This document shows, one piece after another, positions 1-64,000 of a stretch of 64,000 bases of DNA; the first letter of the stretch is position 1; each line of letters opens with the position of its first letter. A program made the translations under genes and the position numbers. The notes under the pieces are model-generated. The model was given only the letters and a program-made list of their open reading frames with translations. It was not told the DNA's origin and searched no databases. The DNA lies in the NCBI GenBank assembly GCA_020847735.1, contig JADLBL010000019.1:1-64000 (forward strand), written 5' to 3'. The DNA comes from Candidatus Eisenbacteria bacterium (GTDB lineage: Bacteria > Eisenbacteria > RBG-16-71-46).

Positions 1-258
1 CCCGACTGCGGGCGACGGCACGCGGAGGGTTTGTTCGCCGAGCGAGCAGTCCCGCAGCCAGATCGGCGCCGGCTCCGTGAACAGTCCCCGCTCGTGCCGC
101 CGCCCGCAGCCCGAACACTCGTGCTGCCCCGAGCGCCGCTCGATCCGGACCACCTTCACCCGGCCTCGCCGCGGATGCCTCGTCTGCACGACGCCAACCA
201 CTTCGAACCCTTGCAACCCGAGATACGTCGCGACAAGATCGTCCCGCTCCTGGTTCAT
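1..258 (-). CDS. ISL3-family transposase, N-terminal part, cut by the window edge
   Basis: Reading leftwards from the ATG at 258 gives 86 uninterrupted codons that run off the window. The piece starts MNQERDDLVATYLGL and carries a zinc-finger-like cysteine pair (C48, C51 in HECSGCGRRH) followed by IWLRDC. This is the layout of the N-terminal zinc-binding domain of ISL3-type transposases, which precedes the helix-turn-helix and DDE domains. Those later domains are not in view, so whether the gene is intact is unknown. The family call rests on the finger and its spacing and was not checked by alignment. Confidence 0.65.
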   Translation of the reverse strand, partial: MNQERDDLVATYLGLQGFEVVGVVQTRHPRRGRVKVVRIERRSGQHECSGCGRRHERGLFTEPAPIWLRDCSLGEQTLRVPSPAVG

Positions 259-385
259 CCCTCTGGTTCCTCCTTCTTGGTCGAAGAAGAGCCATGGATG
301 AACCGGAGCGCCTACGCCGTCAACTCAGGCGCGCTCCACGGAATATCGAGAGGAGCCGCAATTGCCGCTTTGCATTGCGCGAAGT

Positions 386-535
386 CAATGGCGCCTGTTC
401 CAGGCCGTGTGCTGGCTCAAGGAGTGCCGTCGGCTCGGCACCCGGTTCGAGAAACTGGCGGTGAACTTCCTCGCGATGGCTGACCTGTCCTTCATCGAAC
501 GCTATCTGCGGGTGGCGTTCGCAAACTGCACCTAG
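386..535 (+). pseudogene. C-terminal remnant of an IS5-type DDE transposase
   Basis: The frame ending at the TAG at 533-535 encodes ...CWLKECRRLGTRFEKLAV followed by NFLAMADLSFIERYL. This matches the conserved last segment of IS5-family transposases, where W-L-K-x-x-R-R-L precedes the final helices of the DDE domain. Upstream of about 386 the frame no longer looks like a transposase and no start codon or catalytic residues precede it. It is therefore a decayed fragment. Its stop shares the CTAG palindrome with the stop of the convergent metal transporter gene. Confidence 0.6.
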
Positions 536-1467
536 CTCTCGGCCCGCAGCCCTCCGCCTTCGCGCCCCCGGGCGCGCTCGCCCGGCAGCGCCGGCTCGAC
601 GTGCACGACGACGTCGGTGAAGCCGGGCCAGCGGGCGCGAAGCCGGTCCTCGACACGGTGGCCGATCGCGTGTGCGTCGGCGATCGGCATGCGTGGGTCC
701 ACCAGCACGTGCAGGTCCACGTGCACGTCGTCGAGCGGACCGCGGCTGCGGACGTTGTGCACCTCGAGGACGCCCTCCTCCTGCACCGCTTCGGCCTCGA
801 CGAGGCCCGGCTCGACCCGTCGCTCGTCCGACAGCGTCGAAAGCGTGCCCTGCAGGACGCCGAAGCCGGCGCGCAGCACCAGCACGACGACCACCGCGGC
901 CGCAACCATGTCGGCCCAGGCCCATCCGAGCCGGATCGCGAACAGGCTGGCGAGCACGAGCGCGGTGGCGAGCAGGTCGCTGCCGGTGTGCGCGGCGTCG
1001 GCGATCAGCAGCTCGCTCTGCAGCGCGCGCCCGGCCCTGCGCTCGACGAGCGTGACGACCAGATTGATCGCCATCGTCGCGAGCAGCAGGTAGTAGCCCG
1101 TCGCGGTGACCCGCGGAACGACCGGATGATTCAGGCGGTCGATCGCGGTGGTGGCGATCTCGAAGCAGCCGACCAGCATCATCATCGCCACGGCCAGGGC
1201 CGCGAAGGTCTCGAACTTGCGGTGGCCATAGGGATGGTTCGCGTCCGGCGGACGCGAGGCGACCATGATGCTCACCAGCCCGATCACGTTCGACATGCTG
1301 TCGAGCAGCGAGTTCAGCCCGTCGGCCTGGATGCCCAGCGCTCCCGAGCGGCGGCCGTAGACGAGCTTGGCGACGGCGACCAGCAGGTTGAGCACGAGCG
1401 TGCCCGCCAGGACGAAGGCGATCCTTCGCGTGCGTTCGGTTCGTCGTTCCACCACGGCGCCTCCCAT
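532..1467 (-). CDS. Cation diffusion facilitator (CDF) family metal exporter
   Basis: The 311-residue protein has the CDF plan: membrane segments up to about residue 215, then a cytoplasmic metal-sensing domain (VHVDLHVLVDPRM onward). CDF proteins export divalent cations against protons. The second metal-site half is intact (HTGSD after ADAA), and the loop HPYGHRKFE is typical. In the first half the usual D/H-x-x-x-D reads N52-x-x-x-D56, so one ligand is Asn; this is a variant compared with zinc CDFs and the substrate is uncertain. A strong promoter (1477-1504) leaves only nine bases before the ATG, predicting a leaderless mRNA. It stands alone, convergent with transposase debris. Confidence 0.9.
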   Translation of the reverse strand: MGGAVVERRTERTRRIAFVLAGTLVLNLLVAVAKLVYGRRSGALGIQADGLNSLLDSMSNVIGLVSIMVASRPPDANHPYGHRKFETFAALAVAMMMLVGCFEIATTAIDRLNHPVVPRVTATGYYLLLATMAINLVVTLVERRAGRALQSELLIADAAHTGSDLLATALVLASLFAIRLGWAWADMVAAAVVVVLVLRAGFGVLQGTLSTLSDERRVEPGLVEAEAVQEEGVLEVHNVRSRGPLDDVHVDLHVLVDPRMPIADAHAIGHRVEDRLRARWPGFTDVVVHVEPALPGERARGREGGGLRAES

Positions 1468-1476
1468 AAGGAACGG

Positions 1477-1504
1477 AAGCTACTTCAGGTCATGGCCCGG
1501 TCAA
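1477..1504 (-). promoter_or_regulatory. Promoter of the CDF transporter
   Basis: On the minus strand TTGACC (1504-1499), a 16-base spacer and TAGCTT (1482-1477) form a sigma-70-type promoter. The ATG at 1467 follows nine bases after the -10, so transcription should begin at or next to the start codon. Confidence 0.6.
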
Positions 1505-1706
1505 AGAAGTCGGCCGGGGCGCGATGCGGCCGCGCTCGTGCGGCGCGTGCGCGCGTTCGTTCGCACGCGGCGCTGGCCCGTGGAACGGACCGCTACTATC
1601 GTGCGTCCATCTTCACGAAGCGGCGAAGCAGGGCCGTCCCGCCGGGCCTCACAGGCCCGGACTCGCACGCGCCGGCCGGGTTCGACCGCCCACCCCAGGA
1701 GCCGAC

Positions 1707-3176
1707 GTGAAACTGAACCGCTGGGCTGTCCTCGGCCTCGCCGCGATCGTCGTGGTGGCGGCCGTGTGGGTCGTGCGCGCGCGCCAGAAACCCGCCGCCC
1801 CGAAGTACCGGACGGCCGCCGTCGAGCGCGGCGACGTCACCGCCACCGTTTCGGCCACCGGCACGGTCAACCCGGTCATGCAGGTCGAGGTCGGCAGCCA
1901 GGTGAGCGGGACGCTGAACAAGCTGTACGTGGACTACAACTCGCGCGTGAAGGCCGGACAGGTGCTGTGCACGATCGATCCGTCCGCCTTCAAGGCCCGG
2001 CTCGCGCAGGCCGAGGCCGCGCTCGCCAGGGCCGACGCCGCGCTCAAGGACGGCAAGCGCCAGCTGGCCCGCGCGCAGGAACTCGTGCACGACAACTACA
2101 TCTCGCAGGCCGACGTCGAGGCGGCCGAGGTCGCGGTCGAACAGCGGCAGGCCGACGTCAAGCAGGCGCAGGCGCAGCTTCAGTCCGCGCAGGTGGACCT
2201 GAACAACACGACCATCCGCGCGCCGATCGACGGCGTCGTCATCTCGCGCTCGATCGACGTGGGACAGACGGTCGCGGCCAGCCTGCAGGCGCCCAAACTG
2301 TTCGTGATCGCGAACGACCTGACGCAGATGCAGGTCGAAACCAGCATTGACGAGGCCGATATCGGCCGCATCCGTCCCGGGCTGCCGGTGGCGTTCAACG
2401 TGGACGCGTTTCCGGACCAGGAGTTCGAGGGCAAGGTCTCGCAGGTCCGCCTCGAGCCCATCACCGATCAGAACGTCGTCACCTACACGACGGTCATCGC
2501 GACGCGCAACGACGCGCTGCAGCTCCGCCCCGGCATGACCGCGAACGTCACCGTCACGGTGGCTTCGCGCAAGGACGTGCTCAAGGTGCCGAACGCGGCG
2601 CTGCGGTTCCGGCTTCCCGGCAGTGGTGGGAGCGGGGCGGGTGGCTGGGGGGGCGGAGGGGGTGGAGGAACCGGGAATGGCGCGATGCGCCGGAGCTTCT
2701 CGTGGCTGCTCGATCGCATCGCCCCGCCTGCGTACGCGCAGGGCCGGGGCGGCTCCGGAACCGCGGGCGCGGGCCGCGCGGGCGGACGCCCGGCGGCGGT
2801 GCGGGACTCGGCGTCCGCCGTTCGCGGTGGCGGCCCGGCACGCGCAGCGAGCGGGGGCGAGAGCGCCGGCGCGCGACCCTGGGCGAAGGGGCTGACGGGC
2901 GGGCGCAATTTCGCGGGCGCGCCGGGGAGCGGACCCTCCCCCGAGTACCGTCCCGGAAGGGTCTACCTGCTGCAGGCCGGCAAGCCGGTCGAGGTGCGTG
3001 TCATGTCCGGCATCACCGATGGCACCATGACCGAGGTGCGGGGCGACAACCTCAAGGAAGGCGACCTCGTCGTGACCGGGATCGAGCTGGCCCAGTCCGA
3101 TCGCGGACAGGACCTGCAGCCTCCGGCCGGAATGGGCGGGCCGCGCTTCGGACCGCGTCCGGGTGGCCGCCGATGA
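1707..3176 (+). CDS. MacA-like periplasmic adaptor (HlyD/RND membrane-fusion family)
   Basis: This is an adaptor linking an inner-membrane pump to the outer membrane. An N-terminal membrane anchor (residues 8-24) is followed by the first lipoyl half (VSATGTVNPVMQVEVGSQVSG), a long Ala/Gln-rich coiled-coil hairpin (about 85-175), the second lipoyl half (RAPIDGVVISR) and a beta-barrel (about 205-300). The usual final domain resumes near residue 410 (YRPGRVYLLQAGKPVEVR). Between them lies an unusual insert of about 108 residues rich in Gly, Arg, Ala and Pro. The GTG at 1707 was chosen because AGGAG lies five bases upstream and the anchor begins directly after it; a possible -10 TACTAT sits at 1594-1599. 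The gene overlaps the permease gene by ATGA. Confidence 0.88.
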   Translation: MKLNRWAVLGLAAIVVVAAVWVVRARQKPAAPKYRTAAVERGDVTATVSATGTVNPVMQVEVGSQVSGTLNKLYVDYNSRVKAGQVLCTIDPSAFKARLAQAEAALARADAALKDGKRQLARAQELVHDNYISQADVEAAEVAVEQRQADVKQAQAQLQSAQVDLNNTTIRAPIDGVVISRSIDVGQTVAASLQAPKLFVIANDLTQMQVETSIDEADIGRIRPGLPVAFNVDAFPDQEFEGKVSQVRLEPITDQNVVTYTTVIATRNDALQLRPGMTANVTVTVASRKDVLKVPNAALRFRLPGSGGSGAGGWGGGGGGGTGNGAMRRSFSWLLDRIAPPAYAQGRGGSGTAGAGRAGGRPAAVRDSASAVRGGGPARAASGGESAGARPWAKGLTGGRNFAGAPGSGPSPEYRPGRVYLLQAGKPVEVRVMSGITDGTMTEVRGDNLKEGDLVVTGIELAQSDRGQDLQPPAGMGGPRFGPRPGGRR

Positions 3177-4390
3177 ACCTGCCGATGCTGGCGCAGCTCG
3201 GGCTCCAGGCGCTGACGCGCAACCGCATGCGCGCCGCGCTCACGGTGCTCGGCATCGTCATCGGCGTCGCCGCGGTCATCGCCACGCTCGCCATCGGGCA
3301 GGGCGCGCGGGCCGCGGTCCAGCGGCAGATCCGCTCGCTCGGCGCGAACGTGATGACCGTCCGGCCCGGCACGATTTCGGCGGGCGGCGTGCGCATGGGC
3401 ATGGGCGGCAACACGACGCTGATGCCGGACGACGCCGTGGCGATCCGCCGGGAATGTCCGGCGGTCGCGGCGGTCTCCCCGCTGGTCCAGCGCGGCGTGC
3501 AGATCGTGTACGGGAACATGAACTGGGGCACGAACGTCCAGGGCGTCGCTCCCGAGTTCGTGGACATCCGCCAGTGGCCGGTCGAGGACGGTGCGATGTT
3601 CACCGACTCCGACGTGCGCGGCTCGGCCAAGGTCTGCGTCATCGGCACCAAGGTGCGCGACCAGTTGTTCGGCTCCGTGGACCCGGTCGGCAGCATGCTC
3701 CGCATCAAGGACGTTCCCTTCCGCATCGTCGGCGTGTTGAGCCACAAGGGCGGACAGGGCATGGGCGGCGATCAGGACGACGTCGTGCTCGCCCCGTGGA
3801 CGACCGTGCAGAGCCGGCTGCTCGGCGTCACGCACCTGAACGCGATCATCGTCTCGGCGGTCAGCGAATCGCAGGTCGAGGACGCCCGCACGCAGATCAC
3901 CGAGCTGCTGCGCCAGCGGCACCGCATCCGGCCGGGCACGGACGACGACTTCTTCATCTACACCCAGCTCGACATCGCGAGCACGGCCGAGTCCACCAGC
4001 AAGGTCATGACCACGCTGCTCGCCAGCGTCGCGGCCGTCTCGCTGCTGGTCGGCGGCATCGGCATCATGAACATCATGCTCGTCTCGGTGACCGAGCGGA
4101 CGCGCGAGATCGGCATCCGTCGTGCGATCGGCGCGAAGAAGCAGGACATCCTGCTCCAGTTCCTGGCCGAGGCGATGTTCCTGTCGCTCGCCGGCGGCGC
4201 TCTTGGCGTGACGTTCGGCATCGCCGCCTCGACCGCCATCACGAACCTCGCCCGCTGGCCGACGCAGGTGGAGCCGCAGGTCGTGGTGCTGGCGCTGGGC
4301 TTCGCCTCGGCGGTGGGCGTGTTCTTCGGCTTCTACCCGGCCAAGCGCGCCGCGGATCTCGACGTCATCGAATCGCTCCGCTACGAGTAG
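3173..4390 (+). CDS. MacB-like ABC transporter permease (FtsX/MacB_PCD)
   Basis: The 405-residue membrane protein has a first membrane helix near residues 20-42, a large periplasmic domain (about 45-270) and three C-terminal helices containing GGIGIMNIMLVSVTERTREI and GIRRAIGAKKQDI, the signature of the MacB/LolC permease family. Such permeases work mechanically with a MacA-like adaptor to expel antibiotics, peptides or lipids. Full MacB carries an ATPase on the same chain; this version has only the permease. The separate ATPase gene expected beside it is absent from this window. ATG at 3173 overlaps the adaptor stop by four bases, so translation is coupled. Confidence 0.9.
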   Translation: MNLPMLAQLGLQALTRNRMRAALTVLGIVIGVAAVIATLAIGQGARAAVQRQIRSLGANVMTVRPGTISAGGVRMGMGGNTTLMPDDAVAIRRECPAVAAVSPLVQRGVQIVYGNMNWGTNVQGVAPEFVDIRQWPVEDGAMFTDSDVRGSAKVCVIGTKVRDQLFGSVDPVGSMLRIKDVPFRIVGVLSHKGGQGMGGDQDDVVLAPWTTVQSRLLGVTHLNAIIVSAVSESQVEDARTQITELLRQRHRIRPGTDDDFFIYTQLDIASTAESTSKVMTTLLASVAAVSLLVGGIGIMNIMLVSVTERTREIGIRRAIGAKKQDILLQFLAEAMFLSLAGGALGVTFGIAASTAITNLARWPTQVEPQVVVLALGFASAVGVFFGFYPAKRAADLDVIESLRYE

Positions 4391-4402
4391 TGGAGCCCCG
4401 GG

Positions 4403-7105
4403 TCAGCGCAGGATCGTGACGCGCTGCGTCGAGATTTCGCGCCCGGCGACGCGCACCGTCGCGAAATAGAGTCCCGGGGCGAGCGCCGCGGGGACGGCGG
4501 CGACCAGGTCGCTCGCGCCCGGTTCGAGCCCGCCGCGCCAGAGCGTGGCGACGCGCCGGCCCTGGACGTCGTGCAGCGCCCAGTCCACCGGTGCGGCTTG
4601 CGCGAGCGCGAGCGGCAGGCGCAGCGCGCCGCGCGTCGGGTTCGGCCAGGCGCGCCCGCACGAGACGGCGCCGCTCCCGTGCGGCACATCCGCGGCGGCC
4701 TGGCCGGGATGGTGGACGCGCACGCGATCGATCCACAGCCCGGCGCCGCCGATCCAGTCGTCGGCGCACGCCCGCACCAGCGCGCGCGCCGGGCCCGGCA
4801 CGAACGGCGAAAGGTCCACCGAACGCTGCACCCATCCGGAGCTCCGTCCGCTCCAGCAGGCCTCGAATCGCGGGATGGAGAGCGAACCCGACTGCATGAC
4901 GTGCGTGTAGCCGGGCACAGGGTTCGCGGTCAGCGTCGCCGTCGAGCCCCATGGCTGGACCTCGACGCGAAAACCGTCCCAGGCGTTGCCCGCGTCCTGC
5001 TGTTCGAAGTCGTGCCACTCGTCGAACCGCAGGCTCGCCCCCGGCTCGATGCCGTACGTCCACGGCAGGTAGAGGATGGCGTCGGAGTGCGGCGGGTAGG
5101 GCAGTCCCCCCGGCGCCCCGAAATGCCACGCGGTGCCGCCCTCTGGGGACGAGCGATACGTGTCCGGGGCCCACGGGTCGCGCATGGACCAGATCGCCGA
5201 CAGGTGGAAGTAACCGCTCGGGTTCTCGAAGTCGTCGAGGATGTCGCGCACGATGCGCATGGTGTCGAACGAAGCGTTGGAGTAGCCGACGTTGCCGGCC
5301 TGCGAGCGGTCGCGGGCGGCGAAGCGATAGGCGACGCGGTGACCAGGGTCGAGCCCCGCCCCGAGCGAGACGACGAACGAGTCGCCCCCCGCGTGCGTCA
5401 CCGGCACGGCGGCGACGGGGCCGCCGTCCGCCGCGACCTCGCACCAGACCGAATCCACGCCGAGGTTGTCCGTCACGCGCGCGAGCATCGCCTGCGGCAT
5501 GCGCGTGTCGGCCTGCGCCGGCACGGGCACGTGCGCGAGGGTCGGGGGCGTGAGGTCGGGCCCGCAGAAGTACGCGAGCGGCGCGGCACCGCCCCCCGCG
5601 GGGGACTGCGCCGCGAGCGCGGGACTGCCGGCGTCGGCCGAGATCCAGTATTCGACCTCTCCGGGCGTGGCCGGGATCACCGCCGCGAACGAGTCGGCTC
5701 CGGCGGGAGCCATCGGCAACGTCGTGAACGGGCCGCCGGCGCCCGCCCGCCAGTGCAGCGCGACCGAAGGCGGCGCGGCGAGCGCGAGCGCGCCGCCCTC
5801 GCGCGCGACGCGCGCGACCACCGGGCGCGGCGCAGACGCGTCCTCGGTGTCGGCGAGGGGCTCGTGCGCGATCACGAGCCGCCCCTCGCGCGAGGGCAGC
5901 CGCACGTCCACCGACCCGCGCCCGGCGGTGGCCTCGACGACGAGCGAGGGAAAGCGCGCCCGCAGCGCTCCGAGCTTGGCGAGGTCGGCGGCGGTGGCGT
6001 CCGTTCCGCGCGGAACGACGAGCACGAAGGCGACACGCCACGCGTGCGGCGCCTGCGCGGACGCCGGCAGGCGAGGACCGTTCAGCCGCTCGAGGTCGTC
6101 CAGCGTCCAGAGCGTCGCCCGGCCGTGGCAGCCGATGCCGACCCCGGGGATGCTCCATGGCACGTAGTCGCCTGGCGGGTTCATCCCGGTCGGGTCGTTG
6201 ACGACGAGCAGCGACTCCACCTCGCTCCGCGGACGCAGGCCCATGAGGTACTGGTCGAGCGCCCCCCACGTCGTGGTCGCGCCCGTCGTCACGAACGAAT
6301 CGCCACCGACCCTCGTCCAGTCGCAGCCCTCCATGAACGAGGAGTCGGAGTCGAAGAAGAAGTTCCAGTGCTGTCGGTCGCGCCCGAGCAGCGACGGCGC
6401 GGGCGTTCCGGCCGAGTCGAGCCAGGTGTAGGCGAGCCAGCGGTGACCGAACTCGTGCGCGAGAAAGCCGACCGCGTTGAACGTGTCGCCGGGCGGCACC
6501 TCGTCCGGGTTCTCGGGGTAGCGGTGCAGCCCGTTCATCGTCATGACCGTCTCGAGGCGCGAAGGGCTGCCGAACGACGCGCCGAGATCGAAGCGCGAAA
6601 GCCCGATGCCGTCGGTGTTGTTGCGGACCACCCAGGCCGCCGCGAGCGCCGTCGGAGAGCCGAGCCACTGGTCGAGGCCGCTGGCGAGGTACACGGCCAG
6701 GAACTCCACCGAATCGTCGTGCGTTCGATAGAAAGCCTGCGTCATCGCCGCGACGTCGAGGACGTTGTGGCTGCCCTTGTCCGTGTAGAAGAAGGTCCCA
6801 TCGTCCTCGAGCACGGCGATGCCCGCCGTGTCGGCGCTGTGCGGCGTCGGCTGCGGGGCGGCGAGCGATTCACCGGCGCGGCGCACGGCCAGCTCGAACG
6901 AGGACTCGAGGCGCGTGCCGCACGCACCCGGGTCGGCCTGCGACGGAATCGCGGCCAGCGGACCGGCCACGGGCGGGGCCGCCGGGTCGAATCCGCGTCC
7001 GGCGCCCCGGGACACGTGCGGCCAGGGCAGGGGCGCCGCGAAGGCGGGCAGGCAGGCCGCCGCGAGGGCGACCGGAAGCACGAGGCGGGGGAAGGCGGGA
7101 CGCAC
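4403..7105 (-). CDS. Large secreted protein with HExxH metalloprotease motif and FlgD-like C-terminal module
   Basis: The 900-residue protein starts with a signal peptide (about 1-23, ending AFAA). Residues 217-221 read HEFGH inside VGFLAHEFGHRWLAY, the zinc site of gluzincin/metzincin-type peptidases, so the N-terminal third is probably a metallopeptidase-like domain. A beta-rich middle region follows. The last 80 residues have the form PNPTRG..LP..V..DVQGRRVATLW..PG..YF, a FlgD-Ig-like module common at the ends of secreted proteins in FCB-type phyla. Substrate is unknown. The GTG at 7105 lies six bases after a -10-like TAGACT (7117-7112), so the message may be leaderless. It ends twelve bases from the convergent permease gene. 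Confidence 0.75.
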   Translation of the reverse strand: MRPAFPRLVLPVALAAACLPAFAAPLPWPHVSRGAGRGFDPAAPPVAGPLAAIPSQADPGACGTRLESSFELAVRRAGESLAAPQPTPHSADTAGIAVLEDDGTFFYTDKGSHNVLDVAAMTQAFYRTHDDSVEFLAVYLASGLDQWLGSPTALAAAWVVRNNTDGIGLSRFDLGASFGSPSRLETVMTMNGLHRYPENPDEVPPGDTFNAVGFLAHEFGHRWLAYTWLDSAGTPAPSLLGRDRQHWNFFFDSDSSFMEGCDWTRVGGDSFVTTGATTTWGALDQYLMGLRPRSEVESLLVVNDPTGMNPPGDYVPWSIPGVGIGCHGRATLWTLDDLERLNGPRLPASAQAPHAWRVAFVLVVPRGTDATAADLAKLGALRARFPSLVVEATAGRGSVDVRLPSREGRLVIAHEPLADTEDASAPRPVVARVAREGGALALAAPPSVALHWRAGAGGPFTTLPMAPAGADSFAAVIPATPGEVEYWISADAGSPALAAQSPAGGGAAPLAYFCGPDLTPPTLAHVPVPAQADTRMPQAMLARVTDNLGVDSVWCEVAADGGPVAAVPVTHAGGDSFVVSLGAGLDPGHRVAYRFAARDRSQAGNVGYSNASFDTMRIVRDILDDFENPSGYFHLSAIWSMRDPWAPDTYRSSPEGGTAWHFGAPGGLPYPPHSDAILYLPWTYGIEPGASLRFDEWHDFEQQDAGNAWDGFRVEVQPWGSTATLTANPVPGYTHVMQSGSLSIPRFEACWSGRSSGWVQRSVDLSPFVPGPARALVRACADDWIGGAGLWIDRVRVHHPGQAAADVPHGSGAVSCGRAWPNPTRGALRLPLALAQAAPVDWALHDVQGRRVATLWRGGLEPGASDLVAAVPAALAPGLYFATVRVAGREISTQRVTILR

Positions 7106-7138
7106 GCGCGAAGTCTAGCGGTCGGCGCGGGGGAGTGG

Positions 7139-8719
7139 CTAACGTTTCGTCGCGCGCTTCGGCGCCCGCTTCGGTCGCGTCGGCGGGGGGACCGGGGCCG
7201 GCGCCTGCGAGAGGGCGGCGTCCGGTTCCGCGGGTGACGCGGTCGTCACGGAGTCGAGCGGAGCGCCGCGACCGTCCGCGGCATGGAACCACAGCACGTC
7301 GCCCGGCCGCCTCGCCGGCCGGTCCGCTGGCGCCGACGAGGAGTCCGACGCCTCGGGCAGCGCCGCGTATTCCTCGCGCGTCACCCACAGCGCCGGCCGG
7401 CGGAGCGTCCACGCCACGAAGTCCGGGGTGTCGGAGAAGACCGGGTTGCCCCCGGGCATGGCCGCCGGCAGCGAGGCGAGCGCCGACCGTTCGCGGGCGA
7501 GGCGCGCGCGCGCCGCCGCGCCTTCCCGCCAGCCGCCGGCGAGCGCGGGCAGCTCGCTCACGCCGAGCAGCAGGGTCAGGACCGTCATCCAGGCTCTCGG
7601 CCCGCGGTACCGCGGCGGCAGCCAGTCCACGAGCTCGGCGGCGCCGCGCGCGGCGCCGAGCGCGAACACGGGCAGGAAGGGCACGACGTAGCGCGGGTCG
7701 GGCAGCGTCACGGTCATGATCGCGAGCGGCAGCATCGCGAGCGCGGCCGCCACCATCGCGAGCACCCGGCTCGCCGGAGCCTGCAGGGCGAGCAGCGCTC
7801 CGATCGGCGCCAGCCAGCCCGTGAAGTCCGAGGGCGAGAGCAGCACCCGCTTGAGCGCGCGCGGGAAGAACACGAGCCACTTGCCCGGCAGGCCCGCCAG
7901 CGAGTCCGCGAGAACCTGCGGCCAGGCCCGCGGCGGAATCGCGAAGTCGCGCATCACCGAAATCTCGGGCCGCGCTCCCCAGTAGCCGACCAGCAGGTAC
8001 CCCGAGAGATTGAACAAAGGCGAGCCGGCATGCATCCACCCGTGCCACATCCACGGCAGCAGCGGCGCGAGGGCGACGAGCACGAAGCGCCTGCGCGCGG
8101 GACCGGCGAGCAGCGCGAGCAGCGGCAGCGCGAGCAGGAACTCGGGGCGCACGAGCAGACCTGCGCCGAGCGCGAGCCCGGCCCGCAGCCCTCGCGGGCG
8201 CGTGCGGGCGAGTTGTTCGAGCGCCAGCGCGAGCAGCCAGGCGCCGAGCACCAGCGCGAGATCGTGATGGACCGCGCGCAGCGTCAGCGGCGAGAGCGTG
8301 AACGCGAGCGCCGCCGCCGTGCCGGTCGGCGGCGTATGCCAGCGCTCGCCGAGGCGGCGCAGCGCAAGCGCGGCGAGCACCGCGAACAGGGCGGCGAGCC
8401 AGGCGAGATGGTCGAGCGCGCCGGGACCCGCGAGGGCGACCAACGGCGCGAGCAGCACCGGCACGAGCGGCCCGTGCACCAGCACCGGCACGCTGCCCGA
8501 AGTGTCGCGCAGACTCCAGAGCGGCGGATGCACGACCGGCGTGTGGAAACCGTGTCCGGCAAGCAGCGAGCGCGCGACGGCGCCGTACTCCCAGGAGTCG
8601 TCGAGCGGATCGGGCACGCCCGCACGGAGCCCCGCGAGATCCACGAGCCAGAAGAGGACGAGGAAGATCACCGTGCCCGCGAGCCACGAGCGCGAAGTCC
8701 GCGTGGCGTACGTGCGCAT
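7139..8719 (-). CDS. Polytopic membrane glycosyltransferase-like protein (GT-C / ArnT-PMT type)
   Basis: The 526-residue protein has one N-terminal membrane helix, then a first outside loop with DPLDDSWEYG, resembling the acidic catalytic loop of GT-C glycosyltransferases (ArnT, PMT, GT39/GT83). About ten further hydrophobic helices follow to about residue 400, then a soluble tail ending in a basic KRAPKRATKR-like stretch. Members use polyprenyl-phosphate sugars on the outer face of the membrane. The ATG at 8719 was chosen because the first helix follows it and a promoter (8728-8757) ends eight bases upstream. It is divergent from the deacetylase-like gene, suggesting one surface-glycan locus. 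Confidence 0.75.
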   Translation of the reverse strand: MRTYATRTSRSWLAGTVIFLVLFWLVDLAGLRAGVPDPLDDSWEYGAVARSLLAGHGFHTPVVHPPLWSLRDTSGSVPVLVHGPLVPVLLAPLVALAGPGALDHLAWLAALFAVLAALALRRLGERWHTPPTGTAAALAFTLSPLTLRAVHHDLALVLGAWLLALALEQLARTRPRGLRAGLALGAGLLVRPEFLLALPLLALLAGPARRRFVLVALAPLLPWMWHGWMHAGSPLFNLSGYLLVGYWGARPEISVMRDFAIPPRAWPQVLADSLAGLPGKWLVFFPRALKRVLLSPSDFTGWLAPIGALLALQAPASRVLAMVAAALAMLPLAIMTVTLPDPRYVVPFLPVFALGAARGAAELVDWLPPRYRGPRAWMTVLTLLLGVSELPALAGGWREGAAARARLARERSALASLPAAMPGGNPVFSDTPDFVAWTLRRPALWVTREEYAALPEASDSSSAPADRPARRPGDVLWFHAADGRGAPLDSVTTASPAEPDAALSQAPAPVPPPTRPKRAPKRATKR

Positions 8720-8727
8720 GGCGGGGC

Positions 8728-8757
8728 ACGGTGGCACACGCCGCGCGCGAAGGTCAA
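8728..8757 (-). promoter_or_regulatory. Promoter of the GT-C-type glycosyltransferase gene
   Basis: On the minus strand TTGACC (8757-8752), an 18-base spacer and CACCGT (8733-8728) lie eight bases before the ATG at 8719. A plus-strand -10-like TATAGT at 8769-8774 probably serves the divergent gene, but its -35 is not clear. Confidence 0.45.
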
Positions 8758-8815
8758 CGCGCGTGCGGTATAGTTCCCGGGCGCTTTTCGCCGACGACTC
8801 GCCCGGGAGCCTCGC

Positions 8816-10096
8816 GTGAATCTGGACTGGTGCCGCCTGAGGTCGGTGGTGATCGAGAGCGACGACTGGGGCCTGTGCGGCTGGGTTCCGGACGATCAGG
8901 CGCATCGCGTGCTCGCGGACCAGCCGGCGTTCCGCAGCGAGGCCGGATTGCGCTACGGGCGCTCGACGCTCGAGAGCGCGCGCGACGTCGCCGAGCTGGC
9001 CGCGGTGCTGCTGCAGGTCCGCGGCGGCGACGGCCTGCCTCCAGTCCTGCAGGCGAACACGATCGTCGCCTCGCCCGACTTCGAGAAGCTCGCCCCGGAG
9101 GCGCCCGAGTCCGCCGAGCCTCCGCTCGCCGGTTTCGGCGAGGCCGGCGGTCGCTGGGAGCGCCCCGGGTTGCTCGCCGCGGTGCGGCGCGCCTGCGAGC
9201 AGGGGGTGTGGTGGCCCGAGCTGCACGGCCTTCATCATCTGCCGCTCACGGCGTGGCTCGCCGCGCTGCGGCGCGGAGACCACGACGCCCGCGCGGCGCT
9301 CGCGCAGCGCAGTCCCATTTGCGCGGCGGCGGAAGCGGGTGGCGAGTTCGGCGCCGGGGAGCCGCGCGAGGTTCGCGCGCGCGGCCTGCGCGAGGCCGTC
9401 CGGCGTTTCGAGCAGCTGTTCGGACGCAGGCCCACGTCGTTCTGCCCGCCGGACTACCGCTTCGACGACTGGCTCGAGTCCGAAGCGGAAACGCTCGGGC
9501 TGAACACGCTGCAGGGCAAGTCCGAGCAGGACGGCCGGCCGCTCGCCGGCCTGCGCCGGCGGATCCTGAAGCCGCGCTTTCCGCACTTCGCGGGCGCACG
9601 CTTCTACCTGCCGCCGCGAATCGCGTTCGAGCCGCGAGGCGACGCGCGATCCGCCGGGCGGCTCGGCGCCGACGCCGCCCACCGCGCCGCGCGCGAAGCG
9701 TGGCGCCGCGGCCAGCCCGCGGTGCTCAGCACCCACCGGCTCAACTACGCGCACCTCGACGAGGCGTGGTCCAAGGCGGGGCGCGAGGCGCTGGCCGGCC
9801 TGCTCACGGCCCTCGCGGCCGACGGCGCGGTCTTCCTCACGGACGCCGAGGTGCGGTCGCTCTCCGAGCGCGGCTGGTCGCTGCGTGCGCTCGGTTCGCG
9901 CGGCGCGCTGCTTCGGCATTACGGTGCGCCGCTCGAGCCGCTGCGTTTTCCGGCGCCGGCCGGCGCGGGCGGGGCGCGGCTTCGCCCGCCCGTCGATGGC
10001 GCGGGCGCGACCGAGGGCGGAGTTCGATTCGAGGCCGGAAGGATCGAGGCCCGGGTGCAACCCGGGGAGCACCTGATCGAATGGGAGCGGGCATGA
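8816..10096 (+). CDS. Polysaccharide-deacetylase-like protein
   Basis: The 426-residue soluble protein starts with RSVVIESDDWG, like the DD metal-binding beginning of polysaccharide deacetylase-type barrels. It has matching later elements (ELHGLHHL near residue 138, RPTSFCPPDYRFDDW near 205, STHRLNYAH near 305) for the metal His and substrate pocket. It carries no signal peptide and so should act in the cytoplasm, perhaps on a sugar precursor. The C-terminal 80 residues match nothing I recognise. The GTG at 8816 is the first start upstream of the domain and has GGGAG ten bases before it. It overlaps the methyltransferase gene by ATGA. The enzyme reaction is not established. Confidence 0.6.
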   Translation: MNLDWCRLRSVVIESDDWGLCGWVPDDQAHRVLADQPAFRSEAGLRYGRSTLESARDVAELAAVLLQVRGGDGLPPVLQANTIVASPDFEKLAPEAPESAEPPLAGFGEAGGRWERPGLLAAVRRACEQGVWWPELHGLHHLPLTAWLAALRRGDHDARAALAQRSPICAAAEAGGEFGAGEPREVRARGLREAVRRFEQLFGRRPTSFCPPDYRFDDWLESEAETLGLNTLQGKSEQDGRPLAGLRRRILKPRFPHFAGARFYLPPRIAFEPRGDARSAGRLGADAAHRAAREAWRRGQPAVLSTHRLNYAHLDEAWSKAGREALAGLLTALAADGAVFLTDAEVRSLSERGWSLRALGSRGALLRHYGAPLEPLRFPAPAGAGGARLRPPVDGAGATEGGVRFEAGRIEARVQPGEHLIEWERA

Positions 10097-10806
10097 ACGG
10101 TGGGTGGCGGAGGCTGACCGGCGGCCCGACGGGCCGCTGGACCTTCTGGAAGTTCAACTGGCTCGCGAACCACAAGCTCCTCTCGGCGATCGAACGCGCG
10201 CGCCCGCACGCGCGCGGCGACCTGCTCGACATGGGCTGCGGCGCGAAGCCGTTCGCCCCGCTGTTCACCGGGCACGTGCGCCGCTATTGGGGCACGGACC
10301 TGTCGAAGTCCCGTTACCTCTCCGACGCCCGGCTGGACGCGTTCGCGCGCGCCGAGGCGCAGCCGTTCCGGGACGGCTCGTTCGACACCGTCGTCGGCTT
10401 CTCGATGCTCACCTACCTGCCCGAGCCGGCGAGGATGATCGAGGAGGCGCACCGCGTGCTGCGCCCCGGCGGCACGCTGATCCTGGAGTTCACCCAGATG
10501 GTGCCGCTCCACGACGAACCGTGGGACTTCTTCCGCTTCACGCGCCACGGTGCCGAGTACCTGCTGCGCCGCGGCGGATTCGAGCCCGTCGAGTACATCC
10601 CGGTCGGGGGCCTGTGGGCGCGGGTCGGGCTGAGCTCGATCGCGGCGCTGAACCGTCTCAATCGCGGACCGCTGCGCGTCGTGACCGAGGTCCCGGTGCG
10701 GCTGCTGTACATCGTGATCCAGCTCGTGTGCGAGGGGCTGGACCGGCTGTTCTTCGATCCGCGCGAGGTGCTCGCGCACCTCGTGGTCGCGCGCCGCCGG
10801 CCTTGA
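10093..10806 (+). CDS. Class I SAM-dependent methyltransferase (Methyltransf_11 type)
   Basis: The 237-residue protein holds the SAM-binding motif LLDMGCGAKPF (about residues 40-50), motif II-like YWGTDLSKSRY and the typical FDTVVGFSMLTYLPEP / MIEEAHRVLRPGGTLIL segments of small-molecule methyltransferases. The C-terminal part has two hydrophobic stretches that could touch the membrane. Translation is coupled to the deacetylase-like gene by an ATGA overlap, and the GT-C gene lies just upstream in the opposite direction. The likely role is methylation of a lipid- or nucleotide-linked sugar in surface-glycan synthesis. The acceptor is unknown. Confidence 0.85.
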   Translation: MNGGWRRLTGGPTGRWTFWKFNWLANHKLLSAIERARPHARGDLLDMGCGAKPFAPLFTGHVRRYWGTDLSKSRYLSDARLDAFARAEAQPFRDGSFDTVVGFSMLTYLPEPARMIEEAHRVLRPGGTLILEFTQMVPLHDEPWDFFRFTRHGAEYLLRRGGFEPVEYIPVGGLWARVGLSSIAALNRLNRGPLRVVTEVPVRLLYIVIQLVCEGLDRLFFDPREVLAHLVVARRRP

Positions 10807-10832
10807 CCCGGTCCGGCCGGGCCGCCTAGGTT
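10803..10832 (+). promoter_or_regulatory. Promoter of the acyl-CoA ligase gene
   Basis: TTGACC (10803-10808), 18 bases, TAGGTT (10827-10832). The -35 begins inside the last codons of the methyltransferase gene. The ATG at 10835 is too close to be on the message; the ATG at 10841 fits a leaderless start. Confidence 0.6.
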
Positions 10833-10840
10833 CGATGGCG

Positions 10841-12583
10841 ATGAAGTCCGTGAAATCCGCTGCGCCCACCCCGGTCGTCCGCCTGCTTCCGCAGCTGGTC
10901 GAGTACGCCTCCCGTCAGTACGGCGATGCGCCGTTCGTGCTGCGCTGGGACGGCGCGGCCTGGACGGGCTACTCGTTCCGGCAGGCGGCCGCGGCCACCC
11001 ACGCGTTCGCGGCCCTGCTCGCGCGCGAAGGCGTCCGTGCCGGCGACCGGGTCGGACTGCAGAGCGAGAACCGGCCCGAGTGGGGGCTCGCGTACATGGC
11101 CATCCTCGAGCTCGGGGCCGTGGTCGTGCCGCTCGATGCCGCGCTTCGCGAGCAGGAGGTGGGCGAGATCCTGGCGACCGCCGGCGCCGAGTTCGCGGTG
11201 GTGAGCGCGCGGCTGCACCCGGTGCTCTCGGCCGTGCGCGAGGGACGACTGGGTTCGCTGCGCCTCGTCGGGCTCGACGACCTGCCGGGCCTCGCCTCGT
11301 GGAGCGAGGCGCAGCGCGAGTTCGCGGGCGCACCGGCGCACGAGCCGTCCGCCCAGGCGCACGACCTGGCGGTCATCATCTTCACGTCGGGCACGACCGG
11401 GCAGGCGAAGGGCGTCATGCTGTCGCACGGCAACCTGCTCTCCAACGCCGAGGGGGTCGCGCGCACGATCGACTGCGGTCCGGGCGACCGGATGCTGAGC
11501 GTGCTGCCGATGCACCACACGTTCGAGTGCACGATCGGCTTCCTGTGCTCGCTGCGGACCGGCGGCGCGGTGTGTTACGCGCGCGGCCTCGATTCGAAGC
11601 AGCTGCGCGAGGACATGCGCACCAGTTGCGCGACGATCTTCGTCGCCGTCCCGCTGCTCTACGAAAAGCTGCTGTCCGCGATCCACAAGCGCATCGCCGA
11701 GGCGCCTCTGGCCTCGCGGCTGCTCGTCCACACGCTGCTCGGCGTGACGCGGGCGGTGCGCATGCTCACGGGAGCGCGCGTCGGCGGGCCGCTGCTGCGA
11801 TCGTTGCGCGACAAGTCGGGGCTGGGGCACGTCCGGATCTTCGCCTGCGGAGCGGCGCCGCTCGCGCCGCACGTCTTCTGGGGCTTCACCGACCTCGGCT
11901 GGACGATGCTCGAAGGCTACGGCCTGACCGAAACCTCCCCGGTGACCTGCCTCAACCTGCCGCGCAAGTCGCGTCCGGGCGGCGTGGGCTGGCCGCTCGT
12001 CGGCGTCGAAGTGCGCATCGACCATCCCGACGCCGACGGCAACGGCGAGATCGCCGTGCGCGGGCCGAACGTGATGCTCGGCTACTACGGCAATCCGGCC
12101 GCGACCGCCGAGGTGCTGCGCGACGGCTGGTTCTACACCGGCGACCTCGGACGCTTCCTGCCCGACGGGCGCGTGCGCATCACCGGACGGCTCAAGAACA
12201 TGATCGCGACCGCGGCGGGCAAGAAGATCTACCCCGAGGAAGTCGAGGTCATGCTCGCGAACAGTCCCTACGTTCTAGAGGTCGTCGTGGTCGGCGGGCG
12301 CGACGCGCGGGGCGAGCGCGAGGAGGTCCACGCGCACATCTACCCGAACCTGACCGAACTCGAACTGCTCGCGCGCTCGCAGGGCAGGACCTGCGACGAG
12401 GCGTTCGTCGAGGCGACGCTGCGGGCGGACGTGCAGGCGCGCTGCGCTCCGCTCGCGGCCTACAAGCACGTCAAACGCGTGATCGTGCGCCGCGGCGAGT
12501 TCCCCAAGACGACGACCGGCAAGATCAAGCGGCAGGGTCTCGACGCGCCCGCGCCCGCGGCCGCCGCGACCGGCGTCGCCTGA
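10841..12583 (+). CDS. Long-chain acyl-CoA synthetase / AMP-binding ligase (FadD-like)
   Basis: The 580-residue adenylating enzyme carries the P-loop FTSGTTGQAKGVMLSHGN (about residue 185), GYGLTETSP (about 362), the hinge TGDLG and the C-terminal catalytic lysine region TTTGKIKRQ. This is the architecture of AMP-forming long-chain fatty acyl-CoA ligases, which activate fatty acids with ATP and CoA. Length fits the family (550-600). I start at the second ATG, since the promoter's -10 ends at 10832 and the first ATG (10835) could not be transcribed; a start at 10835 would add two residues. The gene appears monocistronic. Chain-length preference cannot be told. Confidence 0.92.
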   Translation: MKSVKSAAPTPVVRLLPQLVEYASRQYGDAPFVLRWDGAAWTGYSFRQAAAATHAFAALLAREGVRAGDRVGLQSENRPEWGLAYMAILELGAVVVPLDAALREQEVGEILATAGAEFAVVSARLHPVLSAVREGRLGSLRLVGLDDLPGLASWSEAQREFAGAPAHEPSAQAHDLAVIIFTSGTTGQAKGVMLSHGNLLSNAEGVARTIDCGPGDRMLSVLPMHHTFECTIGFLCSLRTGGAVCYARGLDSKQLREDMRTSCATIFVAVPLLYEKLLSAIHKRIAEAPLASRLLVHTLLGVTRAVRMLTGARVGGPLLRSLRDKSGLGHVRIFACGAAPLAPHVFWGFTDLGWTMLEGYGLTETSPVTCLNLPRKSRPGGVGWPLVGVEVRIDHPDADGNGEIAVRGPNVMLGYYGNPAATAEVLRDGWFYTGDLGRFLPDGRVRITGRLKNMIATAAGKKIYPEEVEVMLANSPYVLEVVVVGGRDARGEREEVHAHIYPNLTELELLARSQGRTCDEAFVEATLRADVQARCAPLAAYKHVKRVIVRRGEFPKTTTGKIKRQGLDAPAPAAAATGVA

Positions 12584-12605
12584 CGCCGCGGCGGGGCGGG
12601 CGATC

Positions 12606-13022
12606 TCAGGGCGACTGCGGCCCGCCCGGCGTGGCCTGCCCCGCGGTCGGCATCGGGACGCAGGCGACCGCCGGATCGTTGTCGTCGTACATCGTGATCG
12701 TGCAGCGCGTCCGCGGCGGGCCCGGGGCGATCTCGCCCCCGCGCCAGTCGGGAGCGCCCTCGAGGCCCTTCCACTCCCAGCGCAGGCGGAAGTCGGAGGT
12801 GCGGGAGACCGCGATGGGGATCGTGGTCCGCGCGCCGGGAGCGATTTCGTCACGGACGTAGGTCCTGCCGTCCACGGTGAGCCGGACGCGCAGCATCTCG
12901 CGCGTGCCTTCGTTGACGAGCACGGCCTCGGAGTCGGTGTTGCCGGTGAGCAGACCGCCGCGATGGTTCCAGCCGTACCACACGACGGCCACGAGGAAGA
13001 CGAGGAACAGCAGTCGCTTCAT
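12606..13022 (-). CDS. Small membrane-anchored protein of unknown function
   Basis: The 138-residue protein begins with a lysine-arginine pair and one hydrophobic helix (LLFLVFLVAVVWYGW), then a soluble domain of about 110 residues that looks all-beta (EAVLVNEGTREMLRVRLTVD) and ends Pro-rich. It is either an uncleaved membrane anchor or a signal peptide. No family is recognised. GGGAGG lies close before the ATG. It lies between the convergent acyl-CoA ligase and the MFS carrier and has no obvious partner. Confidence 0.7.
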   Translation of the reverse strand: MKRLLFLVFLVAVVWYGWNHRGGLLTGNTDSEAVLVNEGTREMLRVRLTVDGRTYVRDEIAPGARTTIPIAVSRTSDFRLRWEWKGLEGAPDWRGGEIAPGPPRTRCTITMYDDNDPAVACVPMPTAGQATPGGPQSP

Positions 13023-13107
13023 GGGACCTCCCTGGCCGCCGTCGGATGGCGGCGCGCGCAGCGTAACGCTTCGCGGCGGATGGCGCGCAGCGAAATCTCG
13101 AATGCCG

Positions 13108-14397
13108 TCAGTCGCCGCCCGGCCCGTCGGCCCTCAGGCCCTTCGCCTCCTCGCTCAACCGCACTCCGGCGTCCGACTCGGGCACGTTGCGGAAGGCCAG
13201 CCAGAACGTCGTCGCGGCGATGAAGTAGAGGACCGCGGTCAGGTAGAACGGGGTCGCGTAGCCGAAGTGCTCGATCACCACGCCGGCCGCGACCGCGCTG
13301 ATTCCCCAGCCGATGTTCCAGACCAGGTTGATCGTCGTCGTCGCCCGCGCCCGCAGCGCCGTCGGCATCGCCTCCATGACGAAGGTCTGCAGCAGCGGCG
13401 TGGCCGCCTGCATGAACGTCGCGCGCAGCCAGAAGGAGCCGACCGCGACCGGCAGGTGACGCTCGGCGCCCAGCGTGACGAGGAATGGCAGCGACAGCAG
13501 CTCCGAAAAGAGGGCCGTTCTCAGCTTGCCGAAGCGTCGCGCGAGGGCCGGCCCGATCAACGCGGCGGCGGCGGTGAAGACCTGCGCGACCGAGAAGAAC
13601 GCGCCGATCTGCCCGCTGGAGCAGGCGAAGCGGTCCTTGAAGTAGAGGTTCATGAACGGGATGACCAGTCCGGCGCCCATGCCGATCAGCCCCGAGTTGA
13701 TCGCGATCGGGCGGAGTCGGGCCCACTCCTCGCGGGTCGGAGGGGCCTGGCCGTGCGTCAGCGGCCGCTCGACGATCCCGCGCAGGCCGGCGAGCGGGAT
13801 CAGCGTCGAGAGCGCGAGTGCCGCGCCCGCGAGCAGCCCGACGCGGTACGCCCCGAGCAGCGGCGTCGCGGGAAGGATCGCGTGCACGATCCTCGGGATC
13901 ACGCCTCCGATCGCGCTGCCGAGCACGCCGGCCAGCAGCGCGCTGGCGAAGAACGTGCTGAACAGGTGCGTGCGCTCGCGCGGGCTCGAATGCTCGGTCA
14001 GGAACGGCGCCGCCGCGATCTGGAAGAGCGCCTGTCCCGCGCCGATGACGAAGCCGGTCGCGAGAATCGGCGCCGGATCGGTCAGCGTCGCGCGCAACAG
14101 GTGGCCGATCCCCTCGAGCGTCGCGCCGAGCACGAGGCTGCGCCGGCGTCCCCAGCGCTCGGCGAGGGCTCCGGCCGGCAACGCGGCGACCACCAGCCCG
14201 AGCGCGTTCATGGAAAGCGCCTTGCCCACGAAGCTCTCCGGGTAGCCGGCCTCGACCAGGTAGAGATTGAAGAGCACGGCGAAGACGCCCTGCGCGCTCC
14301 ACACGAGGAACTCGGCGAGCAGGTAGATGCGCGCCGGCCGCGAGAAGGCACGGGCGGCGTCGAGGAAGTCCGCAAGGGCGGCGCGCGGTGACATCAT
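13108..14397 (-). CDS. Major facilitator superfamily (MFS) transporter
   Basis: The 429-residue protein has twelve hydrophobic segments and the MFS motif-A region after helix 2 (AGALAERWGRRRSLVLG), with the repeated half beginning near residue 220 after a charged loop (PLTHGQAPPTREEWARL). Such proteins move small solutes or drugs by proton coupling. Nothing in the sequence fixes the substrate. It follows the XRE-cupin regulator gene on the same strand, but a perfect 12-bp hairpin (14449-14477) separates them, so co-transcription is doubtful. Confidence 0.88.
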   Translation of the reverse strand: MMSPRAALADFLDAARAFSRPARIYLLAEFLVWSAQGVFAVLFNLYLVEAGYPESFVGKALSMNALGLVVAALPAGALAERWGRRRSLVLGATLEGIGHLLRATLTDPAPILATGFVIGAGQALFQIAAAPFLTEHSSPRERTHLFSTFFASALLAGVLGSAIGGVIPRIVHAILPATPLLGAYRVGLLAGAALALSTLIPLAGLRGIVERPLTHGQAPPTREEWARLRPIAINSGLIGMGAGLVIPFMNLYFKDRFACSSGQIGAFFSVAQVFTAAAALIGPALARRFGKLRTALFSELLSLPFLVTLGAERHLPVAVGSFWLRATFMQAATPLLQTFVMEAMPTALRARATTTINLVWNIGWGISAVAAGVVIEHFGYATPFYLTAVLYFIAATTFWLAFRNVPESDAGVRLSEEAKGLRADGPGGD

Positions 14398-14448
14398 GGA
14401 CGGAAGGACTCCCGGCGGGCCGGGGAGCAGGCCCGCGCACGAAACGCG

Positions 14449-14477
14449 GAACGGCGGCTCGCGTCGAGCCGCCGTTC
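14449..14477 (-). terminator. Perfect 12-bp GC hairpin after the XRE-cupin gene
   Basis: GAACGGCGGCTC (14449-14460), loop GCGTC, GAGCCGCCGTTC (14466-14477). It starts 23 bases after the stop of the regulator gene, has no T tract, and precedes the MFS gene. A rho-independent-like terminator is the simplest reading. Confidence 0.6.
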
Positions 14478-14500
14478 ACCGCCGCGAAAGGACGCGGGGC

Positions 14501-15118
14501 TCAGGTGCGCGTCGCCGATCCGAAGGCGATCTCCGAGTCGAAGGTGTACGGCTGGCCGCCGCGCGGGCGCGGCGCGGGTTCGAACGCCGCGGGCGTCATG
14601 GCGATGAGCACCCGGGCGGGTTCGGGGCCGGCGTTCTCCAGGGCATGCGGAACCCGGCCATCGTAGTGGCAGGAGTCGCCGGGCTCGAGCGTCAGCGTGT
14701 GCTCGCCGCACGCCAGGTGGACGCGGCCTTCGAGACACAGGAGAACTTCCTCGCCGTGGTGATAGTGACGCTTGTCGCCGGCGGTCTGTCCCGGGCCGAG
14801 CTCGGCCACGACCAGCTCGAGGTTGCGCCTCGGCAGCGCCGAGAGCACTTCGACCTGGCCGGCGTTGCCGCCCACCAGCAGCCGGGGCCGGTCGCCGGCC
14901 CGGACGACGTGCGGCGCCTGTTCCTCCTCGACGACGAGGTAGGCCACCGAGGTCTCGAGCGCGCGGGCCAGATCCTGGAGCGTGGCGAGGGACGGAGAGG
15001 TGCGGCTGTTCTCGACCTGGCTGATGAAGCCTTTCGAGAGGCCGGTGGCTTCCGCGAGCTGCTGCACGGTCAGCCCGCGACGAAGGCGGAGGTCACGGAT
15101 CTTCTTACCAAGCTGCAT
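14501..15118 (-). CDS. XRE-family regulator with C-terminal cupin domain
   Basis: The 205-residue protein has an N-terminal helix-turn-helix of XRE type (IRDLRLRRGLTVQQLAEATG followed by LSKGFISQVENSRTSPS, residues 6-45) and a C-terminal cupin barrel (about 95-190) with the metal motif HYHHGEEVLLCLEG and GDSCHYDGRVPH. This SutR/PuuR-like architecture senses a small ligand in the cupin and represses nearby genes. AGGAGGCGAC lies directly before the ATG. Its own promoter contains a palindrome (15171-15182), so autoregulation is likely; the neighbouring MFS or ABC exporter genes may be targets. Confidence 0.9.
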   Translation of the reverse strand: MQLGKKIRDLRLRRGLTVQQLAEATGLSKGFISQVENSRTSPSLATLQDLARALETSVAYLVVEEEQAPHVVRAGDRPRLLVGGNAGQVEVLSALPRRNLELVVAELGPGQTAGDKRHYHHGEEVLLCLEGRVHLACGEHTLTLEPGDSCHYDGRVPHALENAGPEPARVLIAMTPAAFEPAPRPRGGQPYTFDSEIAFGSATRT

Positions 15119-15170
15119 GTCGCCTCCTGGGGCAGGGAGAGGGGATGCGCACGACCGGCGTCAGTTCACA

Positions 15171-15200
15171 ATGTTAGAACATGATTCAGTGAGCCTTCAA
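15171..15200 (-). promoter_or_regulatory. Promoter and probable operator of the XRE-cupin gene
   Basis: On the minus strand TTGAAG (15200-15195), 18 bases and TAACAT (15176-15171). The palindrome ATGTT-AG-AACAT (15171-15182) overlaps the -10, and a weaker TCAAT/ATTGA inverted repeat (15197-15213) covers the -35. This is an AT-rich island in otherwise GC-rich DNA, as expected for an autoregulatory operator. Confidence 0.55.
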
Positions 15201-15256
15201 TCGGTTTATTGAGGCTGGTGCTTGCGCTGCGCCGGGGGCCGGCGGGCGCCCCGGGT

Positions 15257-15274
15257 GCCGGCGCTCGCGCCGGC
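15257..15274 (-). terminator. Inverted repeat after the ABC exporter operon
   Basis: GCCGGCGC-TC-GCGCCGGC, 23 bases beyond the stop of the second exporter gene. With a realistic loop the stem is six GC pairs; no T tract. It is a weak terminator candidate. Confidence 0.35.
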
Positions 15275-15296
15275 CTGGGGACCCGCGCGCCCGGGT

Positions 15297-17126
15297 TCAG
15301 ACGGTCGCGCCGGAGCGCGGGTCCGAGCCCAGGTACTGGAGCTGGTAGAGCCGCGAGTACAGGCCGCCCAGCCGCATGAGTTCGGCATGCGTGCCCGACT
15401 CGCGCACGCGCCCGTGGTGCAGCACGACGATGCGGTCCACGTCCTGGATGGTGGAAAGGCGGTGCGCGATGACGAGGCTGGTGCGGCCCAGCATCAGCCG
15501 GTGCAGCGCCTCCTGGATGCGTCGCTCGGTGTGGGTGTCCACGCTCGAGGTCGCCTCGTCGAGCACCAGCACGTCCGGCTCGCGCGCCAGCGCGCGGGCG
15601 AACGACAGCAGCTGCTTCTGGCCGGCGGAAAGCGAGGCGCCCCGCTCGCGCACCTCGGCGTTCCAGCCGCCCGGCAGGCGCTCGATGAACTCCTGCGCAT
15701 GAACCTCGCGCGCCGCCCGCCGCACCGACGCGGAGGCGAGTCGCGGGTCGCCAAGGGTGAGATTGCCCTCGATCGAGCCGCTGAAGAGAAACACGTCCTG
15801 CAGCACGAGCCCGATGCGCTGCCGCAGTTCCTCCGCGTCCCACTGCGCGAGCGGCCGGCCGTCCACGCGGATCTCGCCACGCTGCGGCACGTAGAAGCGC
15901 AGCAGCAGGCTGGTCAGCGTCGTCTTTCCCGAGCCGGTGGCACCGACCAGCGCGACCTTCTCGCCCGCCTCGACGGTGAACGACACGTCCTCGAGCACCC
16001 AGTGCTCGTCCTGGTAGGCGAACCAGACGTGCTCGAACTCGAGGCGCACGCCGCGCGCGCGTCCGCCTGCGGGCGCGGCCGGCGGAACCGGCGATGCGGG
16101 CGCGCGCGGGGTGTCGAGCGCGACGGCCGCGACGTCCACCGGCGTGTCGAGCAGGCCGAAGATCCGCTCCGACGAGGCCATCGCCTGCTGGACGATGCCG
16201 TACTTCTCGGACAGGTCCGAGATCGGCCGGAAGAAACGCTGGGTGTACTGGATGAACGCCACCAGCGTGCCGAGCGTGATGCCGGTCCACATGACCTGCC
16301 GGCCGCCGTACCAGACGATCAGCGCGAGCGCGATGGCGGAGACGAGTTCGAGCAGCGGGAAGAACACCGCATGGTAGGTGTTCGCGAGCAGGTTCGCCTG
16401 ACGATGTTCGGCGTTGATCGCCGCGAACGCCGCATGGTTCCGGGACTCGCGTCCGAGCAGCTGGACGGTGGACATGCCGCCCAGGTTCTCGTTGAGGAAC
16501 GCGTTCAGCTTGGCGAGCTGGGTCCGCACCTCGCGGAACACGGCGCGCACCCGCACGCGGAAGACGAGCGTGACCACCAGGATGAGCGGCAGCACCGAGA
16601 AGGTCACCGCGAGCAGTTCGACATTGAGTTGCGCCATCGCGACGACGATGCCGACGAGCATGAACAGGTCGCCGAACAAGGCGACGACGCCGGCGGTGAA
16701 GAGCTCGTTGAGCACGTCCACGTCGTTCGTCACCCTCGTCATGAGCCGCCCGATCGGATTGCGGTCGAAGAACGAGACGGGCAGGCGCTGCAGGTGGCGG
16801 AACAGGTCGGTCCGCAGGTCCCGCATGATGGCCTGTCCGACGCGCTGCATGAGCTGCGCCTGCACGTACCCGAGCCCGAACGCGATGGCCAGCGCCGACA
16901 GGTAGACCAGCGCGATGCGGTCGAGCAGGTACAGGTCACGGTGCCGGATGCCCAGGTCGATCGCTTCCTTGGTCAGGAAGGGGAACGCCAGCTGGACGGC
17001 GGCATCGGCGAGCGTGACGAGCACCGCGAGAGCCACCTGCAGCCGGTAGGGCTTCAGGTAGCCGGCGATCCGCAGCATGAGGCGCCGGTCCAGCGGCCGG
17101 CTGGAGTCCTCCTCGAAGGCGCTCAC
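15297..17126 (-). CDS. ABC exporter half-transporter, consensus-ATPase subunit
   Basis: The 609-residue subunit has six membrane helices (about residues 25-320) and a nucleotide-binding domain with Walker A GATGSGKTT, Walker B VLVLDEATSSVD with the catalytic Glu, and a signature that reads LSAGQ instead of LSGGQ. It forms a pair with the neighbouring half-transporter. The deviant signature here and the deviant Walker B there fall in the same composite site, as in TM287/288- and BmrCD-type heterodimers with one working site. GTG at 17126 is the only start fitting the GTGA overlap. Such exporters expel drugs or lipids; the cargo is unknown. Confidence 0.92.
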   Translation of the reverse strand: MSAFEEDSSRPLDRRLMLRIAGYLKPYRLQVALAVLVTLADAAVQLAFPFLTKEAIDLGIRHRDLYLLDRIALVYLSALAIAFGLGYVQAQLMQRVGQAIMRDLRTDLFRHLQRLPVSFFDRNPIGRLMTRVTNDVDVLNELFTAGVVALFGDLFMLVGIVVAMAQLNVELLAVTFSVLPLILVVTLVFRVRVRAVFREVRTQLAKLNAFLNENLGGMSTVQLLGRESRNHAAFAAINAEHRQANLLANTYHAVFFPLLELVSAIALALIVWYGGRQVMWTGITLGTLVAFIQYTQRFFRPISDLSEKYGIVQQAMASSERIFGLLDTPVDVAAVALDTPRAPASPVPPAAPAGGRARGVRLEFEHVWFAYQDEHWVLEDVSFTVEAGEKVALVGATGSGKTTLTSLLLRFYVPQRGEIRVDGRPLAQWDAEELRQRIGLVLQDVFLFSGSIEGNLTLGDPRLASASVRRAAREVHAQEFIERLPGGWNAEVRERGASLSAGQKQLLSFARALAREPDVLVLDEATSSVDTHTERRIQEALHRLMLGRTSLVIAHRLSTIQDVDRIVVLHHGRVRESGTHAELMRLGGLYSRLYQLQYLGSDPRSGATV

Positions 17127-18868
17127 GACGCCTCGATCTCCTCTTCGAGCTGCTGGGCGCGGTGCAGCGCCGCGTAGTGTCCGCCGAGCCGCAACAGCTC
17201 CTCGTGCCGCCCGCGCTCCACGATGCGGCCTTCGTCGAACACCAGGATCTGGTCGGCGTCGCGCACCGTGCTCACGCGATGCGAAACGATCAGGGTGGTC
17301 CGCCGGCGCATCTCGGAGCGCAGTCCGCGCAGGATCGCGTCCTCGGTGTGCGTGTCCACGCTCGAGAGGCAGTCGTCGAGGAGCAGCACCGGAGTGTCGC
17401 GGAGCAGAGCGCGGGCGATGGCCGTGCGCTGCTTCTGGCCACCGGAGAGCGTGATGCCGCGCTCGCCGATGCGCGTGTCGTAACCGTGCGGAAAGGCGAG
17501 CACGTCGTCGTCGAGGCTGGCGACGCGCGCGACGCGCCGGACGCCCTCCTCGTCCGCGGTCTCGACGCCGTAGGCGATGTTCTCGCGGACGGTCGCCGAG
17601 AACAGGAAGGCGTCCTGCGGGACCACCGAAAGCCGCGCGCGCAGCCACGCCAGGTCGAGATCGCGCAGGTCCGCGCCGTCCACGAACACGGTGCCCGGCG
17701 GCGGATCCTGCACGCGCGGGAGCAGCGACAGCACGGTGCTCTTGCCCGCGCCCGTTCGCCCGACGAGCGCCACGGTCGTGCCCGCGGGCACGTGGAACGA
17801 GACCGCGTACAGCGCCGGCGCCGAGGCGCCGGGATAGGTGAAGGTGAGGTCGCGGAACTCGATCTCGCCCCGCAGCGCCGCCGGTCGCCGGGCCCCGGGC
17901 GCGCTCGTGACGCCGGGCGGCGCGTCGAGCAGCGCGGCGATGCGGCCGAAGGACGCCGAGCCGCGCTGGAAGATGTTGATGACCCAGCCGAGGGCCACCA
18001 TCGGCCAGTTGAGCATCCCGAGGTAGACGGTGAACGCCACGAACTGGCCGAGCGTGATGCGCCCGGCGATCGTCTCGCGACCGCCGAGCCAGAGCGCGAG
18101 CAGGGCGCCGAGCCCGGAGAAGAAGGCCAGCGACGGCTGGAACAGGCCCGAGGTCCGGATCAGGTCCACGTTCTGGTCCACGTAGTCCTCGTTCAGGCGG
18201 TCGAACTCCGCGGCTTCGCGGCGCTCGGCCGCGAACGCGCGCACGACCCGGACGCCCGCGAGGTTCTCCTGCACCATGGCCGACAGCCGGGCGAAGTGTT
18301 CCTGCACGCGCTCGAAGCGGCGGTGAATGCGCTCGCCGAACCACCAGACGGACAGCGAGACGATCGGCAGCGGCAGGAGCGAGTAGAACGCCAGGCGCGG
18401 GCTGATCGCGACCATGAAGGCGATCGAGACGGCGCTCACGACCAGCGTGTTGACCGTGTACATGAGGCCGGGGCCCACCATCATGCGCACGGCGGCCAGG
18501 TCGTTCGTGGCGACGGACATGATCTCGCCCGTGCGGTGCCGCTGGAACCACGCGGCGTCCTGCTTCTGCAGGTGCGCGAACAGTTCGTTGCGCAGGTCGT
18601 ACTCGAGGTGACGGGAGATGGCGATGACCGACTGGCGCATCCCGTACTTGAACAGGCCCGCGACCGCGGCGATGCCGAACAGGATCAGCGCGTAGCGCCC
18701 GAGCTTGGCGGACGTGACGCCGCGGTAGAGGTCGTCCACGGCGAACCGCAGCACCTGGGGTTGCGCGAGCGCGACCAGGTTCGCGCAGGCCACGCAGACG
18801 ATGCCCCACGTCAGCCCGGTGCGATAGCGGGCGGCGTGGCGCAGCAGTCGGGCGAGGTGGGAGGGTAT
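17123..18868 (-). CDS. ABC exporter half-transporter, degenerate-site subunit
   Basis: Six membrane helices are followed by an ATPase domain with Walker A GRTGAGKST, signature LSGGQ and Walker B LLLLDDCLSSVD. The catalytic Glu is Asp, the mark of the degenerate half of a heterodimeric exporter. The first canonical start in frame (GTG, 18793) cuts membrane helix 1 in half. The frame stays open upstream and an ATA at 18868 has AGGAG six bases before it; starting there gives 581 residues, normal for the family, and restores helix 1 (GLTWGIVCVACANLVALAQ). I therefore use the ATA, a rare initiator. If wrong, the gene starts at 18793. It overlaps its partner by GTGA. Confidence 0.85.
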   Translation of the reverse strand: MPSHLARLLRHAARYRTGLTWGIVCVACANLVALAQPQVLRFAVDDLYRGVTSAKLGRYALILFGIAAVAGLFKYGMRQSVIAISRHLEYDLRNELFAHLQKQDAAWFQRHRTGEIMSVATNDLAAVRMMVGPGLMYTVNTLVVSAVSIAFMVAISPRLAFYSLLPLPIVSLSVWWFGERIHRRFERVQEHFARLSAMVQENLAGVRVVRAFAAERREAAEFDRLNEDYVDQNVDLIRTSGLFQPSLAFFSGLGALLALWLGGRETIAGRITLGQFVAFTVYLGMLNWPMVALGWVINIFQRGSASFGRIAALLDAPPGVTSAPGARRPAALRGEIEFRDLTFTYPGASAPALYAVSFHVPAGTTVALVGRTGAGKSTVLSLLPRVQDPPPGTVFVDGADLRDLDLAWLRARLSVVPQDAFLFSATVRENIAYGVETADEEGVRRVARVASLDDDVLAFPHGYDTRIGERGITLSGGQKQRTAIARALLRDTPVLLLDDCLSSVDTHTEDAILRGLRSEMRRRTTLIVSHRVSTVRDADQILVFDEGRIVERGRHEELLRLGGHYAALHRAQQLEEEIEAS

Positions 18869-18882
18869 GGCCGCTCCTGACT

Positions 18883-18922
18883 CCGCGGCGCGGCCCCGCA
18901 GGAATGCGGGGCCGCGCCGCGG
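18883..18922 (-). terminator. Perfect 18-bp GC hairpin between outer-membrane protein and ABC exporter genes
   Basis: The left arm 18883-18900 and right arm 18905-18922 are exact reverse complements around GGAA (TTCC on the minus strand). It starts nine bases after the stop of the outer-membrane protein gene and 15 bases before the ATA start of the exporter, without a T tract. It is the longest perfect hairpin I found here and probably terminates the upstream gene. Confidence 0.65.
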
Positions 18923-18930
18923 TCACGACC

Positions 18931-19833
18931 TCACGGTCGCTTCGCGCCGCCGAGGAACCCCTGCAGGCGATTCAGCTTCGTGCTCTTCCACGACACGCCG
19001 GCGTAGTACTGGTCGAGGTGCGGCACGTTGCGTCCGGTCGGGCTGTGCCACGAGCCGAAGAACGCGTCGAGCCGGTCGTCCACCCGGTAGGTGAAGCGCG
19101 GTCCGGCGAGGTGCAGCGTGGTTTCCCACGGCCGTCCGGTCTGCGTCGTGAAGTCGCCGGCGTAGAGCCCCGCGACCTGCAGGTTCCCCATCCACAACGC
19201 CAGCGCGGCATGGACGGCCACGTGATCGGCCCAGTCCGACTTGCGCGGCAGCGGGAGCGTGGCGCCCTCCGGTGCCTTCTCGCGCGCGCCGAGCGTGAAG
19301 AACTCCGTCTGGTAGGCGGCGCCGGCTTCGACGAAGCCGCGGCCGCCGAGCGGCGCACCGGTCTGCAGTCCGGCCGAGAGAAGCTGCAGGCCGCTGCCCA
19401 GTCCGGGCTGGAGGTCGCTGTTGTAGCCGGAGGGCGCCGACCAGTTCAGCTGGATCGCGGTGGCGCGGGCCCCGTTCGCGAGCGAGAGGCGCAGGCCGAG
19501 GTCGAAGTCGCCGAAGCCGGACCGGGTCGCCGTCGGCCCCGCCTCGGCGCGCACCGTGTTGCTGACCGCGGGTAGCGCGAGCTGCACGCTCCAGCGCTTC
19601 TTCCAGCCCAGTTCGGTGTAGGAGCTCAGCGCGCGCTGCTCGAGCAGCCCGCCGTACGGCATCCGGACGCCGTCGTCGTCGTAGTAGGTGCCGGTGGAGA
19701 AGAAGCTCCCGCGGAGCTCGGTGTAGTACTCGCCCGGGGCCAGGGACCACGGTCCGGCGGCGGCCACCGTGGCGCTCCCCGCGGCGATCGCGGCGGCCGC
19801 GATCGCGGCGAACTGGAAACGGCGCAGGCTCAT
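18931..19833 (-). CDS. Outer-membrane beta-barrel protein, Phenol_MetA_deg-like
   Basis: The 300-residue protein begins MSLRRFQF with a signal peptide cut near residue 27 (ATVAAAG). It continues as alternating short hydrophobic strands with aromatic ends (GFGDFDLGLRL, YYTELRGSFFSTGTYY), the pattern of the MetA-pathway/transporter-like outer-membrane barrels. An in-frame ATG twelve codons upstream exists, but AGGAGG sits just before the chosen ATG at 19833. Its promoter (19879-19907) and hairpin terminator indicate a single-gene transcript. Function is unknown; passive uptake through the outer membrane is the general expectation. Confidence 0.75.
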   Translation of the reverse strand: MSLRRFQFAAIAAAAIAAGSATVAAAGPWSLAPGEYYTELRGSFFSTGTYYDDDGVRMPYGGLLEQRALSSYTELGWKKRWSVQLALPAVSNTVRAEAGPTATRSGFGDFDLGLRLSLANGARATAIQLNWSAPSGYNSDLQPGLGSGLQLLSAGLQTGAPLGGRGFVEAGAAYQTEFFTLGAREKAPEGATLPLPRKSDWADHVAVHAALALWMGNLQVAGLYAGDFTTQTGRPWETTLHLAGPRFTYRVDDRLDAFFGSWHSPTGRNVPHLDQYYAGVSWKSTKLNRLQGFLGGAKRP

Positions 19834-19878
19834 CCTGCCTCCTTCGGGGAACGGCTCGATTCCGGTCATGGACGCGCG

Positions 19879-19907
19879 AATCTATCCGGCGTGCGCGGGG
19901 CGTGCAA
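19879..19907 (-). promoter_or_regulatory. Promoter of the outer-membrane protein gene
   Basis: On the minus strand TTGCAC (19907-19902), 17 bases, TAGATT (19884-19879), leaving a leader of about 40 bases with AGGAGG before the ATG. Confidence 0.55.
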
Positions 19908-19934
19908 GGCGCGCCCGGGCTTCCGGGCGCGCCT
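19907..19934. repeat. Perfect 12-bp inverted repeat in a divergent promoter region
   Basis: AGGCGCGCCCGG (19907-19918), GCTT, CCGGGCGCGCCT (19923-19934). It lies between two divergent genes and touches the -35 of the leftward promoter, so it cannot terminate either gene. A protein-binding operator is more likely. Confidence 0.4.
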
Positions 19935-19998
19935 CGATTCCCGCGCGGCGCGGGCCGGTTCGCCGTGCGTCGCGGCGCTGTGGCATCCTGCCCGCCGC

Positions 19999-20991
19999 AT
20001 GTCCGCCCTGAGAGTGCTCGAGTGGGTCCGCGACCCGGCCGGTATCTGGAACATGCCCGAGGCGACCGTCGCCGAGCTGGCGCGCGAGTTTCCCGACGTG
20101 CGCTTCGACGATCCGGCCACGCGGGAGGAGCGCGACGCGCGACTGCCGCTGGCCGACGTCGTGCTCGGCTACGCGCTGAGCCCGCGCAACTTCGCCAGCG
20201 CCCGGCGCGTGCGCTGGGTGCACTCCACCGCCGCCGGTGTCGGGCACGTGCTCTTCCCGGAGCTGATCGAAAGTCCGGTGATCGTGACCAATTCGCGCGG
20301 GCTGCACGCGCACTCGATGGCGGAACAGGTGCTCGGCATGATGCTCGCGTTCACGCGCCGGCTGCACGTCTCGCGCGACCTGCAGACCGCCCGCCGCTGG
20401 GCCCAGGCCGAACTCTGGCGGGCGAGCCCCGGATTCGAGGAGCTCGCCGGGGCGACGCTCGGACTGGTCGGCTTCGGCCGCATCGGCGGGGCGATCGCCA
20501 CGGCGGCCCGCCCCTTCGGCATGCGCGTGCTCGCCGTGCGCCGGCATCCGCGGCCCGACCCGGCGCCGGCGGACGAGCAGTGGGGGACCGAGCGGCTGGG
20601 CGACCTTCTGGAGCGCTCCGACTGGGTCGTGCTGGCTGCGCCCCACACGGGCGAGACGGACCGGCTGATCGGCCGTGCCGAACTGGCGCGCATGAAGCCG
20701 ACCGCGCGGCTCGTGAACGTGGCGCGCGGCGCGCTCGTGGATGAAGAAGCCCTGATCGAGGCGCTGCGCGAAGGCCGGCTCGCAGGCGCCGCGCTCGACG
20801 TCGCGCAGACCGAACCGCTGCCGCCGGAAAGTCCGCTGTGGACGATGCCCGAGGTCATCCTCACGCCGCACACCTCGGGTGCGGGCCCCCGCTTCTGGGA
20901 GCGGGTCCGAGAGCAGTTCGCGGGCAACCTGCGGCGCTTCCTTGCGGGCCAGCCGCTCGAGAACGTCGTGGACAAGCGGGGAGGGTACTGA
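19999..20991 (+). CDS. D-2-hydroxyacid dehydrogenase (NAD-dependent)
   Basis: The 330-residue enzyme has the Rossmann motif GLVGFGRIGGAI (about 154-165) and the full catalytic set of the D-isomer-specific 2-hydroxyacid dehydrogenases: Arg in NVARGALVDE, Glu in DVAQTEPLP and His in LTPHTSG. It reduces a 2-oxoacid to a D-hydroxyacid with NAD(P)H, or the reverse. Close relatives include glyoxylate/hydroxypyruvate reductases, but the substrate is not readable here. There is no Shine-Dalgarno sequence; the -10-like CATCCT at 19984-19989 ends nine bases before the ATG, suggesting a leaderless start. mobA follows three bases after the stop. Confidence 0.9.
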   Translation: MSALRVLEWVRDPAGIWNMPEATVAELAREFPDVRFDDPATREERDARLPLADVVLGYALSPRNFASARRVRWVHSTAAGVGHVLFPELIESPVIVTNSRGLHAHSMAEQVLGMMLAFTRRLHVSRDLQTARRWAQAELWRASPGFEELAGATLGLVGFGRIGGAIATAARPFGMRVLAVRRHPRPDPAPADEQWGTERLGDLLERSDWVVLAAPHTGETDRLIGRAELARMKPTARLVNVARGALVDEEALIEALREGRLAGAALDVAQTEPLPPESPLWTMPEVILTPHTSGAGPRFWERVREQFAGNLRRFLAGQPLENVVDKRGGY

Positions 20992-20994
20992 GTC

Positions 20995-21603
20995 GTGGCC
21001 GGTACGCTCGGCATCCTGCTCGCCGGCGGTCGGGGAGCGCGGCTCGGTCTCGGATCGCCCAAGGCGCTCGCGCCGTTCGGGGAGACCACGCTGCTCGACC
21101 ACGCGCTGGTCACGCTGCGCGGGGCCTGCGACGAGGTCGTGGTGAGCGCGCCGGCGGAACTCGCTCTGCCGGTTCCGCGGGCGATACGGGCGGACGATCC
21201 GCCGGATGCCGCCGGACCGCTGGCGGGGCTGGTCGCCGCGCTGCGCGCCCGTCCGTGGTCCCGCGCGCTCGCGCTCGGCGTGGACCTGCCCCTCGTTTCG
21301 GCGCGGCTGCTGCGCGCGCTCGGCGCGCTGCTCGAAGGTCACACCGCCGTCGTCCCGGTTCCGCGGGCCCGCACGCAGCCGCTCGCCGCATGGTACGCGC
21401 CGGCCGCGCTCGAGCCGCTCGCCGCGGCGCTCGGGCGCGGCGAGCGCGCGCTGGTGCCCGCGGTGCTCGCCCTGGATCCACGACTCGTCGCCGACGACGA
21501 GCTGGCGGCGCTCGGAGCCGCGCCGGAGTCCTTCCTCAACGTCAATACGCCCGAGGACCTCGCGAGCGCCGTCCGCGTCCGCGGCGCGGGGCATCGCGCG
21601 TGA
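20995..21603 (+). CDS. mobA: Molybdenum cofactor guanylyltransferase
   Basis: The 202-residue protein starts with GILLAGGRGARLGLGSPKAL, the nucleotidyltransferase P-loop-like motif and catalytic Lys of MobA. It continues with GVDLPLVSARLL (metal-binding Asp) and the late FLNVNTPEDLA typical of the family. MobA attaches GMP to Mo-molybdopterin to make bis-MGD for DMSO-reductase-type enzymes. The GTG at 20995 starts directly at the motif. It lies between the dehydrogenase and lysA, with which it overlaps by GTGA; moaC-moeA are 21 kb away. A different sugar-nucleotide transferase is possible but less likely. Confidence 0.85.
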   Translation: MAGTLGILLAGGRGARLGLGSPKALAPFGETTLLDHALVTLRGACDEVVVSAPAELALPVPRAIRADDPPDAAGPLAGLVAALRARPWSRALALGVDLPLVSARLLRALGALLEGHTAVVPVPRARTQPLAAWYAPAALEPLAAALGRGERALVPAVLALDPRLVADDELAALGAAPESFLNVNTPEDLASAVRVRGAGHRA

Positions 21604-22886
21604 GCGTCACCGGCGACCGGCAGGGAGTGCTCGCGCTGGGCGGCGTGCCGCTCGACGAACTGCTCGCGTCGCTGCGCCGGCGGGACCCCGCGGCGCGCGC
21701 GTTCTGGGCCTACGACCTCGACGCCTTCACCGCCCGCGCTCATCGGCTGCTCGCCGCGCTCGCGCCGCTCGGCGCGCACGCCGCGTACGCGCTCAAGGCG
21801 AACGGCCTGCCGGCGCTGGCGCGCACGGCCGCCGCCGCCGGGCTCGACGCCGACGCCGGCTCGCTCGGCGAGCTCGCGCTCGCCGGGCACGCGGGCTTCG
21901 GTCCCGGGCGGCGGACGTTGAGCGGCAACGGCCGTACGCGCGAGGAGGCCGACTGGGCGGCGACGCACGGCGTCGCGTTCGTCAGCGCCGATCACGTCGG
22001 CGAACTGGATCTGCTCGAGGATGCCGCGGCGCGATCGGGCGCGAAGTTGCGGGTCGCGCTGCGGGTCAACCCGGGAATCTTCACCCCGGGCCACCGTCAC
22101 GTCGCGACCGGTCACCTCGACGCCAAGTTCGGCGTCGAGCCCGGCGAAGCGCTCGAGGCCTGGGCGTCGCGCGCGCGCTGGCCGAACCTGCGGCTCGACG
22201 GACTGCACCTGCACGTCGGCTCGCAACTGCTCGAGACGGCGCCGCTCGAGGGCGCGGCGCGCTTCGCCCTCGAGCTCGCGCGCCAGTCCGAATCGCGCGG
22301 CGCGCCGCTCGCGGCCGTCAACCTCGGCGGCGGTTTCGGCGTGGACTACGAGCGGGGCGGCGACGGTTTCCCGCTCGAGCGCCACCTCGGCGACCTGGCG
22401 CGTGCCCTGGCGGGAGGCGGGCTCGAATGGCGTTTCGAGCCGGGCCGCTGGCTGGTCGCGCCCGTCGGCGTGCTGGTGGCCGAGGTGTCGTGGGTCAAGC
22501 TGCGGCGCGGAAGCGCCGGCGAGCAGCGCTTCGTCGTGCTCTCGGCCGGAATGAACGACCTGCTCCGGCCGGCGCTCTACGGCGCCCGGCATCGCATCGT
22601 ACCGGTGCGGCCCCGTCCGGGCGCCGGGTCGCCGGCCATCGTCGTCGGTCCGGTGTGCGAGAGCGGCGACACGTTCAGCGCCGACGCGACGCTTCCACCG
22701 CTCGAGCGCGGCGATCTGGTCGCCCTGCTCGACGCCGGCGCCTACGGGTCGGCGATGTCGTCGAACTACAACGGGCGCGGCCGCCTCGCCGAAATCGCCG
22801 TGACGGGCGGGCGGGCGCGACTCGTGCGGGCCGCCGAATCCCCGGCCGAACTGCTGGCGCGCCAGACCGACCTTCCGCTGTCGTAG
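21600..22886 (+). CDS. lysA: Diaminopimelate decarboxylase-type PLP enzyme
   Basis: The 428-residue fold-III enzyme has the PLP lysine in AAYALKANG (K66), the phosphate-binding glycines in NLGGGFGVDY, and the C-terminal CESGDTF that supplies the catalytic Cys across the dimer. Late GAYGSAMSSNYN matches LysA closely. It removes CO2 from meso-diaminopimelate to give lysine. The GTG at 21600 overlaps the mobA stop by GTGA. Related decarboxylases of this fold act on other D-amino-type substrates, but the last motifs favour LysA. A 7-bp hairpin follows before the convergent regulator gene. Confidence 0.88.
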   Translation: MSVTGDRQGVLALGGVPLDELLASLRRRDPAARAFWAYDLDAFTARAHRLLAALAPLGAHAAYALKANGLPALARTAAAAGLDADAGSLGELALAGHAGFGPGRRTLSGNGRTREEADWAATHGVAFVSADHVGELDLLEDAAARSGAKLRVALRVNPGIFTPGHRHVATGHLDAKFGVEPGEALEAWASRARWPNLRLDGLHLHVGSQLLETAPLEGAARFALELARQSESRGAPLAAVNLGGGFGVDYERGGDGFPLERHLGDLARALAGGGLEWRFEPGRWLVAPVGVLVAEVSWVKLRRGSAGEQRFVVLSAGMNDLLRPALYGARHRIVPVRPRPGAGSPAIVVGPVCESGDTFSADATLPPLERGDLVALLDAGAYGSAMSSNYNGRGRLAEIAVTGGRARLVRAAESPAELLARQTDLPLS

Positions 22887-22899
22887 CGGCCGGGCCGCC

Positions 22900-22923
22900 G
22901 CCGCCCGCAACCCGAAGGGCGGC
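22900..22923. terminator. Hairpin between convergent lysA and regulator genes
   Basis: GCCGCCC (22900-22906), ten-base loop, GGGCGGC (22917-22923). It lies in the 62-base gap between two convergent stops and could serve both strands. Confidence 0.4.
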
Positions 22924-22948
22924 ACAGCGCGGCGTTCTCGGACAGAAC

Positions 22949-23644
22949 CTAGAGCGCGAGTCGCGGACGGCTCGCGACCAGAAGCGTCACCGGCGCGGAT
23001 CCGAGGTTGGCGTACGAGTGCGGATGCGTCGCGCGAAAGTGCAGCGAGTCGCCCTCGCGCAGGACGTACGGCCGGCCCTCGACGCGGATCTCGGCCACGC
23101 CGGCCAGGACCGTGACCCATTCCTCGCCGTCGTGATGGTGCTCGAGCAGCACGTCGCGGGAGATGGGCAGGGTCAGGCGGTGCAGGCCGAGTTCCGAGTC
23201 CTGCGTCGGGTCCGCGAGCGGGACGATCGTCGCGCCGCCCCACTGCAGCGGATACGCGTCCGCGTCGCTCGCGCGGTGCACGCACACGACCGGCAGCGGC
23301 TGCGCCTCGACGAGCGTCGCCGGGCGCAGACCCAGGGCCGTCGCGATCCTGCCGAGCGCGCCGACCGTCGGCGAGGCCTTGCCGCGCTCGATCTCCGAGA
23401 CGTGGGTCGCGGAGATGCCGCCCCGCTCTTCGAGATCCTTGAGGGTCATGCCGCGACCGATACGCAGCATCTTGATCCGGCGGCCGAGTTCGGCGGGAGA
23501 GTAACCGCCCGGATCGGCGGGAGCGTCGGCGACGGGCGCCGGCGAGGGCGTCCCGCGGTCCGCGGCATCGGTGGCCGGTGTCGTCGTCTCCCGACCGGTT
23601 CGTCCCCCGGTCCTGCTTCCGTGCACGACCTCGCGCTCGCTCAT
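22949..23644 (-). CDS. XRE-cupin regulator, second of a coupled pair
   Basis: The 231-residue protein has a Thr/Pro-rich leader of about 45 residues, then an XRE helix-turn-helix (LGRRIKMLRIGRGMTLKDLE and SATHVSEIERGKASPT, about 52-95). A cupin domain follows (about 150-231) whose metal motif is complete (LEHHHDGEEWVTVLAG ... RATHPHSYANLG). It overlaps the upstream paralogue by ATGA, so both are translated together. The two helix-turn-helix domains are closely similar, which points to a duplication and perhaps a heterodimer. Its target genes are not known; the etf operon lies across the divergent gap. Confidence 0.88.
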   Translation of the reverse strand: MSEREVVHGSRTGGRTGRETTTPATDAADRGTPSPAPVADAPADPGGYSPAELGRRIKMLRIGRGMTLKDLEERGGISATHVSEIERGKASPTVGALGRIATALGLRPATLVEAQPLPVVCVHRASDADAYPLQWGGATIVPLADPTQDSELGLHRLTLPISRDVLLEHHHDGEEWVTVLAGVAEIRVEGRPYVLREGDSLHFRATHPHSYANLGSAPVTLLVASRPRLAL

Positions 23645-24237
23645 CGGTTTTCCTCCAGCGCCCGCGTGGTCGCGAGCACGAACTCGACCGGTCCGGTTCC
23701 GCCGGCGCGCAGCGTCAGCGTCGCCACCAGCGCCGCGTGCAGCGTGTCGCCCGCGCCGAGCGAGTGCGACCGCTGGGGGCACTGGGCTTCGAGCCGGCCG
23801 GCGAGCACGTGCAGGACCGCGTCGCCGGGCGCCTCCTGCGCGAGCAGCCGCAACCCGGTCGAGGACGTGGGTTCGAGCCGGACACGGTAGGTGAACAGGC
23901 TGCTGCCCGGAATGCCGGCGCTCAGCGACTCGGCCGTGATTCCGTCCCCGGCCACGTAACCGGCCACCTGCTCGCGCAGGTGGTGCGCCACCTCCGGCCG
24001 CTCGTCGCGTTCGATGAAGAAGGAGACATCCTTCTCGAGGGCACGCGCGATTCGCGTGAGCGCGCCGATGGTGGGCGACGTCCTGCCACGCTCGATTTCG
24101 GAGAGGTGGGTGGCCGACAGGCCGCTCGCGGACTCGACCTGCTTGAGCGTCATGCGACGCTCGGAGCGCAGCCGGCGCACGCGGCGGCCGAGTTCTTCGA
24201 TTTCGACGATCGAGGTGGAGGTCATCGGGTCCTTCAT
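23641..24237 (-). CDS. XRE-cupin regulator, first of a coupled pair
   Basis: The 198-residue protein has an XRE domain (LGRRVRRLRSERRMTLKQVE, SATHLSEIERGRTSPT, residues about 16-60) and a cupin-like C-terminal half. Unlike its downstream paralogue, its barrel lacks the H-x-H...E ligands (the matching place reads APGDAVLHVLAG), so it probably binds no metal. The start at 24237 gives the HTH a normal N-terminus; a second Met four codons later is possible. The promoter at 24436-24465 leaves an unusually long leader of about 190 bases. No function beyond DNA binding can be assigned. Confidence 0.85.
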   Translation of the reverse strand: MKDPMTSTSIVEIEELGRRVRRLRSERRMTLKQVESASGLSATHLSEIERGRTSPTIGALTRIARALEKDVSFFIERDERPEVAHHLREQVAGYVAGDGITAESLSAGIPGSSLFTYRVRLEPTSSTGLRLLAQEAPGDAVLHVLAGRLEAQCPQRSHSLGAGDTLHAALVATLTLRAGGTGPVEFVLATTRALEENR

Positions 24238-24435
24238 GCGCGCCGCGACACCACGCGGCGCTGGTCTCCGACCGGCCGGCCGGCGCGGCGGACCACGTGA
24301 ACTGCGACCGCGTGCCCCGACCCCCCGGTACGGGCACCCGGCCCTGCCTCGCTGCGAAGGTCCGATCGATCGGACGGCGACGCGGCGACTCCGGACTCCG
24401 CGTCGTGCGGGCGACGCGCTACCGGAGCGGTGCGC

Positions 24436-24465
24436 ACGATGTCACAGCGGAATCGCGAACGTCAA
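24436..24465 (-). promoter_or_regulatory. Promoter of the XRE-cupin pair
   Basis: On the minus strand TTGACG (24465-24460), 18 bases, CATCGT (24441-24436). The distance to the ATG at 24237 is about 190 bases, long for this genome. Confidence 0.4.
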
Positions 24466-24595
24466 TGACATGCACGATCCTTTTTCGTCATGCGCTCGCG
24501 TTTTTCAAACTGGCACCGGTGGACAACCGATTCCTGCGACAGCGAGAGGTGCCGGATGCGCGCGAAGCTCGTACCTTATGAGTGCCGCGCCTGCC

Positions 24596-24625
24596 TTGAC
24601 AGTCTTCGAGCGCTGCCGACAGACT
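24596..24625 (+). promoter_or_regulatory. Promoter of the etfBA operon
   Basis: A perfect TTGACA (24596-24601), 18 bases and CAGACT (24620-24625), about 150 bases before etfB. Confidence 0.4.
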
Positions 24626-24785
24626 GCGCCGCTGATTCCCTCGCTTGCACGGTGCGGCGCGCGTCGCGACAACGCGGCGCGCCGCTTCTTGTGAATCATG
24701 GCGCATGTCGGCCGGCCACGCGTCGTTCGTGCCGCGCCGCCACAGCGCGACGCGAAGTCGGCGCGCGGAAAGTGTGAGGTGTCGT

Positions 24786-25538
24786 GTGCTGCAGGTCGTG
24801 TGCATCAAGCAGGTCCCCGACACCGAGACGCGTGTCCGGGTCGCGACGGACGGACGGACGCTCGATCCGGCCGGCGTCACCTGGATCGTCAACCCGTACG
24901 ACGAGTTCGCCATCGAAGCGGCGCTGCAGCTCAAGGAGAAGACCGGCGCCGGCGAAGTCGTGGTCATCTCGCTGGGAGGTCCGGGCGTCGCGACCGCGAT
25001 TCGCAGTGCGCTCGCCATGGGCGCCGATCGTGCGATTCACCTGAAGTCGGACGCCCCGGCGCCGGATTCGCTGGGCGTGGCCCGCGCGCTCGCCGGCGCG
25101 ATCCGCGACCTCGGCGCCGAGATCGTCTGGTTCGGCAAGCAGGCCGTGGACGACGACGCGGCGCAGGTCGGACCGATGGTCGCCGAGTTGCTCGCCCTGC
25201 CCTGCGCGACGCTCGTCTCGAAGTTCGAGCTCGATGGCCGGACCGCGCGGATCGAGCGCGAGATCGAAGGCGGCCTCGAAATCGTCGAACTGCCGCTGCC
25301 CGCGGTGCTCACGACGGACAAGGGGCTCAACCAGCCGCGCTTCGCCTCGCTCAAGGGCATCATGGCCGCCAAGAAGAAGCCCATCGAGGAGCGCGCCGCC
25401 GACCTCGGGGGAGCGAACCTCGAAGTCCTCGCGCTCGAGTTGCCGCCCGCCCGCGCGGCCGGTCGCATCGTCGGCGAGGGAGTCGCGGCGGTGCCGGAGC
25501 TGGTGCGCGTCCTGCGCGAAGAAGCCAAGGTCCTTTGA
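24786..25538 (+). CDS. etfB: Electron transfer flavoprotein, beta subunit
   Basis: The 250-residue protein opens with VVCIKQVPDTETRVRV and has NPYDEFAIEAALQLKE and the AMP-binding GKQAVDDDAAQVGP, all hallmarks of EtfB. The C-terminal loop ALELPPARAAGRIV also fits. EtfB and EtfA form the soluble FAD carrier that takes electrons from acyl-CoA and other dehydrogenases to the quinone pool. I chose the GTG at 24786, which gives the normal N-terminus and has GAGG just upstream; earlier in-frame ATGs give an unrelated Arg-rich extension. etfA follows 29 bases later with its own Shine-Dalgarno. Confidence 0.94.
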   Translation: MLQVVCIKQVPDTETRVRVATDGRTLDPAGVTWIVNPYDEFAIEAALQLKEKTGAGEVVVISLGGPGVATAIRSALAMGADRAIHLKSDAPAPDSLGVARALAGAIRDLGAEIVWFGKQAVDDDAAQVGPMVAELLALPCATLVSKFELDGRTARIEREIEGGLEIVELPLPAVLTTDKGLNQPRFASLKGIMAAKKKPIEERAADLGGANLEVLALELPPARAAGRIVGEGVAAVPELVRVLREEAKVL

Positions 25539-25567
25539 TTCTCTGAGAGTCATCCGGGGAGGACGAC

Positions 25568-26539
25568 GTGAGCATTCTGGTGTTCCTCGAGCAGCGCGAA
25601 GGCCAGCTGCGTTCCGTTTCGCGCGAAGCGCTCGGCGAGGCGACGCGCCTCGCGGCGGAGCTGGGCGGTCCGGTGACGGGCGTGTGCTGCGCCGCGGCCG
25701 ATCCGGGCCTCGCGGCGCTGGGAGACGCGGGCGCCGACCGTGTGCTGCTCGCGAAGCACGAATCGTTCGCCGCCTACGAAGGCGCCGCCTTCGCCGCGGC
25801 GGTCGCGGCGGCGGTCGCCGCCACCCACGCGAAGGTCGTTCTGCTGCCGGCCTCCTCGCTCGGCAAGGACCTCGCGGCACGGCTGGCGGCGCGCCTCGGC
25901 GTCGGACTCGCGTCCGACTGTACGTCGCTCGCCGTGGAAGGCGGTCGCCTGGTGGCCCGGCGCCCCGTCCTCGCGGGAAAGGCGATCCAGAAGCTCGCGT
26001 TTCCGGCTTCGCCGGCCATCGCGTCGCTGCGTCCCAAGGCGTTCGCGGCCGTTTCCGGAGCGGGCCGGGCGGGGACGGTGGAAGCGCTGGCCGCTTCCGT
26101 GGACACATCGCTGCCGCGCGCCCGCGTGACCGGAACCTCGGCGGCGAAGGGCGGCAAGGTGGACCTGACCGAGGCCGAGATCATCGTCTCGGGCGGGCGC
26201 GGCATGAAGGGCCCGGAGCACTTCGCGCTGATCGAGCAGCTTGCCGACGCCCTGGGCGGAAGCGTGGGCGCCTCGCGTGCGGTCGTGGACGCCGGCTGGC
26301 GCCCGCATGGCGAGCAGGTGGGGCAGACCGGCAAGACCGTTTCGCCGCGGCTCTACGTCGCGATCGGAATCAGCGGCGCGATCCAGCACCTTGCCGGCAT
26401 GACTTCGTCGCGCTGCATCGTCGCGATCAACAAGGATCCCGACGCTCCCATCTTCAAGGTCGCCGACTACGGCATCGTCGGCGACGCGTTCGAGGTCGTG
26501 CCGGCGCTCACCGAGGCGGTTCGGCAGCTTCATCGCTGA
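25568..26539 (+). CDS. etfA: Electron transfer flavoprotein, alpha subunit
   Basis: The 323-residue protein has a variable N-terminal domain and the highly conserved FAD-binding C-terminal part: [42 protein letters not shown] and [10 protein letters not shown]. These contact the flavin. It pairs with EtfB. The GTG at 25568 follows GGGAGGACGAC. The complex I operon starts about 100 bases later from a separate promoter. No ETF:quinone oxidoreductase gene is nearby, so the electron outlet must be encoded elsewhere. Confidence 0.94.
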
Positions 26540-26560
26540 GGCCCGGGGCGGGCCGTCGCC

Positions 26561-26589
26561 TTGACGACCCGCGGACACGCTCTTAGGTT
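26561..26589 (+). promoter_or_regulatory. Promoter of the complex I operon
   Basis: TTGACG (26561-26566), 17 bases, TAGGTT (26584-26589), the same -10 as the acyl-CoA ligase promoter. It leaves a leader of about 45 bases before nuoA. Confidence 0.6.
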
Positions 26590-26640
26590 TCATGGTTGGG
26601 CGCATGGCGCGCCCCGCCGCGAGAGGGAAACCACGTTCCG

Positions 26641-26994
26641 ATGCTGCCCTACGTCCCCGTCCTGCTGTTCGTGCTGGTCGGACTTGGCTTCGCCGCCGTC
26701 ACGATCGGGCTGTCCACGTTCATCGTCCCGCGCTACCGGAACGCGGTGAAGGACAGCGCCTACGAGTGCGGCGTGGAGCCGGTGGGCAACGCCCGCAGCC
26801 GCTTCTCGGTGAAGTTCTACCTCGTGGCCGTGCTGTTCATCCTGTTCGACATCGAAGCCGTCTTCCTCTACCCGTGGGCCGTGTCGTTCAAGTGGCTGGG
26901 GCTGTACGGCGTCATCGAGATGGTGTTGTTCATCGCCATCCTGCTGGCGGGCTACTTCTATCTGCTGCGCAAAGGCGCCCTGGAATGGGACTGA
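26641..26994 (+). CDS. nuoA: NADH-quinone oxidoreductase subunit A
   Basis: The 117-residue protein has three membrane helices and the signature loop YECGVEPVGNARSRFSVKFY, followed by LFDIEAVFLYPWA. This subunit lies at the junction of the hydrophilic and membrane arms of complex I and helps shape the quinone site. The loop Cys in ECGVEP is present. It is the first gene of the operon, directly behind the promoter. GAGAGGGAAACC lies before the ATG. Confidence 0.97.
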   Translation: MLPYVPVLLFVLVGLGFAAVTIGLSTFIVPRYRNAVKDSAYECGVEPVGNARSRFSVKFYLVAVLFILFDIEAVFLYPWAVSFKWLGLYGVIEMVLFIAILLAGYFYLLRKGALEWD

Positions 26995-27045
26995 CGGCGC
27001 CGATCCGCTGGCGGTACACGTTCCTCCGAGCCGCCGAGGTGTCCC

Positions 27046-27663
27046 GTGCCTGACTCCACCGGGGGCAACCCCTTCCGAACGCTTTCGCCGGCCGCATCCG
27101 CGACCCCGGACCCGGGCCTCGTCCTGCCGCGCACCGAGGAGGACAACCTGCGCGAGGAGGTCGAGCGCGGCGTGATCTTCACGAAGCTCGAGTCGGTGGT
27201 GAACTGGGCGGTGAACAACGCCCGCGCGAACTCGATCTGGCCGCTGAGCTTCGGTCTCGCCTGCTGCGCGATCGAAATGATGGCGGTCGCCGGGCCGCGC
27301 TTCGACATCTCGCGCTTCGGCGCCGAGGTGTACCGGGGCTCGCCACGGCAGGCCGACCTGATGATCGTGGCCGGGCGCGTGTCCATCAAGATGGCGCCGG
27401 TCGTGCGGCAGCTCTACGAACAGATGACCGAGCCCAAGTGGGTGATCTCGATGGGCGCCTGCGCCTCGTGCGGCGGCGTGTTCAACAACTACGCGATCCT
27501 GCAGGGCGTGGACAAGGTCGTGCCGGTGGACGTGTACGTGCCCGGCTGTCCGCCCCGCCCCGAGGGCCTGCTCTACGGCGTGCTCAAGCTTCAGGAGAAG
27601 ATCCTCGCGTCGAAGCCCGAACTCGGGCCGATCGGACGCAAGCGCCGCAAGGGCGTCGCCTGA
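27046..27663 (+). CDS. nuoB: NADH-quinone oxidoreductase subunit B
   Basis: The 205-residue subunit binds the last iron-sulfur cluster (N2) next to quinone. The cluster ligands are visible: the tandem Cys pair in LACCAIEMM, one Cys in MGACASCGG and one in [10 protein letters not shown]. About 40 residues precede the core and carry no recognisable motif. The GTG at 27046 is the first reasonable start. The stop overlaps the nuoC ATG (TGATG). Confidence 0.97.
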
Positions 27664-28226
27664 TGGCGACGACGGCGGAACGGGTGGACCTCAGGCTGCG
27701 CGAGCGGTTTCCGACCGTGGCGCTGGAGCGCCTCGAGGGCCCCGCCATCCGCGACTGGACCCTGATCGTGCCGGCCGACGCGCTCGTCGAGGTCTGCACC
27801 TTCCTGCGCGACGACCCCGAGCTGGACTTCGCGATGCTCTCGTGGGTCGGCGGGGTGGACTGGCTGCCGCGCGTGCCGCGCTTCGAGACCGTCTACAACC
27901 TGCTTTCGCTGTCGAACGCGCTGCGCTTCACGCTCAAGGTAAGGATTCCCGAGGAGAACCCGCGGGTTCCGAGCGTGACGGGCGTGTGGCCGACGGCCAA
28001 CTGGCACGAGCGCGAGACCTTCGACTTCTACGGGATCGAGTTCACGGGACATCCCGACCTGACGCGCATCCTGCTGCCCGAGGACTGGGTCGGCTGGCCG
28101 CTGCGCAAGGACTCGCCGCTCGGCTACGAGGAAGTGGCGTTCACGCACAACTCCCCGAACCGCGTGAAGCCCGATCCCGCGTTGCGCAAGCTCGCGCCGA
28201 AGAAGGTCAAGTACCGTGCGCAATGA
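27663..28226 (+). CDS. nuoC: NADH-quinone oxidoreductase subunit C (30 kDa)
   Basis: The 187-residue protein carries the 30-kDa-subunit signature: LRFTLKVRIPEENPRVPSVT, then WHERETFDFYGIEFTGHPDL and LRKDSPLGYEE. It is a structural part of the Q module and contains no cofactor. It is separate from nuoD here (fused in some bacteria). The ATG overlaps the nuoB stop, and the nuoD start lies eleven bases inside its 3' end. Confidence 0.96.
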   Translation: MATTAERVDLRLRERFPTVALERLEGPAIRDWTLIVPADALVEVCTFLRDDPELDFAMLSWVGGVDWLPRVPRFETVYNLLSLSNALRFTLKVRIPEENPRVPSVTGVWPTANWHERETFDFYGIEFTGHPDLTRILLPEDWVGWPLRKDSPLGYEEVAFTHNSPNRVKPDPALRKLAPKKVKYRAQ

Positions 28227-29400
28227 GACCATGACGCTGAACATGGGGCCGCAGCACCCCTCCACGCATGGCGTGCTGCGGGTGGCCCTCGAACTGGACG
28301 GCGAAACGATCGTCAAGGCGAAGCCAATCATCGGCTACCTGCACACGGGCATGGAGAAGCAGGCCGAGTACAAGACCTACACGCAGTCCATCCCGCAGAC
28401 CGACCGGATGGACTACATCTCGCCCCTGTCGAACAACCTGGCGTTCTGTCTCGCGGCCGAGAAGCTGCTGGGCATCGAGCCGCCCGCGCGCGTGCAGGCG
28501 ATTCGCGTCCTGCTCTGCGAGCTGACCCGCATCTCGTCCCACTGCGTCTGGGTCGGCACGCACGCCATCGACATCGGGGCGCTGACCGTCTTCTGGTACT
28601 CGTTCCGCGAGCGCGAGAAGGTCCTGTCCATCTACGACATGGTCGCCGGCGCCCGCATGACCTCGTCGTACTTCCGTGTCGGCGGCCTGTCCATGGACAT
28701 TCCGGAAGGATTCCTGGAGCGCTGCGAGAAGTTCGTGGCCGAGATGCCAGGCCACGTGGACGAGTACGAGAACATGCTCACGAAGAACCCCATCTGGCTC
28801 GCGCGCACCCGCGACGTCGCGCTGCTCCCGGCGAAGGACGCGGTCGCGTGGGGCGTCACCGGGCCGTCGCTGCGCGGCTCCGGTGTGCGCTACGACATCC
28901 GCCGGAACGAACCCTATTCGGGCTACGACACCTACGACTTCGAGGTCCCGGTCGGGCGCGGCGTGGGCGACGCCTACGACCGCTACCTGGTCCGCATGGC
29001 CGAGATGCGGCAGTCCGTGCGCATCGCGAAGCAGGCCATCGCGCGCATCCGCGAACTGGGCGAGAAGGGGCTTTACCGGGTGCGGGACTACAAGTACGTG
29101 CTGCCTCCCAAGGAGGAGGTGAAGACCTCGATGGAGGCCCTCATCCACCACTTCAAGATCGTCTCGCACGGGTTCTTCCCGCCCGTCGGCGAGGCGTACG
29201 CGGCGGTCGAGGCCCCCAAGGGCGAGCTGGGCTTCTGGTTCGTGAGCGACGGCTCGCCGCGGCCGTGGCGCATGAAGGTCCGCAGCCCCTCCTTCATCAA
29301 CCTGCAGGCGCTGCCGCTCATGATCGAAGGCCGGCTGATCGCCGACGTGATCGCCGCCATCGGCAGCATTGACATCGTGCTGGGAGAGGTGGACCGGTGA
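28216..29400 (+). CDS. nuoD: NADH-quinone oxidoreductase subunit D (49 kDa)
   Basis: The 394-residue subunit forms the quinone pocket with NuoB. It shows NMGPQHPSTHGVLR, the loop that carries the quinone-head His, then YLHTGMEK and the C-terminal GSIDIVLGEVDR. The GTG at 28216 overlaps nuoC by eleven bases; an ATG five codons on (MTLNMGPQ) is an alternative start. The overlap with nuoE is GTGA. Confidence 0.97.
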   Translation: MRNETMTLNMGPQHPSTHGVLRVALELDGETIVKAKPIIGYLHTGMEKQAEYKTYTQSIPQTDRMDYISPLSNNLAFCLAAEKLLGIEPPARVQAIRVLLCELTRISSHCVWVGTHAIDIGALTVFWYSFREREKVLSIYDMVAGARMTSSYFRVGGLSMDIPEGFLERCEKFVAEMPGHVDEYENMLTKNPIWLARTRDVALLPAKDAVAWGVTGPSLRGSGVRYDIRRNEPYSGYDTYDFEVPVGRGVGDAYDRYLVRMAEMRQSVRIAKQAIARIRELGEKGLYRVRDYKYVLPPKEEVKTSMEALIHHFKIVSHGFFPPVGEAYAAVEAPKGELGFWFVSDGSPRPWRMKVRSPSFINLQALPLMIEGRLIADVIAAIGSIDIVLGEVDR

Positions 29401-29902
29401 GTCACGCGCCCGTGATGCCGGCGGAGGCGCCGGCCGCGCTCGAGTGGCCCGACGACGTCGCGCGCGAAGTGGCCGAGGCGATCTCGCACTATCCCGTGAA
29501 GCGCTCGGCCATCCTGCCGCTGCTGTGGCTGGCGCAGCGCACCTGGGGATGGGTGCCGCCCGCGGCGCTGCGCCTCGTCGCGCGCACGCTCGGCCTGGAC
29601 GAACCCGAGGTGTTCGGCGTCGCGACCTTCTACACGATGTTCAACCTTCAGCCCGTGGGCCGTCACCATCTGCAGGTGTGCATGACGCTGTCCTGTTCGC
29701 TCATGGGCTCGGACCGCCTGTTCCGGCACCTCGAGCAGCGGCTCGGCGTCGGCCACGGCGAGACGACGCCCGACGGGCGCTTCACGCTGCGTCGCGTCGA
29801 GTGCCTCGCCTCCTGCGGCAGCGGGCCGTGCATGCAGGTGGGCTTCGATTACCACGAGAACCTCGACGAAGCGGCGGTGGACGCTCTCCTGGAGAGGCTC
29901 GA

Positions 29903-29906
<4 letters not shown>
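29397..29906 (+). CDS. nuoE: NADH-quinone oxidoreductase subunit E (24 kDa)
   Basis: The 169-residue thioredoxin-like subunit binds the 2Fe-2S cluster N1a. The four ligands lie in VCMTLSCSLMG and VECLASCGSGP. The helical N-terminal part (KRSAILPLLWLAQRTWGWVP) docks to NuoF. It belongs to the NADH-oxidising module. GTGA overlaps join it to both nuoD and nuoF. Confidence 0.96.
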
Positions 29907-31206
<1,300 letters not shown>

Positions 31207-31210
<4 letters not shown>

Positions 31211-33903
31211 GCGGCCTGGTTCGCGTCACCATCAACGACCGCACGATCGAGGTTCCCGCGGGCACGCTCGTGACCGACGCGGCGCGGGCCGCCGAAGTCC
31301 ATGTGCCGATCTTCTGCTCGCACTCGAAGCTGCCGCCGCTCGGCGCCTGCCGCATCTGCGTGGTCGAGGTCGGAACGCCGCGCCTCGGACCGGACCGCAA
31401 GCCGGTGATCGGTCCCGACGGCCGCCCCGAGATCGCGTGGAACCCCAAGGTCCAGACGGGCTGCACGACGCCGGTCAGCGAGGGGATGGTCGTGCGCACC
31501 CAGTCGCCGGTCGCGCTCGACGCACGCAAGGGCGTCATGGAGTTCCTGCTCATCAACCACCCGCTGGACTGCCCGGTGTGCGACGAGGGCGGAGAGTGCC
31601 AGCTGCAGGATCTCGCGTTCGCGTTCGGCGACGACTTCTCGCGCATGGACGAAGCCAAGCGCACGTTCGAGTCCGAGGACCTCGGGCCGATCGTGAAGAA
31701 GGAAGCGAACCGCTGCATCGTCTGCATGCGCTGCGTGCGCTATTGCGACGAGGTGATGGGCGAGGACGCGCTCACCGCGCACCAGCGCGGCGTGCGCACC
31801 GAGATCTCGTCCTTCAACCGCCAGCCCCTCGACTGCGAGCAGTGCGGCAACTGCATCGAGGTCTGTCCGGTCGGCGCGCTCACGGCCGTGCCGTACCGCT
31901 TCAAGGCGCGCCCCTGGGACCTGCGCCAGCACATCAGCGTGTGCCCGTACTGTTCGAACGGCTGCTCCGTCCGCCTGGGCGTTCGCGGCATGGAGATCCT
32001 GCGCGCGCGCGGCACCGAGTACCGCGGCGTGAACCAGGAGTACCTGTGCGTGCGCGGGCGCTTCGGCTACGGATTCGTGAACGCCGCCGACCGGCTGTCC
32101 GCGCCGCTGGTGCGCGCCGGCGAGTCGCTGCAGCCGTCGTCGTGGGACGACGCGGTCGCCTTCGTGGCGATGCGCCTGGGCGACCTCGCGCGCGCGCACG
32201 GCCCCGAGTCCATCGCCTTCCTCGGTGGGGAGCGGCTCAACGTCGAGGAGCAGTACCTGTTCCAGAAGCTGGCGCGCGGCGTTCTCGGCACGAACCACGT
32301 GGACGCGCGCACCCGCTTCACCTCGAAGGTGCCCGGCGACGCGATCCTGCGGGCCACGGGCGGCGGCCGGCCGGCCCTGACGTTCGACGAGCTGTGCAGC
32401 GCCCAGGAGGCGCTGGTGCTGTTCGAGGACCTGCAGGGCGAGTCGCCGTTCGCGCAGGCCGTGCTGATCCGCGGCCAGCACCAGCGGGGCCTGCACCTGA
32501 CGGTCGCGCACCCTCGGCGCGTCAAGCTCGCGCGCCCGAAGTTCCAGGGCGAGTGGCTGGGCGTGAAGCCCGGCGCCGAGCTGGCGCTGGTGAACGCGCT
32601 GACGAAGGCCGCCCTCGATCTGGGCGATCCGGAGAAGCCGGCGTCCGCCGGCACGTGGGGGCTCGACGCCCTCAAGGCCTCGCTGTCCGCGCTGACGGGC
32701 GATTCGGTCGAGCGGGAGACGGGCGTTCCCGCGGCGGCGGTCGCGGCGGCGGCGAAGCGGCTGCGCTCGGCCGGGCGCAGGGCGATCGTCTTCGGCCGCG
32801 GCGTGGCGGAGCACCCGCAGGCGGCGGCCCTGCTGCAGGCGATCGAGAACCTCGCCTGGGCGACGGGCGCGATCACCGACGCGCGCTCGAGCGTGATGTA
32901 CGCCGGGCCGCAGCACGACTCGCAGGGCGCGCTCGACATGGGTCTCGTGCCCGACTTCCTGCCCGGGTACGTGCCGCTCGGCGACGCCGCGGGTCGCGAA
33001 GCGTTCGAGAAAGGCTGGGGCCGCGCGCTCGATCGCCCGGCGGGTCGGAGCGCGCTCGAGATTCTCGAGGCCGCGGCGGCCGGAAGTGTGAAGGCGCTGT
33101 GGATCGCCAGCGACCACCTGCTGCAGAGCGCGCCGGACCGCGCGCTCGTCGAGAAGGCGCTCGCCACGGCCGAGCTGGTGATCGTCAACGAACTCTTCCT
33201 GACCGGCACGGCGCAGGCCGCGGACGTCGTTTTCCCGGTCGCGTCGTTCGCCGAGAAGGACGGCGTGGTCGTGAACAGCGAACGCCGCCTGCAGAAGTCC
33301 TCGCGCGCGCTTTCGCCCCGGCGCGGCACGCGCGCCGACTGGGAGGTCTTCCAGGCCGTCGCCCAGGCGCTGGGCGCGCCGTGGAAGTACCGCACGACCG
33401 AGGACGTCTTCCGCGAGATCGCACGGCTCGTGCCCGGCTACCAGGGCGCGAGCTGGGCGGCGCTGCTGCCGAACGGCTGGACGTGGAGCGCCTCGCGCCG
33501 CCCCGCCTCGCTCGCGCCGGCGGGCGCGCCCGCGGCGGCCGCGGGCGCCGGTCACTGGCTGCTCGCGGGCGGTACGCTGTTCACGCAGGGCAGCCTGACC
33601 GCGCGCTCGGCGCCGCTGGCCAACCTCGCCGGGCAGGCGCGGGCGTACCTGAACGGCGCCGAGGCCTCGAAGCTCGGACTGTCCGCCGGCGATCCGCTGA
33701 CGCTCGAGGGCCCCGCGGGCTCGCTGACGCTGCCCTACGAACCCGACGATTCGGTTCCGCCGGGGGCGGTGTTCGTGCCCTACGCCTACGCTGCGGCCGG
33801 ACTCAACCGCCTCGGCGCGCCGCAGGGCGCGGGGCTGCGGGTGAACCTCCACAAGGCGGCCACGGCCGCCGCCGCGCCGGCCGGCGCCGTGGGGAGATCA
33901 TGA
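31207..33903 (+). CDS. nuoG: NADH-quinone oxidoreductase subunit G (75 kDa)
   Basis: The 898-residue subunit chains several clusters. Ligands are visible for N1b (FCSHSKLPPLGACRIC and a later TGC), N4 (HPLDCPVCDEGGECQ) and N5 (RCIVCMRCVRYC with CEQCGNCIEVCP). An extra cluster of the N7 type is also present (CPYCSNGC and YLCVRGRFGYG). The remaining 600 residues are a molybdopterin-oxidoreductase-like domain that holds no cofactor in complex I. The length is at the long end because of an Ala/Gly-rich C-terminal part. GTG at 31207 overlaps nuoF. Confidence 0.96.
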
Positions 33904-34943
33904 CCGCGCTCTGGAACAACGAGGTCTTCCAGGTCGCCTTCTGGGCGACGGTGAAGGTGGCGATCATCCTCAACGCGCTGCTCGGGCTCGTGACCTACCT
34001 GATCTACGCCGAGCGCAAGATCTGCGGTCACATGCAGGCGCGCACCGGCCCGAACCGGGTCGGACCGCTGGGGCTCGTGCAGACGATCGCGGACGTGGTC
34101 AAGCTGCTCCTGAAGGAGGAGTTCACGCCCGCGGGAGCGAACAAGATCCTGTTCCACCTCGCGCCCGTCCTGGCGGTGTTTCCCGCGATCGTGACCTTCT
34201 CGGTGATCCCGATGGGGCCGCCGCCGGTGTTCGTGGTCACCGACCTCAACGTCGGCCTGCTGCTGTTCCTCGCGATGTCGAGCCTCGGCGTGTACGCGAT
34301 CACGCTCGCGGGCTGGTCGTCGAACAACAAGTACGCGCTGCTCGGGGGCCTGCGTGCCTCCGCGCAGATGATCTCGTACGAGCTGGCGATGGGACTGTCC
34401 GTGATCCCGGTGGTGATGAAGGCGGGCACGCTGTCGCTGGTCGGCATCGTCGAGGCGCAGTCCGGGTTCTACCGCCCGTTCGCCGGTCTGCCGCTCGCGC
34501 TGCCCAACTGGGGGATCTTCCACTGGTTCCTCGTCCTGCCGTTCGTGATCTTCCTGATCACGATGTTCGCCGAAACGAACCGGACGCCGTTCGACCTGCC
34601 TGAGGCCGAAGGCGAGCTCGTGGCCGGGTTCCACACCGAGTACTCGAGCATGAAGTGGGCGCTGTTCTTTCTCGGCGAATACATGAACATGATCGTCATC
34701 AGCTCGATCTGCGTCACGCTGTTCTTCGGCGGCTGGCATGGCCCCGGGCCGGCGGCGCTGGGCTTCGTGTGGTATCTGCTCAAGCTCCTCGCGCTGCTGT
34801 TCCTGTTCATCTGGGTGCGGTGGACGTTCCCGCGGCTGCGTTACGACCAGCTCATGAATTTCGGCTGGAAGGTGCTCCTGCCCGGGGCGCTGGCCAACGT
34901 CGTCATCGCGACGATCTGGATGTACGCGCGGGGGAACGGCTGA
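33900..34943 (+). CDS. nuoH: NADH-quinone oxidoreductase subunit H
   Basis: The 347-residue membrane subunit has about eight helices and the conserved loops [20 protein letters not shown] and [20 protein letters not shown], which frame the entrance of the quinone channel. Its stop overlaps directly with the nuoJ start (TGATG at 34941-34945). The gene for NuoI, which sits between them in most bacteria, is missing. Confidence 0.97.
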
Positions 34944-35470
34944 TGGTTCCCGCGCTCTTCCTCGGCTTCGCCGCGCTGCTCGTCGCGACCGCGCTGATGG
35001 TGATCCTCCACCGCAACCCGGTGACGAGCGCGCTGTTCCTGGTGCTGTCCTTCTGCTCGCTCGCCGGGATCTACATCCTGCTGCGCGCCGAGTTCCTCGG
35101 GATGGTGCAGGTGATCGTGTACGCGGGCGCCATCATGGTGCTGTTCCTGTTCGTCATCATGTACATGAACCTCCAGCACGACGTCGAAACGGGCGCGCAG
35201 ATCGCGGTCCGGAGGGGCATCGGCTGGATGGTCGGCGGGCTGCTGCTGCTGTTCGCGGGCCTGCTCGCCTTCCGCGGCTGGGCGCCCGGGCCGGTCGCGG
35301 CGGAGCTGCCGGCGCAGGGGAACGGCAACGCGGCGGCGATCGGCAAGGTGCTCTACTCGCGATTCCTGTTCCCGTTCGAGATCACGTCCGTGCTGCTGCT
35401 GGTCGCCATGGTCGGCGCGATCGTGCTGGCCAAGGGGCGCCCGAGCTCGTCCGACACGGAGGCCGCATGA
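34943..35470 (+). CDS. nuoJ: NADH-quinone oxidoreductase subunit J
   Basis: The 175-residue protein has five membrane helices, including the mobile third one ([20 protein letters not shown]) with the pi-bulge typical of NuoJ. It transmits conformational change from the quinone site to the proton pumps. ATGA overlap with nuoK; TGATG overlap with nuoH, leaving no room for nuoI. Confidence 0.95.
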
Positions 35471-35769
35471 TCCCCCTCGGCTGGTCGCTCGGGCTGAGCG
35501 CGATCCTGTTCTGCATCGGGGTCGTGGGCGTGCTCGTACGGCGCAACGCGCTCGTCATCTTCATGTCCATCGAGCTCATGCTGAACGCGGCGAATCTCGC
35601 GTTCGTGGCGCTCGCGGCGCACCTGAACTCGCTCGACGGGCAGATCTTCGTCTTCTTCGTGATGACCGTGGCCGCGGCGGAAGTGGCCGTGGGGCTGGCG
35701 ATCATCGTCAACGTCTTCCGGCTCCGCGAGACGGTCTTCGTGGACGAGATCAACCTGCTGAAGGGCTAG
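35467..35769 (+). CDS. nuoK: NADH-quinone oxidoreductase subunit K
   Basis: The 100-residue subunit has three helices and the membrane glutamates of the proton path ([16 protein letters not shown] and [12 protein letters not shown]). Normal family length. It is followed after six bases by nuoL. Confidence 0.96.
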
Positions 35770-35775
35770 GGGCGC

Positions 35776-37833
35776 GTGAACCTGCCGATGCTCTGGATCA
35801 TTCCCGCGCTGCCGCTGGCCGCGGTCGCGCTCAACCTGCTGCTCGGCGACCGCCTGGGCCGGCGGGGCGTGTCGTGGATCGCCTGCGGCGCGACGGGCCT
35901 GGCGTTCCTCGCCGCGCTGCGCGCGGTGGCGGCGCTCGCCGGGCACCCCGCCGAGGACCGGGCGATCGTCGAGACCGCCTGGACGTGGATGCGGGTCGGC
36001 GATTTCTCGGCGCACGTCTCGTTCCTGCTCGATCCGCTCTCGAGCGTCATGGTGCTGTTCGTGACCTGCGTGGGATTCCTCATCCACGTCTACTCGACCG
36101 GCTACATGGCCGACGACCCGTCGTACCGACGGTTCTTCCTGTACATGAACCTGTTCATGTTCGCGATGCTGACGCTGGTGCTCGCGGACAACTACCTGCT
36201 CATGTTCGTGGGCTGGGAGGGCGTCGGCCTGTGCTCGTACCTGCTGATCGGCTTCTGGTACGAGAAGCCGGTCGCGGCCGAGGCCGGCAAGAAGGCGTTC
36301 ATCGTCAACCGCATCGGCGACTTCGGCTTCCTGCTCGGCATGCTGTTCCTGATCGTCTGGACGGGATCGGCCTCGTACGAGCGCGTGTTCGCGGCCGCGC
36401 CGCACGCGCTGCAGGGCGCCGTGGGCACCCTGACCCTCGGCGGCCTGCACCTGAGCGCGCCGATCGTCGTGGTGCTCACGCTGCTGATGTTCCTCGGCGC
36501 GACCGGCAAGAGCGCGCAGCTTCCGCTGTTCACCTGGCTGCCGGACGCGATGGAGGGCCCGACGCCCGTGTCGGCGCTCATCCACGCCGCGACCATGGTC
36601 ACCGCGGGCGTCTACATGGTGGTGCGCAGCCACGTGCTCTACCAGATGGCGCCGCTGAGCATGGAGGTGGTGGCGATCGTCGGCGCGGCGACGGCGTTGA
36701 TGGCGGCGACCATCGGTCTGGCCCAGAACGACATCAAGCGGGTGCTCGCGTACTCGACCGTCAGCCAGCTCGGCTACATGTTCTTCGCCTGCGGCGTCGG
36801 CGCCTTCAGCGCCGGGATCTTCCACGTCATGACGCACGCTTTCTTCAAGGCGCTGCTGTTCCTCGGCGCCGGCTCGGTCATTCACGGCATGCACCACGAG
36901 CAGGACATGCGCCGGATGGGCGGGCTGGCCGCGAAGATGCCGTGGACGCACGCGACCATGCTCATCGCCTGCGTGGCGATCGCCGGCATCCCGCCCTTCG
37001 CCGGCTTCTTCAGCAAGGACGAGATCCTGCACGGCGCGTTCGCCAGCGGGCACTACGGCGTCTGGCTGGCAGGCCTGGTGGGCGCGGCGCTGACCGCGTT
37101 CTACATGTTCCGCCTGTACATCCTCACCTTCCGCGGCGCCCCGCGCTTCGGGGAACCGGCGGCGGAGTCGCTGCACGCCGCGCACGTGGCGGCCGAGCAC
37201 GCCGCGCACGGCCATGCCTCCGACCCGCACGGGCACGACCACGGCGCCGCGCACGGCCACTCGGGCCCGGTGCACGAGTCCCCGCCCAGCATGGTGGCGC
37301 CGCTCGCCGTGCTGGCCGCGCTGTCGGTCGTGGGCGGCTGGATCGGCCTGCCGTTCCAGAAGGGCGGGCATCCGTTCGAGCGCTGGCTCGAGCCCGTGCT
37401 GAGCCACGTCCCGGGCGTGCCGGACGTGCACATGGCGCACCTGTCCGCGGCCGCCGAGTGGGGTCTCATCGCGCTCTCGGTCGCGGTCGCGGCGTTCGGC
37501 ATCCTGCTGGCGTTCCGCGCCTACCTGCAGCGGCCGCAGCTCGCGACCGCGCTGCGGACGCGCCTCGCCGGCGTCCACAACGTCCTTTACAACAAGTACT
37601 GGGTGGACGAGTTCTACGACGCGATCGCCGTTCGGCCCGTGTACGAGGGCTCGATGAGATTGTGGCGCTTCTGGGACGAGAAGATCGTGGACGGCACGGT
37701 GAACGGGGTGGGCTACTTCCTCGAAGGTTGCTCCGCCATCCTGCGCCTGTTCCAGACCGGCTACGTGGGCACCTACGCGCTGTTCCTGTCGCTCGGCGTG
37801 CTCGCGCTCCTCCTCCATTTCCTGAGGTCGTAA
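35776..37833 (+). CDS. nuoL: NADH-quinone oxidoreductase subunit L with a His-rich loop
   Basis: The 685-residue antiporter-like subunit is the most distal proton pump. It shows WEGVGLCSYLLIGFW, TGKSAQLPLFTWLPDAMEGP and THAFFKALLFLGAGSVIHG, with the key Lys and Glu residues. Between two late helices, residues about 467-500, lies a loop with eleven histidines (GHASDPHGHDHGAAHGH), not part of the usual fold. Such loops often bind metal ions; any role here is unknown. The long C-terminal lateral helix is present (residues 560-610). Confidence 0.96.
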   Translation: MNLPMLWIIPALPLAAVALNLLLGDRLGRRGVSWIACGATGLAFLAALRAVAALAGHPAEDRAIVETAWTWMRVGDFSAHVSFLLDPLSSVMVLFVTCVGFLIHVYSTGYMADDPSYRRFFLYMNLFMFAMLTLVLADNYLLMFVGWEGVGLCSYLLIGFWYEKPVAAEAGKKAFIVNRIGDFGFLLGMLFLIVWTGSASYERVFAAAPHALQGAVGTLTLGGLHLSAPIVVVLTLLMFLGATGKSAQLPLFTWLPDAMEGPTPVSALIHAATMVTAGVYMVVRSHVLYQMAPLSMEVVAIVGAATALMAATIGLAQNDIKRVLAYSTVSQLGYMFFACGVGAFSAGIFHVMTHAFFKALLFLGAGSVIHGMHHEQDMRRMGGLAAKMPWTHATMLIACVAIAGIPPFAGFFSKDEILHGAFASGHYGVWLAGLVGAALTAFYMFRLYILTFRGAPRFGEPAAESLHAAHVAAEHAAHGHASDPHGHDHGAAHGHSGPVHESPPSMVAPLAVLAALSVVGGWIGLPFQKGGHPFERWLEPVLSHVPGVPDVHMAHLSAAAEWGLIALSVAVAAFGILLAFRAYLQRPQLATALRTRLAGVHNVLYNKYWVDEFYDAIAVRPVYEGSMRLWRFWDEKIVDGTVNGVGYFLEGCSAILRLFQTGYVGTYALFLSLGVLALLLHFLRS

Positions 37834-39407
<1,574 letters not shown>

Positions 39408-39411
<4 letters not shown>

Positions 39412-40877
39412 GCCTCGTACCGCAGCCTTCGTTCCTGCCCGTGGACTGGTGGGCGCTCGCCCCGGTGATCGCGCTGACCGCGGGCACGATCCTGCTGCTG
39501 CTGCTCGAGTTCGTCCCGTCGCGGCCCGGCGACAGCCGCGGCGGCATCGTCTCCTTGCTCGCGCTGGCCTTCGCCGGCTGGGCGGTGTGGCGCGTCGCCG
39601 GCGACAAGCGCGAGCTGTTCGGCGGCATGTTCGTGCACGACCCGTTCACGGTGGTCTTCACGCTGATGTTCGTCGCCATCGGCGTCCTGTCGGTTCTGAC
39701 CTCGTGGGACTACCTGAAACGCACGAAGATCAACCAGGCCGAGTACTACGCGCTGCTGCTCTCGAGCGTGCTCGGCATGATCGTGATGGCGGCGTCGAAC
39801 GACCTGGTGACGATCTTCATCGGCCTCGAGCTGATGTCGCTCTCGCTCTACGTGCTGGTGGGATTCCGCCGCACGCGGCTGGAATCGAACGAGGCCTCGC
39901 TCAAGTATTTCCTGCTCGGGGCGTTCGCCTCGGGATTCCTGCTCTACGGCATCGCGCTGCTCTACGGCGCCACCGGCACGTCGAATCTGGCCCGCATGGG
40001 CGCGTTCCTCTCGGACACGCCGCTGCTCGGCAACCCGCTGCTGGTGATCGGCGCTCTGCTGGTGTTCACCGGCTTCGCCTTCAAGGTGGCGGCCGTGCCC
40101 TTCCACATGTGGACGCCCGACGCCTACGAAGGGGCGCCGACGGCGGTGACGGGCTTCATGTCGGTGGGCGCCAAGGCCGCGGGGTTCGCCGCCCTGCTGC
40201 GCGTCGGGCTGCGGGCCCTCGAGCCGCTGCAGGTGGACTGGGTTCCGCTGCTCGCGGTGGTGGCGTTCCTGACCATGACGGTCGGCAACGTCACCGCGCT
40301 CCTGCAGAACAACCTCAAGCGCATGCTGGCGTACTCGAGCATCGCGCACGCCGGCTACATCCTGGTCGCGGTCGCGGCGGGCGGGCCCGAGGGGGCGTCG
40401 GCGGCCGTCTTCTACCTGGCGGTCTACTCCTTCATGAACCTCGGCGCGTTCTCGGTGCTGACGATGATGGGCCGCGGGCGCGACGAGCGAGTGCTGATGA
40501 GCGACCTGTCCGGCCTGGGCTTCCGCCAGCCCTTCCTCGGGCTGGCGATGACCGTTTTCATGGTCTCGCTCGGCGGCATCCCGCCGACCGCCGGCTTCAT
40601 GGGCAAGGTCTACGTCTTCGGAGCGGCCATGAAGAACCCGGCGCTGCTGTGGCTCGTCGTCGCCGGCGTGCTGAACAGCGTCGTGTCCGTCTACTACTAC
40701 CTGCGGGTGACGGTGGCGATGTACATGCGCGAGCCCGAGGGCGAGCCGGTTCAGGTGTCGTGGGGCGTGCCGGTGGCGCTCGCGGTGGTGCTGGCGCTGG
40801 TCGCGACGTTGTGGTTCGGCGTACAGGCCAACGGCCTGTGGGCGATGGCCCGGGACAGCGTGCTGGGCCTGCTCTAG
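39408..40877 (+). CDS. nuoN: NADH-quinone oxidoreductase subunit N
   Basis: The 489-residue antiporter-like subunit contains FIGLELMSLSLYVLVGF, FKVAAVPFHMWTPDAYEGAP and KRMLAYSSIAHAGYILVA, the three landmark helices of NuoN. It is the last gene of the complex I operon. The 70 bases to the convergent moeA gene contain no clear terminator hairpin. Confidence 0.97.
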
Positions 40878-40947
40878 GAATCGCTCCGCGATCCGGCGGC
40901 CATCGCACGGCGGCCGCGCGCCCGTTCGAGGCGTCGACGATTCGAGC

Positions 40948-42183
40948 TCAGGGCAGGCGAAGCACCAGCGCCTCGGCGGACTCGCCTTCGCGCAACCCGG
41001 GCGCCTCGGCCGGCACGATCACGAGCGCGTGCGCGCGCGACTGGGGCGCGAGATGCCCCGAGACCTGCCCGCCCGCGGGCAGCGCCCACAACTCACCTTC
41101 CCGCCAGCCGAGCGTGCAGCGCACGAAGTCCGTGCGTCCGGGCCGCGATTCGATCTCGCGGGCGATGCGCACCGGCGCGCGCGGGCGGTCGAGGTCGGCG
41201 AATCCCTGCAGGCGGCGCAATGCCGGACGGACGAGCGCTTCGAAGACGCAGGCGACGGAGGCGGGGTTTCCGGGCAGGCCGTGGAAGAAGCGGCCCTTCG
41301 GGCGGCCGTGCGCCTGCGGTCGGCCGGGGCGCATGGCCACGCGCCAGAGCTCGACCTCGCCGAGGCGCGAGAGCGCGAGCTTGACGGGGTCGAAGTCGCC
41401 CGCCGAGACCCCGCCGATGGTCAGGACCGCGTCGCAGGTCGCGATCGCCTCGTGAATGCGGGCAGCCACGCGCCCGGGATCGTCGGGCAGGCGCTCGGCG
41501 ATCGCCACCTCGGCGCCGGCCTGCGTGGCGAGCAGGGTCAGCATTCCGAGGTTGCTGTCCCGGAGCGCGCCCGGGCGCAGGGGCTCGGCGGGGTCGAGCA
41601 GTTCGTCGCCGGTCGAGATCACCGCCACGCGCGGCGCGGGGGAGACTTCGAGCTCCGACAGGCCCAGCGCCGCGAGCAGCGCCAGGTCGTGTGCCGAGAG
41701 CTCCCGTCCCTCAGCCAGCACGCGCTCGGCCGGACCGACATCGGCGCCGGCCGGGCGCAGATGATCGCCCGGCTCGGACGGGCGGCGCGCGGTCATGGTC
41801 TCGCCGTTCCCGTCGGCGCCGCTTTCGGCATCCTCGAACGGGACGACCGCGTCGGCTCCCTCCGGCGGCATCGCCCCGGTCATGATGCGCATCGCCTCGC
41901 CGGGTCCGAGTGCCTTCGCGGACACCGTGCCCGCGGGCAGGGCGCCGGCGACGCGCAGCGTCACGGGCGTCGAGGCGGAGGCGCGCGAGAGGTCGGCGGC
42001 GCGGACGGCCCAGCCGTCCATCGCCGAGTTGCGAAAGGGCGGCAGCGCATGCGGCGCGACGGCGTCACGGCGAAGCGCGCGGCCCGCGCAGCGCGCGAGC
42101 GGGAGCACGACCGCCGGCAGGCTCGAGAGCGACTCGACCGCGCGGGCGCGGGCTTCGGCGAAGGACAGCTCGATCCGCTGCAC
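40948..42183 (-). CDS. moeA: Molybdopterin molybdenumtransferase
   Basis: The 411-residue enzyme inserts molybdate into adenylated molybdopterin. It shows PPFRNSAMDGWAVRAAD, MRIMTGAMPPEGADAVVPFE, the MoeA core VISTGDEL and LTIGGVSAGDFD, and FFHGLPGNPASV. The GTG at 42183 lies two bases after the moaC stop (TGACCGTG) and gives a normal N-terminus; the frame is open further upstream but that sequence overlaps moaC and is unrelated. It forms an operon with moaC. Confidence 0.93.
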   Translation of the reverse strand: MQRIELSFAEARARAVESLSSLPAVVLPLARCAGRALRRDAVAPHALPPFRNSAMDGWAVRAADLSRASASTPVTLRVAGALPAGTVSAKALGPGEAMRIMTGAMPPEGADAVVPFEDAESGADGNGETMTARRPSEPGDHLRPAGADVGPAERVLAEGRELSAHDLALLAALGLSELEVSPAPRVAVISTGDELLDPAEPLRPGALRDSNLGMLTLLATQAGAEVAIAERLPDDPGRVAARIHEAIATCDAVLTIGGVSAGDFDPVKLALSRLGEVELWRVAMRPGRPQAHGRPKGRFFHGLPGNPASVACVFEALVRPALRRLQGFADLDRPRAPVRIAREIESRPGRTDFVRCTLGWREGELWALPAGGQVSGHLAPQSRAHALVIVPAEAPGLREGESAEALVLRLP

Positions 42184-42185
42184 GG

Positions 42186-42713
42186 TCAGGCGCGGCGCGC
42201 CGTGGACGCCTTCGCGGCGCGTCGCGGCACCGCCTCGCGACGCTTCCACGGGCCGCTGCGGCCGCCGCGCTTCTCCCACAGGGCGATCTCGCCGATCACC
42301 ATGCCCCGGTCCACGGCCTTGAGCATGTCGTAGAGGGTGAGCGCGGCGGCGGTGACGGCGGTGAGCGCCTCCATTTCGACGCCCGTGCGGGCGCGCGTGC
42401 GTACGCGCGCCTCGATCCGGACCGCCGGTCCCGCCGGGTCGAGATCGAAGGCCACGTCCACCGCCTCGACGGGCACCGGGTGGGCGAGCGGCACCAGCTC
42501 GCTGGTGCGCTTGGCCGCCATGACGGCCGCCAGGTGCGCGGTGGCGAGAACGTTCCCCTTCGGGGTCCGGCCGGTTCGAAGGAGTTCGAGCGTCGCGCCA
42601 TGCATGAAGACCATGCCCCGGGCGGTGGCCACGCGGGCGGTCACGTTCTTGGCGCTCACGTCCACCATCCGGACGCGGCCGCGTGCATCCACGTGTGAGA
42701 GGCGCCTTGGCAT
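42186..42713 (-). CDS. moaC: Cyclic pyranopterin monophosphate synthase
   Basis: The 175-residue protein carries SHVDARGRVRMVDVSAK, KGNVLATAHLAAVMAAKRT, LVPLAHPVPVEAV and GVEMEALTAVTAAALTLYDM. These are the conserved blocks of MoaC, including the catalytic lysine near KAVDRGM. With MoaA it makes cPMP, the first intermediate of molybdenum cofactor. The last 20 residues are basic and non-conserved. The ATG at 42713 sits seven bases after the -10, predicting a leaderless moaC-moeA message. No moaA is in the window. Confidence 0.94.
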   Translation of the reverse strand: MPRRLSHVDARGRVRMVDVSAKNVTARVATARGMVFMHGATLELLRTGRTPKGNVLATAHLAAVMAAKRTSELVPLAHPVPVEAVDVAFDLDPAGPAVRIEARVRTRARTGVEMEALTAVTAAALTLYDMLKAVDRGMVIGEIALWEKRGGRSGPWKRREAVPRRAAKASTARRA

Positions 42714-42720
42714 GGGACGC

Positions 42721-42749
42721 AGCATAGGAACGCGAACGGGGAAGGGCAA
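42721..42749 (-). promoter_or_regulatory. Promoter of moaC-moeA
   Basis: On the minus strand TTGCCC (42749-42744), 17 bases, TATGCT (42726-42721), ending seven bases before the moaC ATG. Confidence 0.55.
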
Positions 42750-42896
42750 ACCGCCGACGCCGTGATGGCGTGCGGATCGCCCGGGGGACGGCGGCGAAAC
42801 GGGGCCGCCGGAGATCGCGGGAGCGAGACCGCGGCGACGTGCGGTCACGAGCAGGTCGCGGATGCGCGGCCGGAGGGGCGCGCGGTCGCCGTGCGG

Positions 42897-42926
42897 TTGA
42901 CGACGCCTCACCGGCGCCCGTACGTT
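42897..42926 (+). promoter_or_regulatory. Promoter of the membrane protein gene at 42962
   Basis: TTGACG (42897-42902), 18 bases, TACGTT (42921-42926), 35 bases before the ATG. Confidence 0.5.
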
Positions 42927-42961
42927 CGTCGCCCACGATTCCGCGACCCGTGAGCGATCGC

Positions 42962-43819
42962 ATGCCCCATCGGCAACGCCTGCCCATCTCCGCACGACAC
43001 GCCTTCGCGCTGGCGTTCGACCTCGCCGCGCGACGCGACACGATGCAGTCCGTCGTGATCCCGCTGCTGCTCTGGTCGCCGTGGATCTTCGCTCCGGCGG
43101 TGATCGAACGCGCGTTTCCGAACCTCGAGCACAGCCGGCTGCTGCTGGTGACCGCCGCCTGCAAGCTCCTCGACTTCCTCGTGTTCGTGGTGGTCACCGC
43201 GATGCTGCGGTTTCGCGCGCGCTCGGTGTTCAACACCGCCGTCGAGGTGCATCCCGCGCCCGCGCTGCGATGCTACGCGCAGGGCCTGCGCCGCGTGCCG
43301 GCCCTGTACCTCGCCGAGGCGCTGCGCAACATCGCGCTCACGATCGCCTTCAGCATGCTGTTCGTGCCGTTCCTGTACCTCGGCTTCAAGCTCTCGATGG
43401 TCACCGAGGCGGTCGTCCTGCGCCCGAGCGACCCCGTTCGCGCGACGCAGCGCTCGTTCCACCTCACCGAGTCGCGTTTCGAGCGCTGGCTGGAGATGGT
43501 GGCGATCTCGGTTTTCCTGGTCGTGCCCATCTGGTTCCTGATGGCGGTGTGCTTCTTCACCGTGCCGGGCAGCAGCTTCAACGTGTGGTTCTCGCTCGGG
43601 ACGTTCCTGAGCGCCGCGATCATGCCGGTCATCCAGTACGCCTGGACCTTCTTCTACCTGCGCCTCGAGGAGATCGACCCGGCGCAGGGACTGGATCAGC
43701 GGGAAGCGGCCGCGGGCGCGGCCGCTGCCGGCGCCTGGCCCGCCCTCGGCGCTCCGCCCAGGCTCAAGCTCGTGGAGCTGCGCCCCGAGGACGCCGAGCC
43801 CGGGTCGCGGGATTCCTGA
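42962..43819 (+). CDS. Integral membrane protein of unknown function
   Basis: The 285-residue protein has about six hydrophobic segments (for example [53 protein letters not shown]) separated by basic loops, and a Pro/Ala-rich cytoplasmic tail. The central [21 protein letters not shown] segment resembles polytopic 'glycerophosphoryl diester phosphodiesterase membrane domain'-like proteins, but I cannot assign the family firmly. A GTG four codons upstream (42950) is another possible start. It stands alone between moaC (divergent) and the enhancer-binding protein. Confidence 0.75.
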
Positions 43820-43830
43820 CACGCCGCCGC

Positions 43831-43860
43831 TTGCCGCGGCTTCCCGGGCTGTGGCAGGTT
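43831..43860 (+). promoter_or_regulatory. Promoter of the enhancer-binding protein gene
   Basis: TTGCCG (43831-43836), 18 bases, CAGGTT (43855-43860), about 70 bases before the start codon, with a hairpin in between. Confidence 0.4.
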
Positions 43861-43890
43861 GAAACGGCTGCCGGCCGGCAACCCCGGCGC

Positions 43891-43910
43891 CGGCCCCGTT
43901 CCCGGGGCCG
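43891..43910 (+). repeat. 8-bp hairpin in the leader of the enhancer-binding protein gene
   Basis: CGGCCCCG-TTCC-CGGGGCCG lies between the promoter and the ATG at 43936. It has the same TTCC loop as the 18-bp hairpin at 18883-18922. It may end the upstream transcript, or act on the leader. Confidence 0.4.
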
Positions 43911-43935
43911 ATCCGGCCGCGAACGAAAGCCTTCC

Positions 43936-45012
<1,077 letters not shown>

Positions 45013-45025
45013 AGCGGGGCATTCA

Positions 45026-46219
45026 ATGGCAAGCGAAAGACGTTACTACGACGATAGCTATACAGTTCGCTTCGAGAGTCCTGTTTCGGCGGCTGGCGAA
45101 TGGCAGGGACGCCCGGCCGTCGAGCTCGAGACCACCTGGTTCTACCCGGAAAGCGGCGGCCAGCTGCCGGACCAGGGCTCGCTCGCGGGCAGCCCCGTCG
45201 TGGACGTGCAGGCGGCCGAGGACGGGCGCGTCTGGCATGTCGTCGAGGGCGGGCTTCCCGCCGGCGTCGTCCGTGGCGAGATCGACTGGGCGCGCCGCTT
45301 CGACCACATGCAGCAGCACACCGGCCAGCACGTGCTCTCGGCGGCGTTCGAACGCGTCGCGAGCGCGGCGACCCTGTCCTCGACGCTGGGAGCGGAGCGA
45401 AGCGTGATCGAGCTCGGCCTCGCCGGCATGGACTGGCGCCTCGCCGCGCGCGTCGAGGAGTCGGCGAACCGCGTGCTGTGGGAGGACCGCGAGCTCCGCC
45501 TGCACTGGACCGACGCCGAGGGGGTGAAGCTCTTCGCGCTGCGCAAGCCTCCGCAGGTCCAGGGGCGCATCCGCATCGTCGAGGTCCCGGACTGGGATCT
45601 CTCGGCCTGCGGCGGCACCCACACCCGGCGTACCGGCGAAGTCGGGGCGATCAAGATCGTCGGCTGGGAAAAGGTGCGCGGCAACGTGCGCGTGACGTTC
45701 CTGTGCGGCGGCCGCGCGCTGCTCGACCACGCCTGGCGCACCGAAGCGCTGCTCGAGGCCGCGAAGCGCCGCACGCTCAAGGATCGCGACCTCATCGCGC
45801 ACCTCGAACGGGCGCTCGAGGAGCGCGACGCGCTCGCCAGGCGGTTGCGCGAGCTGAACGCCCGCCTGCTGGCCGGGGACGCGCGCGCGCGCGTGGGCGC
45901 GCCGCCGCGCGGCGTCGCGGAGTGGGCCGAAACGCGCGGGCGCGACGACGCGCGCGCGTTCGCGCTCGCCTGCCTTTCGGCGGGCGCCCCGTGGGTCGTG
46001 AGCGGCGCCGGCGGTCCCGAACCCGTCGTCGTCGTCGCGCGAGCGAAGGGAACCGGCCCCGACCTGAAGGCGATGCTCGCCGGGCTGCTGGCCGCCGCGC
46101 GAGGTAAGGGCGGCGGCAGTCCCGAACTGCTGCAGATCGCCGCCGCCGACGCCGCGGGGGCGCAGGTGGCGTTCGCGCTCGCACGCGATCAGCTTTCGGG
46201 GCCGGCCGGAGGCGACTGA
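45026..46219 (+). CDS. AlaX-type alanyl-tRNA editing protein with DHHA1-like C-terminus
   Basis: The 397-residue protein matches the editing half of alanyl-tRNA synthetase. TTWFYPESGGQLPDQG, the zinc motif HMQQH (H94, H98) and SACGGTH (C195, H199) supply the four zinc ligands, and GWEKVRGNVRVTFLCG follows. After a coiled-coil (about 235-285) comes a DHHA1-like domain rich in Ala/Gly (VVVVARAKG, GGGSPELLQIA). It hydrolyses Ser or Gly misattached to tRNA-Ala. There is no catalytic aminoacylation domain, so it is a stand-alone AlaX of the long type. It probably shares a transcript with the sigma-54 activator. Confidence 0.9.
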   Translation: MASERRYYDDSYTVRFESPVSAAGEWQGRPAVELETTWFYPESGGQLPDQGSLAGSPVVDVQAAEDGRVWHVVEGGLPAGVVRGEIDWARRFDHMQQHTGQHVLSAAFERVASAATLSSTLGAERSVIELGLAGMDWRLAARVEESANRVLWEDRELRLHWTDAEGVKLFALRKPPQVQGRIRIVEVPDWDLSACGGTHTRRTGEVGAIKIVGWEKVRGNVRVTFLCGGRALLDHAWRTEALLEAAKRRTLKDRDLIAHLERALEERDALARRLRELNARLLAGDARARVGAPPRGVAEWAETRGRDDARAFALACLSAGAPWVVSGAGGPEPVVVVARAKGTGPDLKAMLAGLLAAARGKGGGSPELLQIAAADAAGAQVAFALARDQLSGPAGGD

Positions 46220-46270
46220 GCGGCCCGGCGCCCGAGGGCAGGACCGCCCGGGGACGACGCGCCGCCCGGG

Positions 46271-47878
46271 CTACTTCTTCGCGCGCGCCGCCGCCGGCCT
46301 GGCTTTCGCTTTCGCCTTCGGCTTCGGGGCGGGCTTCGCCCGTGCGCCGAGCTTGTGCTTCGCCGTCGCATCGCCCTTCGGCTTCGCGGACGTGACGGTC
46401 TTCGGCCGGGCCGCGGCTGCGCCGGTGACGGGCCGCGTTCTCACCGGCGGGCTGGCCGGTCGCTGTGTCGTCGCGGCCGTGGGCAGGGTGCGGCGCGCGC
46501 CGGCGGCGCTCGCCGGCGCCGGGGCGACGCCCGCGCGCGCGGGCGCAGCCGGGCCGCGGACGGTAGAGGAGAGGCTCCGCGAAGGCGCGGCCGGACCGCG
46601 CGAGGGAGCCGCGACGCCACGCGAGGGCGGCGCGGCTCGGCCCTGGCCCGGAGCGCGGGCGAGCGCGTACGGACCCACCTTGCCCATCGCGGCGCGGCGC
46701 GCGGCGCGCACGCGTTCGTCGTCGTAGATCACGGTCTGCTGGAGCTGCGAGGCGCTCAGCTTGTAGTCGAAGTCGGGCAGCAGCACGCGCGGGATCGCGC
46801 GGCCGACGAAGCGCTCGATGGCCGCGAGGTGGCGCTGCTCCTCGGGGGCCATGAGCGTGAAGGCGTCGCCCTGCGCGTCGGGCCGCGCGGCTCGGCCGAT
46901 GCGGTGGACGTAGTCCTCGGGCGTCGGGGGCACGTCGAAGTTGACGACGTGCGCGACGCCGCCGAGCTCGAGGCCGCGCGCGGCAAGGTCGGTCGTGACC
47001 GCGATCTGCAGCCGCCCGCGCTTCAGATCCTCCATCGCCCGCTCGCGCTCCGTCTGGCTCTTGCGCTCGTGCAGCGTCGTGACCGTGTACTTGCGCCGCT
47101 CGAGCTGGCGCGCGAGCCGGTCTGCGCCCTCCCGCTGGCGGGTGAAAACGATCGTGCTGCGCACCTCGCCGGAGCGCGAAAGCAGCCGGTCGAGCAGCTC
47201 GATCTTGAGGTGCCTGGGCACGGGATAGATGGCGTGCGTGATGCCGGTCGGCTGCGGAGCCGTGAGGTCCACGCGCACCGGTTCGATCAGCGCCTCCTTG
47301 GCGAGCCGGTTCAGCTCCGGCGCCATGGTCGCCGAGAAGAGCAGCGTCTGACGGGTTTCCGGCAGCAGCTTGAGCAGCCTGCGGATGTCGCCGGCCTGAC
47401 CCATGTCCACCATGCGGTCGGCTTCGTCGAGCACGAGGATCTCGACGTCCTCGAAGCCGATCACCTTGTGCTCCTGAAGTTCCAGCAGGCGGTCCACCGT
47501 CGCGATCAGCACGTCCACGGCGTTGTCGCGGAGCAGCTTCTCCTGCACCGGCAGCGGCGTCGCGTTGTGCACCATGCCGACCCGCAGCTCGGTGAAGCGG
47601 GCGAAGTCACGGGCCAGGGTCTCGACCTGGGCGGCGTGCTCGCGGGTCGGCGTGAGCACGAGCGCGCGCAGCTTCTGCGGTCCGTCAATGAGGCGCGCGA
47701 AGCCCGGAAGCAGGAACGCGCCCGTCTTTCCCGAGCCGCTCACGGCGTTCCCGATGAGGTCGTTGCCCTGGAGGATGACCGGGATCGCCTTGGCCTGGAT
47801 CGGGGTGGGTTCGGTCCAGCCGGCGGCCCGGACCGCCTGCGCCATCGGCGCCGGCAGGCCCAGCGTATTGAACATCAT
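46271..47878 (-). CDS. DEAD-box RNA helicase (RhlE/DbpA-like) with basic tail
   Basis: The 535-residue protein has both RecA-like domains: Q motif (TEPTPIQAKAIPVILQ), motif I GSGKT, DEAD in VLDEADRMVDMG, SAT, then IVFTRQREGADRLA and HRIGRAAR. Two unusual changes are PTREHAAQ, where the family has PTRELAxQ (His at residue 81), and AVSGSGKT instead of A-x-T-GSGKT. The last 134 residues are an Ala/Pro/Arg/Lys tail with APSRG-like repeats and end in KAKAKARPAAARAKK, probably binding RNA. ATG at 47878 was chosen; GTG at 47941 would add a 21-residue leader and lies nearer the promoter. Confidence 0.93.
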   Translation of the reverse strand: MMFNTLGLPAPMAQAVRAAGWTEPTPIQAKAIPVILQGNDLIGNAVSGSGKTGAFLLPGFARLIDGPQKLRALVLTPTREHAAQVETLARDFARFTELRVGMVHNATPLPVQEKLLRDNAVDVLIATVDRLLELQEHKVIGFEDVEILVLDEADRMVDMGQAGDIRRLLKLLPETRQTLLFSATMAPELNRLAKEALIEPVRVDLTAPQPTGITHAIYPVPRHLKIELLDRLLSRSGEVRSTIVFTRQREGADRLARQLERRKYTVTTLHERKSQTERERAMEDLKRGRLQIAVTTDLAARGLELGGVAHVVNFDVPPTPEDYVHRIGRAARPDAQGDAFTLMAPEEQRHLAAIERFVGRAIPRVLLPDFDYKLSASQLQQTVIYDDERVRAARRAAMGKVGPYALARAPGQGRAAPPSRGVAAPSRGPAAPSRSLSSTVRGPAAPARAGVAPAPASAAGARRTLPTAATTQRPASPPVRTRPVTGAAAARPKTVTSAKPKGDATAKHKLGARAKPAPKPKAKAKARPAAARAKK

Positions 47879-47966
47879 GATGAGGTCGCTCCGTCTCGAA
47901 CGGGCGGCGGGCGTCGCGGGGAAGGGGCTGCGGCGGGCCACCCGGAAAGGGTATGGATAACACCGC

Positions 47967-47996
47967 AGGTTAGGGCCTCGCGCTGGGCCGGTTCAA
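47967..47996 (-). promoter_or_regulatory. Promoter of the DEAD-box helicase gene
   Basis: On the minus strand TTGAAC (47996-47991), 18 bases, TAACCT (47972-47967). It overlaps none of the mutM coding sequence. Confidence 0.5.
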
Positions 47997-48027
47997 TGGA
48001 AACGTTGCGCAGGTTTTTCGCGGTTCG

Positions 48028-48945
48028 TCAGGTTCTTCCGGCCCGGGAGGGTCCGCGCCGGGTCGCGGCGGCGCGCGCCGGCCGCGGCCCGCGGGGGCCG
48101 GCCACGGCGGGCCTGCGGCTCTGGCAGGCCGGGCAGAAGAACGTGGCCCGCCCGCCCTGCACGATGCGCCGCACCGCCGCCCCGCACCGTCGGCACGGCT
48201 CGCCCGCGCGGTCGTACACGAGCAGCCGCTCGCCATAGCCGCCCGGCTCGTTCCAGATCGTGCGGTAGCTGCTGAACGTCGTGCCCATCCGCTCGATGGA
48301 CGCTTCCAGCACCGGGCGGATCTCGGACGCGACGCGCGTCCATTCGGGCGTCGAGAGCGTTCCCGCGCGGCGCCGTGGATCGAGCGCGGCGCGGAACAGC
48401 ACCTCGCTCACGTAGATGTTGCCGAGCCCGGCGATGCGGCGCTGATCGAGCAGGAAGTTCTTGACCGCGACGCGCGCCCCGCGGGCAAGCGTGTGCAACG
48501 ACTCGCCGGTCGGGGGCTCGGCGAGCGGGTCGGGACCGAGCCGCCGGATCGAGGGGTCGCGCGCGAGCCGTTCGAGCGGCACGACGCGCAACATTCCGAA
48601 GCGGCGGATGTCCTGATACCAGAGCGCCGCACCGCCCTCGATCGCGAGCCGCAGGTGCACGTGCGGCATTTCGCGGTCCGCCGTGCGCGCGTCCGGCCAG
48701 TAGAGCCACCGTCCGCTCATGCCGAGGTGGGAAAGGAGCGTGAGGCCGCCGTCCAGATCGAGGAACAGGAACTTGCCCGTGCGGCGCGGTTCGCCGAAGA
48801 CCCGGCCCGCCAGCGCCACGGGCAGCTTCGCGAGCGATGCGCTCCGCAGCCGGTGCCGCGAAACCACCGCCCGCGCGATGCGCCGGCCGGGAATGCACGC
48901 GGCCAGCATGCGGCGGACGGTTTCGACCTCGGGCAGTTCGGGCAT
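48028..48945 (-). CDS. mutM: Formamidopyrimidine-DNA glycosylase
   Basis: The 305-residue repair enzyme begins MPELPEVE, which gives the catalytic N-terminal proline and Glu. It has the family segments TGKFLFLDLDGG, LSHLGMSGRW and DQRRIAGLGNIYVSE, and a C-terminal zinc finger (CRRCGAAVRRI ... FFCPACQ). It removes 8-oxoguanine and related lesions. An Ala/Arg-rich tail of about 30 residues extends past the finger. The promoter ends six bases before the ATG, predicting a leaderless message. Confidence 0.96.
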   Translation of the reverse strand: MPELPEVETVRRMLAACIPGRRIARAVVSRHRLRSASLAKLPVALAGRVFGEPRRTGKFLFLDLDGGLTLLSHLGMSGRWLYWPDARTADREMPHVHLRLAIEGGAALWYQDIRRFGMLRVVPLERLARDPSIRRLGPDPLAEPPTGESLHTLARGARVAVKNFLLDQRRIAGLGNIYVSEVLFRAALDPRRRAGTLSTPEWTRVASEIRPVLEASIERMGTTFSSYRTIWNEPGGYGERLLVYDRAGEPCRRCGAAVRRIVQGGRATFFCPACQSRRPAVAGPRGPRPARAAATRRGPSRAGRT

Positions 48946-48951
48946 GCGGTC

Positions 48952-48980
48952 AGACTGCGTTCACGCCCACGGGGCGTCAA
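48952..48980 (-). promoter_or_regulatory. Promoter of mutM
   Basis: On the minus strand TTGACG (48980-48975), 17 bases, CAGTCT (48957-48952), six bases before the ATG. Confidence 0.55.
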
Positions 48981-49079
48981 ACGTCCGGGCATCGCGCGAG
49001 GGATGCGGAGCCTCCGCGATTGCGACCTCGTCCCGCACCCGATCCGCTGCCGCGCCCGACCGCGCGAATCCGCGGGGGG

Positions 49080-50303
49080 TCACGTCGTGTACTCCGCGTT
49101 GACGCGCACGTACTCGGCGCTCAGGTCGCAGGTCCAGAGCGTCGCCGCCGCGGCGCCGAGACCGAGATCGAGGTGCACGACCGCCGGGTCCTTCGCGAGC
49201 AGCGCGGAGGCGCCGGCCCGATCGAAGGCCAGCGGCCGGCCGCGGTCGAGCAGCTGCACGTCGTCGCCTTCGCCGAACCACAGCCCGACGGCGCCCGGAT
49301 CGATCTCCTCGCCGCTGTAACCCGCGGCGGCGAGCACCCGCCCCCAGTTGGGGTCGTTGCCGTGGATCGCCGTTTTGACGAGCGGCGAGCAGGCGATCGC
49401 GTCGCCGACCCGATGCGCCTGACGCCCGGTTTCGGCGCCGGTGATGCGCAGCTCGACGAGGCGCGTCGCGCCTTCGCCGTCGCGGGCGATCTGGCGCGCC
49501 AGCGCGGCGCAGGCCTCCGTCAGCGCGCCGGTGAAGGCCTCCTCGCCGGCATCGTCCACGCGCGCGGCGGAAACGCCCGACGCGAGCGCGAGCACCGTGT
49601 CGTTCGTGCTCATGTCGCCGTCCACGCTGATGCGGTTGAAGCTCGCGGCGGCGGCGCGGCGCAGGGCCCGGTCGAGCCGCTCGGGATCGATGAGCGCGTC
49701 GGTGGTCAGCACGGCGAGCATCGTCGCCAGGTTCGGGTGGATCATGCCGGCGCCCTTGGCGAAGCCCGAAATCCGGACCGTCTGCCCGGCGATCGTCGCG
49801 GTGGCGGTCGCGACCTTGGGCCGGGTGTCGGTCGTGAGGATCGCACGCGCGGCGTCGGCCGCGGCGCGCAGCGCCCCCGGCGCGCGCAGCGCGGCGATGC
49901 CGTAGCCGAGCTTGTCCATGTCGAGGTGCACGCCGATGACGCCGGTCGAGAGCACGAGCACCTCGTCCGGCCTCGCCTCGACCGCCTCGGCGGCGAGCGA
50001 CGCCATGCGCCGCGCGTCCGCCAGGCCGCGCTCGCCCGTGACCGCGTTGGCGCAGCCGGCGTTCGCGACCACCGCGCGGATGCGGGCGGCGGAGCCGGGC
50101 AGCGTCTGGCGATCCAGCACGACCGGCGCGGCCTTGACCCGATTGGTGGTGAACAGTCCGGCGGCGGCGCAGTGGCGCTCGCTCCACACGAGCGCCAGGT
50201 CCAGCGCACCACTCTTCTTGAGACCGCAGGCGGTGGCCGCGCATTGGAAGCCCGGAGCGAGCGCGAAACGCGCGAGGACATCGTCCTCGACGAGAACCGA
50301 CAT
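49080..50303 (-). CDS. argJ: Bifunctional ornithine acetyltransferase / N-acetylglutamate synthase
   Basis: The 407-residue protein recycles the acetyl group in arginine synthesis. It contains the self-cleavage site GMIHPNLATMLAVLTTDA, where Thr194 becomes the nucleophile of the beta chain. Other family blocks are LFTTNRVKAAPV, NAGCANAVTGERG and ILTTDTRPK, with late DPNWGRVLAAAGYSG and C-terminal EYVRVNAEYTT. It may be mono- or bifunctional, which sequence alone does not settle. No other arg gene lies nearby. A -10-like TAGACT at 50349-50354 on the minus strand may begin its transcript, but no clear -35 accompanies it. Confidence 0.95.
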   Translation of the reverse strand: MSVLVEDDVLARFALAPGFQCAATACGLKKSGALDLALVWSERHCAAAGLFTTNRVKAAPVVLDRQTLPGSAARIRAVVANAGCANAVTGERGLADARRMASLAAEAVEARPDEVLVLSTGVIGVHLDMDKLGYGIAALRAPGALRAAADAARAILTTDTRPKVATATATIAGQTVRISGFAKGAGMIHPNLATMLAVLTTDALIDPERLDRALRRAAAASFNRISVDGDMSTNDTVLALASGVSAARVDDAGEEAFTGALTEACAALARQIARDGEGATRLVELRITGAETGRQAHRVGDAIACSPLVKTAIHGNDPNWGRVLAAAGYSGEEIDPGAVGLWFGEGDDVQLLDRGRPLAFDRAGASALLAKDPAVVHLDLGLGAAAATLWTCDLSAEYVRVNAEYTT

Positions 50304-50434
50304 GACGGCGCCTCCGGGATCGGGGAAGGGAAGGGGTGCGAAGCGCGCAGTCTAGGAGACTTCCGGCGAATCGGCATCACGGGAACGCCCGCGGGACAAC
50401 CGACGCGCGCAGCGCCCGTGGCCTGCCGCCGGAG

Positions 50435-50464
50435 TTGTGGGGCGCTTCGCCCGCATGGCATCCT
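50435..50464 (+). promoter_or_regulatory. Promoter of the murQ-anmK operon
   Basis: TTGTGG (50435-50440), 18 bases, CATCCT (50459-50464), 39 bases before murQ. The context TGGCATCCTGCC is repeated before the dehydrogenase gene at 19999. Confidence 0.4.
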
Positions 50465-50503
50465 GCCGGCCTGCGAAGCAGCTTCCCGAACCGCGGGGAC
50501 GAC

Positions 50504-51442
50504 ATGGACGATCGCGCCCGATTCGACGAGTTTGCCCGGCTCGCCACCGAGCAGCGCAATCCGCGCACGATGGACCTCGACACGCTCGATGTGCCCGAGC
50601 TGCTCGCGCGCATCAACGCCGAGGACCGGACGGTCGCGGACGCCGTCGCGCGGGAGCTGCCGTGGATCGCCCGTGCGGTGGACCTGATCGTGGCGTCCTT
50701 CCGCGCCGGGGGCCGGCTCGTGTATGCGGGCGCGGGCACCAGCGGAAGGCTCGGCGTGCTGGATGCGTCCGAATGCCCGCCGACCTTCGGCTCGGACCCC
50801 GACCAGGTCGTGGGCGTCATCGCCGGCGGCTACACCGCAGTCGTCCGCGCGGTCGAGGGCGCCGAGGACCGGCGCGAGGAGGGCGAGAAGGCCATGAACG
50901 ATCTCGGCGTCGGCCCCGAGGACACGGTCGTGGGCGTCGCCGCCAGCCGCCGGACCCCGTTCGTCGTCGCCGCGATCGAGCGGGCCCGCGAGCGCGGCGC
51001 GCGCACCGTGTACGTGACGTGCACGCCGCGCGAGGAGTTCCAGCTTCCGGTGGACGTGGCGATCTGCCCGCTCGTCGGCCCCGAGGTCCTGATGGGCTCG
51101 ACCCGCATGAAGGCGGGAACCGCGCAGAAGCTGGTGCTGAACATGCTCACGACCGCCGCGTTCGTCCGCTCGGGCAAGGCGTACGAGAACATGATGGTGG
51201 ACCTGATGGCGAACAGCCAGAAGCTGGTCGAGCGCAGCCGACGGACGGTCATGGCGGTGACCGGCGTCGAATACGACGCCGCCGCCCGGGCGATCGAGGC
51301 CGCGGGACGGAGCGTCAAGACCGCGATCGTGATGCTGAAGCGCGACTGCGATCGCGACGAGGCGGAACGGCTGCTGCGGCAGACCGGCGGCTTCGTGCGC
51401 CGCGCCATCGAGTCCGCGCACCGGGAGGACGGCGGCGCGTGA
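50504..51442 (+). CDS. murQ: N-acetylmuramic acid 6-phosphate etherase
   Basis: The 312-residue SIS-domain enzyme cleaves the lactyl ether of MurNAc-6-phosphate to give GlcNAc-6-phosphate. It contains TEQRNPRTMDLDTL, YAGAGTSGRLGVLDASECPPTF (with the catalytic Glu in the SEC part), AASRRTPFVVAAI and GSTRMKAGTAQKL. All are standard for MurQ. It opens the operon murQ, binding lipoprotein, anmK, spoIID-like, and overlaps the next gene by GTGA. Confidence 0.96.
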   Translation: MDDRARFDEFARLATEQRNPRTMDLDTLDVPELLARINAEDRTVADAVARELPWIARAVDLIVASFRAGGRLVYAGAGTSGRLGVLDASECPPTFGSDPDQVVGVIAGGYTAVVRAVEGAEDRREEGEKAMNDLGVGPEDTVVGVAASRRTPFVVAAIERARERGARTVYVTCTPREEFQLPVDVAICPLVGPEVLMGSTRMKAGTAQKLVLNMLTTAAFVRSGKAYENMMVDLMANSQKLVERSRRTVMAVTGVEYDAAARAIEAAGRSVKTAIVMLKRDCDRDEAERLLRQTGGFVRRAIESAHREDGGA

Positions 51443-52650
51443 AGCGCATCGGCCTCGGCCTGGCGATCCTGTTCGCGGCCGGTTGCGCGCCGGCGGCCCG
51501 GCCGCCGCAGGAGGTCGTCTTCTGGCAGTTCGCAGAGCCGGCGGCGCTCGAGCCGGTGGTGCGGCGGTTCGAGTCGGAAAATCCCGGACTGCGGGTGCGG
51601 CTCGTGCGCGTCGCGCCGGCGGCGCTCGCCGAGTCCCTCGATGCGGCGCTCGCGCTGGGCGCCCCGCCGGACCTTTGCGAGCTGGACGGCGATTCCATGC
51701 GCGCGTACCTCGACTCGGGCGAGCTGAGCGACTGGAGCGCGGGCGTCGCCGACCAGCGCGATTCGCTGCTCGGCTGGGAGGCGTGCCGGGTCGGCGTCGC
51801 GCTGTACGGCATGCCCTGGCGGCTTTCGCCGCGCGTGCTCTACTGGAACCGGGATCTGTTCGCGCGCGCCGGGCTGCCGCCCGCCAGGCCGCCCGCGACC
51901 TGGGACGCGCTCGTCGCCGCGGCACGGCGCATCGAGCGCCTCGGTGGGGGCGTTCACGGCTACGGTCTCCCGAGCACCGACACGCTCGCCATGGTGCCCG
52001 AGTTTCTCTCGCTCGCGTGGACGAACGGCGGCGAACTGCTGTCCGCCGCCGGGGACTCCGTGCGCCTCGACTCGCCGGCGAACGAACAGGCGCTCGAGCT
52101 CGGCGTGCGGCTGGGCAGGGTGGGGCTGCAGGCCGACTCGGATTTCCTCGACCGCGAGTTCGCCGCCGGTCGCCTCGGTCTGCGCATCGCCGGTTCCCGG
52201 CTGGCCACGTGGCTCGATCACGAGGCGCCGGAACTGAAGTACGGACTCGCGCCGCTCCCCGCACGGGCGGCGGCCGACAGCGTCGTGCCGTTCGCCGACG
52301 TCAGCGTGCTCGCCAGCTTCACGCGCTCGAGACACAAGGAGCATGCGCTGCGCCTGGCCCGCTATCTGGCGCGGCCGGAGAACTCGCTCGAAATCTACGC
52401 GGCCGCCGCCGGCGGCGTGCCCGCGAACTCGGGCGCCGACACGCTGGCGTGGTTCCGCTCGCACCCGCGAGACGAGGTGCTGGCCTCGCAGGCCGCGCGC
52501 TCGCGCTTCGCGCCCGCGGTGCCAGGCTGGCGGCGCATGGAGCACGCGCTCGGCGACGAGCTGATCCGCGCTCTGCGCGGTGAGCAGTCGCCCGACAGCG
52601 CCCTCGCGCACGCGAGCGCACGCCTGGCGGCGATCGTGGGCAGGAGGTAG
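51439..52650 (+). CDS. ABC-type sugar-binding lipoprotein (family 1 solute-binding protein)
   Basis: The 403-residue protein has a lipoprotein signal ending LFAAGC (Cys at 16), then the type-1 extracellular solute-binding fold. It shows VVFWQFAEPAALEPVVRRFE at the start, GMPWRLSPRVLYWNRDLF in the hinge region, and ASFTRSRHKEHALRLARYL late. Family members bind oligosaccharides and deliver them to ABC permeases. No permease or ATPase is in the window. Lying between murQ and anmK with overlapping ends, it probably binds a muropeptide sugar such as anhydro-MurNAc or its disaccharide. That ligand is inference. Confidence 0.87.
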   Translation: MKRIGLGLAILFAAGCAPAARPPQEVVFWQFAEPAALEPVVRRFESENPGLRVRLVRVAPAALAESLDAALALGAPPDLCELDGDSMRAYLDSGELSDWSAGVADQRDSLLGWEACRVGVALYGMPWRLSPRVLYWNRDLFARAGLPPARPPATWDALVAAARRIERLGGGVHGYGLPSTDTLAMVPEFLSLAWTNGGELLSAAGDSVRLDSPANEQALELGVRLGRVGLQADSDFLDREFAAGRLGLRIAGSRLATWLDHEAPELKYGLAPLPARAAADSVVPFADVSVLASFTRSRHKEHALRLARYLARPENSLEIYAAAAGGVPANSGADTLAWFRSHPRDEVLASQAARSRFAPAVPGWRRMEHALGDELIRALRGEQSPDSALAHASARLAAIVGRR

Positions 52651-52653
52651 CGC

Positions 52654-53880
52654 ATGGTCCACGGGTCCGACGCTCTCGCCGGCCTGCGAAGCTATCGCAC
52701 GGCGGACGAGCACCTGGTGATCGGCCTCATGACGGGCACGTCCGCCGACGCCGTGGATGCCGCGCTCGTGCGCTTTCGCGGCGCCGGACTCGCGGCGACC
52801 GGCGAACTGGTCGCCTATCGCGAGCAGCCGTTCGAGGATCCGCTGCGTCGCGAGGTGCTCGAGGTGGCGGGCTGCGAGGAGCTGCCCCTCGAGCGTTTCA
52901 TGCGCCTCGACGCGGAGCTCGGCGAAGCCTACGCGCGGGCGGTCCATGCACTGCTGCGGCAGGCGCAGATCCGCGCGGCCGAGGTCGCCGCGGTGGGTTC
53001 GCACGGGCAGACCATCCGGCACCTGCCGCGCGCCGCGAACGGCGGGCGGGCGCTGACGCTGCAGGTCGGATCGGCCGCGGTGCTCGCCGAACGCACGGGC
53101 ATCCTGGTCGTCTCCGACTTCAGGACCCGCGACACCGCGGCCGGGGGCGAAGGCGCTCCGCTCGTGCCGGTGGCCGACTGGTGGCGATTCCGCTCGGAAC
53201 GCGAGTCGCGCGTGCTTCTGAACCTGGGCGGCATGGCGAACGTCACCCACCTGCCGCGGGGCGCGGGACTCGATCAGGTGGTGGCCTTCGATACCGGGCC
53301 GGGCAACGCCGTGCTCGACGGACTCATGCGAGTCTCGACGGGTGGGCTCGCGCATCGCGACGATGGCGGGCAGCTCGCCGCGCACGGGCGGGTGAACCAC
53401 GGCCTGCTCGAGGAACTGCTGGCGGACCCGTTCTTTCAGACCGAGCCGCCGCGCTCGACCGGGCGCGAGCGCTTCGGCGACGCCTACGCGATCCGGCTGC
53501 AAGAGATCGGCGAGCAGCTGGGGCTCTCACTCGAGGACCTGCTTGCGACGGCGGCGGAACTGACGGCCATCACCGTCGCCGACGCGATCGGCCGCTTTCT
53601 CTCGCCGCGCGGCGTGGAGGCCGTCTACGTCAGCGGTGGCGGCGTGCGCAATGCGACGCTCATGGTCGCGCTGCGCCGCAGGCTCGAAGGGGTGACGGTG
53701 AGGAAGCTCGACGACCTGGGCGTCGCCGCGGACGCGAAGGAGGCGCTCGCCTTCGCGCTGCTCGCCCATCTGACGCTGTCGGGCGAGGCGGGAAACGTGC
53801 GCGGCGCGACGGGAGCGGAGGCGGCCGTGGTGCTCGGTCACATCTCACCGGGTGCGCTGACCGGCGGAGCGTCCGCGTGA
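52654..53880 (+). CDS. anmK: Anhydro-N-acetylmuramic acid kinase
   Basis: The 408-residue kinase phosphorylates and opens 1,6-anhydro-MurNAc to MurNAc-6-phosphate, the substrate of the neighbouring MurQ. It contains GLMTGTSADAVDAAL (ATP-binding), GSHGQTIRHLP, NLGGMANVTHLP, FDTGPGNAVLD and VYVSGGGVRN. The first 20 residues are extra compared with the usual start at the GLMTGTS strand. It follows the lipoprotein gene by three bases and overlaps the spoIID-like gene by GTGA. Confidence 0.96.
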   Translation: MVHGSDALAGLRSYRTADEHLVIGLMTGTSADAVDAALVRFRGAGLAATGELVAYREQPFEDPLRREVLEVAGCEELPLERFMRLDAELGEAYARAVHALLRQAQIRAAEVAAVGSHGQTIRHLPRAANGGRALTLQVGSAAVLAERTGILVVSDFRTRDTAAGGEGAPLVPVADWWRFRSERESRVLLNLGGMANVTHLPRGAGLDQVVAFDTGPGNAVLDGLMRVSTGGLAHRDDGGQLAAHGRVNHGLLEELLADPFFQTEPPRSTGRERFGDAYAIRLQEIGEQLGLSLEDLLATAAELTAITVADAIGRFLSPRGVEAVYVSGGGVRNATLMVALRRRLEGVTVRKLDDLGVAADAKEALAFALLAHLTLSGEAGNVRGATGAEAAVVLGHISPGALTGGASA

Positions 53881-55166
53881 AGCCGCTTCGGCGCCTCGCC
53901 GTCGCGCTCGCGCTCGCGGCCCTCTCCGGGGCGGGAGCGCACGCCGGCGACGCGCGCGCCGAATCGCCGCAGGGACCCCGGTTCGACATCGGGCTCGTGG
54001 TGGACGCGGACTCGCTCACCGTCGAGCCGCTCGTGACGGCGCGACTCTCGTGGAGCGAGCAGGGCGCACCCGGGCGAACCGCCGAGCTGCGCGAGCCGCT
54101 GCGTCTGCGCGCCTCGGGCACGCAACTGCTGGTCGAGCCCGTGGGTCGGCCCCGGGCCGTGCCGCTTGCGGTCCTGGGGCCGGCGGACACGCTGTGGATC
54201 GGGGACGAGGGCTTCGAGGCGGGAGAGGCGCCTCGCCTGCGATGGAGCGGAAAGACGTGGCGCGGCCGTTTCAAGGCGTTCCTGTCGCCGCGCGGCCGGC
54301 TCACGCTCGTCACCCGGCTCGACCTCGAGCCCTATCTGCTCGGAGTGGTTCCCGGGGAGATCGGCGCGCTGCGGGATTCGCTGATCGAAGCCGGGCGCGC
54401 GCAGGCGATCGCGGCCCGCAGCTACTCGCTCTTCTATCGCGGCCGCCGCGGCGCCGAGGGTTTCGACCTCTATGCGACGGTCGAGGACCAGCTCTACTCG
54501 CCGGTCGAGAGCGAGCGGCCGCTGGCCACTCGCTGCGTGGAGAGCACGCGTGGCAGCGTCTGCGAGTCGCAGGGCCAGCCGATCCGCGCGAACTACTGTT
54601 CCACCTGCGGCGGCATCACCGCCGACGTGTGGGAAGCCTGGCCGACGGATCCCCGCCCGTACCTGCTCTCGCGCGCGGATCGAGGGACCGGCGAAGGAGA
54701 CTACTGCGCGCTCTCGCCCCAGTATCGCTGGCGCGAGGAATGGCCGGTCGCGCAGTTCGCCGCGACGCTCGCGAAATACGGCCCGCCGCAGGGCGTGCCG
54801 ATGCCGGCCGGAGGAGTCGGGAACGTGGTCGGGGTCGAAGTCCTGAGCCGATCGCATTCGGCCCGCGTCTGGCGTCTCCGGGTCACGACCACCACCGGTG
54901 TCGTGGACGTACCCGCGTACGTCCTGCGGCAGGTCCTGAGGCGCCCGAGCGCCCCGAACGGCATCCTTCGCTCGAACCTCTTCAAGATCGCGCTTCGCGG
55001 CGATGCGACGGGGCGGCCCGTGTCGGTCGTCGCGAGCGGCGCCGGCTCGGGCCACGGTGTCGGCCTCTGCCAGACGGGCGCGCTGGCGATGGCGCGCGCG
55101 GGAGCGAGCGCGGACAGCATCCTGTCGCACTACTACGCCGGAACGACGCTCACGAAACTCTGGTGA
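53877..55166 (+). CDS. SpoIID/LytB-domain protein (amidase enhancer type)
   Basis: The 429-residue exported protein has a signal peptide (about 1-23) and a beta-rich N-terminal region. The SpoIID domain (about 140-429) shows LEPYLLGVVPGEIG, ARSYSLFYRGR, YCSTCGGITADVWEAW and the closing SGAGSGHGVGLCQTGALAMARAG. SpoIID-type proteins are lytic transglycosylases that act on denuded glycan strands and release anhydro-MurNAc ends. That fits its place behind anmK: it may produce what the operon then recycles. The catalytic Glu of SpoIID is plausibly in VPGEIG. Confidence 0.9.
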   Translation: MKPLRRLAVALALAALSGAGAHAGDARAESPQGPRFDIGLVVDADSLTVEPLVTARLSWSEQGAPGRTAELREPLRLRASGTQLLVEPVGRPRAVPLAVLGPADTLWIGDEGFEAGEAPRLRWSGKTWRGRFKAFLSPRGRLTLVTRLDLEPYLLGVVPGEIGALRDSLIEAGRAQAIAARSYSLFYRGRRGAEGFDLYATVEDQLYSPVESERPLATRCVESTRGSVCESQGQPIRANYCSTCGGITADVWEAWPTDPRPYLLSRADRGTGEGDYCALSPQYRWREEWPVAQFAATLAKYGPPQGVPMPAGGVGNVVGVEVLSRSHSARVWRLRVTTTTGVVDVPAYVLRQVLRRPSAPNGILRSNLFKIALRGDATGRPVSVVASGAGSGHGVGLCQTGALAMARAGASADSILSHYYAGTTLTKLW

Positions 55167-55193
55167 GTGCCGGAATGCCCGCGGGTGCGGGCG

Positions 55194-55222
55194 TTGACAC
55201 CCGCCCGGCGGACCGTTACTTT
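55194..55222 (+). promoter_or_regulatory. Promoter of tRNA-Asp
   Basis: TTGACA (55194-55199), 17 bases, TACTTT (55217-55222). This is the closest match to the textbook consensus in the window, as expected for a stable RNA. Confidence 0.65.
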
Positions 55223-55268
55223 CCGCGGCCTTGTCGCTGCGAGCTTCGCGCTTTCCGGCGACCGATGC

Positions 55269-55345
55269 GGGGTTGTAGTTCAGCTGGTTAGAACGCCTGC
55301 CTGTCACGCAGGAGGTCGCGGGTTCGAGTCCCGTCAACCCCGCCA
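55269..55345 (+). tRNA. trnD: tRNA-Asp (anticodon GTC)
   Basis: A 77-base cloverleaf with encoded CCA. The acceptor stem is GGGGTTG/CAACCCC, the D arm GTTC..GAAC, the anticodon stem CCTGC/GCAGG around loop CTGTCAC (GTC at 55303-55305), and the T arm carries GGTTCGAGTCC. All stems pair without mismatch. It is a single gene with its own promoter. Confidence 0.97.
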
Positions 55346-55346
55346 T

Positions 55347-55371
55347 CACCCAACTCGCCTGAACGAGGGTG
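55347..55371 (+). terminator. Bulged hairpin directly after tRNA-Asp
   Basis: CACC-caa-CTCG, loop CCTGAA, CGAG-GGTG. It starts two bases past the CCA and could stop tRNA transcription. The stem is eight pairs with a three-base bulge and no T tract. Confidence 0.35.
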
Positions 55372-55527
55372 CCGGCGCGTCGTACGGTGCCGCGGCCATG
55401 TGAACGCCCCGCCACGGATCGTATTCGCTGGACAGGCCCCGCACCCCTTCACAGCGACCGCCGCAAGCCATGGAGCGCGATAGGCTTGGGAGCTTGCCCG
55501 TTACTCCTTCATGGGGCAGGAATTGGG

Positions 55528-55555
55528 TTGACCGACGGGGGGGCGTTCGTATACT
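55528..55555 (+). promoter_or_regulatory. Promoter of the acidic protein gene
   Basis: TTGACC (55528-55533), 16 bases, TATACT (55550-55555), giving a leader of about 115 bases before the ATG at 55676. Confidence 0.55.
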
Positions 55556-55675
55556 GCGCGTGCCTTTCAAGGAAAATCCGTGCGGGAAGCGCGGAAAGAG
55601 TGCCCCGGCGAGCGTTGGCTGCACGGACGCCGCAGCAGGGCCGCGGCACCGGACCGATCCCAGATCGAGGGTGAC

Positions 55676-55903
55676 ATGAAGCGCAAGAAGGGCGAGGACG
55701 GCGGCGAGTTCGACGTCTTCGGAGAAGACGACGCGAACGCATACGGCGAGGAAGGCATCGAGGAACAGGAAGCCGACCTCTACGAGGACGACATCGAGGA
55801 GGAGTTCGACGAGGAGGACTCGGATTTCGACGAGGACTTCGACGAGGACGACTCGTTCGACGAGGAAGAAGACTTCGACGGCCTCGTGGACGACGAGGAG
55901 TAG
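55676..55903 (+). CDS. Very acidic small protein of unknown function
   Basis: The 75-residue protein starts with the basic KRKK and is then almost entirely Asp/Glu (41 of 75 residues), with regularly spaced Phe in an (E/D)2-3-F-D pattern (EEEFDEEDSDFDEDFDEDD). It is probably disordered. GAGGGTGAC precedes the ATG, and there is a near-consensus promoter, so high expression is likely. Acidic Phe-spaced tails occur in RNA polymerase delta-like subunits and DNA-mimic or chaperone-like proteins, but no family can be named. speD follows after 81 bases and may be on the same transcript. Confidence 0.75.
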   Translation: MKRKKGEDGGEFDVFGEDDANAYGEEGIEEQEADLYEDDIEEEFDEEDSDFDEDFDEDDSFDEEEDFDGLVDDEE

Positions 55904-55984
55904 GGGATCGCGGGCGGGCGGCCGATCGGGTCACCCGCTCGCGACGCCTCGGAGCGAAAGCCACTCTCGAAGGCGGTCGGCGGC

Positions 55985-56428
55985 ATGACGGGATTCGGGC
56001 CTCACCTGCTGGTGGACGGCTACGGCTGCGACAAGGAGCGCCTGACCGACCTGAACCTGGTCTACCGCGTGCTCGAGGAGCTTCCGCCGCGCATCGGCAT
56101 GACCAAGATCATGCCGCCCTACGTCTTCAAGTACAGCGGGCTCAAGCCGGAGGACTGGGGGCTTTCGGGTTTCGTCCTGATCGCCGAGAGCCACGTCAGC
56201 GTCCACACCTTTCCCGAGAAGACCTACGCCAGCGTGGACGTCTTCTCGGTCAAGCCGTTCGAGACCGAGTTCGCGGTCGAGTACCTCAAGTCGGCGTTCG
56301 CCATGAGCCGGACCGAATGCCGGGTGCTGGATCGCGGTACGGAGTTCCCGAAGGAGCTTGGCGGCGCCACCGGCATGGTCCGGGCCCAGCGACGGCGCGT
56401 CGGAAAGCCGTCCGCACCAACCGCCTGA
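55985..56428 (+). CDS. speD: S-adenosylmethionine decarboxylase-like pyruvoyl enzyme with altered active site
   Basis: The 147-residue protein has the SpeD fold and the self-cleavage site AESHVSVHTFPE. Ser69 would become the pyruvoyl group; H74 and S61 match the processing residues. The proton-donor Cys of AdoMet decarboxylase (Cys83 of the Thermotoga enzyme) falls on Val89 (VDVFSVKPF). True SpeD reads FTCG there, so the substrate may not be AdoMet; pyruvoyl-dependent arginine or ornithine decarboxylases have evolved from this family. No spermidine synthase is adjacent. The C-terminus is basic and longer than usual. A perfect 14-bp hairpin follows. Confidence 0.8.
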   Translation: MTGFGPHLLVDGYGCDKERLTDLNLVYRVLEELPPRIGMTKIMPPYVFKYSGLKPEDWGLSGFVLIAESHVSVHTFPEKTYASVDVFSVKPFETEFAVEYLKSAFAMSRTECRVLDRGTEFPKELGGATGMVRAQRRRVGKPSAPTA

Positions 56429-56440
56429 GCCCGTTCGCTT

Positions 56441-56475
56441 CGACGGCCCCGGCCCGAACCCGGCCGGGGCCGTCG
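56441..56475 (+). terminator. Perfect 14-bp GC hairpin after speD
   Basis: CGACGGCCCCGGCC (56441-56454), loop CGAACCC, GGCCGGGGCCGTCG (56462-56475), twelve bases after the speD stop and 29 before the next start. No T tract. A terminator is likely. Confidence 0.6.
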
Positions 56476-56504
56476 CGTTCCCACGCACCGTTCCGGAGAA
56501 ATGG

Positions 56505-57716
56505 ATGCCGCACGAAACCGCGGACCGCCTCACCTCGCGCCCGACGGCCCGCCTGATCCTGCGCCGCGGCGAGGACCGCCGCGTGCGCGGCGGTCACCCG
56601 TGGATCTTCAGCAATGAAGTGGCGGCCTGGGAGGGCGTGGTCGAGGATGGCGGGCTCGCCGAGATCACGGACCCGCGCGGCGCGTTCCTCGGCGTCGCCT
56701 ACGTGAACCGTCACAGCCTGATCTGCGCCCGGGTCCTGACGCGCCGTCGGGACGGGATCGACACCGAGTTCTTCGTGCGGCGGCTCGAGCGCGCACGGCG
56801 CCTACGCGCGGCCGTCTACCCCGAGGAAGCGGCCGTGCGGCTGGTCTACGGCGAGTCGGACCAATTGCCGGGGCTGGTCGTGGACCGATATGGCGAGTGG
56901 CTCGCCGTTCAGGTGCTTACGCTGGGTATCGAGCGCCGGCTCGACGAGGTGCGCGACGCGCTCGAGCGCGTGTTCGCGCCGCGAGGCGCGGTTTACGTCG
57001 GCGATTCGCCGATGCGCGCGCTCGAGGGGCTGGATCGCCGCCGCGAGATCTGGTGGGGCGACGTTCCCGAACGTGCGCGCGTCGAAGTGGGAGGGTTCGC
57101 GCTCGACGTGGACCTGCTCGGAGGTCAGAAGACCGGGCTCTTCCTGGACCAGCGCGAGAACCGGCGGCGAGCCGAACGCCGGGCGTCCGGAAAGCGCGCG
57201 CTCGACTGCTTCTGCTACCAGGGGGAGTGGGCCCTGCACCTGGCGCGGGGCGGAGCGACCAGCGTGCTCGCGGTGGATTCGAGCGAGCCGGCGCTGGCCG
57301 CCGCGGCGGAGAACGCCGCGCGCGCGGGCTACGCCGATCGCATCGCCTTCCGCCGGGCCTCCGCCTTCGACGAACTCCGCCGCCTCGAGCGCGAGGGCGA
57401 ACGCTTCGGGATCGTCGTGCTGGATCCGCCGGCGCTGGTCAAGTCGCGTCGTGCCGTCGCGGCCGGCGCTCGGGCCTATCGCGAACTCAACCGGGCGGCG
57501 ATGAGCCTGCTCGAGGAGGACGGCGTGCTCGTGACGTGCTCGTGCAGCCATCACCTGGACGATCCGCTGTTCCGCCAGGTGCTGCTCGAATCGGCGAGGC
57601 TGGCCCGGCGGCCGATGCGCGTTCTCGAGTGGGCGGGCGAAGCGCCGGACCACCCCGAACTGCTGGCGGTGCCCGAGACCCACTACCTCAAGTGCGCCGT
57701 GCTGCAGGCGCTCTGA
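56505..57716 (+). CDS. rlmI: RlmI-like 23S rRNA (cytosine-C5) methyltransferase
   Basis: The 403-residue protein has an N-terminal PUA domain (RRVRGGHPWIFSNEVAAWEG, about 15-90), a linking EEHEE-like domain with GESDQLPGLVVDRYG, and a class I methyltransferase domain (about 195-403). The latter shows TGLFLDQRENRR, LDCFCYQGEWALH and VVLDPPALVKSR, followed by TCSCSHH with the catalytic cysteine. This is the RlmI/YccW layout. GGAGAA lies just before the ATG at 56505. The rRNA position methylated cannot be deduced. Confidence 0.9.
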   Translation: MPHETADRLTSRPTARLILRRGEDRRVRGGHPWIFSNEVAAWEGVVEDGGLAEITDPRGAFLGVAYVNRHSLICARVLTRRRDGIDTEFFVRRLERARRLRAAVYPEEAAVRLVYGESDQLPGLVVDRYGEWLAVQVLTLGIERRLDEVRDALERVFAPRGAVYVGDSPMRALEGLDRRREIWWGDVPERARVEVGGFALDVDLLGGQKTGLFLDQRENRRRAERRASGKRALDCFCYQGEWALHLARGGATSVLAVDSSEPALAAAAENAARAGYADRIAFRRASAFDELRRLEREGERFGIVVLDPPALVKSRRAVAAGARAYRELNRAAMSLLEEDGVLVTCSCSHHLDDPLFRQVLLESARLARRPMRVLEWAGEAPDHPELLAVPETHYLKCAVLQAL

Positions 57717-57722
57717 GCCGCC

Positions 57723-57740
57723 GGCCGAAAGCGGTCGGCC
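57723..57740. terminator. Hairpin between convergent rlmI and DUF1844 genes
   Basis: GGCCGA (57723-57728), loop AAGCGG, TCGGCC (57735-57740), filling the 24-base gap between two convergent stops. It may serve both transcripts. Confidence 0.45.
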
Positions 57741-58025
57741 TCAGCTTCCCGCCGCGCCCTTCTTGAGCTCGTCCACGTAGTTGAGCCGCAGGTCGGTCAC
57801 GACCTGGGTCAGCACGCGCTGCTCGTCGGCCTCGAGGTTCCCCTTCGTGCGCGCTTCGAGGGCGCCCAGCGTGTCGATCGTGTTCTTGGCCGCGTCGAGA
57901 TTGCGCTCGAGCTTGCCCGTCATCGGGTTCATCAGCTTGCCGAGCGCGACCATGGCCGCCTGCTGCAGGCCGAGCACGAGTTGCAGGAAGAGTGCGGCGT
58001 CGCGTGAGGGTGTGGCGTCCGTCAT
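57741..58025 (-). CDS. DUF1844 family protein
   Basis: The 94-residue helical protein carries FLQLVLGLQQAAMVALGKLM near its start and AAKNTIDTLGALEARTKGNL, the conserved core of DUF1844. These small proteins are widespread outside model bacteria and have no known function. The ATG overlaps the mazG stop by ATGA, so the two are made together; a link to nucleotide clean-up is possible only by association. Confidence 0.85.
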   Translation of the reverse strand: MTDATPSRDAALFLQLVLGLQQAAMVALGKLMNPMTGKLERNLDAAKNTIDTLGALEARTKGNLEADEQRVLTQVVTDLRLNYVDELKKGAAGS

Positions 58026-58858
58026 GTCGGCTCTCCGGCAGGCGGCGCGCCGGCCGCCTGCATGCGGGCGAGGCGCTTGGCCTCCTCCCAGTAGCGGTCC
58101 ATCTCTTCGAGGGTGGCCTGCGACGGTGCGCGGCCGGTCTCCGCGAGCCGCCGCTCGACGTGCAGGAAACGTTCGCGAAAGCGGCGCAAAGTGGCGCGCA
58201 ACTCGCGTTCGGGATCCACCCGCAGGTGGCGCGCGAGGTTCACGACCGCGAACAGCAGGTCACCGATTTCGTGCGCCGTGTCGGGGGTCGCGTCGCCCTC
58301 CGACAGCGAACGTTCGACCTCGGCCGTCTCCTCGCGGATCTTCGCGACCGGGCCGGCGGTCGAGGGCCAGTCGAAGCCGACGGCCGCGGCCTTTTCCTGG
58401 AGCCGGTAGGCGGCCACCAGCGCGGGCAGCCCCCTGGGCTGCTCTCCGAGCAGCGATGCCGGCGCGTCGCCGGAGCGCTTCTCGGCCTTCTTGATCTCCT
58501 GCCACTGGCGATACGCGGCGCCGCCGTCCTGCACCACCGCGTCGCCGTACACGTGCGGATGGCGGCGGATCAGCTTGTTCGCCGCGCGCTCGAGCGCCTC
58601 GGCGAGCCCGATGCCGCGCTGCTCGCCGAGCAGTTCGAGGCAGAAGACCACCAGGAACCCGAGGTCGCCGAGCTCCTCGGCCGCGTGATCGGCGTCGCCG
58701 GAGGCGATCGCTTCGACGGCTTCGACCGATTCCTCGGTCAGGTAGGGCGTCATCGTCTCGAGCGTCTGCTCGCGGTCCCACGGGCATCCGTCGGGGCCGC
58801 GAAGCCGGCGGCAGACAGCGACGAGCTGCTCGAATGCGGTGCGCTCACGGTCGGTCAT
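58022..58858 (-). CDS. mazG: Nucleoside triphosphate pyrophosphohydrolase MazG
   Basis: The 278-residue protein has two MazG domains. The first carries CPWDREQTLETMTPYLTEE, then EELGDLGFLVVFCLELL with the metal-binding E-x-x-E-D set. The second has VGFDWPSTAGPVAKIREETAEVE and HEIGDLLFAVVNLARHL. It hydrolyses NTPs to NMP and pyrophosphate. The MTDRERT start at 58858 was preferred over an upstream ATG because a -10-like TAAGGT (58872-58867) ends eight bases before it. It leads the two-gene unit mazG-DUF1844. Confidence 0.94.
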   Translation of the reverse strand: MTDRERTAFEQLVAVCRRLRGPDGCPWDREQTLETMTPYLTEESVEAVEAIASGDADHAAEELGDLGFLVVFCLELLGEQRGIGLAEALERAANKLIRRHPHVYGDAVVQDGGAAYRQWQEIKKAEKRSGDAPASLLGEQPRGLPALVAAYRLQEKAAAVGFDWPSTAGPVAKIREETAEVERSLSEGDATPDTAHEIGDLLFAVVNLARHLRVDPERELRATLRRFRERFLHVERRLAETGRAPSQATLEEMDRYWEEAKRLARMQAAGAPPAGEPT

Positions 58859-58994
58859 GGAGCGCGACCTTAGCCGACCCGGCCCACGCGTGCACACCTG
58901 GGTCCGCTTCTCGAACGCGCGCCGCAGCGGCGGCGAGGGCCTCGCGGACGGCTCCGCCCGGTGCGCTCGTTGCCGGCGGGCCGGCGCGCGCGAA

Positions 58995-59024
58995 TTGCGC
59001 GTCGCCCTCGCCGCTGGCTATTGT
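58995..59024 (+). promoter_or_regulatory. Promoter of the alr-deo operon
   Basis: TTGCGC (58995-59000), 18 bases, TATTGT (59019-59024), 53 bases before alr. Confidence 0.45.
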
Positions 59025-59077
59025 GGCCGGCCCGGCGTCGCACGGATCGCGTACGACCGGTGGAGTGGAGAAACGAC

Positions 59078-60307
59078 ATGTCAATGCCCCTGGTGACGTG
59101 GGTGGAGGTGGACCTGGACCGGTTCGCGGCGAACCTGCGCGTGATTCGGACCGAGGTGCGCGATGCCTGCGAGCTGCTCCTGGTCGCCAAGGCGGACGCG
59201 TACGGTCACGGGGCCCGCGAGATGGCGGCGGCGGCCGAGCGCGAAGGGGTGTCGCAACTCGGCGTCGCGACCCTGCACGAGGGCGTACAGCTTCGCATGG
59301 CCGGCTGCCGGTTACCGATCGTCGCGCTTTCGCCCCTGCTGACCGCCGAGATCGACGATGCGGTGGAGCACGGCATTGACCCGACCGTGGCCGACCAAGC
59401 TTTCGCCGGTGAACTCTCGGCCGCGGCCCGGCGGAGCGGACGCCCGGTGCGTTTCCACGTCGAGATCGACACGGGCATGGGCCGCATCGGTGTCCGCGAG
59501 GCGGACGCCGAGGAGTTCGTCGCGCGGGTGTCCGCGCTTCCCGGACTTCGGCTGGCGAGCGTCTATACGCACTTTCCCGACGCCGACGCGGAGGATCTGT
59601 CCTTCGCCCGCGGCCAGGTCGGGCGCTTTCGGGCCATCGTCGAGCGGCTGGCCGCCCGCGGTCTGCGCCCGCCCCAGGTGCACGCGTCGAACAGCGCCGG
59701 CACGATGAACCTTCCCGAAGCGCGCTTCGATGTCGTGCGGATCGGGCTCGTCGCGTATGGCGTGCATCCGCCCCACGACGCCGCCCGACTCGCGCTCGCT
59801 CCGGTCATGTCGCTGCGAAGCCGGCTCGTGCAGGTCCGCGACCTCCCGGCCGGAACGCCGATCAGCTACGGGCGCTCGTACGTGACGTCGCGGCCGAGCC
59901 GCATCGGCGTCGTGCCCGTGGGCTACGGCCACGGCTACTCCTGGCTGCTGTCGAACCGCGGACAGATGCTGGTGCGCGGGCGCCGCGCGCCGATCGTGGG
60001 CCGGGTGACGATGGACCTGACGATGCTCGACCTGACGGACATCGCGGGCGTCGGCGTCGGCGACGAAGTGGTCCTGTTCGGCGAGCAGAACGGCGAAGAG
60101 CTCCGCGTCGAGGAAGTCGCCGCCTGGAGCGAGACGCTCGCCTACGAGATCATGTGCACGCTCGGCAAGCGGGTGGCCCGCCTGTATCGCAGCCAGGGAC
60201 GGGCCGTGCGGGTGACGACGCTCGTCGGCGAAAGACCGGAGTGGACCGCCGCCGCGGACGACTACCTGCGCCAGCGCGACTTCGCGGCGGCGGGCGGAGG
60301 AGCCTGA
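59078..60307 (+). CDS. alr: Alanine racemase
   Basis: The 409-residue enzyme interconverts L- and D-alanine for the cell wall. The PLP lysine lies in LLVAKADAYGHG (K38). EIDTGMGRIGV and SAGTMNLPEARFDVVRIGLVAYG follow in the barrel. The C-terminal domain supplies the catalytic Tyr in ISYGRSYV, then VGYGHGYSW and VTMDLTMLDLTD. The usual GYADG reads GYGHG here. GGAG lies 11 bases before the ATG. It is first in a run with deoB two bases downstream, an unusual partner for nucleoside-degradation genes. Confidence 0.95.
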   Translation: MSMPLVTWVEVDLDRFAANLRVIRTEVRDACELLLVAKADAYGHGAREMAAAAEREGVSQLGVATLHEGVQLRMAGCRLPIVALSPLLTAEIDDAVEHGIDPTVADQAFAGELSAAARRSGRPVRFHVEIDTGMGRIGVREADAEEFVARVSALPGLRLASVYTHFPDADAEDLSFARGQVGRFRAIVERLAARGLRPPQVHASNSAGTMNLPEARFDVVRIGLVAYGVHPPHDAARLALAPVMSLRSRLVQVRDLPAGTPISYGRSYVTSRPSRIGVVPVGYGHGYSWLLSNRGQMLVRGRRAPIVGRVTMDLTMLDLTDIAGVGVGDEVVLFGEQNGEELRVEEVAAWSETLAYEIMCTLGKRVARLYRSQGRAVRVTTLVGERPEWTAAADDYLRQRDFAAAGGGA

Positions 60308-60309
60308 GC

Positions 60310-61476
60310 ATGCGCACCTTTCTCATCGTGCTCGACGGCGTCGGCATCGGCGAGTTGCCGGACGCGGACCGTTACGGCGACCGGGGCGCGAACACGCTCG
60401 GCCACGTGGCCGAGGCGGTCGGAGGATTGCGCCTGCCGGTGCTCGAGTCGCTCGGGCTGGGGAGGCTTGCCCGCGTCTCCGGGGTGCAGCCCGTCGCGGA
60501 CGCACGCGGCGCCCGCGCCCGTCTCGCCGAGAAGTCGGCGGGAAAGGACAGCACCACCGGGCACTGGGAGATGATGGGGCTGGTGCTCGAGCGTCCGTTC
60601 CCGACCTATCCGGACGGTTTTCCCACGGTGCTGCTCGACCGGTGGGCGGAACGTGTCGGCCGGGGCTGGCTCGGAAACTGCGCGGCTTCGGGCACGGAAA
60701 TCATCGCGCGGCTCGGCGCGCGTCACGTCGAGACCGGCCGGTTCATCGTCTACACGTCGGCCGACTCGGTCTTCCAGATCGCGGCGCACGAGCGGATCGT
60801 GCCGCTGGAGGAACTCTACGCCGCGTGCCGCGCGGCGCGGGAGCTGCTGACGGGCGAGCATGCCGTCGGACGGGTGATCGCCCGGCCCTTCGTCGGCGAG
60901 CAGGGCGCGTGGACGCGCACGGCGAACCGCCGCGACTTCTCGCTCGAGCCCTTCGCGCCGACCGTTCTCGACCGGCTGACCGAGAACGGGCACCGCGTCG
61001 TCACGGTCGGCAAGGTGGACGACCTGTTCGCGGGCCGCGGCGTCGGCGACGCGATCCACACCCACAGCAACGCCGAGGGACAGGAGGTGCTGCTCGACCT
61101 GGCGAAGAAGCCCGGCGAAGGGCTGGTGTTCGCCAACCTCGTGGACTTCGACACGCAGTTCGGTCACCGCAACGACCCGGCCGGGTTCGCGCGGGCGCTC
61201 GAATCGTTCGACGAGACGCTCGGGAGGTTTCTCGGGCGCCTGCGGGACGACGAAATGGTCTGGGTGACCGCGGACCACGGCAACGATCCCACGACGCCCG
61301 GCACCGACCACACGCGCGAGTACACGCCGTTCCTGGCGGCCGGGCCGCGCGTGCGTCCGGGCGTGGACCTCGGCACCCGGTCGACGTTTGCCGACCTCGG
61401 TGCGACACTGTCGGACCAGTTCGGTCTCGCGCCGGGGCGCCACGGCGCGAGCTTCCTTCAGGAGCTGCGCGCGTGA
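60310..61476 (+). CDS. deoB: Phosphopentomutase
   Basis: The 388-residue alkaline-phosphatase-fold enzyme moves phosphate between C1 and C5 of (deoxy)ribose. It has [15 protein letters not shown] (metal Asp), [11 protein letters not shown], the nucleophile region [31 protein letters not shown] and [11 protein letters not shown]. These are all the DeoB metal ligands. It supplies deoxyribose-5-phosphate to DeoC. It overlaps cdd by GTGA. Confidence 0.96.
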
Positions 61477-61874
61477 AGCCCAGGGAACTCATGGCCGAGG
61501 CCGAGAAGGCCCGGAAATCCTCCTACTCGCCGTACTCGCGCTTCGCCGTCGGCGCCGCGCTGCTGACGGGCTCGGGCCGCGTCGTGCGCGGCTGCAACGT
61601 CGAGAACGCGTCCTTCGGCCTGTCCTGCTGCGCCGAACGCACCGCGGTCTTCAAGGCCGTGAGCGAGGGCGAGCGGGATTTCGTGGCCATCGCGGTCACG
61701 GCGGGCCCGGGACGCGGCTCGGCGCCCTGTGGCGCCTGTCGCCAGGTGCTGGACGAGTTCGCCCCGGGGATCTGGGTGCACTTCCGCGACGCGCGCGGCT
61801 CCATGGTCCGCCGGCGGCTCACCGCTCTGCTCGCCGACGCCTTCCGATTCCCGACCCCGCGGAGAAGGCCGTGA
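61473..61874 (+). CDS. cdd: Cytidine deaminase
   Basis: The 133-residue enzyme deaminates cytidine and deoxycytidine. It shows [13 protein letters not shown], the zinc and proton-shuttle motif [16 protein letters not shown] with the catalytic Glu, and [12 protein letters not shown]. It is the short, tetrameric type. In the operon it turns deoxycytidine into deoxyuridine for the phosphorylase. GTGA overlaps tie it to deoB and deoC. Confidence 0.95.
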
Positions 61875-62803
61875 GCCGAGAACGCGATCAGCTGGTCGAA
61901 GTCATCACCCGCCAGGTGCTGCAGGCGCTGCACGGCGTGCCCGCGCAGGGCGGTACTTCCGCGCACGCACCCGCCGCCCCGCTCGCGCCCGGAGAGGTCG
62001 CCCACGATCCGGCGACCTGCGAGCGTTGCCGCAACTGGGGCGTCGCCGGCGTGCGCGATCCGGCCGAGACGCGAGTGCTGGCCGAGGCGGGCGCCTCGCG
62101 GGTCGTCGCCACCATGGGCTACTGCCCCGCGTCCGACGGCCTCGCCTCGCTCATCGATCACACGCTCCTCAAGCCCGACGCGACGCGTGAGGAGATCGAG
62201 CAGCTTTGCCGTGAAGCGGCGCAGTTCTGCTTCGCCTCGGTGTGCGTGAACCCGAACTGGGTGGCGCTCTGCCGCGAGCGCCTGCGCGGCACGGGCGTCA
62301 AGGTTTGCACGGTGATCGGGTTCCCGCTCGGAGCGCACCTGCCGGACATCAAGGCCTACGAAGCCCGCCGTGCGGTCGAGCAGGGCGCCGAGGAAGTGGA
62401 CATGGTGATCAACATCGGCGCGCTCAAGTCCCGTGACTACGCGCTCGTCGAGCAGGACATGCTCGGGGTCGTCCAGGCCGCCGGGAAGGGCGTCATCGTC
62501 AAGGTGATCCTCGAGACCGCGCTGCTCACGCGCGACGAGAAGGTCATGGGCTGCACGCTCGCCAAGGCGGCCGGCGCCGACTACGTGAAGACCTCGACGG
62601 GTTTCGCGGGCGGTGGGGCGACGGTCGAGGACGTGCAGTTGATGCGCGAGACCGTCGGGCCCGAGATGGGGGTCAAGGCTTCGGGTGGCGTGCGCACGCG
62701 CGACGACGCGGAAAAGATGGTGGCCGCCGGCGCGACGCGGCTGGGCGCTTCGGCCGGCGTCAAGATCGTCCGGGGCGAGACGCCCGCCGGAAAGGGCTAC
62801 TGA
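61871..62803 (+). CDS. deoC: Deoxyribose-phosphate aldolase with an N-terminal extension
   Basis: The catalytic domain starts near residue 94 ([12 protein letters not shown]) and has [36 protein letters not shown], the Schiff-base lysine in DYVKTSTGF, and KASGGVRT. It splits deoxyribose-5-phosphate into glyceraldehyde-3-phosphate and acetaldehyde. Usual enzymes are about 220 residues; this one has 310. The extra N-terminus has a short amphipathic helix ([16 protein letters not shown], residues 7-22), a Gly/Pro/Ala linker, and a small CxxC segment ([10 protein letters not shown]50 and C53). The helix-plus-linker resembles cargo peptides of bacterial microcompartments. The GTG at 61871 overlaps cdd by GTGA. 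Confidence 0.93.
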
Positions 62804-62807
62804 CCGC

Positions 62808-64000
62808 GTGATCGATCCCCGCGAGTTCATCCGGACCAAACGGGACCGGCGGTCGCACGAAGCGCAGGCGATTCGGGAGTTCGTCGCCGGCTACCGCGCG
62901 GGCTCCGTTCAGGACTATCAGATGAGCGCCTGGCTGATGGCCGCCTTCCTGAACGGGCTGGATGCCGCCGAGACGGACGCGCTCACCGACTCGATGCTGC
63001 ACTCGGGGCGGGTCTTCGACTGGAGCGCGCTCGGGCGGCCGACGGCCGACAAGCACTCGACGGGCGGCGTGGGCGACAAGATCTCGCTCATGCTGGCGCC
63101 GCTGGTCGCCGCCTGCGGCGTGCTGGTGCCGATGGTCTCGGGCCGCGGGCTCGGCCACACCGGCGGCACGCTCGACAAGCTCGAGTCCATCCCCGGGTTT
63201 CGCACCACGCTGGACGCGGAGGCGATGGGCGCGCAACTGGACCGCATCGGCGTCGTCATGGTGGGCCAGGGGCCCGACCTGGCTCCCGCGGACGGCCTGC
63301 TCTACGCGCTGCGGGACGTGACCTCGACGGTCGAGTTCGAGCCCTTCATCGTCTCGAGCATCGTGAGCAAGAAGATCGCCGAGGGCGCGAAGGCCATCGC
63401 CTACGACGTGAAATGCGGCAGCGGCGCGTTCATGAAGACGCCGGAGGCGGCCCGCAGTCTCGCGAAACGACTGGTGGCCACCTCGCACGCGTTGGGCGCG
63501 CGCGCCTCCGCGCTGGTGACCGACATGAACTGGCCGCTCGGCGGCGCCGTCGGCAACGCGCTGGAGGTCGCCGAGGCCTGCGAGACGCTGCACGGGCGCG
63601 GGCCCGCCGACACGCGCGAGCTCACGATCGAACTCGCGGCCGAGATGCTGACCCTGGCCGGCGCGGAGCCGGGGCTCGAGCCCGCGCGCCGCCGGGCGGG
63701 CGCGGCGCTCGACTCGGGAGCCGCCTGGGAACGGTTCCTGGAACTGGTCCGGGCGCAGGGTGGCGACATCCGGGCGCTGGAGGGGAGGGCGCCGCTTCAC
63801 CCCGCGCCCGTCGTGACGGCGGTGCCGAGCCCCGCCGACGGAGTGGTCGCCGGGTGTGATTGCTTTGCCGTCGGCGAACTGGTCGTCGGCCTGGGTGGCG
63901 GCAGGCGGACGAAGGAGGACGAGATCGACCCTCGTGTCGGCCTCGTCGTCCTGCGGCGGCCCGGCGAGCGCGTGCGTCGCGGCGAACCGCTCGCCGAACT
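62808..64000 (+). CDS. deoA: Pyrimidine-nucleoside phosphorylase, cut by the right edge
   Basis: 397 codons are visible from the GTG at 62808, four bases after the deoC stop. Helical N-terminal part (YQMSAWLMAAFLNGLD), phosphate-binding KHSTGGVGDKISL, then VSGRGLGHTGGTLDKLE and YDVKCGSGAFMK match thymidine/pyrimidine-nucleoside phosphorylases. The C-terminal PYNP domain begins near residue 340 (SPADGVVAG) and is truncated by the window. It cleaves deoxyuridine or thymidine with phosphate, giving deoxyribose-1-phosphate for DeoB. Whether it prefers thymidine or both pyrimidines is not decided. Confidence 0.94.
   Translation, partial: MIDPREFIRTKRDRRSHEAQAIREFVAGYRAGSVQDYQMSAWLMAAFLNGLDAAETDALTDSMLHSGRVFDWSALGRPTADKHSTGGVGDKISLMLAPLVAACGVLVPMVSGRGLGHTGGTLDKLESIPGFRTTLDAEAMGAQLDRIGVVMVGQGPDLAPADGLLYALRDVTSTVEFEPFIVSSIVSKKIAEGAKAIAYDVKCGSGAFMKTPEAARSLAKRLVATSHALGARASALVTDMNWPLGGAVGNALEVAEACETLHGRGPADTRELTIELAAEMLTLAGAEPGLEPARRRAGAALDSGAAWERFLELVRAQGGDIRALEGRAPLHPAPVVTAVPSPADGVVAGCDCFAVGELVVGLGGGRRTKEDEIDPRVGLVVLRRPGERVRRGEPLAE

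Follow-up and report, generated by a model that had tools for sequence, protein, structure and literature searches.

How pyruvoyl ADC and ODC enzymes come to replace PLP enzymes was the question of Li et al. (2023; PMC10407285), who studied homologues of the class 1b S-adenosylmethionine decarboxylase (AdoMetDC), SpeD, that act as arginine decarboxylases (SpeDA). Ser63, His68 and Cys83 are reported there as essential for self-processing and also as involved in catalysis. All three were expected to be conserved in the AdoMetDC, SpeDA and SpeDC groups alike, and all three are marked in the group logos; Gln, Thr, Phe and Tyr are named as diagnostic for SpeDC. In the human and T. cruzi AdoMetDC the Cys is described as the general acid (PMC5201418). 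The SpeD-SpeDC protein of Victivallis vadensis, in which a degraded SpeDC domain is joined to a working AdoMetDC, offers a described case of decay, that domain being reported not to self-cleave (PMC10407285).

We analysed a window of 64,000 nucleotides from a Candidatus Eisenbacteria bacterium (contig JADLBL010000019.1 of assembly GCA_020847735.1) that encodes one SpeD homologue with Val at the Cys83 position. Unlike the SpeDC domain of V. vadensis it is a stand-alone protein, and the Cys is the one catalytic residue that it has lost. The explanation that we consider the best, and rather probable, is that it is a redundant SpeDA caught during its replacement by the PLP-dependent SpeA, probably with impaired decarboxylation.

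SpeD of the window and its catalytic residues

The window SpeD scored 103.7 bits with Pfam AdoMet_dc (PF02675; cut-off 25) and was the sole PF02675 protein of its genome. It matched the SpeD of T. maritima (1tlu) in a phmmer search with an E-value of 1.9e-12. An AlphaFold2 model built from 17 sequences, the window SpeD and 16 relatives, had a mean pLDDT of 85.5, and Foldseek gave T. maritima SpeD (1vr7) as its best solved structure (E-value 1.1e-10, TM 0.68/0.84). The phmmer alignment, with residues counted from the printout, equates S55, S63, H68 and C83 of T. maritima with S61, S69, H74 and V89 of the window protein. This confirms the preliminary description, made from the sequence of positions 56180-56260, in which S61, E68-S69 and H74 were said to be kept and Val to stand at the Cys83 position; the Val89 codon lies inside that span and the S61 codon just beyond it (Table 1). 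The window SpeD shares with T. maritima SpeD its fold and the equivalents of S55, E62-S63 and H68, but it is only 30% identical in the structural match, lacks the Cys and a SpeE partner, and belongs to a separate clade. The further statement that self-cleavage should work is not safe, as Cys83 is reported to be essential for self-processing too (PMC10407285).

Table 1. Features of the speD region, with positions in the window
Feature	Position	Strand	Basis or remark
Upstream block: murQ-like, anmK-like, SpoIID-like	50468..55166	+	same order in family genomes where assembled; named by resemblance
Short, very acidic protein, upstream neighbour	55676..55903	+	tblastn matches in genus-mates G020 and G023
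speD homologue, class 1b AdoMetDC fold, SpeDA-type subfamily	55985..56428	+	intact ORF, 147 aa
Ser61 codon (T. maritima Ser55 equivalent)	56165..56167	+	alignment; Ser in 88/88 others
Glu68-Ser69, predicted self-cleavage site; Ser69 the would-be pyruvoyl group	56186..56191	+	Ser in 88/88 and Glu in 87/88 others
His74 codon (T. maritima His68)	56204..56206	+	alignment; His in 88/88 others
Val89 codon, gtc (T. maritima Cys83 position)	56249..56251	+	Cys in 88/88 others
Short speD-rlmI gap, the place of speB in relatives	56429..56507	+	synteny
rlmI-like 23S rRNA methyltransferase, conserved downstream neighbour and locus anchor	56499..57716	+	start codon not fixed
Downstream block: orf94 (-), mazG-like (-), alr-, deoB-, cdd- and deoC-like (+)	57744..62803	- and +	synteny; named by resemblance

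Named genome contigs were scanned for SpeD relatives, and of the 354 obtained the best 80 were kept. With duplicates and two distant SpeDs (L013 and L014) taken out, 89 distinct subfamily sequences were left. The Val89 column holds Cys in all the 88 other distinct subfamily sequences examined, both genus-mates (G020 and G021) included, and L013 and L014, which stand outside this count, have Cys as well. Within the phylum, where a SpeD match was obtained in 14 of 47 genomes, Cys is present in the 11 orthologues (60-78% identity) and also in 5 paralogues (50-56%). As far as these sequences reach, Val89 is a private and later event in one species. Conservation reaches at least 98% in 40 columns, of which the window SpeD keeps 38 and departs at two (I71V and C89V).

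The whole protein has also changed faster in this lineage. Compared with family outgroups, lineage-specific amino acid changes over 144 sites of SpeD numbered 15 in the window, 3 in G020 and 6 in G021, and over the 2065 sites of eight neighbour genes 81, 55 and 53, respectively. The rate of change of the window SpeD was about 2.7 times that of the neighbour genes (p 0.001), while the SpeD proteins of the genus-mates showed no difference from the controls (p 1.0 and 0.28). In a stricter contrast, with ratios of 15:9 for SpeD and 81:108 for the controls, the acceleration was weaker (p 0.055). The YN00 program returned no dN/dS value for the window branch and values for three pairs (one of 14 SpeD pairs and two control pairs); the missing values most likely reflect saturated dS.

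These data bear on whether the Val codon could be an assembly or sequencing error, the real gene having Cys. The Val comes from a single genome, and near-identical records may be missing from the sets compared. However, the change from TGC, found in the 10 of 10 orthologues with codons printed, to the GTC of the window takes two base changes and leaves the frame intact, codons 91 and 93 too are unlike those of G020 and G021, and the protein carries the 15 lineage-specific changes given above. A single base-calling error behind GTC is unlikely because of the two-base difference and the changed neighbouring codons, and we give very little probability to an error of any kind.

Ancestral substrate of the subfamily

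Genes surrounding speD were studied at the best 80 of the 354 loci, using six SpeB seeds for the neighbour search. The agmatinase gene speB was found at 4 kb or less from speD in 64 of the 80, mostly as the next gene, the agmatine deiminase gene aguA near speD in four, and none of the sought neighbours in 12. Two of the 64 speB-linked loci (L082 and L089) also have a deoxyhypusine-synthase-like speY in the order speD-speY-speB, and the three genes are likewise in a row in G017. A SpeE-like gene lies about 4 kb away at four loci (L133, L139, L142 and L147). A search for SpeA (TIGR01273) in 40 subfamily genomes from outside Eisenbacteria, which covers 40 of the 74 such loci, detected it in none. 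At least two PF02675 proteins were present in 22 of these 40 genomes, and in the 18 with a single SpeD an AdoMetDC function is possible. The second SpeD copies that were fetched with their flanks were beside speE in 11 of 13 cases and were similar to T. maritima SpeD. In a tree of 63 proteins the subfamily of the window (44 proteins) was split with support 100/99 from the speE-linked SpeDs and the assayed AdoMetDCs, which were those of T. maritima and phage S-PM2; branches in this tree are long, and the midpoint root serves only for drawing.

Li et al. chose their ADC (SpeDA) candidates on these same features, and the candidates then proved to be arginine decarboxylases (PMC10407285). Because the subfamily agrees with them in this, arginine is most likely its ancestral substrate and, judging from the genomic context, it most likely constitutes an arginine decarboxylase (SpeDA) family. 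The N1-aminopropylagmatine route (PMC11107197) was considered as another reason for the linkage to speB and was rejected: as described, it needs SpeE, which is absent from the genome of the window, and it also needs an ADC, SpeA being absent from 40 of the 40 genomes, so that the case for an ADC stands.

An ordinary AdoMetDC lacking the Cys is an identity to which we give almost no weight. The window SpeD does pass the AdoMetDC equivalog model TIGR03330, narrowly (81.6 bits against a cut-off of 75.65), and it keeps the Pro of the HTFP motif, although the Pro by which Li et al. distinguish AdoMetDC from ADC may be at another position (PMC10407285). Nevertheless, the T. maritima-type second SpeD is the one beside speE at 11 of 13 loci, and the absence of SpeE together with the tree led us to reject this identity. 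The preliminary description had noted that no spermidine synthase gene is near; this was confirmed, and SpeE over the cut-off is absent genome-wide. The sole Spermine_synth match of the genome (G000:C15:81045-81383) belongs to a 1361-aa frame of the 'fused MFS/spermidine synthase' type that is far under the SpeE cut-off. The protein thus has neither the Cys83 equivalent nor the SpeE partner of a class 1b AdoMetDC, and the grouping with proven AdoMetDCs that would have spoken against a changed substrate was not seen.

With the SpeDA proteins described in PMC10407285 the window SpeD has in common that it is a class 1b SpeD homologue with the Ser63 and His68 equivalents (S69 and H74), that it is the single, anomalous SpeD of a genome with no SpeE over the cut-off, that enzymes leading from agmatine to putrescine are at hand (AguB-AguA in its own genome and speB beside speD in relatives), and that its relatives lack SpeA and occur in speD-speB or speD-speY-speB clusters. 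It differs from them in the Val at the Cys83 position, in the loss of speB and in the full-length canonical SpeA of its own genome. Since the equivalent of Cys83 is Val89, we file it as a SpeDA descendant and not as a functional SpeDA.

It had been proposed that the protein may be a neofunctionalised enzyme. One half of this holds: descent from an arginine-decarboxylating SpeD is supported by the speB linkage, the speD-speY-speB clusters, the lack of SpeA in the 40 genomes, the separate clade and the lack of SpeE in the own genome. The other half, which took Cys to Val as the sign of the new function, does not, as relatives with the same context keep Cys and Val is private to a genome with SpeA and AguB-AguA. 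Because the tested SpeDA and SpeDC proteins are reported to keep the Cys (PMC10407285), its replacement is not a mark of neofunctionalisation. In a family in which speD tends to be lost where SpeA is present, what the change points to is a lost function. More generally, a SpeD that lacks a catalytic residue does not have to have gained a new activity.

SpeA and the speD locus in the family

In the Candidatus Eisenbacteria family to which the genome of the window belongs, speD has been inherited vertically, and the order murQ, anmK, spoIID-like, speD, rlmI, mazG and following genes (names by resemblance) is kept. Between speD and rlmI, speB is found in seven of the eight family genomes with SpeD and without SpeA, the eighth being G031, whose contig ends. 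It is missing from this place in the window, G020 and G021, and no remnant of it was detected in the gap of the window by tblastn with six SpeB sequences (best E-value 1.5). A search for the rlmI anchor in 13 genomes was successful in 11, and nine regions were then retrieved. In the SpeA-bearing genomes G019, G032, G033 and G036 speB is still beside rlmI and speD is gone; in G036, speB is preceded by a stub that resembles speD codons 1-17 and then meets a stop. The speD locus was not assembled or not found in G022, G029, G034 and G035. The acidic gene upstream of speD, whose product has no Pfam match, also adjoins rlmI in the genus-mate G023, with speD and speB both absent from between the two.

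The genome of the window has a full-length SpeA (L066, G000:C8:6284-8164) that scored 739 bits against a cut-off of 624, a SpeY for homospermidine biosynthesis (519.6 bits, cut-off 450) and an aguB-aguA pair with strong matches, which are yet under the curated NCBIfam equivalog cut-offs for AguA and AguB. PAD_porph (AguA) was found in the five genomes of the genus of the window and in none of the 15 of the rest of the family. A second PLP decarboxylase, with an Orn_Arg_deC_N domain at 21729-22460 of the window, is probably a diaminopimelate decarboxylase by its match pattern.

Both SpeD and SpeA are present in three of the 20 family genomes (G000, G020 and G021), SpeD only in eight, SpeA only in seven (two of these being partial matches) and neither in G022 and G029. 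Leaving out the genus of the window, SpeA occurs in none of the eight genomes with SpeD and in six of the seven without it (Fisher p 0.0014), whereas over all 20 genomes, genus included, the contrast is not significant (p 0.07); both p-values are a guide only, related genomes having been treated as independent. The window SpeA is 84% identical to those of its genus-mates and 86% to those of G032 and G019; identities range from 82 to 86% within the family and from 44 to 47% outside it, L054 giving no match. Only identities were used, as the mis-framed row L054 (G006) spoils the root of the SpeA tree and L049 is shortened. SpeA may have been transferred or replaced within the family. In the collection of papers searched, none joined Eisenbacteria and polyamine.

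The family appears to show traffic in the reverse direction to that treated by Li et al., a PLP enzyme replacing a pyruvoyl enzyme at one syntenic locus. The states of this locus are speD-speB, SpeA with speB but no speD, a speD stub, full deletion and a catalytic point loss, and with them the stepwise replacement of a pyruvoyl by a PLP enzyme becomes testable in the family.

Taking these data together, we propose the following order of events. An ancestral SpeDA-type pyruvoyl enzyme would, most likely, have converted L-arginine to agmatine for a SpeB-SpeY (homospermidine) route. In the genus of the window the adjacent speB would then have been deleted with SpeA and AguB-AguA on board, which would make speD redundant. 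C89V and the fast evolution of SpeD would have followed in the species of the window, where decarboxylation by SpeD may be expendable, since SpeA would now make agmatine. Ser69 may still become the pyruvoyl group, given that S61, E68 and H74 are kept, although the missing Cys may slow even self-cleavage. Arginine could still bind, and with no thiol to protonate the decarboxylated carbon its turnover should be weak or could end in transamination of the cofactor. This last outcome is what work on human C82 mutants reportedly leads one to expect; papers on transamination and Cys82 in AdoMetDC were looked for, and none turned up. The window SpeD is probably a dying enzyme heading for deletion. Nevertheless, redundancy with SpeA does not quickly kill speD, as G020 and G021 have SpeA and yet keep an intact, Cys-bearing speD. 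Because the window protein is not generally degraded, with its frame intact and 38 of the 40 conserved columns kept, the loss appears to be recent or some function persists.

The AaxB protein of Chlamydia trachomatis has a fold non-homologous to that of SpeD. It provides a precedent, in that a missense change in one lineage inactivated this pyruvoyl arginine decarboxylase, reportedly with no sign of relaxed selection; its change differs in having blocked self-cleavage (PMC2720952).

The same preservation of the protein could be read as a sign that the enzyme is still an active decarboxylase of arginine or another amino acid, with another proton donor or water in place of the Cys and with adaptive changes near the site (I71V, I73V, S80T, C89V, A91P and D93E). 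The intact ORF, the other catalytic residues and the accelerated change confined to the lineage of the window are all consistent with this. However, none of the 88 relatives does without the Cys, which is described as the general acid in AdoMetDC (PMC5201418) and as essential for processing (PMC10407285), and the genome already has a full-length SpeA with AguB-AguA, so we regard an active enzyme as unlikely. It is similarly improbable that a Cys-free SpeD enzyme has arisen in which another group gives the proton, or that it has become a decarboxylation-dependent aminotransferase or deaminase in a new role after SpeA took over agmatine.

A protein that lacks the catalytic Cys but keeps its fold and most of the conserved positions could also be a pseudoenzyme with a non-catalytic role. 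It might bind or tune a polyamine enzyme in the manner of prozyme, which acts on the trypanosome AdoMetDC, and an AdoMetDC paralogue that is itself catalytically dead and yet activates its partner is on record (PMC5201418). But the window SpeD, as the sole PF02675 protein, has no live SpeD to partner in its genome and related genomes delete speD outright, which makes such a role quite doubtful. The redundant SpeDA under replacement by SpeA is the reading that we retain.

Other SpeD homologues

A second SpeD paralogue, present in five genomes of the class (L015-L019, in G026, G017, G028, G037 and G024), is 50-56% identical to the window SpeD, keeps the Cys and forms its own clade; speB, speE, speY and aguA were not detected near it in the stretches fetched. 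At the DPANN loci L090, L144 and L149, reading of the ORFs by eye found no obvious polyamine neighbours. The uncultured 735-kb phage LR756501.1 (L197) encodes a SpeD of this subfamily that is 47.5% identical to that of the window. Finally, Microcystis phage MaAM05 (L196, MW495066.1) has a speH_2-speH_1-speE-speB cluster with both kinds of SpeD side by side, and it may encode a whole route from arginine to spermidine. Its speH_1 falls in the subfamily of the window in the tree and has HSFI where the family has HTFP.
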